Positions 1 to 64,000 of a DNA stretch of 64,000 nucleotides are shown one piece after another; position 1 is the first letter of the stretch; each line of letters opens with the position of its first letter. The stretch spans positions 6,244,288 to 6,308,287 of the forward strand of contig NC_092676.1 of the NCBI RefSeq assembly GCF_964355755.1. Direction: 5' to 3'. A program made the translations under genes and the position numbers. This stretch comes from Antedon mediterranea (Eukaryota; Echinodermata; Crinoidea; Comatulida; Antedonidae). A model generated the notes under the pieces. It saw only the letters and a program-made list of their open reading frames with translations, did no database searches and was not told the origin of the DNA.

Positions 1-129
1 TGAGGTAGGCCTACTGTAAATTTATACTATATTTGTTATTTGGCGAAACATAGTATCTGGGTAGGCTTTTGGTAGGTAAAAACATACGTGGCGTAATTGT
101 TTAGTTCTAGTTCTAGTTTGTTTTATCTT

Positions 130-272
130 TATACTGGGTGACCTCTTCAGTCAAAGACTGATCTCCCAGAGGGCCCAGTTGGTGATCAGTGGCTGTGATG
201 TACTAGTACACCGGGGTAACCCCCTACTCGTCTCGAAAGATGTACTAGGTTCTTTAAAGTGCACACGAGCAA
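130..272. repeat. dispersed repeat D, copy 1
   Basis: This segment starts with TACTGGGTGACCTCTTCAG and contains CCAGAGGGCCCAG and GAAAGATGTACTAGG. Near copies occur at about 15780-15935, 38977-39010 and 39524-39705, so it is an interspersed repeat. I see no clear A and B boxes and no coding potential, so its class (SINE, or the tail of a LINE) is open. The rest of 1-408 holds no gene; an acceptor (TTTACGTTTCAG) ends at 403, so part of it is probably the first intron of the DUF1647 gene. Confidence 0.6.
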
Positions 273-408
273 GTGTTTAGTTTGGTCATAGAGATATTCT
301 CTATGGTTTGGTATAGATCGTTTTAGTTACGCTTACTAAAGATTTAAATGATAGGCCTATACGGTTAAATGATTGATCCTAAATCATTCATTTTACGTTT
401 CAGAAAGT

Positions 409-2771
409 ATGAGGTGGAAATCATGCATTACTACATTTGTTGCACTTGCTATTACGATGTTTACTTTATATACCTGTGTCAAAGGTCAGTAATTTAAATT
501 TATTTTTCCATATATGAATATATATAAAGATATTGGATAATACACCTATGATTAAAAGTAGGAATTATTCGCAGTAATGTAATAGTATGGTAGCTAGTCT
601 ATAAAAAGCGTAGCTTCTTCCCCTATACCTCCATGCCTGAGTGAAAGAAAACCAAATAATGGGATTCTAGATACAAATTAGAAAAAATGCATTTTTAAAC
701 AATTATTTTGGAAAAAAAAATTAGCTATGCTATGCAAAATACATTGTGTGAGCCCTGTTGTGAAAATGTTATGTGAGGAATTAAAAATTGTGGTCAGAAA
801 GTTTATATTTTTTATTTATTTGTTATAATATTCATTTTTTAATGTATATTTTTCAGTTCTTTTTCAAGGCTTCATTTTAGAAACCAACGATATAGTGAAA
901 AATGTTAAATTGTCCGTACCAATAACACGGAATCCAAAAAGAAGGCCTGTCTACAGCTACAACACCGACGGCCGTGTACACACCAGTAATACCACAATTG
1001 ACATTAGCAAGGAAATAGATTTATTAGAATTGGACAGAAGGATAGTTATTGCGGCAGGGTTTAGTAACAAAGAAACTTACACAGGCCTAGGAATGATAAC
1101 GTCTATTCAGGCCCATATGCCTAACAAGAAAATTATTATTTATGATCTTGGAATTAGTAAACATAAAGTTAAATCTGTAAGTTTTTATTACAAAAATATT
1201 TTCTTCTCCTAAGTTACATTATCATAATATGAGAATTCTACTTTTTTTATCCTAAAGATGGAGGTAACAAATAATTAATTTACCTCCATGTCATAAACAG
1301 CTCAATCTAACGGTAAATCAACTGCATACAGATATCATTTTTACACCAAAAACATTTCTTGCAACTGGTGTCTTGTGATGGTCAATCGACACATTTCCAA
1401 TGTGCTTGTGCAAGTTGCGAAAATATTTGTCTGGACATATCGTTCAAATTTAACGATAACAACATCATAAGCAGGCATTCTCGGGAACTTAAATTCAATT
1501 GTATATTGTAGTATTACTTATATTAGTACTAAAATAATGTAGTTGTTATTAATTTATATTTCTAATTTCAGATGAAATGGATGTGCAATGTTGAAATTAG
1601 AAAGATTAATTACACCTTTTACCCAAGTCATGTTGAAATGCATGACAACATGGCATGGAAAATACTAGCAATTAAAGTGAGTATGAGTAGTAACATGCAT
1701 ATAATTATCCTAACACTCTTGTAACCGTAAGCTTGATTCAGACGCAACACTAGGACGAGACGCAACGTAAGCGAATTGACCAATGATAAGCGACTGTAAT
1801 AATCCGTAGCTTAATTTGATTGATCAAAGATCAAATCACGTACGTTGAGTTGCGTCTCTGTGTTGCGTCTCTAGTGGGAACCAAGCATTAGCACTGATCA
1901 CAGACTCGCCACTCCTATCAAGTTACGTTTTTAGGTCACACTTAAGTTTTGTACAGAATGAGTGTTTCTTCTCTATTGTGAACGTAGTTGTATACCAATG
2001 GTTTGTGATGTTAGACCTTGTTGATATTAGTTCAGCAATGTCCAAACATTTGTGTATTTGTAATGAGTTGTGTAGTAGCCTAATGCTAGAAATAAAATAA
2101 CCAAATGAATTATTGAAAAGGAAGATGTTTTATTCCCGTCGCATATTCAAATAAAAAGACCGATTATAATGTATGATCTAAATACTTTCACTATAATTTG
2201 TTCACAGGAACTTTTGATGGAATATGGTGCTGTTTTGTTTGTTAGTCCCAAGATTCGACTCAGAGCCCCCGTAAGCATTCTCCTTCAATATGCCAGTAAA
2301 CATCATGGAATAATCGGAAAAGTAAACTACAACAACAAGACTATTGATGTAACGCATCCCAGTCTCTATCGGAAATTTGGTTTAAAATACGATATATTTA
2401 AGATGTTTCCCGATAGTCCGATGCTCTCAGATGATGCATTGCTATTTGTAAATAATTCTGCAATATATCCAACGATATTACAACCATTGATGTCATGTAC
2501 TTTGACACATACATGCATTGCACCTACTGGGTCGGTAAAACGAGATGTAAATCCAGTTGGGCAAATTCACACCCATCACTACGCGATGTCGGCTTTAACT
2601 TTGTTAATGTATCGGAACTTTAACAAGACGTGGGTTGATGATACGCATGTGCATGACGTAATGGATAAGTTGTGTCAACCAGCGCCTTACGCGTCTATCA
2701 ATGATCATCAATGGGCACATTACTGTAATCCTCCGAAGAAAGAGGTAAATTGTCACTCGGGGAAATGCTAG
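409..2771 (+). CDS. DUF1647 family protein, type II membrane, four coding exons
   Basis: Coding exons are 409-484, 857-1176, 1572-1676 and 2208-2771, giving 354 residues. All introns are GT-AG and the phases agree. An acceptor (TTTACGTTTCAG) six bases before the ATG implies an upstream non-coding exon. The N terminus (MRWKSCITTFVALAITMF) is a short basic tail then a hydrophobic segment, a signal-anchor or signal peptide. The conserved core follows: RIVIAAGFSNKETYTGLGM, PNKKIIIYDLG, then MCNVEIRKINY, AWKILAIKELL and GAVLFVSP. This matches my knowledge of DUF1647, a family of unproven function that resembles Golgi glycosyltransferases. The aromatic/acidic stretch many relatives show after GAV is replaced here by LFVSPKIRLR, so activity is uncertain. 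A poly(A) signal AATAAA lies at 2838-2843. A MITE sits in intron 3. Confidence 0.8.
1729..1888. mobile_element. MITE family B, copy 1 (in DUF1647 intron 3)
   Basis: A ~160-bp imperfect palindrome whose ends read AAGCTTGATTCAGACGCAAC and GTTGCGTCTCTAGTGGGAAC. Its interior holds GAATTGACCAATGATAAGCG. Related copies lie in NOTUM introns at 26763-26875, 26876-27010 and 27791-27974, with an end fragment near 22279-22295. There is no coding capacity, so it is a non-autonomous inverted-repeat element. Confidence 0.65.
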
Positions 2772-2776
2772 CATCA

Positions 2777-3038
2777 CTTATAAAGATGAGTAGACATTGA
2801 AGGTGATCATGGAGGAGAAGAAGACCAAGATCAAATGAATAAAAACTATAATGGAACTTATTGCGCAGGAGCAAGATCAGCCAACCATCGAATAAAATAG
2901 GTAAATAAAGTTGACGAAAAATTGAGAGGAAAATCCGGCACAATGAGAATGGACGAATAACAGTTACCCAAGCAAGATCGGATAAAGATCGAAAATGGAA
3001 AAGACAAAAACACCAATATGGTTTTAGGAAAAAATATA
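2777..3038. repeat. degenerate tandem repeat, left part
   Basis: Diverged units built around AAGATCGAAAATGGAAAAGA, GAATGGACGAATAACAGTTA and CCCAAGCAAGATC. The same unit type resumes at 4515-4975 beyond an inserted LINE, so this is the left remnant of one array split by that insertion. It also contains the AATAAA at 2838 that probably ends the upstream gene. Confidence 0.55.
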
Positions 3039-3044
3039 GTACCA

Positions 3045-4508
3045 AGCTTTCTTTAATTAATTTAGTTAATACTCTTCAATTTCACTTTGCACTTGGTATT
3101 TTTATTGATTTTTCCAAGGCCTTTGATACCATTAATCATGAAATTTTAATTTCTAAACTAAATTACTACGGAGTAAGAGGTAATCTCCTCTACAGTGGAT
3201 TTCTAATTATCTTAGTAACAGATTTCAGTTTGTGTCTTCAGGAAACTTTATATCAGATTGATTGCCCATCAATTGTGGTGTTCCCCAGTGATCGGTGCTC
3301 GGTGTCATTTTGTTTTTAATTTATATTAATGATTTGCCAAATTCTACTGATTTTTTTTATTTTTGCTGTTGATTCCAACCTATTTAAACCTTTATCTGGA
3401 AATGTGTTAAATCTTGACGAAATTAACATACAATTTCAAAAAGTAATTAATTGGTGTAATGCCAATAAATTAACAATTAATACTGACAAAACAAAGTTTA
3501 TTGTTTTTCGTTCAAGAATTAAAAATATTAGTATCAATGGCTCTATCAAGATAAATAATAATAAGATTTCTGAAACGGATACGATTTTTTTTGTTGGTAT
3601 TATTTTGGATACATTTCTTTCATTTAAAGACCACATTGTTGATTTGAACAATAAATTAAGGAAGCGGGTTGGTATTTTATTTAAATTACGGCACTATATC
3701 CCTCGGAACACTTTAATCTTGCTTTATAATGCTTTTATTCAGCCACATCTAATGTATGGTATTGAGATATGGGGTAGCACATATGATTCGTATTTAAAAC
3801 CCCTTTAGTTACACAAAAAATGTGTGTCAGGTGTATGACTTTTTCTAAGTTTGGAACACATTCATTGCCTTTATTTCATTTACTTAAAATATTAGATATA
3901 AATAAACTATATACCTTATGTGTTTCTAAATTTGTTTCTGATCTATTTAATAATAGATTACCTCACAGTTTATCTGATTATTTTGAAACTACTGATCATG
4001 CATATAATACAAGAATTAATCATTATTTTAATTTAGCCATTCCCCCTTGTCGTATTAATTGTGGACGATTTAGAATTTCTTTTTCTGGTGCTGTTATTTG
4101 GAATGATTTACCTTTAGAATTACGAACAATTACATATAGATTTGCTTTCTCTAAACAACTTAAAGAATTACTTTATCTAAGTATATAAAAGAATAATCTA
4201 TAATTTGCAATGTTTTTATATATTGTTAATTCATCAGATATTATCTATTGAACTGATATGGTTTTGTTTATTACAGTATAGTACATACAGACTTTATGTT
4301 ATGTTATGTTATGTTATTTATTTATTATTCAACATTTTTTGTTTTGTTTTTGACGTTATCAAATTTTTATTTTCTTTTAAGTTCTGTTATTTATTTGTTA
4401 ATTTTGTAGCTTAAGTTAGTTAAGATAAAAGGTACCAAGCTTGATTAGCTTCGGCTATACCTTGGCTACCTTTTGTATTAAATTGTTTTTTGTTTGATAC
4501 AATAAAGA
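3045..4508 (+). mobile_element. LINE A: 5'-truncated, decayed non-LTR reverse transcriptase
   Basis: A plus-strand reverse-transcriptase relic in broken frames. Recognisable pieces in order are FIDFSKAFDTINHEIL (about 3090-3140), a CGVPQ-type block with an in-frame stop followed by INDLPN (about 3270-3345), and the thumb/C-terminal part NWCNANKLTINTDKTKF to IEIWGSTY (3380-3808). One stop later, 3820-4188 carries the last domain (FSGAVIWNDLPLELR). The YADD box is lost. The 3' end is an AATAAA-rich tail near 4500. The words fit the CR1/L2/Jockey group. There is no endonuclease domain, so it is a dead, 5'-truncated copy. Tandem repeat DNA flanks it on both sides. Confidence 0.85.
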
Positions 4509-4514
4509 AGATGA

Positions 4515-4975
4515 TCAAGAAATTATCAAAGGAGGAGTTAAAGGTAGAAAGAAACCAAGCATCACAATGAGCATAAAGAATATAATAGAATAGACAGTTA
4601 CCCAAGCAAGATCAGTTGAAGATCGAATAAAATGGAAGATCATGGAGGGGGAAGTTGCAAGAAGAGAGAACCCAAACAGCACAATGTGCGTAAAGAATAT
4701 AATAGAATAGACAGTTACCCAAGCAAGATCAGTTGAAGATCGAATAAAATGGAAGATCATGGAGAGGGAAGTTGCAAGAAGAGAGAACCGTACCCAAGCA
4801 GCACAATGTGCGTAAAGAATAGAAATGGAATGAACGAATAACAATTGCGCAGAAGCAAAGTCTAAATATCAAATGGAAGAAAATCCTAGAAAGGAAAGTT
4901 GAAAGGTAACAGAGAAAAAACAAGGACAATGGATAAAGAATTAATGGAACGGACGAAGAACATTTATTGGTTATC
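4515..4975. repeat. tandem repeat, right part, ~118-bp units
   Basis: Three to four units, two of them nearly identical (about 4591-4708 and 4709-4830). Each contains CAGTTACCCAAGCAAGATC, GAAGATCGAATAAAATGGAA, GGAAGTTGCAAGAAGAGAG and GCACAATGTGCGTAAAGAAT. The ORFs across it are repeat artefacts and I treat it as non-coding. Confidence 0.7.
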
Positions 4976-5133
4976 ATTCCATATATATACATCATCTGCA
5001 AAAAAGTTACTGATTTTAAATTGAAGATGTTATTTTATGTTGTTATAATAAAATACTGATAAATACGGAATTCCTTACAGATCGCCAATTTTAAATCACA
5101 AAGTCTAAACAATTTGTTTGTTTCAGCAAACTG

Positions 5134-5312
5134 TTTAATTCTTAAATAACTTGGGCGAAAAGGAATTTCATATAAATTTAACTACTGATGGTAAGGTCCA
5201 TGTCTACACTGACGTAGTCGTGAATTCCGTACAATTATGTCAGATTACAATAAAACGTCTTGATTTATTAAAAACGACTTTTATAGTATTTTGTATAGTC
5301 TATAAGTTATAA
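5134..5312 (+). pseudogene. exon-like remnant related to DUF1647 exon 2
   Basis: An open frame encodes a stretch with LTTDGKVHVYTDVVV followed by RLDLLKTTFIVF and then a stop. The intact gene just upstream has NTDGRVHTSNTT followed by EIDLLELDRRIVIAAG at the corresponding place, so TDG-VH and the DLL then IV positions line up with extra residues between them. An acceptor-like TTTGTTTGTTTCAG lies just upstream at about 5126. No following exons are visible before LINE B. It is best read as a relic of a tandem duplicate. The resemblance is short and could be chance. Confidence 0.35.
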
Positions 5313-5539
5313 CTTGTTGTGAAGTTGGTTTAAGTAGTCTTTTGTTGTCTTATTGTTGTATTTTTTTCTCTCTTTTTTTTGGACGCACCTTCACAAGTTA
5401 AAGTAAGCCACTGATGTACAGTGCCAAAACTATTATCATTACAACACTGGCATGTTAGATAGCATATCGTGTACTGGTCTCCAGTACTACAGTAGCAATA
5501 AACCACGAGTGCCGATATCTTTCTCCGTAAAGATTTATG

Positions 5540-7870
5540 ATCATTGTTTATGCGGTTTATGTGTACGTCGTTCGGTTAATTAATCATGCATATGGTACGG
5601 ATGATCCTAATATTGCTTTACTTTCATTTGAAACTGAATTCAAACGACTGTATGATAAACATTTTGCAATTCAAGAGCAGTCTGCAGGAAAAAAAAATAA
5701 AGACCTGGATGACGGATGAACTCTTAAATTCAATAAAGCATAAACAGAAACTGTATTCCAAATCCCTCCGCTATCCGAATGACAAAAACATAAATGAATA
5801 TAAGCAATTCCGTAACTCCCTTAACTCTTTAATAAAATTAACAAAACGCAATTATTATGAAAAAAAAAGTTTAAGCAGCAGAAAGATAATATCAAAGGAA
5901 CATGGACAATTATAAATAGTCTCATAAAAACGAATGAAAGTAAGCATTTCGAAGAGTCCACTATAAATTGCGAAGGAAACTTAACGGATGATCCCAACAT
6001 AATTTCAAATCATTTTAATAATTTTTTTGTTAATATTGGACCTACCCTCGCCAGAAATATAGACACATCTAATGCAAATTTTAAGGATTACCTCCCTCCG
6101 CCATCCATAAATTCTTTATTTCTCAATCCTGTGACTGCTTTTGAGGTTATGGATATTGTTATGCGCCTCAAAAATAGTAAAGCACCTGGCATTGATGATA
6201 TTAACCCGTCTATTATTAAACAACTTATCCCTTTTATTTCTGAACCCCTCTGCTACATTTTCAATCTTTGTTTTGTAAATGGCACCTTTCCTGACACCCT
6301 TAAACTAGCTAAAGTAACTCCTATTTTTAAAACTGGTGACAAATCTGATTCCAGTAATTACCGTCCTATATCAGTGCTACCGATCTTTTCCAAAATACTT
6401 GAACGCCTTATTTATGATCGAACATACAATTATCTTCAAAAGAATAGTATACTTTACAATAAACAATTTGGCTTTCGTAAGAACTATAATACATCCACCG
6501 CACTTCTTCAATTAACAAATGAAATTGTTGGGGCTTTCGAGAGGGGTGATTTTGCCATTGGTATTTTCATTGACCTCTCGAAGGCCTTTGATACAATTGA
6601 TCACGATATTTTATTATATAAGTTACATACTTATGGAATCCGTGGCCCTGTATATAATTTATTCAAAAGCTACCTTTCAAACCGCAAGCAATGCACTAAA
6701 TTTAAACACACCCTTTCTGATTTTCTTCCTATTATTTGTGGAGTCCCTCAAGGTTCCCTGCTTGGGCCTCTATTATTTTTATTATACATAAATGATATCC
6801 ATAATGCCTCAAATATGTTTTCTTTTCTGTTGTATGCTGATGACACAACCCTAATTTACACTGATAAAAATATAGATTCCCTTTTTAAAATATCAACCGA
6901 AAATCTACCCAAAATTTTAACATACTTTTCTGCAAACAAACTTTCTGTTAATCTAAAGTGCTGTGGTATGGTGTTCAAAAATTCACAAATACCACTAAAT
7001 ACTAGTACTTTTAAACTAAAAATTAAAGATCAATTAATACCGATTGTTGAAAAAACTAAATTTCTTGGTGTTTATCTGGACTGTAAGCTAAATTGGAAAC
7101 ATCAGATTACACAAGTCGAAAACAAAATATCCAAAAGTTCTGGTATCATATATAGATTATCATCTTTCATCCCTCAAAACATACTCCGGATTCTTTAATG
7201 TTCACTAGTCCTCCCTTACCTCACTTACTGTAATATTATTTGGGGTAATACATACCCGTCCTACTTAAACAAACTGTTATTGATCCAAAAGAAAACCGTA
7301 AGATACATAGCAAATGCTCCTCCTTTATCCCATTCCAATCCTTTATTTTCTTCATTTGGTCTTCTTAAAATTCAGGATATTAACCATCTTCAACAAAGTG
7401 TTTTCCTCTATTCATGGCTAAACTCGATCCTGCCATCACACTTTGATGATTTATTTAGTTTCAATCTTAATTTTCGTATTCCTTTTTTTTAAAACTACTT
7501 CTTTTAAACATAGCATTAAGTTCACTGGTCCTAAACTTTGGTATAACGTACCAGTTAATATAAAAAGTGCTTTGTCTAAGAAGACGTTTTTCTTTTAAAT
7601 TGAAACGGCACCTCTTATCTAGTTATGTTTAATTATCCTTTCACTCATTGTAGTTTTGATATTTAGTCTTTTCGGCACCCCGAATCCATTTCTGTTTTTG
7701 TCCTGTTTCCGGTTCCCGTGTTGTCCTGTTTTTTTTTCAGTTTCTATGGGCTGCCTTATACAAGCTTTGCTTTTTAGGAATGTTGCCCCTCTTATTTTAA
7801 TAATTTTTACTGTTAATTTTTATTTTCTATGAAAGACAAGAGAAATAAATGTTACTTTGATTGATTGATA
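5540..7870 (+). mobile_element. LINE B: CR1/L2/Jockey-like retrotransposon, nearly intact RT
   Basis: A 5'-truncated non-LTR element. From about 5590 the frame is the endonuclease-RT linker (KTWMTDELLNSIKHKQKLY), with frameshifts near 5700 and 5870. From 6131 to 7198 the RT is open: AKVTPIFKTGDKSDSSNYRP, FIDLSKAFDTIDHDIL, GVPQGSLLGPLLFLLYIND, then LLYADDTTLIY with the catalytic YADD at 6833-6844. One stop at 7196-7198 separates it from the C-terminal piece (7199-7490). The element ends near 7870 with TTTGATTGATTGATAA, a TTGA microsatellite typical of CR1/L2 tails. The endonuclease domain is absent. It is younger than LINE A but cannot be autonomous. It fills the gap between the DUF1647 and GT92 genes. 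Confidence 0.9.
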
Positions 7871-8091
7871 ACGAAGTGTAACTAGCGCCATCACAAACAA
7901 AATATAGTCTCTTTCCATACGATTTGTGTTATATTTATTTATACTTGATGTAGGCCTATGTATTATTTGTTGTTGTATGGAAAATAAATCAATTGTTATT
8001 CTTTATTACATATTACAATACATCGAAAAAATAATGGTAAACTGTAGCCTAATGTTGTTGAAAATGAAACTTAATACATATTTAAAATGTA

Positions 8092-9405
8092 TTATAAATG
8101 TTTACATTCTTCGTCACGGATATCGCATCCACGAATTTGTTTCCATATTTTCAACATACTTAAATCCTTAACTTCATAACGTCTACTAAAACCATAGTGT
8201 AAAGGATTTGAGGATCTGTAGTGAGTGAGACGAACTTCATTTAAAGGGTCAAGGGTCAATGTCTCACCACCTAATTTTACTCCGTGTATTTTGAAGTAAT
8301 GCACATTTTTAGGTCGAATGATACATTTATCGTGCCCCATATTTAATGGATCTGGATTTGAAGCTCGCCAGCGATTCGCTTCTATTGTGGTATTTAAATG
8401 AAGAAATTTCTCGTGTTTTTTACGTCCGAAAAACCAACTTTGCATTTGAAGGCATGCGATATTCCCCGACGTATAATTGGCTATGTAGTCTGTTAAAAGT
8501 GGCTTATCTGGATTCATTGGTTGTACAAATTCATCGAGATCTACTTTTAGTATCCATTCTGATCTATGCTTATTCCGCCAAACACAGTCATTCTCATGAG
8601 CTATTTGTACTTCTAAATACGTTTTCCATGGCGTGTGATCATGTGACCACGGAATGACTGATACAAAATCGTTGTCTATATACGTTTTCAACACCTTTGG
8701 CAAACTCTCTCGTTTAGAATTGTCGTAAATGTAAACATGGTTTACTCCAATGTGACGATAGTAGTCCAACCAAGTCGGGAAAAACCTATCCATGTTTTTT
8801 GCCATGGTACAGAGTATCAAGGGATGCTTTTCCTTCTTTGTTAATGTCTTGTGAGAGGAACATATAGGAATATTAATATATGCGGCAGTTGGAAAAGTAT
8901 TTCTTCGTAAAGAGACGTTAAACATTTGTTGATGATACGCGGATGAAGACGAGAATTGATCGGGAAACGGACAGGTGATAACAAGTATATATTGTGGAGT
9001 TGCACCAAAACTACGAGCATCTTTTACAATAGGATCCGTCATTGTTTTATCTCCGTTCGGAAATTCACATATAAATGATTGTTCACTCCATTTCTCACCA
9101 CGATATGTAATTCCGACGAATACGACTTGATTATCATCGTAATCGGCAAATACCGAGTGTATTATTGGCATGTGATCACATTGAAGCCTGTTTTTGATAA
9201 AACAACTTGTATACCTTTCAATTGTACCTGTTTTGCAGTTTGAAGTCACATCAACACCATGACGTCGTTCGGTTGATATAAGTCTTCGTACTTGTTGATA
9301 AACTATAGCAGAATTATCCCAAAGTATCCAAGTAACAACGCAAGATATAAATATCAATAGTTTAGCAAACCGTTGTAATGAATTTCTTCGTTTATACGAA
9401 AACAT
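8092..9405 (-). CDS. glycosyltransferase family 92 protein (DUF23), single exon
   Basis: 437 residues in one open frame. Residues 1-12 are basic, 13-30 form a hydrophobic signal-anchor, and the rest is the lumenal catalytic part, the topology of a Golgi type II glycosyltransferase. GT92 hallmarks seen: PLILCTMAKNMDRFFPTWLDY (starting near 195), VYIYDNS (224-230), WILKVDLDEF (284-293, holding the acidic metal/nucleotide-sugar motif), WFFGRKK (324-330) and THYRSSNPLHYG (394-405). The family includes C. elegans GALT-1 and vertebrate C1GALT-unrelated DUF23 proteins, several of which add galactose to glycans; the donor and acceptor here cannot be told. Length is usual for the family. The lack of introns is common in expanded invertebrate GT92 sets. 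A poly(A)-like TTTATT (AATAAA on the minus strand) lies at 7934-7939. Confidence 0.92.
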   Translation of the reverse strand: MFSYKRRNSLQRFAKLLIFISCVVTWILWDNSAIVYQQVRRLISTERRHGVDVTSNCKTGTIERYTSCFIKNRLQCDHMPIIHSVFADYDDNQVVFVGITYRGEKWSEQSFICEFPNGDKTMTDPIVKDARSFGATPQYILVITCPFPDQFSSSSAYHQQMFNVSLRRNTFPTAAYINIPICSSHKTLTKKEKHPLILCTMAKNMDRFFPTWLDYYRHIGVNHVYIYDNSKRESLPKVLKTYIDNDFVSVIPWSHDHTPWKTYLEVQIAHENDCVWRNKHRSEWILKVDLDEFVQPMNPDKPLLTDYIANYTSGNIACLQMQSWFFGRKKHEKFLHLNTTIEANRWRASNPDPLNMGHDKCIIRPKNVHYFKIHGVKLGGETLTLDPLNEVRLTHYRSSNPLHYGFSRRYEVKDLSMLKIWKQIRGCDIRDEECKHL

Positions 9406-9760
9406 TGTGATTGATTTCCAAAATCACTAGTAGGTGCAAAAATGGCTTTTGATAGTGTGCTATTGCTTATTACTTCCATTGTATTGTGACAATAGACTTA
9501 GGGTAAAGCATGGTTCGTGGTTAAGGGAGATCAAATATTTTGACTATCTATAGAATATAATAGTATTAGGTTTTTGAATAGAATTGTATAATGTAATGCT
9601 TCAGAAATTTACAACAATCCTGCATAGTGTGTGTAATTGGTAGCCTCAGAATATTAGTTAGGTTCTAAAAACAGGCTTAAAAACGTCATAGCCTGGTTTT
9701 TTTTACAGGAATAAAATAGTCAAAAAGAAACAGACAAAAATTAAATTTGTAAATAAACTT
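9406..9760. other. intergenic, GT92 5' flank to CPOX 3' end
   Basis: About 350 bases between the GT92 start and the CPOX poly(A) signal. I see no ORF, repeat or clear promoter motif here. Confidence 0.5.
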
Positions 9761-9766
9761 TTTATT
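9761..9766 (-). promoter_or_regulatory. poly(A) signal of CPOX
   Basis: TTTATT on the plus strand, AATAAA on the minus strand, about 520 bases beyond the CPOX stop codon. It is the first good signal in a gene-free stretch and implies a 3' UTR of about 10287 down to 9745. Confidence 0.5.
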
Positions 9767-10287
9767 AGCATATGAGCATAAGCATGATCAAATATTTAAC
9801 CTCAAATTATGAAAAATTTTACACAATTTATAAAAAATATATTATATAAATTATATAGTTAACCTTCGGCTGAGCTGAGTAATTTTCTCATGATACTGGC
9901 AAATTTTTGTATGTGGAGATACAGAACTGAGAATTAGTAGTACATTAGTTTTATGTACTGTTTAGATAAGTTCATAGTAGTGTGTCATTTATTGCAAACT
10001 CAACTCAAATGGTGACATTTTCTAATTTCAATTACATCTACTGCATATGTCAGTTATTAATTTTTGCCATTGACACCCTATGGTACTGTTCTATCAGGTT
10101 CTACTATAATGTTACTGATTTTCAGATCGTCAAATGCTGGTAGATTTGTTTCTCTTTTTTTCTAATTTTCCATATGCTATATGATTTTATTTAATTATTA
10201 GATGAGGCAAAAGCATAATTCTTGAATGACATTGAATAACACACAGCACGATTGTCTTATTGCAAATTATGAAGTATAAATTGTATC

Positions 10288-18797
<8,510 letters not shown>

Positions 18798-19312
18798 AGT
18801 TTAAACTGTAAGAAAATAAGGCAAACAATTTTAACTGCACTCTCACACAGGCGCTTGACGGTGCTATTATAATAATATCTATATAAATAATTCCCTTTTG
18901 GCGTTCCATATTATATTATAGTTGAAATATTTTTTCCCTTTTCTGGTCTCTCTGTGATGCAAGCATATAGTAGGTCTAGGCATGGAGTAAACTCCATGGT
19001 CTAGGCCTACACCAGGTAAACTAAAGATGGTATGCAACTAACACATGCAATTTAAACTACTAAACATAAATGCACTTAGAAAAAATGAGTTTCGAAAAGG
19101 GATTATTTTTTACCACAATGTGGGTGTCATCTCTCCGCCACCCCGCGACTCGTGCCTCTCGCGAACCACAAACCAAAACAACAACAAGGTTAGCTAGCTA
19201 TTATGCCTAGGCCTAGTCTAGACGCAGACCTGGCCTCAATAGGTTTAATAATTGATGTTTGATACTACCAGACATATACACTAACAAAACGGTATAAAAT
19301 ACACTTACTTAC

Positions 19313-19400
19313 CTGGGTCCTATGAAACAACCTTAACTTCCGTTTACCCGTTCCTATAATAAATTCTAACACTTTTCATGTAACGAAACCTCCCGGCACC
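19313..19400 (-). promoter_or_regulatory. CPOX 5' non-coding exon and promoter zone
   Basis: On the minus strand GGACCCAG is followed by GTAAGTAAGT, a strong donor at 19312. The first coding exon carries an in-frame stop before its ATG and begins at an acceptor, so a non-coding first exon is required and this one fits. An ETS-like ACGGAAG lies within it. The upstream border is approximate. Confidence 0.5.
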
Positions 19401-20212
19401 TATGACGCGTCACAAGTGCCTTACAGCACAGTGAGACATGATTACAGTTAATGTCGTTTCGGCACACGGCATATGTTCCGTTTGTGCAATACATATTAGA
19501 GTAAGTAATTTATTTAAATTTGAACGATTAATCGTAGAAAATTGGTTCTTTAATGGACCCCGTGTTTTCAACTCCACTAGTCCAGTGTTTACAGTGTTTT
19601 GTTATGTATTGAATTGTATTGTTGACATGGGTTTGGTTAAGCACATCTTTTGCTTTACCTCAACAGCCAGCCCCGTTCAACTTTTTTGTTTCTGATTGTC
19701 AAAAGATTGAAAAAAAAAAAAAAATAGAGCAAGAGTGACACATTTTGTTTGTAGTTTCAAGCCTGTTTTGTCCAGTAAAGTATAATAGTTAGACTTAGTA
19801 GTAGTAGTAGTAACTCCAACCTCATCTACATACAGTAGGCCTATAGCTAGGGCTAAACGTATTGGCTTCCCTGCATCTTCCCTTCACACCAAAATATTAT
19901 ATATTTTATCTTATATAATACTTTACGTATATACTCTTTCTTTTATATACTGTATTTATTATATATTATTTCATGTTATGTATAGTTTATTTGTATTTTT
20001 CTTGTATATGGTTTTATCTTACTGTAACTGTTTGTATTGTATGGAGTGAGTGCAGAATCTGTTTGGGCTTTAGCCTATTCTCATTCCTGGTTATTTTTAT
20101 TATTATTATTATATACTGTATTTATACAGTAAGCATTAATATACAGTATGTATAATGCATATACACGCTTAATCAAAGCACACAAAGAAACTATAGTTCT
20201 GCGCAAATCGTT
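19401..20212. other. intergenic, CPOX to NOTUM
   Basis: No supported gene. An 85-codon ORF at 19438-19695 has no recognisable domain. The right half (19900-20160) is AT-rich with ATT runs and could be a decayed LINE tail. Confidence 0.5.
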
Positions 20213-20218
20213 TTTATT
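20213..20218 (-). promoter_or_regulatory. poly(A) signal of NOTUM
   Basis: TTTATT on the plus strand (AATAAA on the minus), about 750 bases past the NOTUM stop, suggesting a 3' UTR spanning 20971 to about 20195. Confidence 0.5.
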
Positions 20219-20971
20219 CAGAACATTCAATAACAATAGGCCTATATTTACAATATCTTAAATATTAATATCTCTCTGAAATTATAAACTATATTAATCA
20301 ACTGCACAAAAGAATGCAGTAATGACGTCATGCAAAGCTAAAATACTTTTTATATATTTACAAGTTTTAAGAACCGCTATAATTGTCAAATAGAGGCAGT
20401 GATATAAAAAAAACATAATCTGTTATGATAAAACTTTAATTTATCTATGCACATACAAATATGGTTTTAGTCTCAATATTGAAATTATATATCACAGAAA
20501 AAAATTTTTTTATAGGAATTATTTGATGTGTATTGTATACAGTATAGATTGTTTTTATAATTATTTTGAATAGGTCGATAGGTCATATGAAAACAGTATT
20601 GAACTCAAATGTTTACAGCAGAACTCATATTAAAGGGACACACAACAAAGTGTATCCTTAATAGTAGTGTCTCCTGAATAGAGGTTAGCCGTAGTATTAA
20701 CTCATTTATACCGCTCGTTTCACAGGAATATGTCCCCTTAGGAAATGTGTCCCCTGAATAGGTATCAGAGGTATCTCTGTACACCAAACACAGTGCTTGC
20801 CACCCAACATGTTGTACTGTAGTATCACATGAAACATGTCTCTACAAAGTTGTTGTTTCCAACTTTACAGTTCAAATCTTCAGAACGTTTCTTGTGTGTT
20901 GAGAAATGTCATTCTCAATATAATACAATATCTATGATAAATTATTTTTTAATATGATGTTGTTACGCGCA

Positions 20972-23900
20972 CTATAACGAATCTGGACTCATCATTTGTA
21001 ATAATCTGTACGTGCCAACACCCACTTGCTTCGCTATGTCCGATATGTCCAGGCCCCATAACCGCATGTACTGAAGAAAATCCATTTCTTCTCCTAAACA
21101 ACAAAAATATTAAAGGTTAGATATTGATAGAGTGTAGGTGATTGACTAGATTTAAAAAAAAAATTATGATGTAATTCTACCGATTATGCCTACTTAGTAC
21201 ATTTTAGGATTCTCGTTTGCGTGACCCGATAACACAACTTTTTTCTCATTAGTAACAATTATCATATAAGATGTACTTCTGCTGAAAGACCGATTCTTGG
21301 AACATACACGGATAATGTGTTAATCGTTGTTCTCTTTGGAGGTGTAACTACTCTCAATGGAAACGATACATTCAAATAATAAAATATTCCAGGTCCTAAA
21401 GGTTCCACTATTACGACTCCGTCGTGGCTAAAGTCTTCCGACTCTCCCTTCTCCATTTATATATAACTCAAGTCTTGTAATCCATGTATAAAATAAATTT
21501 AACATTTTCTTAATGAAAATAAATAATTTCTCTTATATAATTTTAATTAAAATAAGTAATGTCTTTTTTGCATATACAAGCAATAATAATAATAATACAT
21601 GTTAAAATAAATTTGACCATTGTGCACGATTTGCTGCAGTTTCTCTTAGTTTTATTTCATAACCCACATGCTCCAGACGGATTACATACCTGTGTATCGA
21701 TTCTTAATTTTAGGACATGTTGGGTTGTTACAGTGAGGGCAATCAGCGTGATCTATCAGGTGATGTTGGCATCGTCTGCTGTTACGTGACACGCCCCCAG
21801 CTTTAGGATCATCACTAACCACGCCCTGGTTACCGCTCGTGTTCCTATTATTATTATTATTATTTCTGTTTTCGTTTCCTTTATTTCTGGACTTTCTTCG
21901 ACGATTATTTTTCGGTTGCCGCCTGGCTTCTGAAAACGATTAAAACATGTATATTATTTACCAGATTTCACGAACTCTGTTGTAATGTAATTTGTTCAGT
22001 ATGGAAATTCCGCTATACAGAGTCAAATGTTCTTCATAATATTCTTGGTTATAATAAATTAAATGTCACAGTTCTTGGGAATTGTAGGAATTAATTAATG
22101 TCTACATTTGATTGAAATACATTAAAGCTGTTAAGTTAATTGTGATAAAACATTGTTGAGTTTGTATAATATATAACATTTTGTTTCATTATGCACATTT
22201 TCAACAACGTTTTATAGAACATTAGAATAATTACACATATCAAAGAGGGTACCTATCACCTTAGATTATTTGGAAAGTGGGAACCAAGCTTTAAAAACAT
22301 TTTTTGGACCACGTTTGTTTTGTTGCGTTGTTGTATTAAAGTACTAACTTTATCCACTACACACATTATGTTAAAGGCTCGTACAGTAAAATAAGAAAAT
22401 ACCAACCCTTAAGTAAATGATGAAACAAAAATATAGAGAATGATTTAATGTATAAGTTTGTAAGAAGTATGTGTGGAAGAATGGTATATTATTAATAGTG
22501 TAAAAAGGACAAAAAGCAATGAATGCGACACAATTAAAATGTGGAAGTTCAATACAAAGGATGAAAATTATGTTAATATTATTAGTAAAAGTGATAAATA
22601 GCCTACTGAACACAAGTATAGATTCGGTAGTGAAGGGAGGGGATGATCGTGTGATAGAAAATCGAAAAGTGGATGACGTTGTTTTAGATTACCTGCACTC
22701 CTTTTCCATAGACTAAAAAACCCAGACTGTTTTGGGGGCTGTGTTTGTGTTGTGTTCGGAATTACGGTAGAATTGAGACTAACTGAAAATTGCAACAGTG
22801 TTAAAGTAAATTAACTAACTAAATTTGCAAAAGAAAAGCATGTCGATCTTCATTGTCGGCTCCTCGCGAAACTCCTAATGGCCAAGTCAGACAGCATCGT
22901 ACGATGCAGGCCCGACGAAACGTCCTGACTCGATCGTCGGCGCTGTCAAGAGTCGTCTTGAGATAGCGTAGAGCGTAGTTTTTAGGTCGTCGGGAGAACT
23001 TTAAACATGTTTAATTTTCTCCCGACAACACGACGCTGTCTGAGTTGACCTTGAAATGATCAATAGGCCTAAGATTATCATGGAAATCATGTACAGTACG
23101 TTGATTTGCTCATTCGGCCTCTTAAGTTTATCCGTTGGATTTTGCAATGGAAACACTCGCACAAGCGCTTTTGCACTATTTAAATGTTAGCGACTACTGT
23201 AATTACAAGTCTATAATAATTAACCAAATATTAGTAAGCATACAGTACACTGTGTTAGCCTACCTGTTGTGGTTTTACTGGTAGATGTTGACCGCTGACC
23301 GGAATTCCGATTACTTTCGGTACTTGATGCTAACCAGCATTTTAAAGAATGACGAAGGTAATTATTGCGCACCGCCATTTTTGTCCAGTCACTGGCAAAA
23401 AAAAAAATTAATTTTTCATTTGTGTAATTATACTGCAGTATAGCATACCTTTTACCAGCAATAATGCCGGTTTTCCCCTGTAATATGCCCTATATTACCG
23501 CTGTAACGCAAACAAGTAGCCAATCATCACAAGCGACGGATCATTTGAACTTTCATGTAGCGTGATAATGTGTGAAATTTCTTGTGTTGTTTTAAAACCA
23601 ACGAAAAAAAACCAATAAAAATACTAGGACTTACTTGCTCTCAAGAATCATGTGACCGTAACAACACGTGGCAAACACAGCTCTGCAGAAAAAAAGAAGT
23701 GAAATTGACGTACTTACGTTATTGTAAAAGTTAGAAGACATGGTCAGAGCTGGATTTATCAAACGTGCTTTAAGTAAAGCATTTGTTAATCCAATTATTT
23801 ATATTTCATTGGTGAATCTTGGATCTGTGAAAACTTACGATACATTTTTAAGCGATGCCCTAACTTCTTTGGCTGTTTTCTGCATGTAGTTCCACTCTTC

Positions 23901-26900
23901 AAGTTCTGTAGGCGGGATTAGACTAACTAGGTTGATTGTTAACTGAGCCTCGTCATACAGCCATTGTACGATGTATACGGGCGCTGGAAATAACAATATC
24001 AATATTGCACTTGTTAGTTTACAGTGCGTAGTTAGTAGTACTGTACAGTATCGAAATGTTCACTTTTCAACTACACTCCAAATTCACTTTGATATAATTA
24101 AACCGTTAAATCATTTTACCATTCGTAGTAAAAATGATCACCTCCACAACTTACGTGATGATTAAAACAATATTTTCTTCACACACACAATAATTATTGG
24201 CAAGAATTTAACAAATCTCGTCAAACGGATAACTTACTTCTTAGTGTTTGATAAATCCTAAATCCAAAGAAACATCTCCATTCATTTCCAACTCCATACA
24301 TGTCCAGGCAGGATGTTGGCACTGAACTACCCCAAAGCCTAAATAAATAACAAATTTAATATCAAGTATCATCCTTGCAATTGGTTAATTTTGTCGTGCG
24401 TGGTTTCCTCCAATTTCATATGAATATCGCGCGACGGAATCCCGCCTCCTGTAAAGTCTAAACTGCTCTACTCGGTCGTGCTACCAAATCGATCTAATAT
24501 CCCCTTAACGTGGCCTAGCATTTAATTCACGATGAAATGGTGATGCTAAATATCTACATTTAAACGATAATCGTACATACGTGACTCCTTTCGATATTGC
24601 TTCAGCAGGTTTACAGAATATTGAGCTATCGCATCTTGTCTCTTTCAGTTGTTCCATGTCCATAAACCACCCTGAATCAACCAATCCACGTAACTCCACG
24701 TTGCTCCCTACAGAGGTTAACCAATCACTAATACTATCCAAATTTAGCAACACTCCCGTTCCTCCAGCACTAGTGTAAACAGAGAATTGTACATCAAATA
24801 TACATTTATCATTAAAACTATGAAGTAGTTTGAAAGGATAACAAGCGTTTGTTTTACGTAGCCCTTTTGCCAAATTCTGTCAGGAAAAGTATAGGAAAAC
24901 AAATGCTTGCCAAACTCTGAGAGAAAAAGTATAGGAAAACAAATTCTTGCCAAACTCTGACAGAAAATGTATAGAAAACAAATGTTTAACCAAACACTGA
25001 CAGAAAAATATAGGAAAAATGTTTTGCTAAACTCTGACAGAAAAAGACAGTAGGAAAAACAATTTTGTCAAACTATGAAAAACAAGTATAGAAAAAAAGT
25101 TTGGCCAAAACCTTACAGAAAAAGCATAAGTAAACTGTTTTGCCAATATCGGACAGGAAAGGAATAGAATGTTTGCTAAACTCTGACAGAAAAAAGTATA
25201 AGAAAATAAATATTTTACCAAACCCTTACAGAAAAAGTATAGCAAAACTGTTTTGCCGACTCTGATAGAAAAAGGTATAAGAAAACTAATATTTTACCAA
25301 ACCCTTACTGAAAACGTATAGGAAAACTGTTTTTCCAACTCTGACAGAAAGTATTGGAAAACAAATTGTTTACCAAACACTGATAGAAAAAGTATAGGAA
25401 AACTGTTTTGCCAAACTCTGACAGAAAAAGTATTGGAAAACAAATGCTTTACCAAACACTGACAGAAAAAGCTCAGGAAAGATATTTTGCCAAACTCTTA
25501 AAGAAATAGTATAGGAAAAAATATGTTGTCCAAATTCATCTTTCCCTGTGGCATCGGGTGTTACGCGAGTGAACCAGAAACAGAAAACAGATTCGTTCAT
25601 GCACAAAAACAACACCTTACCTGCTTCCAGCAAGAACAAGTTGTTTTGCTCCTGAGAGACCGAGAGGTAAAAGTTCACGGAGCACTTCCTTTATTATCAA
25701 AGATCCCATAAATGAATAACCTACAAAAGGAATGATTGCAATTATTATGTTGATCTTTCATAATATTAAGTCATCAACAATCAATCATTACATGATGTAA
25801 GCCTATATATTTCATCAGTGTAGTACACATTCTTCGGTGATCAGGCTTCAACTGATCATGATCAAGTCAGTAAAGATATACCACCATAACGTGATCTTGT
25901 AAACCACGTCAAAGAAACATGACTTAATACATTAATATTAATAATAATAATTATTGATCTTTCACAATATTAATTAACAATCAATCATTACATGATGTAT
26001 ATTTCATTAGTGTTATTATTTAGGCCGGTACACATTTTTCGTTGATCAGGCTTTCACTGATCATGATCAAGTCAGTCAAGACTTACCACCATAACGTGGT
26101 CTAGTAGAGCACATCTTAGAAACGTGATTTAAATTAAAAATGAAATATAATCATGATTTGATTTAGTATTTCCAAGTCATTGAACCGTATTTCCCCAACT
26201 TTCATGCAACAGGCCTAGCATAAATAGATCTACGGTAACCGATTTTCTTTATCTGAAACTAATCAGGATAACTGATCTTACTTAACTTACCTGTTTCGGA
26301 CGTTAACTTAGTCCCACTCCAGACATCACTTGAACAGTACGGTATCATACTACAAGAAACACGATAAATAAATAAGAGATTAGTCAGTAATCTCAAAATC
26401 GTATTCTCAGAGATCAACTATATAGGTCTACTTTAATTTTTCATTTCATTTGGCCCACTGAATAAAATCTCTCATTGGAGAAGATTTAGAAAGGATTAAT
26501 CATTTAAAAAATTCGTTAAATAAAAATTAAATTGAAAATTACGGTAACGTACACAACATTTGCATTCCACCAAATAGGATTATTGACAGGATCAGCCGAT
26601 AAAATTCCAGAACCTGGATTAAAACAAAGTTGTAAATAATTAATGATTAATGTAACCCTGTGAGGTAACAAAAAATTCGAAATTGTACATTGTTGAATCA
26701 TCATTCAGAGTTTCTTGATAATTAAATTCCAATCAAATATATCTGTATTGAGATTGAGTTCGATGTTCACTAGGACGCAGCGAATTGACCAATCACAAGC
26801 GAAAGATCGCTTGTGATAGGAAAAACGTTGCGCTTACGTCGTTGCGTTGCGTCCAAGGTGGGAACCATCATGCTTAAAGCTTGGTTCCCACTAGAAAGTA

Positions 26901-29302
26901 ACGCAAGGACGTAAACGCAACGCAAGCGTTTTAACCAATGACAAGCGAAGTTATAGACAGTTAGCAATCACAAGCGAATAAGCCATCGCTTGTGATTGGT
27001 CAAGGCCTGACTCGTCATACACATGTGACGCTGAATGTGCCACACAATGTGTATGCTAGTGTTGTAGATAGGCATACAGACAGTACCGAATCGTTGCCAC
27101 TAGTATCCTAGACTTTCCCCAAGTTCATTGTCTTTTTATTTTTATTTGTTTTTATTTATTTTTGTCTGAAAATACCAAGCAAATATACGTATGAAACGCC
27201 ATATGTGCCAAAATATTTATCTTTTTACTAATATTAAGACAAAACTCCGTCTGGAACCCAGACTACTAGTATCCCTATGAGTAAGACCTAATTATCAACC
27301 ATGGTCTACGAATGTCCTTACCTTTCTGAGTTTGTGGCCAAAGCAATGACCCTGTAAGTCTTGGTGAATTTTCATTTCTCCAATTACAACTCGAACGATC
27401 GTAGCAATAAGTACCACCTTTGATAAACAACAAAATAACATATATTTTTTAATGGATTGTCAGCCAACGTGACGTGCATATATTTATATTTTAGTGGTTA
27501 TCTTCAGAATATTTATACCTTACCCTGTAGAAACACGAGCCATCGCCGACTCATCGGTGAATGACGTAGATAATACCTGTTTTGGTAGGAAAAAAATGTT
27601 TGCGTGTGTACAGTTAAAAAATAAAACAAAGAAATTTATGAATAAATAAGATAACATTTATTCTACTAAAAAAAAAAAATCTCATGAAAATATTTGTGAT
27701 ACGAAGAATGTATATTCGAAGGAATTCCTTACAATTTTCCGGTAGTAATACACAAATATTTCTTGATATAGGCCTACAATAAAACCTCTCTTAAGCGTGG
27801 TTCCCACTAGCGACGCAACACAAGGACGTAACGCAACGCAAGTGAATTGACCAATCACAAGCGATGGCTTATTCGCTTATGATTGCTAACTGTCTATAAC
27901 TTCGCTTGGCATTGGTTAAAACGCTTGCGATGCGTTTACGTCCTTGCGTTACGTTCTAGTGGGAACCAAGCTTTATGGGGACACGTTTTCTATCGGAAAT
28001 GTCTCCTTGGGACTTTCCCCTTGTTAAGGGTGTCACAAAAGGCTGTAACCAAAGTTTAAAGTTATATTAAGTTGTCTTATTTATTTTTACGATCTGAGTC
28101 AAATTGTATCCAAATAAAGAGCTAAACTCTTAATCCTATAGACATTAGCAAGGCAGACACCGTTATGGTGTTACACCAAGGATACGTTACAAAAGAATTG
28201 ACGGACAATTAGATTAATCCTTTAGCATTTCAATAGTCAGTGTCTTGATTTCAATTGAAAGTCATTTCCTATCCTTATATCCATTGTATACCGGGGGGTC
28301 TTTAAAAAGTGAGCAGCAATGAAGGAAATGTACAGGACTACAGTTAAGTGTCTACACTATACTATCAAACTACTTTGACCTAAAAAATTGTGATGTGCCC
28401 AGATATGGTAAAGATATGCCCAAATATGGTAGTGATATGACATCATCATGTGATATGGGCACATCACATTTTTTTTTGTGTCACAAACAGTTTGATAGTG
28501 TAGACAGAGCTTAATGCGGCCGGTTCTCCATCCTGGTACAGATATTTGGACAGTCAACATGAAGATCAGGATCATGTGTTAGGATTAGTGTTTAGTGATT
28601 AAGGCTGAACATGCTTTTGACTGTAAATGGGCTAGGTGCAAATATTGTCGATTCTCTAGATTTCCCTCCTCAACATACACAGTGAGCTATTATTAGGCAT
28701 AATTCATTAGGCCTACAATATACAGATGAAGGAGCTCGTAATATTTGAATGTTATAACGATCTACCTTGAGATGGTACGAGATATTTAATAGAATCACAA
28801 TAAATATTTAAAGGGAGGTTGAATGGAATGAAATAATGAAGTACTTTACATTATGATGACAAATTCTAAAAATAGGTGTAGACCTACTACAAACCTTGTC
28901 TCCAGAATTGGTTTTGGTAAACAAAATTTATCAGAACAAATTGCACGATGTTCAATGCAACATACTGTACTGTAATCTTTTCCCCATGAAACTATTATAA
29001 TAAATTTAATTTTCAACTCTGACGTCAGACTGGGACAGAAAAAATGTTTATAAAACTTACCCTGCAGATGACCCATCGTTACACGTTACAGACTGATTCT
29101 TTAACAATCGTAATTTCATTATAGGTAGCGCTAAGTTGACGTCACAACTCCTGAGAGAAAAGGCCAGTTTTTTCATGTCTTCCTTTTGGTTGTTGGTTAG
29201 GTTTAGAACATACTCTTTCTGTCCGCCAGATTCTGAAGTATATCCCGTCGTCTTAGCAATCAGTGGCGTACAGAAAACAAAGATAATAAATAGTATTTCC
29301 AT
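20972..29302 (-). CDS. NOTUM: Notum palmitoleoyl-protein carboxylesterase, 13 coding exons
   Basis: Secreted alpha/beta hydrolase that removes the palmitoleate from Wnt proteins and so switches off Wnt signalling. Exons (minus): 29302-29061, 27576-27524, 27417-27322, 26613-26553, 26349-26291, 25720-25621, 24769-24581, 24338-24238, 23983-23839, 23682-23635, 23391-23264, 21929-21690, 21093-20972. Every junction keeps frame, giving 527 residues (human about 496). The signal peptide is MEILFIIFVFCTPLIA. Motifs: [93 protein letters not shown]. The catalytic triad is intact: Ser204 in GSSAGG, Asp311 in LYDEAQ, His359 in CYGHMI. The C terminus keeps the cysteine-rich DHADCPHCNNPTCPKIK block. Odd: residues 387 to about 450 hold a basic, Asn-rich, low-complexity linker (a run of Asn codons) where human NOTUM is short. 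Confidence 0.96.
21262..21456 (-). CDS. coding-like ORF in last NOTUM intron, unrecognised
   Basis: 64 codons starting MEKGESEDFSHDGVVIVEPL and ending RIGLSAEVHLI, stop at 21262. Composition looks coding, unlike its surroundings, and it lies between the last two NOTUM exons. I find no convincing acceptor just upstream and no family match. It may be an alternative last exon, a decayed exon or chance. Low confidence. Confidence 0.22.
   Translation of the reverse strand: MEKGESEDFSHDGVVIVEPLGPGIFYYLNVSFPLRVVTPPKRTTINTLSVYVPRIGLSAEVHLI
24866..25528. repeat. ~40-bp tandem repeat in NOTUM intron, ~15 units
   Basis: Degenerate units built from GCCAAACTCTGACAGAAAAA and GTATAGGAAAACAAAT. They run almost from the end of the exon carrying SAGGTG to 100 bases short of the exon carrying [10 protein letters not shown], filling the intron that splits the codon of the catalytic serine. 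ORFs here are repeat artefacts. Confidence 0.88.
25750..26110. repeat. direct duplication, ~204-bp period, NOTUM intron
   Basis: Two diverged copies (about 25750 and 25954), each with TTGATCTTTCA, CAATCAATCATTACATGATG, AACTGATCATGATCAAGTCAG or its variant, and CCACCATAACGTG. TGATCATGATCA inside is palindromic. Confidence 0.7.
26763..26875. mobile_element. MITE family B, copy 2
   Basis: Shortened palindromic copy: GACGCAGCGAATTGACCAAT at left, GTTGCGTCCAAGGTGGGAAC at right. It lies in a NOTUM intron and abuts another copy. Confidence 0.6.
26876..27010. mobile_element. MITE family B, copy 3 (truncated)
   Basis: Begins AAGCTTGGTTCCCACTAG and continues with GTAACGCAAGGACGTAAACG and TTTTAACCAATGACAAGCG. 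The right end is lost. Head-to-tail with copy 2. Confidence 0.6.
27791..27974. mobile_element. MITE family B, copy 4 (full length)
   Basis: 184 bp with ends TTAAGCGTGGTTCCCACTAG and CTAGTGGGAACCAAGCTTTA, and nested inverted words (ACCAATCACAAGCGATGGC). This is the best full-length reference copy. It lies in the NOTUM intron between coding exons 1 and 2. Confidence 0.75.
28344..28514. mobile_element. MITE family A, copy 4
   Basis: Left end TTAAGTGTCTACACTA, right end TAGTGTAGACAGAGCTTAA, interior TGCCCAAATATGGTAGTGAT. TTAA borders both ends. In a NOTUM intron. Confidence 0.8.
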
Positions 29303-29494
29303 CTTATATCCAGAGAGGCCTAACGATGTACCGGTAATCTAGAAAAATAAAGTGTTCATTTAAAACACAGCCTGATTAGATGTTAACGATTTAAAAGTAG
29401 CATTAGTAAGACGATAATTATAGGCCCCTTAATACATTAGAAATAGTAAACATTGATATGTTTATTATTGTTTATCGTTAAAAAAAACATATTG

Positions 29495-29662
29495 ATTCAT
29501 GCAGTACGGTAGTAGATTAGACGTTTTATCACCTTTAAGAACCAATATACAAAAAGTTCCCTTGAAAAACAGAGTGTTCATGCAGTACGGTAGTAGATTA
29601 AGACGTTTAAGATATCACCTTCAGGAACCAATATACAAAAAGTTCCCCTGAAAAACAGAGTG
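29495..29662. repeat. 84-bp tandem duplication upstream of NOTUM ATG
   Basis: Two near-identical units: CATGCAGTACGGTAGTAGAT, then ACCAATATACAAAAAGTTCC and GAAAAACAGAGTGTT. It lies in the intron between 5' UTR exons. Confidence 0.85.
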
Positions 29663-29725
29663 TTGAATCCTCCCCTTCGTCGTTCGATCGATAAATGCTT
29701 TATCAATTACGTTGGATAGACTTAC

Positions 29726-29757
29726 CGTATAGAGAAGTATAAATGTCTTTGAAACAA
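29726..29757 (-). other. candidate NOTUM 5' UTR exon
   Basis: On the minus strand CTATTTAG precedes a 32-nt segment that ends CTCTATACG before GTAAGT, so it is bounded by a good acceptor and donor. The coding exon's own acceptor (TTTATTTTTCTAG) ends at 29340. A further donor (CAAAAG then GTAAGT) ends an upstream segment at 32155, near CpG-richer DNA (32440-32560) that is the likely promoter. Confidence 0.4.
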
Positions 29758-30589
29758 CTAAATAGAAGACAACGTTAACACTGTTTGTTCCACTTCAACC
29801 ACACTTTATTTGTTTGATCAATCTCTTTCTTTCGAGTCCTCTTTTCAACCAAAAAAATGGGCAGTCCAGTGTCGTTTATCCGAGAGGTTGTCGACCTATA
29901 TCGTACGCACAGATTTGATAAAAATTAAGGGAGATCGTAAGTATAGGCCCAAGGGAACCGGTAGCCGCCAGGAACAAAGTAAATTCATGGAACTAGTTCC
30001 AGACCCTTTTGAGTAAACACCACTTGAAGAGTAACACCTTAGGTGATGCACACACTTCAAAGACAAGCCGCTTCTGGAGTTGTAATCCCTTAAGTAGTCC
30101 TTTACCAATCTAACTATCTACAATTTATAAAACGTGTCGGTGACATGAAAGGATATTAAATTAAAACGATATATGAATATTCATTAGTCATAGATCCAGT
30201 AAAGCAAAACGTCTTATCAATGAAACTTATAAGAACTTGCAGAGGTCCAAATGTAAGTTATACCGTCGCGCGCGCAAGATTCATTAACTTACCACAAAAC
30301 ATCAATCACTGTATTTCGGCATGATAAAAGAATACTTTGATGGGCTACTCAAATTTACATTCCATCTGGATACTGGTTTTCAACAAGAATGGAAGTAAAT
30401 ATTTATTTATTTTGTTGTGTAGCCTCGAATCTGGTAAGTAATGAGGTCGCGTAGAAAGAGCAAATAACCATTTAATTAACAAAATTCAAAACAATGTTGT
30501 CTTAACACCGTTTGATTGTTACGGTTACGATTGTTGCGTAAGAAAAAGGCCTGGTAGTACGTGTACATTTTTTTATCCCCATTCTTTTT

Positions 30590-30679
30590 AGTCGCGTGCA
30601 AACTCGATTCTATAGCTCACTATGTCGGTCGATTGGTCTGTCCGTCGGTAAACACTAACTCAAATTTGCGCACGCGACT
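30590..30679. mobile_element. inverted-repeat element C, copy 1
   Basis: Starts AGTCGCGTGCAAACTCGATT, holds CTATAGCTCACTATGTCGGTC with GGTC-type repeats, and ends GCGCACGCGACT. Ends AGTCGCGT and ACGCGACT are inverted. Confidence 0.6.
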
Positions 30680-31189
30680 GCAGCCATGTATTTGACCTTG
30701 TAATTCTTGATTATGATGACGAAAGTAATAAAAGATCAAACTTCAAGTCCAATAACGAACTAAACAATGACCACTAAATGCCAATATTAACATATCAACA
30801 AAAAGAAAACCGAGGAAGTGGAGATCATAAAAAGCAATTATTACTTGAAAGATTTTAAATGAATTGCAACTTTCACAGTCTTGTTGGGTTTTATCCCTGA
30901 TATCATCCTATCAATCCCTCCGCCCTGTGTCGTAACGAGAGAACATGTACTTTGAGCCTTGCCCTGGTAGGCCTACACATCAGTGTGTTTTGATGGACTT
31001 TAATTACAATTAATTGCGATGAAAAGATATCATAGTAGGGCTAGACTTTTGCGTAGTACGTTTACAAGAATGGACGAATATATAGGCCTAAGCAGTAAAC
31101 CTAACAATTCGATGGGTATCTTCTCGTTTAAATTATGCACTGAATGAATATATTATTGAGCGTTTATGCAAGCACTGCTTTACGTTTTT

Positions 31190-31283
31190 AGTCGCGTATA
31201 AGCGCGACTCTATAGCTCACTATTTCGGTCGGTTGGTCGGTCGGTCGGTCGGTAAACACTAACTCAAATTTGCGCACGCGACT
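31190..31283. mobile_element. inverted-repeat element C, copy 2
   Basis: As copy 1, with a longer GGTC run. Left AGTCGCGTATAAGCGCGACT, right TTTGCGCACGCGACT. Confidence 0.6.
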
Positions 31284-32155
31284 GCAGCCATGTATGTATA
31301 GGCCTTGTTTTAAATAATTTCGTTTCTATTGAATTTGTTTTTCAAATGCAATGAAATTGTTTAATAATGAAACATGCTCTCAGACGGCTAAACACGAAGG
31401 GCATTTTTGAATAAAATTCCTTAATTTAACTTCGTGTAGAGTCAACATGATCGAGTCTGTAAATTACTTGCATGAATTTAATGTAGCATGACAGGGCCCA
31501 GGCATTGTGATCCCAGTACACCCTGATTACGAAGCCTAAACGGTCCAGGAGGGCCAGATTGTACTATAAAAGTCTCCAAATACTTTTAGAATTTACCGTA
31601 CCAGGAGAGTTACTATAAAAAGATGTTAACATTTTAAAATTATATGAACTGTTAGGTAAAATTAGTGAAAACAGAAATAGCCGGGATATAAAACATTACA
31701 ATCATTTACGTACACTTTTTATTTTTTTATTATTCTTTGTATTGTATTAAAATAATTGAATTAAGTCAGTTAATCGTTTTATTAATAGTAGATTAAATGT
31801 AGGCCTTTTGCTCTACAATAAACAACAAAACAACAAATAATTACGTATTTGACGGAATTTATTGTTTCGAATATTTCGGAGCATTACAAAAACGAAAACT
31901 GAAGAACATAGATTGATTTTAACACGAGTTGAGCAAAAAAAATTGTTTACGTATAGGGAAATGTGTATATGTATCTATGATATGTTTGACCATGGAGATA
32001 AAAAATAATGTTTTAAACTTCATGGTTTGACTATCAATATGTATTTGGTCCGAAATTAATTTCGCAGAAACGAAAAAAAGAGATAATTTAAGAACAAGTA
32101 AACAAACATTAAAGAAAAGTATAGGTCTATAAGGAAAAAAGAAAATCCACTTACC

Positions 32156-33647
32156 TTTTGCAAAAGTTCAAAATTATTATGAATTTCCAGAGATATGTCA
32201 AGATAATATCCGAATTTTAATTATTGGATCAAACCCGTATGAAATACCTTCCTTGTAATACGATTTACTAAATAGGTCTGTGTAAAGATCGTCGTTCGTT
32301 AAAAGTAAAACAATCTTCCGCACTTCTAAAAAACGAGTACAGCAATTATCGACGTCACACCGTGTTTGTTTATTAATGTTTATTTATCTTTACACCGAGA
32401 TACTCCACTTTTAAATTACTCTTCTGTCGCTATACGCTTGATCTTGTTGCCGTCTGACGATGTTTCGCGCTATGATGCGCCGCGCTCCCGTCGATAATGC
32501 ACCGTTCTCCTTAGCGAAGAAAAATAAAGCTAGCAGGAGACGGGGGCGGTGACAACACAAGAGGTCATGTTTAGCTCATCTAGGGAACGGTTTGAATTAT
32601 TTTTTGACAAATTACTGAATAAACCACGACAACGGGAGTGGGAATACGAGTCGTCTTAATAGAAGCCGTCAGCGGTACATGAATGGATGAGGTCACACGA
32701 TTTTCTTTTTACGGCTTAAAAGGGTACAAATGTTAACCGCCTATTTCATTCCTAATTCCCTTGACAGCCAGGAGAATGGTATCCATTTCGTACATGTGTC
32801 ACATCGACTAATATATTTACTCTAATTGCGTATGTATTTCTAGGTGTACCAAAAAAGAGAGAGAAAACTTGTTTGTAGACCTGTAACATTATCACTTGAT
32901 AAAATGTCATTTACAATTGATAAATGCGTTGTTTCATTTAAATGTGTTCTAAATCATCAGGACTTTTAAAACGTAACAAATGAAGTTAAAGTAAAGTAAA
33001 TAAATGTTGAAACAATAAAAAAAAAACAAAAAAACGCTCACATTGATTGTTATTTTAAATTATAGTATAGGATGGGATCCAAGGGGATCGTGAAGGAGGG
33101 GAGAAGCGACCCCATATTTTCGACAAATGTAAATGACACTAGTAACTTCTGCACATATAGGCCTACTAATTCCACTCCGAGAGGCATCTATTTCAGAATC
33201 TTGGATCCAACAGTTAGATTGTTTTTTAAAAGATCTACCGTAACAAACAGAAAACGCATAGACCTACAATATTTCGTCTTATATTAATCTAAAATCGGCG
33301 TATCTCTTTCCGACCAAGCTAGGCGACGATTAGTCTACCCACGTTGTTTGGTTCTTATGATCCCCGTGTCTCTGTCCGTTTACCTATAATAGTACTCGTT
33401 AAAATTTGATCTGCGTGTAGTTACGATAGTAATTACGTACGAGGTAATGTTTGGGTCGTGTTTGTTTGGGGACACTAATCGGTTAAATTAACACTAATTG
33501 GCCGTGAACATGAACCCATGGTTCCAGCACGAACATAACATGATCACATGCGTTCAAATACTGACGTCAAGACGTCTTTTGTACGCGCGCGTCCGTGATT
33601 TCAGTAACGAAAACTGGTAACGCACACATTTAGGGACGATATAATAA
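32156..33647. other. NOTUM promoter zone and upstream intergenic DNA
   Basis: CpG-richer DNA at 32440-32560 (GCGCTATGATGCGCCGCGCT) is the best candidate promoter, on the upstream side of the donor at 32154. Nothing else is recognisable; an ORF at 33072-33287 has no family signature. Confidence 0.35.
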
Positions 33648-33783
33648 TTCCTACACTATCAAACTAGTCTGACAAAAAAAGTGTGATGTGCCCAAATATG
33701 GTAGTGGTGACATCATCATGTCCATATATATGGACACATCACATTTTATTGTCACATAATGTTTGATAGTGTATACAGCTTTA
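33648..33783. mobile_element. MITE family A, copy 5
   Basis: Left CCTACACTATCAAACTAG, right TTTGATAGTGTATACAGCT. Intergenic between NOTUM and HGD. Confidence 0.75.
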
Positions 33784-35006
33784 CCGTACATGGGTGATCA
33801 ATATAATGACGCTGACATTGTGTACGTTGATAACATTATAAATGTTAGTATTATTAAGCATAACACATATACAAGGTATATATTTCGTATTAATAAAGAA
33901 AAACAAACAAAACATTTTTCTGAAAGATTATTCTTCGCATTTTTGCAAGATAAAACGACTTCTTGATCTAGCTCTACCGAGTTCAAAAACACAATAATCG
34001 GTAGACTTATAATTAGCTGGCCTACCGCCTCCCCTGACAAACTTTATCGGCAAACTTTCACATTTAAACACAAGAAATTCGTCTGCGTAAGTAGGTATTA
34101 AGTAGTACATTAGATCTCGGGGGGTGCGGTGCGTTTGTACCAAGTTTTATCGCATGCCTTGCGGATTTTATTCTCATTTTGCACTAAACAGCACATTGCA
34201 ATGATAAACATGTGTTGAGAAACATTTCTTTTCTATGTTATTCATTATGTAAAAATTCCCATAAGAAACCATTTGTAGTACTCATTCGACATTTCTATGA
34301 CGTCAATAAACGTAGTTACCCAGGGGCGCTTCTTGACGAGGTAAGCCTATTGCTTGCAGAAGGATAACGTATGCATAGGTTTGAATTATTCTCAAAATTA
34401 ACATTTGATTATAAATTTAAAAAAAAATAAAATTACAAAATGTTTCCTATAATAGTAAGTCTCACTTGAGAGCAAATAACAATAGAAAGGCTGGCATAAA
34501 CAATCGTGCGTAGTATTTATGTTAAACTTGTATATTGTATAGGCCTAGTATTTCCAAATCCGCATTGTAATTTCAGGAATATTTTTTATGTTTTGGAACA
34601 ATACTACCGAAAAATACACATTTACGACAACTATTAAAAGGTTAGCTACCAATTGCTGATAACGAAAAAGACAAATCATGCTTTAAGTACAAGCGAGTAC
34701 ACAACTGGTTTATATATACTGTAATTACTTTTATTAATGGACCAACATGGGTGGAACTATAATAAAACTCTTCATTTTTTCATTACATTTTTATTTTTAA
34801 AAAGGAGGGAGTTTGAAAACAAAAAGCAATTATTTATCAACTATTATAGATACAGCAAGAAAATAGTAATCCAACAAATGTATAGAAAAAAATTGGTTGG
34901 TAATTGGTAGAAGTTTCACCCTGTTAACATTACATTTTAACTACTTCAATATATGTATGATACATGTTATTTTGATACTACATTTTGTTTTTTTAATTGC
35001 ACATTC
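33784..35006. other. intergenic, NOTUM to HGD
   Basis: No gene supported. ORFs of 67-80 codons on both strands overlap each other and lack motifs. A possible HGD poly(A) signal (TTTATT) lies at 34790. Confidence 0.5.
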
Positions 35007-35146
35007 TTAAGCTCTGTCTACACTATCAAACTAGTGTGATGTACCCAAATATGGTAGTGATATCCCAAAATATGGTGGTGATATGATGTCGTGGGCACAT
35101 CACATTTTTTTGTCACATAAACTTTGCTAGGATAGACACAGCTTTA
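35007..35146. mobile_element. MITE family A, copy 6
   Basis: Left TTAAGCTCTGTCTACACTA, right GATAGACACAGCTTTA. It may lie in the HGD 3' UTR. Confidence 0.75.
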
Positions 35147-35730
35147 TCTTGCTAATATTAATGATAATAAATTTAATAATCATGATAAAAGATTAACACT
35201 CCTGGACCACATGAGACAAAATGATAAATAATTATTGGAAAGTGTGTTTTACTTTCACACAATACTGTACGTTACATACTTTTGAATGTATATATATATA
35301 TATATAAACACAATAGGCAAAGAACATTAATTCTAAACCGCCCGGTGATATACTGAAATTTAATTAATTAATTTGAAACGATAAAGATGAGGAAATCTGT
35401 GAGAATGAGAAAAATATATATATACATGATAAAATGTTGGCAAGTTAGTCAAATTATTATGTTCTCATGGAACCCAAAAAATATTGGGAAGTAGATAAAA
35501 AAAGCAAATTTAATACTTTATACATATTTCAGTCAGGTTTTGTCCAAATCCTTGCAGCAAAAAAAAATTAATAAATTACTGTTTAAAACTCAAACAATAA
35601 TAAATATTTGAACTTTGTATTACAGTACTGTAATACACCCAAATTTTACCTAATAATTTATATTTTCAAAATAAATACGTTATTTCAGATTTTAAATCTT
35701 GAATTAAAATTAATAAGTCTGTCCAACTTT

Positions 35731-38700
35731 TTAAAAGCTGAACTTCTTGACTTTGGACACTGACTCGCCTCCGGTTTCAGACAATCTGAAATATATAAGT
35801 TGGAAAAGAGTTAAAATAAAACTGCTTTTTGCTAAATTATAATTTGGTTAAACATTTAAAATACAAATCTATATAGAAAAAGAGCCACAAAAGAAAAATG
35901 AATTAAGCTCTGTCTACACTATCAAACTAGTTTGACAAAAAAAGTGTGATGTACCCAAATATGGTAGTGATATCTTCAAATATGGTAGTGATAATGTCAT
36001 CGTGTCCATATATGGGCATATCACATTTTGTTGTCACATAAAGTTTGATAGTGTACTAGACAGTTCTTTAGTCTTCAAAAGGTGTCCTTTTTGTGACAAA
36101 GACAGTTCAGTGGGGACTAATGGAACGCATTTATCATAATTTAGTTATTAATACTAGTTACATAATTTGTTTTTAACAATGCTGTTGAAATTCAGTTATA
36201 ATTAAGAGTCCAAAAGGTGAGTTTTAAAAAGCAAGTACAACACACCGCCCATTAACCCTGATGTAATATAATCAAATCTGGAGAAATATTGCCAGGTCTG
36301 ACATACCTAGATTCAGTATACAAATTAGTATTTTATTGGGTAAATATTTCCAGATGAAACTGACTAAACCACAGCATTTAAATAATTACTTAATAGCTAG
36401 AAGCATGCATGAAATCAGAAGGGAATATGTAGTGAAATACCTTTAAATTACTTTAAATTATACTATAATGCCATGTTATCAAAGCATATATGCCCTAAAG
36501 GATTTTAAATTGTATTAGTGATTGGTAAATTATACACATTTTGTTGTGATGCCCTTTTCTGTTCATTTTGTTGCCACTTTTTGCCTTTCATACATGTGCT
36601 GTATGAATAAACAAATTATAAACATTGATTAGTGATGCAATTAGGTTGTGTCTGAACACTGACTTTTAACATGATGGATTATGTTACACTTTGCTTTAGA
36701 TAAGAACCATTAATGCTGCAAGTCTGAACATAGCCTGAGATACTTATAGTACAGTTGACCCTGAGAGTTTATTGAGAGTAACTAAAGATTTGTTCATTTT
36801 CAAGTTTTACATTGATTGATGGATTATGTTACACCTTGCTTTAGATAAGAACTATTAATGCTTCAAGTCTGAACATAATCTGAGGTACTTATAGTGCAGT
36901 CCAACCATTGATATTAAAAGTAGCTAAAGAATTGTTCATTTTCAAGTTTTACATTGATGGATGGATTATGTTACACTTTACTTTAGATAAGAACCATTAA
37001 TGCTTCAAGTCTGAACATAGCCTGAGGTACTTATAGTGCAACCCAACCCTTATGTATTGAACATAGCTAATGAATTGTTCATTTTCAAGTTTTACATTGA
37101 TGGATGGATTATGTTACACCTTGCTTTAGATAAGAACCATTAATGTTTCAAGTCTGAACATAACCTGAGGTACTTATAGTGCAGTCCAACAATTCTGTAT
37201 TCAATTTAGCTTAGATTGTATATACAGTATTTTTATGTTATGATTTATGCATCTAGTAATAGTTTAAAAAAGGTTCTACATCTGCCCTTATTATCCAAAG
37301 CACTTTATTAACACTGACCCCTCCATCTAGAATGATAAATGGGGATTTGAGTAGCAATCCTGCCCAGGGCTGCACATGCAATTCTCTCTTAATAAACTTT
37401 TGGCATTTATATTAGTATATAACTAGTTGAACACCTGCACTTAATAGCAATATAACTGATAATGGTTGTTTGTTAAAACACAGTTCAACTCGTTAATGTC
37501 AACGTCGTACATACTATTAGCAAACTCTTGGATAAATGGTTGTTTTAGCTCTCAATTAGAAACAATAACATATTTGAAATGTGTGCTAAGTAAACATTGC
37601 CATCATCTATTAAGATAAGGTATGTCAATGGATTGTTTGCATGTAAAGAGCAGTCGAATTAAAGTTTATTTAAAAACAACCTTTTCATTGGTGATGACGT
37701 GCAAAGGCATATTGACTTTATAGTCATATAATGCACTTTATGTACTGCCCTTAAAATATCCATGCTAATCCGTTGTTTTCCACTAGCTAGCCTAGATTTA
37801 CTAGCACGGAGCATTTTCCTAGGCTGAAATAGGGTGTACACGCCAGCAATCACAATTAAAGACATTCAGTAGAATTTTAGAACCTTGTACGTGCATGTCA
37901 AAATAAAACATGCTTATATGAAATATTGTCACAGTAGAGGTGTTGCACACTTCTATGAGCTTGTTACTAGGAATTATTGATGTACTTTTTGACTAGCCAT
38001 AATGGGTACAAATGAGTATTAATTAGTTAGGATTAGTGAGGATTAGTGAGGATGCAAAAACATATATTGTACCAAAACATTGACAATTTTAAATCTCAAT
38101 CAAAGAGTGAACAAAATTGACTTACTTTAGTCTGTCATTTGGATTGAAGTGACTTTTTAATCCTTGCCAACATTTATAGTACTCTTCATCAACTCGTAGA
38201 CAGGTCTTATTGCCCCATTCTGTTAAAGCCAAGCTAAACGAGCTCTCAAACATGAATGCCTTTGGAAGATATAAATTGTTTTCTTTATGGCACACAATCT
38301 ACAGTATTTGAATGTTAGTGGAGATCTGAGATCAACATTTATAAATATGTGCAATTGTACTAGTTATTGGGTTGCCATAATAGTGCTGTACCTATGTCTT
38401 GTCCAATCTGTTAACAAATGTAGTACTATAAAATAATGGATCAAATTCAAGTATTGCAAAACTTGTAGCCCAATTGTTTATATACAGGACAATTTTGAGT
38501 GTAAGCAATTATCCACTGTTGACTATTGGGGACTGAAGAAAAACATTGTTTTAGGTCTATACATAATATATAGTAGATGATAGATTTTCCTGCTGATGGC
38601 TATTTAGCACTTTCAGTGCTCGTCCCTAGTTTGAAAAGGTTACTTTATATAAAAGGTGGCTCTTTTTAACCTTAAGTACCTTTAACCTTATGTGGCTATG

Positions 38701-41700
38701 GGCTTAATTGTAATCATGTGCCTCCTTGCGTAGAATACCCACTTACCATAGTACCATCAGCAATTCTTTCAGCTTTCAAGTTGGCATTTGATGCCTTTTC
38801 AAAGCACTCACTGTCAGGTCCATGTGGTGTCATCATGCTATGTAACGTGCCACCTCCAGACCTGAATCCTTCCTCCTATCATGAAATTAAATTAATATAA
38901 AGGCTAAGAATGCAATATACAACAAACGAGGCAGAAATTTAATTTTTGCAAATGTTGTGTCTATTTATTTCTCTTTTATACTGGGTGATTCTTCAGTACA
39001 CGACTGTTCTCCTAGGGCCCAGTAGAAGGGCATGATTAGTACAACGGGAGACAATCCAAGTACTTAATTTTGTACATGTGTAATGTACTACAGTATATAT
39101 ACACAGGACCAACAGCTTTATTTCCCATCTGAAGGGTTAGGGTTAGATTGAGTTGTTACAATAGTTTATGACTGGGAATGCATGGACCACCACAATGAGG
39201 TAAATGTGTATTTTGAAGTGTGACTTAGTGGGGTAAACTCAGCCTATAGTATGTAATAAGAGATTTCTCATCACCAGATATAATGTATAGTTAGTACCTA
39301 CCTTAGCCTCATATTTGCCTTTGATAAGGCCCATAAATTCACTCATACAATTACGATGATAGTATGGAGGCCTGAATGTGTGCTCTTGCACGGACCAACG
39401 CGGTGGGAATATAACAAAGTCTGCTATTGCCACGCCTGCTGTCTCTGACTGGCAAGTGAGCACGGTAAAGATTGATGGATCCTATACAAAAAACATATTA
39501 AGAATATTGATTGTATTATATATTTATACTGGGTGACCTCTTCAGTCAAAAACTGGTCTCCCAGAGGGCCCAGTTATGATCAGTGGATGTGATGTACTAA
39601 TACACCGGGGTAACCCCCTACTCATCTCGAAAGATGTACTAGGTTCTTAAAAGTGGACATGAGCTACACTGGACCTACGGTTTATAGTCCTTATCCAAGA
39701 AGACTCAATATATTGAGCCCTAAAGAAATTTTCTCTTGATAGGCTCTGTGACCGTCGTCTCCAGCTTGTTCTGAAGTTTGGGAGGAGTGTCCATGAAAAA
39801 TTTAGTAATATTATCCCCAATACCCGTGCTGAAGCGACAGGTAGATCTCTCAGAAACGCAAACAAAATATCCCAAATTAAATGTAGAACAGAAAGATTTA
39901 AGAAATCCACACTCCCATTCCTGATTAACAATGACCTTATAGTGCAATAATATATATATATGAAATTTGTAATTTTGATAGATAGGCCTACGGATAATTA
40001 ATAATTTTACTCGCAGTTTTTAAATTTGTAATTGTATATTCTTTATTTTTTTTAATGCATTTTTGTATATATATATATATATTTTTATATTGGATGTTTG
40101 TGTAAATTTTGCTCGTTTTTGATATATTTTTTATGTTTATATTACTGGACGCAATTCAGTTTTGTACTGCCATGTCTTTGTTTTTAATAAACCAGAATAA
40201 ATAAATAAATATTACTGTATGTTAACTCTTTCATATAACAAAACTTTAGACACTGTTTGGTGTGGGAGTTTTACAAGTCAATGCAAAAGAGGTATTATAG
40301 TTGTGCTAGCTTAGTACAATTTTCTATTTTCTTATATTTCATCATTACTTTGTTTCGTTTTTTCAATTCAATTCAAAGAACATTTATTAACGTCCAAAAA
40401 AACTAACAAAAAACAACAATGGCAAGAGATAATAAAAAAAATGGACGAAGGCAGATCCCAGAAAGATGTGAATCTTAGTTGGCTTATAACAATATTGCGC
40501 CTGTGTTAGAGTGTGATGGTTTATGGTTCTTTAATTTTAATAATGAAATACTTACCGCATGGTCAAATGCCACTGCATTGATTACCATAAATTTGTCCAG
40601 ATCATACTTGTATGGTGTATAGTTACCATGCCAACCAACAACATCAAATGGAGAATGTCCCTGTAAAGAGAAAATTATTGCAAATTTTAGCTATTATATA
40701 TAATAATATTACACATTTCAGTATCACTTTATTGTAGAATATTCATATAGTGCTATTTTTTGATAATTCAACCAGGGAAGCGTTACCAAAAGTAAAATTA
40801 ACCTTTCACCCCCTTTTGAAAATAAGTTGGCATTTTGAATAAATGTTAACATATCATTGTACATTTTATAATAGTACCTGTTGGGCCTCGAACATTTTTC
40901 CTTGGAATTTGTTAATGATTGTGCATTGTATCTCTTTATCCTCAAACCAAGCTACAGGCGTTAAGAAGTCCCGAGGGTTGGCAAGTCCATTCGCACCTAT
41001 GAAGAAGAGAGTTATTGGCTAGTGAGTTAGAGTTCATGTTTATCCATCTTATGTGTGCTCTGTCTTTATTTGCCTATGTCTATTTGTCAGGAAACTTCAA
41101 TTGCAAATTTTAAGTTGTATCTTGTTTAATTTTCTGGCAAAAACGACACAAATCAGAAAACTTCCTCAGCTTTCCAAGACAGTTTCATAATCCTGGTAAA
41201 AAAGAGTAAAAAATAAAAAAAATAAAATAAAAAGCGTACCAATTGGGCCAAGATCAGGCAATGTGAAATGTTTATTGTATGTTTCCAGTATGTAGCCTCT
41301 AGAGGGCTCACTAACTTGTACTGAGAATCTCATGCCTTGCTGTATAACACATATCTCATTTGGTTTAATGGTCATCTTCCCAAATTCTGTCAGAATTCGG
41401 AGAGTACCTTTTTGAGGAACTGAAATAAATACAGAAAGAAAGGATAAACTTATTTTGTTTTATATACATTTCCACTGTAATTGAAATATAAGCCTGATTT
41501 CCACTAAGTGAATCTATTTGAGTTAAATCTCCCAGGAATTTTGTTTTCCTAGCTTACGACGATTTTTGCCCTTTTTTATGAAAAAAATTACCCTCTGTAA
41601 CATTGTGGCTGCGTGCTGGTTTTAAGAATTGATAACATTTGTCAATTATTACTATGTACAAAGTTTGAATTGAAATGTGTTTTAGTTACACTAAGTAAAT

Positions 41701-44700
41701 GTCAATAATACTATAGTAAATTTGGATATGAATAAATTACATACCAATCAAAAAATCTCCATCAGAGCTGTACATGCATCTGGAAAAAAAAAACATAGGA
41801 AATTTAAAGATTTTTGTCTTTGATTTGGTGCACTTGGTTTATAGTTGGTGGTTTAAACACTCCAACTAAATAGTCCACTAAATGACCATGTATGTCCATA
41901 TATGGGCACCCCTCACTTTTTTTGTGTAGTTTAGTGTAGACAAAGCTTTATGCAGTGTTTGCAACATCTGGATCTGGATGAATACTGGCGAAGGATCACA
42001 TGGGTATATGCGTCAGGGGTGCGTCTCTCGGTGTGCAAACATCATACTTAACTGAATTTATTTTATTTTATTTTTTTTATTTATAACTTCACAAAACTGA
42101 CCAAACAATGACGAAAAAACAAACAAACCAACATCCATATATTAATATACATAAATCGATTGCTGCATTAAATTGAAGCCCATGACTTGGCAGTACATGC
42201 TATTAGGTGGTGCAATAGTGATTGTGCAATCATCTAAGTTTGTCCACAGTGTTGATTTAAAGGTTTGTAGTGATGATGCTTGTTTAATGCATTCCATACA
42301 TATATTATATAATAATATATAAATACTTACTTGTGTAACATAGAAGAATTACAAGCATATATATGGATTGATAGTCCATTCCTAGTCTTTGGATCCCCAG
42401 CTCCACACAATGTATTTAATCCCTGGAATTACAAACATACATTATAAATAGTAGTTCGTTATTTTCTTGAAACTTACCTTGACAGCAATGATCTTGAGAA
42501 AAAACTACTTTAGAACTTCTATTAAGGGGACATGTTCGGGACCTAACAAAGTGTGTCCTTATAGGGGTGTCATATGAATGTGGGTTGACCATACAATAGT
42601 GTTAAGCTCTGTCTACACTATTAAATTTTATGTGACAAAAAAATGTGATGTGCCCATACATGAACATGATGATCTCATATCCCTACCTTATTTGAGTATA
42701 TCACTACCATATTTGGGCACGCTTTTTTTCTCAAATTTGATAGTGTAGACAGAGCTTTAAAACACTGTATATTGCCACTGAATGAAGTGTCCCCATAAAA
42801 GCAGTGTCTGCTGAATAGAGGTATCCCAAAGGAGGGATTGTTTATACTCTATTTGAACTAAAGCTCAGTCTATCCTATCAAACTTTATGTGATGTGCCCA
42901 TATATGGACATCATGATATCATATCACCACCATATTTGGGCACATCACACTTTTTTTTTGTCAAACTAGTTTGATAGTGTAGACAGAGCTTTAGAACAGT
43001 ATTACTGTGATTACCTCTGCAAAATCCACTGCACCTTTGGCAGCATCAGGTATTGTGAATGGATGCCAGCGCAACTGATGACAAAAAAATACTGACATAA
43101 TAATTAGAAAGAAGATAAACTCAATAAGTTTAGCTACTCAGTTTCAACTAAGAATCTCTTATAAAATTCAAACAATGGATAAATTTCACTGCCTTAAATT
43201 TTCTGAAAAAAATTTTCAAATTGTTACTGTTTTCCAATTTACCCACACAGCTTGGATATATTGCTACCCACTTCTACTTCATGGTCTAAGTTTATAATTT
43301 AAGGCTTGTGATCTGAAAGTTATGGGTTTGTGTACTATAGTGAATTGAAAGATTTGTTTGTACCGGATCCCTGAAAAGATGACTGGCTGATCCCCAGTTA
43401 GCGGTGATGGTGTATCCCCATACTCCGGTTTGGGTGCTAGCTTGGTGTTTTTGTCTTTTTGTTCTCTTTCTTTTGGTTTCCACTCTTTCTCTTTATTCTC
43501 GAGCGCATAGAAACATCGTTTATTTGCGCTATATAAATCTATCTATCTATTATTATTATTATTGTGTTCAAACTATTTACTTAAAATATGATAATTGGTA
43601 TTTATATTTAATAAATTAAACTATCTCACCTGGTTAGGATCTGGGTACCAAGAATTCCAATCATCTCGCATGTTTCCCATGTCAATAGGCTTGAAGGGAG
43701 TATGAAGTGCGGAGGGACGGATCCTATACAGCCATGAGCGTTTATTGGTAACTCGAGGGGCAGTGAAAGCCGTCCCCGACAATTGCTCTGCATAAAGTCC
43801 ATAGGGACACTTCTGTGGGTTGTTCTGCAGTAAATAAAAATAGATTGGTTACTAAATAGTGTGAGTGTGTATACTGTAGTATCTACTATTGTTTTGCAGC
43901 ATTCTAAAGCATTCAATTATTACTCACAGTTTAAACAGAAACATAATATACAAAAATAATTTTAAAAATGGGGTGGTGGGGTTGCAGGGTTGCTATAAAA
44001 TTGGATTTCAAACCTCACCTGTGTCTTGGGAAGACAACCAGGGCATCGTGGGTCCTCGGATGCAAATTCATTTCCAAATCCACTCAAATACTGAAAAAAA
44101 AAAAAAAAAATATTGGTTCTAAAAAAATGTTTACTTGGTTATATTGTATTTATAATATTTTGAACACTTTAAATTGACAGGCATGCAATATATCAGGCAG
44201 TTTATTTGGCTTACTTAACAATCAATAAACATATCAGCAAATATTATTTCACTCAAAATAATTTAAACATTATATTAATAATTATTAGGCAAAGGAACTT
44301 ATACCATGTCACTAAGGCATGGGTTATCCTTCCTTCCTCAATCACTTTTTACTGGGTCACTTGTTCCATGATACAGAGTCACAATGTTTCTCAAATGTTA
44401 CTACTGTATTATGACATTTTTCAGGTTATGATAGAAATAATGTAAAATATGGATATCAATAGATATACAAGTAAAATAAGCAAAAAGCTGAATTAAAACA
44501 ACTAAACCAGTAATATGCCAAACCTGCGTCAGAGAAAGTGAGAATACTTAGTATAAAATTAAAGAATAAAAGACACGATATATTATTACTGTATAAACAA
44601 TTAACATTACTTTATCAATTAAATCCAAAATTTGATTAAATGATTACAGTACATATTTACATATTCATGTAGGCTATAACTAATTTAACTGTTACAGTTA

Positions 44701-46568
44701 AGTGCATTGTTGCATATGAACAGATGATAACATAAACATATGCACAATACACAATATTGAGAATTTGTGTCTAAAAATATCATAAAGAAGATGTTAGTTA
44801 TGTTATTATACTGTAATTTTTTATCCTAAATTATATAATTATATATTCTAGGTTATTTTTATTTTTTTAGTAATGTGTTTTGTTGTGGGTCCCTACGAGA
44901 CAAGTTTTTAACTTCTAGAAGGGATCCATGATAATAATGACTACCAATTACTGCTTTATCTATGTTCACTTTAATATCTTTTTTCTATTTTGTATATATT
45001 CATTCATTATTATCTAAATAAATATTATCTGAAAATAAATATTATCTGAAGAAAAATAAATATCTGAAATTAATTTAGTGTAGAAAAACAGACCTGTTAT
45101 GAACTATTACTGGTAGTGTTTTCTGTATTGGTTTGATGAATGCTATTTACTTACAATCTCATTAATATTTATGAGCAAAAACAAGAGCTAGGCCTATTAG
45201 GCCTATTCTCTAATTGATGACTATTGTTTGTACAATAGAGGCCTAGCCTAGCACTAACCGAACAAGTTATAAAGAGTATTGTAATCATTACACGTATCAT
45301 GAGTGTAGCCCGTGGATTATGTCAATTTACTATCGGGCCTAGGCTAGACTTAATATTTAGAGAGCAGACCGCACGTACCCGACCCGGCCGCGATTTTTTT
45401 TTTCGTACATAAGTTGGGGACCCCCTCATGAAACGTCACAAAATAAACATGAATAATTCATCAGTTAAATTGTCTTGTTCCGTGTGCACCCAAGCGTATA
45501 GCAACAAGAAGTGATTACACAAGTGCGGTACGATTCTAGGCCTATCTCCGCTGTTGTTGCGGCGTGCGATTTCATAGAAGAATAGCGGCGTTTTGTGTGG
45601 ATTGTCGAAATAATCAGCCTTTAGTTTATGGTGTTTTTAATATAATTTTTTACTAAAGAATTACGTGTTAAAACTATAGTTTCTATTAATACTATTAGGC
45701 CTAATTATTAGTCTCTAAACCCATGTCTATTCTAGTAGTAGTAGCTGTGTGGGTGTGTGTGACGTGTGTGTGTTAGGTATGACCAAAGATAGTTACACTA
45801 TAGTGTAACTATCTTTGGTATGACACAATCCGAGTAATAAGTCAGCAAAATTAAACAATAAACATTACACAAAAATACATTTTTATTCTCGTGGGTCAAA
45901 TCTTCCCATCTCATGTGTTCAAATACGCGCATTTTTAAAGTTGATAATAAAATAGCAGAATTAAAAAAATACAGTAGGCCTACACAAATTATACACATTC
46001 TTTATTCTTGTGGGTCTAAGCTTTCTTTGGGCTATGTCCAATGAATTACTACTTAGTTTAATGTCTTGCCGTACTTGCCTAGCTGTCGATTAGCCTCGAC
46101 TCGACACATTTTGTGTGAAGAGAAGAGTGCGCGAAGGCAATCACGTGAATTGACTTATAATCCTAGGCCTACTGTAGAAAGTATCGTATCGCAGTTGTAA
46201 TCACTTCTTGTTGCTATACGCTTGGGTGCACACGGAACAACAAATTTAACTGATGAATTATTCATGTTTATTTTGTGACGTTTCATGAAGGGGTCCCCAA
46301 CTTATGTACGAAAAAAAAAATCGCGACCCGGCCGACCACACACACATCATCATGGTGTGTGTTTTTGTGTGTCAACAAACAAGACTCGAGGAGGTTAGGC
46401 CTAGCCCCTAGGGCCTAGCCTAGTGCCTGCCATAGCAAATAGGCTGGGTAAACCTAGTATACTTTATAATGAATTGGCCATACTAACACAATAAAATATT
46501 AAGTCAAAAAATGCTGTATTTACAGCCAGTATGCTACATTTTTATACCTGAAACTCTTCTTCGGCCAT
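35731..46568 (-). CDS. HGD: homogentisate 1,2-dioxygenase, 13 coding exons
   Basis: Iron(II) enzyme that opens the homogentisate ring to maleylacetoacetate in tyrosine/phenylalanine breakdown; cytosolic. Exons (minus): 46568-46548, 44090-44019, 43824-43630, 43074-43015, 42422-42331, 41779-41745, 41419-41240, 40996-40878, 40660-40556, 39481-39302, 38875-38747, 38259-38126, 35785-35731. All junctions hold frame, giving 458 residues (human 445). Motifs: [133 protein letters not shown]. The iron ligands fall at His335, Glu341 and His371, the same numbers as in human HGD. The C terminus has an extra tail, [16 protein letters not shown], from its own last exon. No signal peptide. The first exon codes only seven residues. 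Confidence 0.97.
35903..36070. mobile_element. MITE family A, copy 7
   Basis: Left TTAAGCTCTGTCTACACTA, right TTTGATAGTGTACTAGACAG; interior TACCCAAATATGGTAGTGAT. In the last HGD intron. Confidence 0.8.
36667..37215. repeat. ~142-bp tandem repeat, four units, HGD intron
   Basis: Units contain GATGGATTATGTTACACTTT, AGATAAGAACCATTAATGCT, CAAGTCTGAACATAGCCTGA and CATTTTCAAGTTTTACATTG. Starts near 36673, 36818, 36960 and 37103. Confidence 0.88.
38977..39010. repeat. dispersed repeat D, copy 3 (fragment)
   Basis: Short fragment TATACTGGGTGATTCTTCAG in an HGD intron, followed by CTCCTAGGGCCCAG, as at 130-190. Confidence 0.5.
39524..39705. repeat. dispersed repeat D, copy 4
   Basis: Best-preserved copy, with TGGGTGACCTCTTCAGTCAA, ACACCGGGGTAACCCCCTAC and GAAAGATGTACTAGGTTCTT. 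It runs directly into a LINE fragment, so repeat D could be part of that LINE or an independent element beside it. Confidence 0.6.
39732..40208 (+). mobile_element. LINE 3' end fragment in HGD intron
   Basis: 39732-39950 encodes the typical C-terminal end of a non-LTR RT protein: [19 protein letters not shown], then [19 protein letters not shown] and a stop. A ~250-bp AT-rich 3' UTR follows and ends in AATA repeats near 40208. It is heavily 5'-truncated and antisense to HGD. Confidence 0.7.
41850..41950. mobile_element. MITE family A, copy 8 (degenerate)
   Basis: Partial copy with TGTCCATATATGGGCACC and TTTAGTGTAGACAAAGCTTTA. In an HGD intron. Confidence 0.5.
42602..42760. mobile_element. 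MITE family A, copy 9
   Basis: Left TTAAGCTCTGTCTACACTAT, right TAGTGTAGACAGAGCTTTAA, bordered by TTAA-type sequence. Confidence 0.8.
42859..42993. mobile_element. MITE family A, copy 10
   Basis: Left TAAAGCTCAGTCTATCCTAT, right TAGTGTAGACAGAGCTTTA. It ends 22 bases before an HGD exon (43015-43074). Confidence 0.8.
43310..43566 (+). repeat. CR1-like LINE 3' tail in HGD intron
   Basis: Contains GAGCGCATAGAAACATCG and TTTGCGCTATATAAATC followed by a TATC/TTA microsatellite. The same GCGCTATATAA-plus-microsatellite signature occurs on the minus strand at the end of the LINE at 51780. No RT domain remains. Confidence 0.5.
45390..46324. mobile_element. Mutator-like non-autonomous element, 935 bp
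   Basis: Lies in HGD intron 1. Terminal inverted repeats are ~135 bp and nearly perfect; they start GCGATTTTTTTTTTCGTACA and include AAGTTGGGGACCCC and AGCGTATAGCAACAAGAAGT. Weaker similarity continues another ~25 bp inward. The element is flanked on both sides by GACCCGGCC (45381-45389 and 46325-46333), a 9-bp target-site duplication. Long TIRs with a 9-bp duplication are the hallmark of Mutator-like elements (known for the family). The interior lacks a transposase, and a perfect 38-bp palindrome sits within it. Confidence 0.82.
45782..45819. repeat. perfect 38-bp palindrome
   Basis: ACCAAAGATAGTTACACTA is followed directly by its reverse complement with no loop, centred at 45800/45801. The direct words GTATGAC occur on either side, so it may be a tiny foldback insertion. 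Confidence 0.9.
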
Positions 46569-49388
46569 GTTGTGTACGTCGTCGTCGTGTATCGGAACGT
46601 GAGTGTATATGACCGGTGACCCGTGACGCAAACGAGATGGGCGTGTTTTCAATTATGTATTTGATTGGTCAACATTTGGAGGTGTGTTAGATTCATTGAC
46701 AACTTTGGACAAATTAAAGTAGACATAGGCCTAGATGAAACGTAGAAGTATTATAGTTACACTACCTCCATGGATAAAACGTATTTACAAAAATCGTTGC
46801 ATGGTATTGATTTAATTTTTAACTGGAATTAAAATTATTTAGAAGTGTCATTTTACATATTTTACATACAGATATGTATACATTGTGTTGCAATGGCCTT
46901 TTCACTGATAAAATTAAAAAGTTCCTATTTAGTAGATCAACGTAAGTATTACATACGTCATATTATTTTGTTGTCTTATGTGGGTTCATCCCACTTTTAT
47001 TTTCATCATATACATTTTCATATAAATACTGTATATTAATTTATACACATTTGTTCTAACATAGTAATTTTTGTTATCATGTGTTTTTACATACATGATT
47101 GTTGTTGTAATCTTTTCTCTATTCATTATCATTATTTACCATCATTTTCTCTTAGAATTTATACATAGGCCTATCATCTTTTAATGTATTTTGGTTTTTT
47201 TCTCTTTTATGTTAACTCATAACATATTTTTTCAACCTTTCTTATTTTTAAAAACATATTTTGCATTCGTTAACATACACATCTTATTCTTTATATTAAT
47301 ATACCTCATATTAAATTTAACACATTTCTACTAGTATTTTTTTCTTTACATATATTTTCATATACACTTTTAAATTTGTTTATACTCCTCTATTTATTAT
47401 CCAACCCTTTTTTTTCATTTGGTTTACATAGCATATATCCTTTGATAACTTACATTAGACTTAAAAAGTACTGTACTGTCATATTATTAATACATTTATA
47501 ACATACATACAAGGTTATATTTGGCCCACCGTAGAGAAATTTTTATAATAGGTGGATCCAATTTTCATATTAGTTACTAGATAATATTTTGTTACATATT
47601 ACATAAAATATTACATAATATTTACCATTGAATAATACTTTTGTTTGGTTTCTATCTATTATATTAGAATAAAATAGAAATAATTAAAATGAATTCGATA
47701 AGTATGTGAAGTTGTTATTCACGGACGCCCTCATTGGCAATTGTTGGTTAAAAAACATCAATAATAATAAAAATGATCTCACAGTATTTTATTTTTGGAA
47801 AGTCCTATCGATTGCCCCTTCTTATAATATAACATAGGGTTGGTGTGAACATCAGTCCAAAATACGACGTCAACTTGAGGAAGAGTCTAAATCTCAATTC
47901 GCCAGGGGCACCTATGTATGCATGCGCACTTAATTCATGAGATATATGGACCGCAATTTATGAATCGTATTTTACCATTTGCACAATTCATTTGTTACTA
48001 CAGTATGTAGGGCAAGGTACAAAACGCGATGGTGAAAGTTGTTCTCCTTTTATCCTTGTAATTTTTAATCATATGAATTATCTTATGTAAAATGTTAATC
48101 TTTTAATAATCATAATTTGGTTATCTTAGTAATTGCATTGCGTCATGGCACCTAGTTAACACTGAGTTAACATACGTCGTTGTTGTAATTGTATTATTAT
48201 ACTCCACGGTTATAAATAATTCACTATGGAGTTGTGAGTGCCCTGACGGATGATGACCAGTATAAATTGTCATTCGTCAGGGTACCTATAGTTAACATAT
48301 ACTTTGTTAATTTATAGGCCCATACAGGCCCCGTAGCAAAAAAAAAAGTGGGGGAGGGGGGGGGCGGTGTAGTTCGGGTGAACCCCACCTTTACAGCGAA
48401 CCCCCTTAACCGAATGCGAATCCCCATGCAAATATGTGCCCTACATTACAAAAGGTTATTCGTAAATTGAAAAATTCGTAAACTCGTTCGTGAATAACTC
48501 CTCATACCTTCTTCCCTGTATGAGCGTACGTCGAGCGATACGTGTCTGTAAATTTCTAAGAGTTGCAAATGAATTGCTGATTTTCACCTGAAATTAAATA
48601 CCAAATTTTGTTCCCTGGATGTAACATGATATTGACAGTGTATCGTTCTAAACAGTGAGCTGGGGCTTTTCGTATAAACAGGGAGGCTCCCTGGTATAAA
48701 GGACACCGCCAGGCAACCGCGTACCTATTGTTTAGATCACTGGCAGTCAGCGTGCATAAATTATAATAGCCTTCCGACGTAGGCCTACATAAAAAAAATG
48801 GAACGCTGCGGTTACCTACAGTATTTATGTGTGGCTATCTATGGTATCATGTACTGTAGTTTACATTATAGCCTACTGTAGTATCCGATTATTTTTTTCT
48901 AGGCACCAGCAAATACGTAGGCCTACTCGACTGTATCAATAGGCCTACCACCTATTTACATTGATATATTTAATTTCCTCAATAAATTGCTGTAAATAGA
49001 TATAGATAGAGCTATAATAAGCATTGAATTTGCTTTCACACCAAAGTGTTTCTTTTTTCGGGGCTTTTTCTAGACGTACGTTCGCATTGAACTTGAACGC
49101 AAAACAAAATACCGAGTGAATGATCAAACAATCGGCGGTTCAGCATTAGGCCTATAGAGCACGCGCATCTAACATACGGCAACAAATGTTATCGTCCTTT
49201 AAGTAGTCCACGTGTGAGAGGAGGAGGAAAAAAGTATGATCGTTTTGATGTTTGTTTGGTAGCATGCTCCATAAGAATGTCTTTTCTGGCCAAGAGGTGG
49301 CATTTATCATGAATGTTACCTGTGACCCAAATACTTCTTTTTGTCCGAATTCCCCCTTGACAGATCCTGGCTACGGCCCTGCTATAGC
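46569..49388. other. HGD promoter side and gene-free AT-rich DNA
   Basis: 46569-46650 is the HGD upstream region, with GTGACGCAAACGAG as a possible CRE/AP-1-like site. The rest is AT-rich with no supported gene. A G-rich run (GGGGGAGGGGGGGGGCGG) lies near 48350. Small ORFs lack motifs. Confidence 0.45.
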
Positions 49389-49396
49389 CTACAGTA

Positions 49397-50479
49397 GGGG
49401 TGTCACGAAAGCTCAGACCACGAAAGCTCAGACCCCCTAAGACCTAAGATCACGAAAGCTAAGACCCAACACCTAAGATTACAAATATTTATCTTTCGCA
49501 CCTGCCTTGTATTTTAACTCCCAACATTTATTCTGAATACCACACCTTAGAATTGGCACTTTCATGAAAAAGAATCACATAAAAAGTAACAAATACATTT
49601 TTAAATTGATGATTTTACAGACGTTTTTCTCGCACACAAAATGACTAGCCTACAGTAGTACTACAGTAGGCCTACCCCATGTTCAATGTTTTTGTTTCTA
49701 TGGAACGTCAAAAGAGCAAAAATTATATAGAGGGCTGAAAACTCTGTGGAGTCCATCTACAGTGTGGATGGAACAATGTAAAATTAAAATTGTAATGATA
49801 ATAGTATAATCATGCAAGTACGAAGAAATAAATACTGGCAAATAAATTTTAATTTAAAAATCATGATTAGTTTTTTTGTTTCGTTTTCTTTCTGTTTTTA
49901 TGCTTGTACTATTATTGTTGCTCTTTTGGCGCTCCATGGAAACAAAAACATTGAGCATGGTGGGAGCTCGAGGAGTTACATTACAGTATACAAAGAAACA
50001 CATATGTAAAATCATCAATTTAAAGGATTTATTTATTTGTTATTATGTGTTTCTCCTTCTGAAAGTACTTATAAGTCCTAATTTTAAAGTGTGGTGTTCA
50101 GGATAAAGTTAGTCAACAAATTTGGAGTCAAAATACAAGAAAGGCAGGTGCGTAAGAAAAACATCCTCTGAACCAACACAATGGAGTAAATATATACCAA
50201 CAAACAACCCGTCAAGTTTGTTTGTTGTAAAGAAAAAATATACATTTACTCAACGGGCGAAAATAATGTGAGTTTATCTATGTTTTGCGGTAGTATTAAA
50301 TTATATTTATGGTAATAAATGAAACCTACTGTGTTTAAAATTATGTATGGATTAACAAGTATTGTTTTTAATCTGTAGTATATCTTAGTATTTGTAATCT
50401 TAGGTGTTGGGTCTTAGCTTTCGTGATCTTAGGTCTTAGGGGGTCTGAGCTTTCGTGGTCTGAGCTTTCGTGACACCCC
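49397..50479. mobile_element. foldback transposon, 1.08 kb, 8-bp target duplication
   Basis: Left end GGGGTGTCACGAAAGCTCAG (49397), right end CTGAGCTTTCGTGACACCCC (to 50479), both flanked by CTACAGTA (49389-49396 and 50480-50487). The inverted similarity runs far inward: CACCTAAGATTACAAATA pairs with TATTTGTAATCTTAGGTG, TGATGATTTTACA pairs with TGTAAAATCATCA, and the central CTATGGAACGTCAAAAGAGC mirrors GCTCTTTTGGCGCTCCATGG. It is therefore almost one long palindrome with a ~250-bp unpaired segment on the right. An 8-bp duplication fits hAT. No transposase is present. Confidence 0.82.
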
Positions 50480-50751
50480 CTACAGTAGTTTAGAAGCCTC
50501 AACAGAATGCATAACATAATTATCCTAACTATGAACGCCAGCAGGCTAGTGATCTGGAGGAGGTCGTTTAGAGTCATCCGAGAATTACTTTAAGTATAAG
50601 TACTTTAAGTATTAAGTACTTAGTAAAAGTACAAATTACGTCAGAGTAAGGAAAAAACAATGACCAATAATATTACAGTATAATAAATATAAATAATGTA
50701 TGGTCTGAGCAATTTGAGAGCATTGTTAAATTTCTATGACCAGCCGTTTTT

Positions 50752-51539
50752 AGTCGCGTGGAAGCGACTCTATAGTTCACTATGTCGGTCGGTCGGTCTG
50801 TCTGTCTGTCTGTCGGTCTGTCTGTCGGTCTGTCTGTCTGTCGGTCCGGTATCACTATGCGTTTTATCGCTTTATGACCTTATCTTGATATCAGTTTAAT
50901 CTAGCTAAGTCAATTTTTCACAGAATATTCCTCATGGCCAGGAATCGATGTGGTTATGTTTTCACGGTGCGCAATAAAAAATTACGCGGTCTACGCATGA
51001 TTTAACGAAATCACGTTTGTAATCATATCTTATATAACAACCATGAATCACAATTAAATAAAATTTGGTACTCATAAATTTCAGGGCATAAATCATCATA
51101 ATATGGCAATACAATTACGTGCGTAGCGCATTTAACGCATGCGTACGGGCGCTTAAAATTTTCAAAATTTATTTTCGATGAAATAAGAGTACGTTTCAGG
51201 CAATTTTAAGCGTTTACAAAATTGCCATGAGTGCGCAGATTTTTGCGCGCGCACTGCGCGTTAAATGTTATTGCGCACTCTTTTTGCCCGATTTCTGTTT
51301 TCTTGACTTACTTTTCAACTCGAAATTACGTTATACGAGCACGTCAAAAGTGACAGGCTACGCACGTGTAAATTAAAAAAATATAAATGTTTTTAAACAT
51401 TTCAACATTTTTAAACATGTTCAGTAATTTCGGTCAGTATAGTTCACTATGTCGGTCGGTCCGTCTGTCTGTCGGTCTGTCTGTCTGTCGGTCTGTTTGT
51501 CTGTCGGTCCGGTATCACTATGCATTGTAGCACGCGACT
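50752..51539. mobile_element. inverted-repeat element C, long copy with GGTC/GTCT microsatellites
   Basis: Left AGTCGCGTGGAAGCGACTC, right TTGTAGCACGCGACT. Both ends carry TATAGTTCACTATGTCGGTC followed by a GGTC/GTCT microsatellite (50787-50850 and 51453-51512) and GGTATCACTATGC, in the same orientation. The middle is CpG-containing DNA rich in GCGCA words. Shorter relatives lie at 30590 and 31190. Confidence 0.6.
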
Positions 51540-51779
51540 TAATGGCTGTTGGCCTTGTTTAGATACAGTGCCTATAGAGGTCAGAGTAGAATAATACATC
51601 TCATTCATTGTAATTATTTATGAAAGACTTGAATGATGAATAAATAATTATATAATATAAGTGATGGTAAACCACAAAAGAGATGAGAATAAAATCTAAA
51701 TAGTGTAGTGTTAAATAATTTGCTTTTTAAATTTTGTTTAAATTTATTTTAGACATTTTATGATTTCTATAATTTATAT

Positions 51780-53162
51780 TAATAATAATAATAATAAATG
51801 AAAACTTATATAGCGCCGGTATCCTCCACCCATGTGGCGCTCATGGCGCTTTGTGCATTAACAACGTGCGAGAACATCAGCGAATAGCGACGTCTTTAGG
51901 TTGGTCTTGAAACTGTTTAGACTAGTTGAGCATTTAACTGTTGCTGGCAAGCTGTTCCATACACTTGCGGCCGCAACGTAAAAAGATCTCTGACCCCACT
52001 GATTTTTCGCTCCTACGCTCTTGAAGAAGGTTTTGTGACAATGATCGTAGGCCTCTGCGGGATGATTCGTAACGATCCACAAGGTCAGATAAATCAGGAG
52101 CACTGTCATTTAGGATCTTGAATACAAACAACGCAAGTTTGTACTTAATACGTTGTTGAACAGGCAACCAATGCAAATCCATCAGGACAGGAGTTATGTG
52201 AGCGTTTGATTTTGTATAAGTTACAATTCTAGCTGCCATATTTTGCAAGCGCTGCAAACGTTGTATTTGAGATTTTGGTATGCCAAACAACAAGGCATTA
52301 CCAATGTCAATTTTAGAAGTGACAAATGAGTGTAGGCCTACAATCAATTCAGCTGTTTTCTTGTTAAGATTACCGCGAATACGACCAAGGTTCCTAATCG
52401 ATATGCATGCTGCTTTGGATACAGTTGTTATTTTGTGCTTCCATAGTGAGATTACTATCCAGCATGATTCCCAGATTCCGGACCACCGATGAGGGAGCGA
52501 TGTTAGAGTTTCCGATTCTGATATGTGTGATGTTGATTTTGGAGATGTTACATTTAGACCCGACGATAATAAACTCTGTCTTTCCATCATTCAACTTTAG
52601 GTAATTTGTTGTCATCCAATTGCGAACATCTTCAATACCGGCTTCCATCTTACTGATTGCTGCAGCAACATCCCTTTGCACTGGATTTACTGACACATAA
52701 ATCTGTGTATCATCTGCATAGAAATGGAAATGTAGACTGTGTTTGCGAATAATGTCACCAAGGGGAAGCGTATAAATGGAAAACTGGCCAGGCCCAATTA
52801 CTGACCCCTATGGTACACCATATTCCAGGCAAGCTTCATCTGAGAATGCATCATTGATACAGACTAGCTGACGTCTTCCTGTAAGATATGACTGGAACCA
52901 GTTAAGAGCAACACCATTTATGCCAATGCGATTTCTCAGACGGGTTATCAGTCTTTGGTGATCAACTGTATCAAACGCTGCTGACAAATCCAACAACACC
53001 AATAGCGTTATTTTCCCATCATTCATTCCTTGTAACAAATCATTCTGTACCTTTAAAAGGGAACTCTCCGTGCTATGACATGCACGATATGCCGACTGGT
53101 AATTCTCATTTAAATTATGCTTTTGAAGATATGGAGTAATGCGTGATGTCACTACACGCTCC
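51780..53162 (-). mobile_element. LINE C: decayed Jockey/CR1-like RT, minus strand
   Basis: In order on the minus strand: TSRITPYLQKHNLNENYQSA, VLLDLSAAFDTVDHQRL and NWFQSYLTGRRQLV, then CLEYGVP followed by a stop (53152-52808). [20 protein letters not shown], carrying an intact YADD core, follows near 52700. Then come [18 protein letters not shown] and [14 protein letters not shown] (to 52394), a frame change, and RLQRLQNMAARIVTYTKS with the C-terminal LHWLPVQQRIKYKLALFVFK (52590-51934). The 3' end is GGCGCTATATAAG then a TTA microsatellite. 5'-truncated with several stops and frameshifts, hence dead. Its words differ from LINEs A and B, so it is a separate lineage. Confidence 0.88.
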
Positions 53163-54769
53163 AGAGTCTCCTATTTGACTGTCAATCTCGGCCGATATTA
53201 TAATCAGATAATCGTTGAATTATGATCAAAACAGTCCATAGTAAAGTTTTTGTTTGTAATACTAATAGGAAACAATTTGTTCACACTTTAATGTCCCTTT
53301 GTACAATTTATCACTTGTTGACATCTAGGCTTGATGAAGTCACCTCCAGACTTGACATTAGCAATAAAATTAACTAAAGTGACAGAAATTGAGTCTGTTT
53401 AGTAGTCTAAAATTGGCTTTAATATTATTTAGACATCATTTTCATTTAAATTATTTAATAAGCACATCATCTTTTACAGATTAAGTATTTTTTATTTTTC
53501 AATTTCAATTGCACAATTATATATCATAGTATGAATTCTTTTTGTATTTTACTTCAAATACAAAAGTTATTCACTTCTGTAAAAAAAATGATCTACTTAT
53601 AAAAAGAGAAAAGAAACGTTTACTTTTAACCAAAAACCATTGTCTGACAGACAATTTAAGTATTTTTTGCTTTAAATTGAATTTTTTCAGCAGGTAACTA
53701 TTTTTTGGTTAACGTGAATAACTATTATGTGACAATAAAATGACACACTCAAAAAAAAAATTGAAAACAAATTTTTTTTTCAGGAGGACAATATAATTTA
53801 TCTTTAAAACTATTCAGTACGTCAACAAGCGAGCGACGTTTTTTGTAAGAAATATTTCTTGTTTCTAGTTTGTTTAAATATATCTATTTATGGAATACAT
53901 AAGAATATAATATCATAATGTAGATACTCATTAAGTTGTGCGTTCATGATATTGATTTCTACTCCCAGGAGACCAACGGCGGCAGAACCGTATCATACAA
54001 TGGTTTTAAGTCTATGCTCACTTTTGTGGACATTTCTTGTTGTGTATCGTGATATTTTTTCTCTTGCACCTATGATGTTTACATTATTTTCAGACTGTTA
54101 GATAGTTACACTTGCCATTGTTTGCTTTTCATTGTTTTCATTGCCATTTGCCTTTCCTTTCATCCATTTTCACATGCAATTCGTTCAGATCATTTGCGGT
54201 AGTGCGATTTGAGTAAACTTTTGTCTTTTGAGACCATATTTCATTGCAAGTTTGTTTGAGTAATGAAACAGTTTTAGTGATTATATACAATAATAGTTCG
54301 ATAGCTGTATTGACACCAGATAATTAATGATTCAATCAATCAGTAAAATTTTTAAAATTGTTGACACAACGCCCACAAGACAGCGGTAGGCATTAAAAAC
54401 ATGAGTTTGAATAGTGTTTAATGCAGAATGGCAATTTTACAAACCAAAGACAGACCAAGTAAAAAGCACGAAACGATGCTAGATTCTAGTCACCAACATC
54501 ATCTGGTCCTGGGCATTATTGGTTAATTTTCATCCGTTTAAAAACTCTTTCAATATTTGTTTATTCTAAACTGATGCTGTTATGCATTTTAAATTCTTGT
54601 TTTAATCATGGACCTATAAACAAGATAATAATAATTATGTAATCATATAGGGAAGTTAGAAGTTTATTTATATTTCTCCATGGTTTTATTGACAGCAGCT
54701 GTGTGCTTTAGATAGGATCGGAGTAGGCTAATGCTAATTGTTTGATCTTTCCGCTTATAAATTAAAAGT
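53163..54769. other. gene-free AT-rich DNA
   Basis: No coding signal. 53560-53830 is a copy of a dispersed repeat seen again at 61500-61745. The rest shows nothing recognisable. Confidence 0.5.
53560..53830. repeat. dispersed repeat E, copy 1
   Basis: Shares, in order with 61500-61745, a GACAGACAATTT or GGCAGCCAATTT block, TTTGCTTTAAATT or TGTGCTTTAAATT, GATAACTATTAT or GAATAACTATTATG, and AGGACAATAT or GGACAATATATC. Class unknown; no ORF. Confidence 0.6.
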
Positions 54770-55440
54770 TCTCAAACAAATTCCGAATTGTAATTTCATT
54801 TTTGAACGTAGGAGGAAACTACAACAATGATTTACTTTTCTCGAGCTATGCCATTCTATTCCAACTGTAGTCTCAAAGAAAAATATAAGCCTATAACAAA
54901 AGACCATTTTTAATTTTTCGACAATTCTAACTCAGTCTCGACAGGTTTTTATTAAAAATTAACAAAGGATGAGACAAGTTGTCATAAAGTTAAAATCTGA
55001 TATTTTAGAGCGTGGGAGGAAACGCAAAAATGATTTATTATTTTCTTTCCTTGAGTTATGCATACTTTTACAGATTTACTGTATATTTCTTTATTAATCA
55101 ATCAAGGTCAATTCAAATACTGTACACAAATATCAAACAAACAGAAAACATTTGCACACAGGAACAGACACTTCCCACGCAATCTCGGTCGGTGGTATTA
55201 AAAATGAATAAAGGATGAGACAAGTTGTCTCACATAAAAGTATCTAATTGAAATCTGATATTTTAGAATTTCCTCAAGCTATGCATACTTTTGTATTGAA
55301 AATAAAGCAATTGTAATAAAATAAATTTCAGGACTGGTGCATTGAACTCCAATTGTAGTTCGGAATAAAATTATAAATCTATACAATAAAATACTATTTT
55401 GAATGTTGACTCTTCTCACGCTATCTCGGCACTTGGATGA
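54770..55440. repeat. direct repeats of ~200-245 bp, two to three units
   Basis: Recurring words: GGAGGAAAC followed by ATGATTTA; GCTATGC followed by a Phe-rich AT stretch; GGATGAGACAAGTTGTC (54968 and 55215); and AATCTGATATTTTAGA. ORFs across it are artefacts. Confidence 0.65.
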
Positions 55441-55870
55441 AACGAATTATTGATTTGTTTAATTTCCATTTTCTTTTTCCACTCAGGCTTGACAGATATT
55501 ATTCGATAGGGTTCTATTGGTTATTACTACACTACAACCGTGTAGAAATTAGTTGAGTAGTTGGTCTAGCTACAGCGGGTGTTGAGCGGCTTCGTTATTT
55601 TTGAAAGCCAAGGAAAGTGTTCCCTTTAAAAGGTATGTCGACTCCATTGTATATCAATTTAATCTGAATTATCTTTAAATTAACGTTTTAACTTTTTACT
55701 TTGGAGAGCCCTCGACAGGAATGTTTTAATGACATTTTAGGTAATCCGTCTGCTTTATTGTTAGCTTTTACACTTTGTTCTGTCCATGTTTTTTATGATA
55801 TAATATGATATCGATAATACTCGTGCTATTGTTATAGATTCTTTAAAACCAGTGATTGAGGAACATTGCT

Positions 55871-57628
55871 ATGTACCTAACATTAGGTATATTGTACCTG
55901 GTTCTTCCTCCTGCAACGTCACTGGAATGGGCTATCGGAAATCTAATCAGACGCCAGTCTATTGCTGACGAGATGACGATGTGCGAGACGGGGATATGCG
56001 GCAGTTGTCAGTTGGTCTGCGGTTAGTATCTGTCTATAATTATATTGACGACATCTGTGCTTCCCCACCACCTCCCTTTTTAGGTGGCAAATATGTGAAT
56101 ATCCTTATACAGTCAACTCTTCCCATATTTATAATTTGTTTTTCCATTTTCTTTTTTTTTTATTTACTGTATACATGTTAAACATCTCATTGAGACTGAT
56201 ATAAAAGAGATAAATTAAAGTTCAGGTTAATCATTGTTAGTAATGATAATAATGACACCACAAATACTAGTAAAACAACATCGATACGCCAACACATTAC
56301 ATATTCCACAATACGTCTATTTTCGGGTGAAAATTTCCATTAAATTCTGTTATGTTCACTGAATAACATAGTTTGTCATCCGACATCTATCGACGAAAAA
56401 TGCGTATGACGAGGATTTTATTTTATTAATGTGTGTTATGCTTTTTATAATAGCAACGGAGAAAGATATATGTCATCGTACTGATTTAACTGATAAAGTA
56501 CGTCTTCATGAAACGAAGATATGGCATGACGGTTGTCCTACCGGGGGCAAAGAAGACCCTGGCCCGAATTGGCGACTTGACATCATTACCTTAGGTAAAT
56601 TTGTTTATTATGCCTACTTGTTGTAGCTTGCATATAATAAAAGGAAAAAAACCTACTTGTTAAGTGTCTGACATTTTCAGAGGCAGAATGTTTATTTGTT
56701 GTCTTAATTTCTCATTATTTATTTGGTTGATTTATATTCTGGGGACGGTGCGCCTCTGAAAATTTCTGACGCTTAACAAATAGGTTTGGATGTTCTCTTA
56801 CGTTTTCAGATGGTTAGCACACAACTATTCTGAAGGTTTTCTTTATTTTTCAGTTTGCGTAGGTAATATTATGATTATGTCGTTTCTGAGTGCCAAGTAT
56901 CGTGCAAACGTGGATTTTCCAGGTATTTAGAGTATTTTCTATTCATATTTAGTATCTCTTTGCAGTCGATAGGTCTCTAATTAAATGTGTTTGGGTAGTT
57001 TAATCATGGAGTATCGACGAAAAAGCGTATGACGAGGATTTTATTTTATTAATGTGTGTTATGCTTTTTATAATAGCAACGGAGAAAGATATATGTCATC
57101 GTACTGATTTAACTGATAAAGTACGTCTTCATGAAACGAAGATATGGCATGACGGTTGTCCTACCGGGGGCAAAGAAGACCCTGGCCCGAATTGCCAATA
57201 TGACATCATTACCTTGGGTAAATTTGTTGTAGCTTGCATATAATAAAAGGAAAAAAACCTACTTGTTAAGTGTCTGACATTTTCAGAGGCAGAATGTTTT
57301 TTTGTTGTCTTAATTTCTCATTATTTATTTGGTTGATTTATATTCTGGGGACGGTGCGCCTCTGAAAATTTCTGACGCTTAACAAATAGGTTTGGATGTT
57401 CTCTTACGTTTTCAGATGGATTAGCACACAACTATTCTGGACGTTTTCCATTTTTGCCTGTTTTCGGTAATTACTCAATGGTTTAATGTTAATGCATTGT
57501 ATTATTGCTCTTATTAATATATATGGTGTAACTTCATGTTGTTTTTTAAAGACCGAAATTTGGCCTCCCAAAATGTTATTCTTAACAATTTACCCTTTCC
57601 ACCCATTAGGCGGAGGAGCCCCGGTTAG
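55871..57628 (+). CDS. unrecognised predicted secreted protein, six phase-1 exons
   Basis: I do not recognise this gene. Exon model: 55871-56021, 56454-56594, 56854-56922, 57077-57217, 57416-57466, 57552-57628, giving 209 residues. Every intron is GT-AG and every one is phase 1, with frame kept throughout, which is hard to get by chance. It starts with a signal peptide (MYLTLGILYLVLPPATSLEW) and has a cysteine cluster (MCETGICGSCQLVC). Exons 2 and 4 are a duplicated module with DICHRTDLTDKVRLHETKIW and DGCPTGGKEDPGPN, differing only near the end (NWRLD against NCQYD). Exon 3 adds VCVGNIMIMSFL, exon 5 NYSGRFPFLPVFG, and exon 6 ends PPIRRRSPG. A dibasic RRQS follows the signal peptide. A secreted or peptide-precursor role is inference. 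The last exon is the least certain. Confidence 0.5.
56648..56787. mobile_element. 140-bp MITE, copy in first duplicated unit
   Basis: Inverted ends of ~38 bp: AAACCTACTTGTTAAGTGTC against GACGCTTAACAAATAGGTTT, then TTTTCAGAGGCA against GCGCCTCTGAAAA. It lies in the intron after exon 2 of the secreted-protein gene. Confidence 0.75.
57254..57393. mobile_element. 140-bp MITE, copy in second duplicated unit
   Basis: Almost identical to 56648-56787 and at the same place relative to exon 4, so it was carried along by the duplication and not inserted independently. Confidence 0.75.
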
Positions 57629-58784
57629 CGGTTAACTCTTGACAGCCCAACTAATGTGTTTTCCCAAGGACAATTTATAAATAACTAAACTTTGTCACCA
57701 CCCATAAGTGTGTCTGTTCAATTCCCATTGACCAATGAACACCAATGTAACTGGACCTGAGTTTCTTGCTATTCGACCTTGGGTGTGCAAATTACACAAT
57801 TCATTGATGTAAGGTCTTTTTAGACGGTGGGGCATAGACCTTGAAAGAGGCCTAGAAAGTGGATTTTGTGATCTCCTCCTAAGGATTGGGATGGATGATA
57901 TTTTTTTTTATGTATAGTTGATATGTATCTAATTAATAATTCAGTTGATCCCGCTTCCAAAACATACGCATTAAGTGACGTTTTAGCTGCAAAAAAAATC
58001 GTATTTTGTACATAACGAAATACATAAGAAATAGCGCCCTCTGTTGACGTAAATTGCAATTTTAATTGCAAGTTGCTGTATCAGCAGATGGACTGTATAG
58101 CGTTTTTTTGCTGAACAATGTTAATACTAAATGATTCCAATATAAAAATTGACTGCCAGCTTAATCAATATCAACTTCATCAATTGATAAAAACGGTAGC
58201 CAATACATTTGCCCTGTACAATTATTAATAAATAAGGCTAATGAACAAGGCTTTTATGTTGGTTTGTCCCAATTTTATTTCTAAAATCTTTTTTAATATT
58301 AATGCAGTAGACAAACAGTATTTACACTGACATGCAATCAACATGAATTATTTCAATTTTTCTACAATGTTTCATAGATGATTTTTCTTTCTTTTTTTAC
58401 AATTACACAAGTATTAAAAACGATAAACAATTTTACAATGTTTTTTTGGATAGTCTACCAATATTTTTTTTTTTCAAAAAGACTAACTTATAAAACAATG
58501 TGATCTATATATTTGTATTCAGCCTCATACAGTACACTATATTTACTGTAAACAATGTTACAATAGTTTCACAATATAATGTTACTAAATTAGTAATGCC
58601 AGAAAATCCATTAAATAATTTCAGAGATATACCTGGAATTTGTTGCAAATAAAGAGAATAATAAAGAGCGGCACGTTGAAAAGAAAATGTTAATCCTACT
58701 ACTTCAACCAAACACACGAAAAGATATACCACGTTACTCATCAGCTATAGTGCAAACCCTGCGTCCAGTCGATTGCACGAGAGA
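57629..58784. other. gap between secreted-protein gene and zinc-module ORF
   Basis: AT-rich, no supported gene. Small minus-strand ORFs at 57820-58071 and 58505-58741 have no recognisable domain. Confidence 0.5.
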
Positions 58785-59270
58785 ATGGAAATTCCTGAAT
58801 GTTGTGTTTGTTTACAGAGCCTTAACAATGTCACTCAGCTATGGAAATGTAATCGATGCAATTACATCTGCCATACTACCTGCTTAAATTTATGCGACAC
58901 ATCGCAAACATGCTCACATTGTGGGTTTGTTATGACTGAAAACTCTCGAATACATCGGGAATGCCAAATTTGTGATGATCCCCTTAGGCAACAATGGACA
59001 TGTAATACATGCCGCCGCATCTTTCATACTGCCTGCATTGCGGAATGGTGTGAGGAATCGCAAACATGCCCACTTTGTAGGTGCGGTATCGAAACTACCA
59101 TCCCCCAACTGTGGGAATGTGATGGATGTGAGTCAATCTTCCATACAGCCTGCATTGAGAACAGGTGCAATGCGTCACAAAGATGCCCAATATGCATCGA
59201 AAGAAATCATGAACGCTTGTTAGCGGAATCTGACAAAAGTTGGATCAGAACATTCGATTTCTATACCTAA
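58785..59270 (+). CDS. triple C4HC3 zinc-finger-like protein, intronless
   Basis: 161 residues from ATG at 58785 (MEIPECCVCLQSLNNVTQLW). Three tandem modules share the plan C-x2-C, a Trp, C-x2-C, x4, H-x2-C, about nine residues, C-x2-C. Module 1 has WKCNRCNYICHTTC; module 2 CQICDDPLRQQWTCNTC, IFHTAC and TCPLC; module 3 WECDGCESIFHTACIENRC and RCPICIE, whose first cysteine pair (in CPLCRCG) appears to be shared with module 2. The ligand order is PHD/RINGv-like (C4HC3), while the W-then-CP-x-C ending resembles RING fingers. A ubiquitin-ligase or adaptor role is inference. The frame stays open some way upstream of the ATG without a clear acceptor, so this could be one exon of a longer gene or a retrocopy. 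No homolog is recognised. Confidence 0.6.
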   Translation: MEIPECCVCLQSLNNVTQLWKCNRCNYICHTTCLNLCDTSQTCSHCGFVMTENSRIHRECQICDDPLRQQWTCNTCRRIFHTACIAEWCEESQTCPLCRCGIETTIPQLWECDGCESIFHTACIENRCNASQRCPICIERNHERLLAESDKSWIRTFDFYT

Positions 59271-59751
59271 ACATTTAGGTGAAATATTATGTATATAATT
59301 TCTGTCTTTGTGTATTATTTATAATAGTGGCTGTATCAATATGACATGCATAATGGTAAAACAGGGCGTACAGGCTAGGAAGGCAAACAAATGTCATTAT
59401 CCTGAAAAATATTTGGTTGTAATTCCCTTTAATATTTAGTTATTAGACTTTATATGGAAGAATTTCATTCACTTCAGTTTATTAATTTATTAAATTATTA
59501 TCATTAATTAACCATGCAGTTACTACAGTGACTACTGTACCTTCCGTTTACTCTTTACTTTTAACCTGCTATTTAGGTTTGAGGTTGGCGGTAAACATAC
59601 ACACAGTTTATTGCATGCTGTCTCATTTTTACATTGAACAAACTAATTAGTCGTAAGTTTGTGGCAGAGAAAAAATGTTTTTTACTGCGCAGTAAATGCG
59701 GCAGTAGAATAATTTTGAATCAACTAAATTTCAAAAGTTATTTTTTTTTTG
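59271..59751. other. gene-free DNA
   Basis: AT-rich 3' flank of the zinc-module ORF. I see nothing else in it. Confidence 0.4.
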
Positions 59752-60090
59752 CTGAAACATGCTCAACTATATACATATATTATTATATCCAAAATCTACC
59801 ATATCTGTCCATTTTAAATGACCTAATTTGCATAAAATCAAAATGGCTGCCATCTTACAACTTTGACCCCAATTATCTCTTGGTATAAGATGTATTAAGG
59901 ACAGATATATGTTTATATTCGTGTTTAATACATTCTTATACAACTTTCTTCATGGTTTAAGAGATAATTGGGATGAAAGTTGTCAAATGGCAGCCATGTT
60001 GATGTTATGAAAATTAGACCACTTATACTGGGTAGATCAGGCTAGATTTTGGATATAGCATTCTCTAATATATTTTGAACATATTTCAAC
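59752..60090. mobile_element. foldback element, ~340 bp
   Basis: The two halves are imperfect reverse complements: CTGAAACATGCTCAA mirrors TTGAACATATTTCAA; ATATCCAAAATCTA mirrors TAGATTTTGGATAT; AAAATGGCTGCCATCTT mirrors AATGGCAGCCATGTT; CCCAATTATCTCTTG mirrors AAGAGATAATTGGG. No ORF. Flanking duplications are not clear. Confidence 0.7.
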
Positions 60091-62550
60091 AATAAAACAA
60101 ACTGTTGTAATTTGTTTGACTCAAAGGCTATTTTGTAGCTATTTCCACCCATGTAAATAACATTGTCATTCCATATATCACCAAATATAATGTAAGTAAT
60201 GTGGTTTATGGGTAATTTATGGTGATTACAATCAAATTTCAAATTTTAACTTCACGGGACTGGCGGTTTTCGAGATATCGCGATTTCAATTTTCTGGGTT
60301 TTTTTTTGTTGAAAAATGGCGCGGTCGCTACATTTCAAATAGCTGTATTTCGGGAAGTATATTATACATGTCCGATTTTGAAAAACAAGATCTTTTTTGT
60401 AAAAAGAAGATCTTAAGAAATCTTATTACGAACTATATACGGTGTACTTATACACAGGGTCAATTTGAGGTACATTCTTTAAAAAATAGCTTGGAATACA
60501 CCAGATTGACATACTGTATACAAAAACACCTAAATTACATGGTATGTCAACTTCCAATTCAAATTTAGATTAAATCAGATGTCCTATAGACCTAGCCATT
60601 TAATACCAACAACTATTGAGAAATATTACTCTTCAGCTAATTTCAGTTTATTTGAATTTTTGCTATGGATTTCGGATTTCAAAATACATATATAATTAAG
60701 TTTATTAACAAAGGTATTAAGTACTCTCTGTATATACATCTTCGGTCGTTTAAGATAGGAATTAAGTAAGACAACTAAATACTCCCCCAAATTTATTCCG
60801 TATGATAATTGGATAAATAGACTAACATTTTCGTAATCCATTTATTGAAATTTGACTTTTCCTTTCAAACCATCGGAGAGACAATAATAACAGAACGTTG
60901 TAAAACAATTAATGAAAAAAAAAGTTATAATCAATTAGTCTTAAGAAACTGAAAGATTATTAGAACATTTTTGAATTTCAGTTTGGAACAAATTTACAAT
61001 TTTATAAAATTCATTAACTACAAATTGTATTATTGAACGAACAAAATAATATAAAATATCAAAATCAACAAAAATAAATATCACTCATTTTTAAATATCA
61101 TGTACTGTAGAGCAATTATATAGGCCTACAAAAAAAAAACAAGTTATTGAATTATGATAAGTTGACATACATTTCAGATATTGGAAGTAAGTAATTAATA
61201 GCTAATGCATTTTACAATTAAGAATTTTAACAATAAAGTGTTAGTAAAGGTAGAATGTGTTTCTAAAAGGAAATAAAGTAAGGTTGAGTATGTCTCGACG
61301 TTGTTATGTTACAACCTTCTAATGGAGAATGTAGATTAACAACCGAAACATTGAGGCATTCTTAAAGATGTATTGTCCCCCAAAAATATGAAAAATGAAG
61401 ATTAATTAAATCAGGCTTTGATAGGTTATTTTGTACTTTTAATCAAATTAATCACTTGCAGAGAAAAAAAACACGAAAAAAAATTATGTTTTCATTATAA
61501 AATGACAGAATAAAAGGTTTAATTTTAACCGAAAATCTATTTGCTGGCAGCCAATTTGACTATTTTGTGCTTTAAATTACAGTTTTTTCAGGTAAATATT
61601 TTTTTTTTGATCCAATTTTTGGTCAAAGTGGATAACTATTATATGATATTAAAATGGCGTATTCAACAACAAATATTAAAGAAAATATTTTTTCAGGTGG
61701 ACAATATATCTTTAATGATACTTTATTTACTTCTCCTCATGTAAACCTTTAAACAATAACGAATTGTTTAGTTATTCACAATTTTGGAAATTCCTAAGTA
61801 TAGTACAGAATTACATTTCTAATTTTCATTTGGAGAAATTATTTATAAGACCGTTTTAGTTTAAAAAAAATATAAAAAAAAATAAAAAAAAAAATTTAAA
61901 ACTTTGAAAAAAAAAAATAAATTTAAAACTTTGAAAAATATGTTGAAATATGTTGAAATATATACAACATAGACAGTTATTTGTAAGCAAAAATAAATGA
62001 AACAAAATATAAAAAAAATCAAAAAAAGTAAAAATGAAAAAAAAAATTATTATAAGAGAAATACAATTTAAAAGATTAAAAATGCACGTAATTTCACCTT
62101 TCGCACCTTTTAGTTATTGCCTGTACGCCCTGTTAATTAGATGTATAGTAGTATATATATCAACTTGTTAGCAATTACTTCTCATTCATTAAAAAATGTA
62201 AACAATAATTACAGTAATGTGTAGTGTCATTTTTTTCATCTAATTTTTACAATCATTTCTTCATTTTATCCCTGTAATTATTAACATTCTATAAAAAAAA
62301 ATTACCTACAATAATCTCTGAAAAAAAAAAACATTCATCTGCAACATGTTAAACGATTGCCATTGTCATATTTGTTTCGTCTGGAAAATTTAAAAATAAT
62401 ACCGACAAAGTTGAGGTGCAAAAGTATGTATGTACATGTATGTGTATGTATTAATTATTATTATTATGTATATAATTATTTTATTTCTAATCTCATTTAA
62501 ATCTCAAGTGCAAAATTTGTCTATCCCCCATCGACAGACACAGTACATTT
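60091..62550. other. gene-free, very AT-rich DNA
   Basis: Many A runs, densest at 61860-62060 (A-rich low complexity). Repeat E copy 2 lies at 61500-61745. No coding signal beyond short, motif-free ORFs. Confidence 0.5.
61500..61745. repeat. dispersed repeat E, copy 2
   Basis: Homologous to 53560-53830: GGCAGCCAATTTGACTATTT, GTGCTTTAAATTACAG, GGATAACTATTATATGA, CAGGTGGACAATAT. Confidence 0.6.
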
Positions 62551-62558
62551 TTTAAGAG

Positions 62559-63070
62559 CTGAAGGGGTCGTGAAACACACAGCCAGTCTGTGGTTCTTAT
62601 TGGGCCAACCTGTGGTCCGAGGGCGCTAGACATTTCGGCCAGCCCGTGGTCCCGAGTGCGCTAGCATGATCCACACGGCCACGCCAGTCTGTGGTTATTT
62701 TTTAGGACAGCCTGTTGTCCGCGGGCGCTGACATAACCTTTCATCAGCTTTTTTCACATAACTTTTTTTAGCGGAAAATTACTAAGCATTTTGCATGTCC
62801 CGAATGATAAAGAATTACTTGCTTAAATTACTATGGAAAATCAACGTAGGCCTAGACCTACTACTAGGTAGCCGAGGCCTGTGTCGAAATAATTATAAAT
62901 AAAAGCTAAACACTTTACTAGTTATTCATAATAAATAATGCCTACTAAAGAAGGCCTGCCCTTAGTTAAATTGTAGTCTAGCGCTCTCGGACCCTGGCAG
63001 GCCGTGTGTTTCATGCTAGCGCCCTCTGGAAAGAATCACAGACTTGCTGTGTGTTTCACGACCCCTGCTC
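62559..63070. mobile_element. inverted-repeat element, ~512 bp, hAT-like
   Basis: Left GGGGTCGTGAAACACACAGC and AGTCTGTGGTTCTTA face right GCTGTGTGTTTCACGACCCC and AATCACAGACTTG. TTTAAGAG occurs on both sides (62551-62558 and 63071-63078), a possible 8-bp duplication. The interior repeats GTCTGTGGTT and GGCGCTAG-type words and has no ORF. Confidence 0.6.
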
Positions 63071-63078
63071 TTTAAGAG

Positions 63079-64000
63079 AGGGGACGGTTTTCCCCCAAAT
63101 TAAAACAAAATGTACACAGTGGCAGATCCAGATGTCCCCCATCTGTAATATGATTTTTGTTTTATCATTTTTTATTTTTACAATAATGCGTGTTCTTTAT
63201 AGGAGGTATGATAATTATTATTAGTATTGATAAAAACTGGTTTTCATAGCAGAATATAAATAGAAATATAAGTTATATATTTTCACTGCATCGGCATGAC
63301 AATTTGTAACTCTCCATTTTGCGCGCCTTTTTTAATATATTAATTAATTTGTAGGATCTGTTTTATAATATGTACTTTTATACATTTCCGTTTTTTCAAG
63401 CGTCTTAATGTATCAGTGTATAATAGCGTCTTGATACGATAATTGATTCCCGTGACAGTGTGGACGTCGTGATTTTCCCACAACAAGACGAGGGATATAG
63501 GGGAGGGGTAATTTGTCCTCATGGCCAACGCGAGAAAGGTCAACAACATTCTGTGCCGCTTTATGGCCGGATAAAATAACACTATAGTGTCGGTATACTC
63601 TGTTGTATTATCAAATTCAAGTATTCATTTTATAATTTGATTTTTTCCCCTGTACCAAAAACGTGGAATATCTCCACTCCGACTCGACCCCTCGGTGTCT
63701 TAACCAATAAACTCCCCTCCCTTATAGGCCTACGTCACTTAAATTACAGAAAATGAGACAAACTGCGATTGTACTGTTTAAGGAAAGCAAAAATCTATTT
63801 TATATTCAGGTCAGTAGAAGTGGTTTTGAAATTCACGATTTAATAATTACTTAGTATTACATACGAAACCGCAACTTAGTACTCTAAAAGCTAATACAAG
63901 TGCAGTTAATTGTTTGACGTTAATAATGGAAGTATATGGCGACAGATAATACATTTGACAAAACTGATAAAATAATAAAAGATAGGACTAATTAACCACA
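63079..64000. other. gene-free right edge
   Basis: No supported gene, repeat or RNA. An 80-codon minus ORF (63340-63582) has no recognisable domain. Confidence 0.45.

Follow-up and report, generated by a model that had tools for sequence, protein, structure and literature searches.

A candidate single-copy gene for a small secreted cysteine-containing protein in Antedon mediterranea, with a recently duplicated exon and a transposon at its predicted 3' end

The question raised by this locus is whether six short open segments that can be joined by splicing form a gene for a secreted protein or only resemble one. The window is the 64,000-nucleotide stretch of Antedon mediterranea DNA analyzed here, and all positions refer to it. 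The original prediction described an unrecognised secreted-protein gene of 209 residues. Because it supplied only the end points and the length, we derived the inner exon boundaries anew. The rebuilt model (Table 1) has six exons that join into 630 nt, encoding 209 residues followed by TAG, and since both its length and its ends agree with the prediction, it is very probably the same model. Each of the five introns has GT-AG ends and is in phase 1, and this part of the prediction was reconstructed exactly from the sequence. Scored with a generic animal splice matrix, the model's donors rank within the top 3-6% of the window's GTs; among the acceptors, two are in the best 2% of the window's AGs and the other three only in the best 15-19%. 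The observation is thus confirmed in part, and its interpretation is likewise supported in part. Our preferred reading, with a confidence modestly above even, is that the locus is an orphan gene present once in the genome and encoding a small secreted protein with six cysteines; in this reading one of its exons was duplicated recently, and a transposon has invaded its 3' end. To the existence of a real gene at the locus we would give, judging from its sequence, a probability of a little over one half.

Table 1. Features of the candidate gene and its repeats (positions in the window)
Feature	Position	Strand	Description
Exon 1	55871-56021	+	ATG, signal-peptide-like N-terminus, four cysteines (CETGICGSCQLVC); coding score, GC, single-copy
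Dispersed repeat in intron 1	56125-56225		DNA search of the genome, many matches at 72-89%
Tandem duplication, first copy	56388-56833		Exon 2, next intron, frame-broken exon-5-like start; pairwise alignment
Exon 2	56454-56594	+	141 nt, phase 1-1, two cysteines, TEKDICHRTDL...NWRLDIITL
MITE-like 139-bp stretch in intron	56649-56787, copy 57255-57393		36-bp inverted ends; copied with the duplication
Exon 3 of the earlier model	56854-56922	+	Inside spacer between block copies; weak, optional
Tandem duplication, second copy	57012-57440		Pairwise alignment
Exon 4, the exon 2 copy (exon 2b)	57077-57217	+	Differs from exon 2 at 5 of 141 nt
Exon 5 of the earlier model	57416-57466	+	Good acceptor; start within duplicated block
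Exon 6 of the earlier model	57552-57628	+	Transposon from 57604; TAG 57626-57628 within repeat
Transposon end fragment, diverged	57604-57814		32-bp terminal inverted repeat CATTAGGCG... (CATTAGGCGCAGGAGCCCCGGATAGCGTTACG)

The evidence begins with exon 1. In-frame stops lie upstream of its ATG, which therefore opens the frame. The segment carries a candidate signal cleavage site between ATS and LEW, compatible with the (-3,-1) rule, and a dibasic RR at residues 27-28. A signal-like hydrophobic N-terminus is present as predicted, but among the window's ATG-started frames of 40 or more codons, 17% are equally hydrophobic or more. This figure favors the main rival explanation, which we consider rather unlikely. 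In it there is no protein-coding gene here, and the model is a series of open frames that line up by chance in AT-rich DNA and look longer than they are because of a recent duplication nearby and the end of a transposon. Weighing against a chance chain is the frame-specific coding signal of exon 1, which, under a coding model trained on 29 receptor genes from the same genome, scores +10.9 bits, the best of its six frames and within the top 2% of stop-free noncoding null segments. The local GC content argues in the same direction, since its peaks are sharp and limited to exons 1, 2 and 2b (0.52, 0.49 and 0.47, respectively) while the flanks are mostly at 0.25-0.35. So do the six cysteines found downstream of the signal-like start, four from exon 1 and two from exon 2, with the spacing C-x4-C-x2-C-x3-C-x6-C-x20-C; the count becomes seven if exon 2b replaces exon 2 and nine if both are used.

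The remaining exons score lower. Exon 2 obtains +4.4 bits, again the best of six frames and per base about the level of the window's known genes, a score that 20% of the stop-free noncoding null segments reach. Its copy, exon 2b, scores 0.8 bits, which is the null median (reached by 50%). The score of exon 3 is positive, at 5.7 bits, but the exon is short, and exon 5 has no clear coding signal by the same measure.

Exons 2 and 4 are near-identical and lie in a block of about 440 nt that is present twice. The intron parts of the two copies differ at only one of 260 aligned sites, indels aside (the largest is 17 nt), so the duplication is recent. The doubling is unlikely to be a false haplotype duplication made in assembly, because the 178-nt spacer between the block copies occurs once in the genome and does not recur downstream of the second copy. 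The MITE-like stretch within the block has no match elsewhere in the genome. Of the five differences between exons 2 and 2b, four fall within 6 nt and turn W-R-L into C-Q-Y, while the fifth is synonymous; the cluster could be the product of one complex mutation or conversion event. When the differences are counted singly, the changes in the exon exceed those in the intron (Fisher P 0.02), and when the cluster is counted as one event the excess is gone (P 0.28). By either way of counting, exons 2 and 2b give no indication that purifying selection has acted on them after they were duplicated, and exon differences that are not fewer than the intron differences speak for the chance chain.

Since exon 4 was copied from exon 2, the six exons and their junctions are not independent: those flanking exon 2 and those flanking exon 4 are copies of one another, and the last junction is doubtful. 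As a statement about the model, the description of a gene made up of phase-1 exons throughout is formally correct, but the recent duplication and the exon that ends in a transposon inflate it. At the model's own splice thresholds, a five-intron same-phase chain of the model's length was found in none of 312 tiles. Once the duplicate is removed, the remaining three-intron same-phase chain has equivalents in 3 of 400 window tiles outside the locus. We take the de-duplicated chain as modest evidence for a gene, and the existence of those equivalents as a point in favor of chance; on its own the chain evidence is weak because the earlier reader had scanned the whole window.

The claim that the protein matches no family was borne out by our searches. 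Pfam returned no domain or credible relative for the model protein, and sequence searches of the PDB returned no credible relative. A weak match to a Dr-adhesin (E 0.23) was below its cut-off and was rejected. Searches of the 354-Mb genome with exons 1 and 2, using E values up to 10 and a back-translated WHDGCP pattern, found no second locus for either exon; the sole match off the locus in the paralogue search had an E value of 2.2, which is at chance level. Structure prediction, which had been proposed as a check of the protein, was run on the exon 2 module only, from two near-identical sequences, and with a mean pLDDT of 51 it was uninformative. For exons 1 and 2, then, an unrecognised secreted-protein gene is the best reading, given the signal-like start, the coding signal, the GC peaks and the lack of relatives in these searches.

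The last exon is a weak point of the model. It can be joined in phase and provides a stop codon, but it runs into a transposon and its coding score is negative (-2.3 bits for the whole exon and -1.7 bits for its unique, non-transposon part). When the 18-contig, 354-Mb assembly was searched at the DNA level, this identified the fragment listed in Table 1 as part of a dispersed repeat, and an alignment with 19 other copies places the start of the repeat exactly at CATTAGGCG, with unrelated DNA to the left. The ends of the element have 110 exact matches genome-wide, 55 per strand, mostly arranged as facing pairs a few kilobases apart. One copy was read whole; it is 3.38 kb long, has 32-bp terminal inverted repeats and contains no transposase-like open frame. 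Judged by this structure, the dispersed repeat is a non-autonomous DNA transposon. The fragment in the window has about 85% identity to most copies. Most copies of the family are nearly identical, and for this reason the family has probably been active recently.

The last eight codons and the stop of the model lie at or inside the transposon end. In addition, the acceptor of exon 6 is the weakest of 19 phase-1-compatible downstream acceptors above the cut-off, and the strongest of them, at 57610, is made by the transposon. Exon 6 as modelled is probably not a real coding exon. Because the last exon is partly transposon and uses the weakest acceptor, the model does not fix the true 3' end of any gene present here. 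A last exon that is partly transposon again favors the chance chain. The transposon end at the 3' end and the lack of a clear terminal exon also favor a second rival, in which the locus is a decaying pseudogene or what is left of a secreted-protein gene that used to be larger, disrupted by the duplication and the transposon insertion. The exon-5-like start in the first block copy, which lacks one base relative to the second and so is out of frame, fits such decay as well. We regard this second rival as improbable, given that exons 1, 2 and 2b are open and that no intact paralogue that could have been the source was found elsewhere in the genome.

If the preferred reading of a single-copy orphan gene is correct, the transcribed and spliced product would be a small secreted, disulphide-bonded protein or a peptide precursor. 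Exon 1 would encode the signal peptide, with a probable cut after Ala-Thr-Ser at residues 15-17, and the short stretch that ends at the Arg-Arg pair could be trimmed by a proprotein convertase. The six cysteines would be enough for three disulphides. The recent tandem duplication would have added a second copy of exon 2, and the symmetry of exon 2 would let this copy be spliced in or left out with the frame intact. The true last exon would be either an exonised piece of the transposon or an exon located elsewhere.

The original prediction related the phase-1 exons to exon shuffling, a process that in animals usually works with class 1-1 modules (PMC8001218). The locus resembles the secreted proteins made of such modules (PMC8001218) in its signal-like start, in modelled introns that are all phase 1, so that the exons between them are of class 1-1, and in having a symmetric exon whose duplication or skipping leaves the frame unbroken. 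It differs from them in that Pfam recognises no mobile domain and the genome search finds exon 2 in no other gene, and in that nothing is repeated except for one tandem copy, made locally and very recently. Genes whose proteins carry signal peptides also have phase-1 introns more often than introns of any other phase (PMC1626468). The locus has this phase but not the mark by which shuffling is recognised, a mobile domain that other genes share. Nothing at the locus shows exon shuffling, as neither exon 1 nor exon 2 was found elsewhere in the genome and no domain is recognised; the duplication of exon 2 is what a symmetric exon permits and is not evidence of shuffling.

Another comparison is with single-copy orphan genes for small cysteine-containing secreted proteins or peptide precursors, which are a kind rather than a family. 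The locus shares with them the signal-like start, the short stretch ending in Arg-Arg, the six cysteines and the absence of detectable relatives; it differs in being known here from sequence alone and in its doubtful predicted 3' end. For the last exon, transposon-derived exons such as the exonised Alu elements (PMC4731929) offer a parallel, since the modelled exon enters a dispersed mobile element (from 57604, with the 110 matching ends) that supplies an acceptor-like site and stop codons. The element here is the end of a DNA transposon and not a retroelement, and its splicing-in is only predicted.

A further and rather doubtful possibility is that the locus is a young single-copy secreted-protein gene under remodelling, in which a recent duplication of a symmetric phase-1 exon, with clustered amino-acid changes in one copy, would be accompanied by a new C-terminus and stop taken from the terminal inverted repeat of a DNA transposon. 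If the gene is real, it provides a clean case of a symmetric secreted-protein exon copied in frame while the intron copies are still almost identical; otherwise it is one more orphan gene candidate of the sort that invertebrate genomes hold in numbers. The locus also shows how a duplication close by and a transposon at the end can inflate a gene model that looks impressive for having six exons of a single phase.

The rest of the window contains several other features. Directly downstream of the candidate gene, at 58680-59270 (+), there is an open frame with RING/C1-like zinc-finger repeats. On the reverse strand we found a glycosyltransferase 92 at 8092-9423 (-), a pectinacetylesterase/Notum-type exon at 24505-24879 (-) and a homogentisate dioxygenase exon at 41166-41459 (-); a weak DUF1647 match is located at 829-1212 (+). 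Fragments of LINE-type reverse transcriptase, read from the translations, lie at 5861-7198 (+) and 51934-53170 (-), and a 21-bp unit (about GTGATATACCCAAATATGGTA) forms short tandem arrays at 10450, 17349, 28392, 35036 and 35946.
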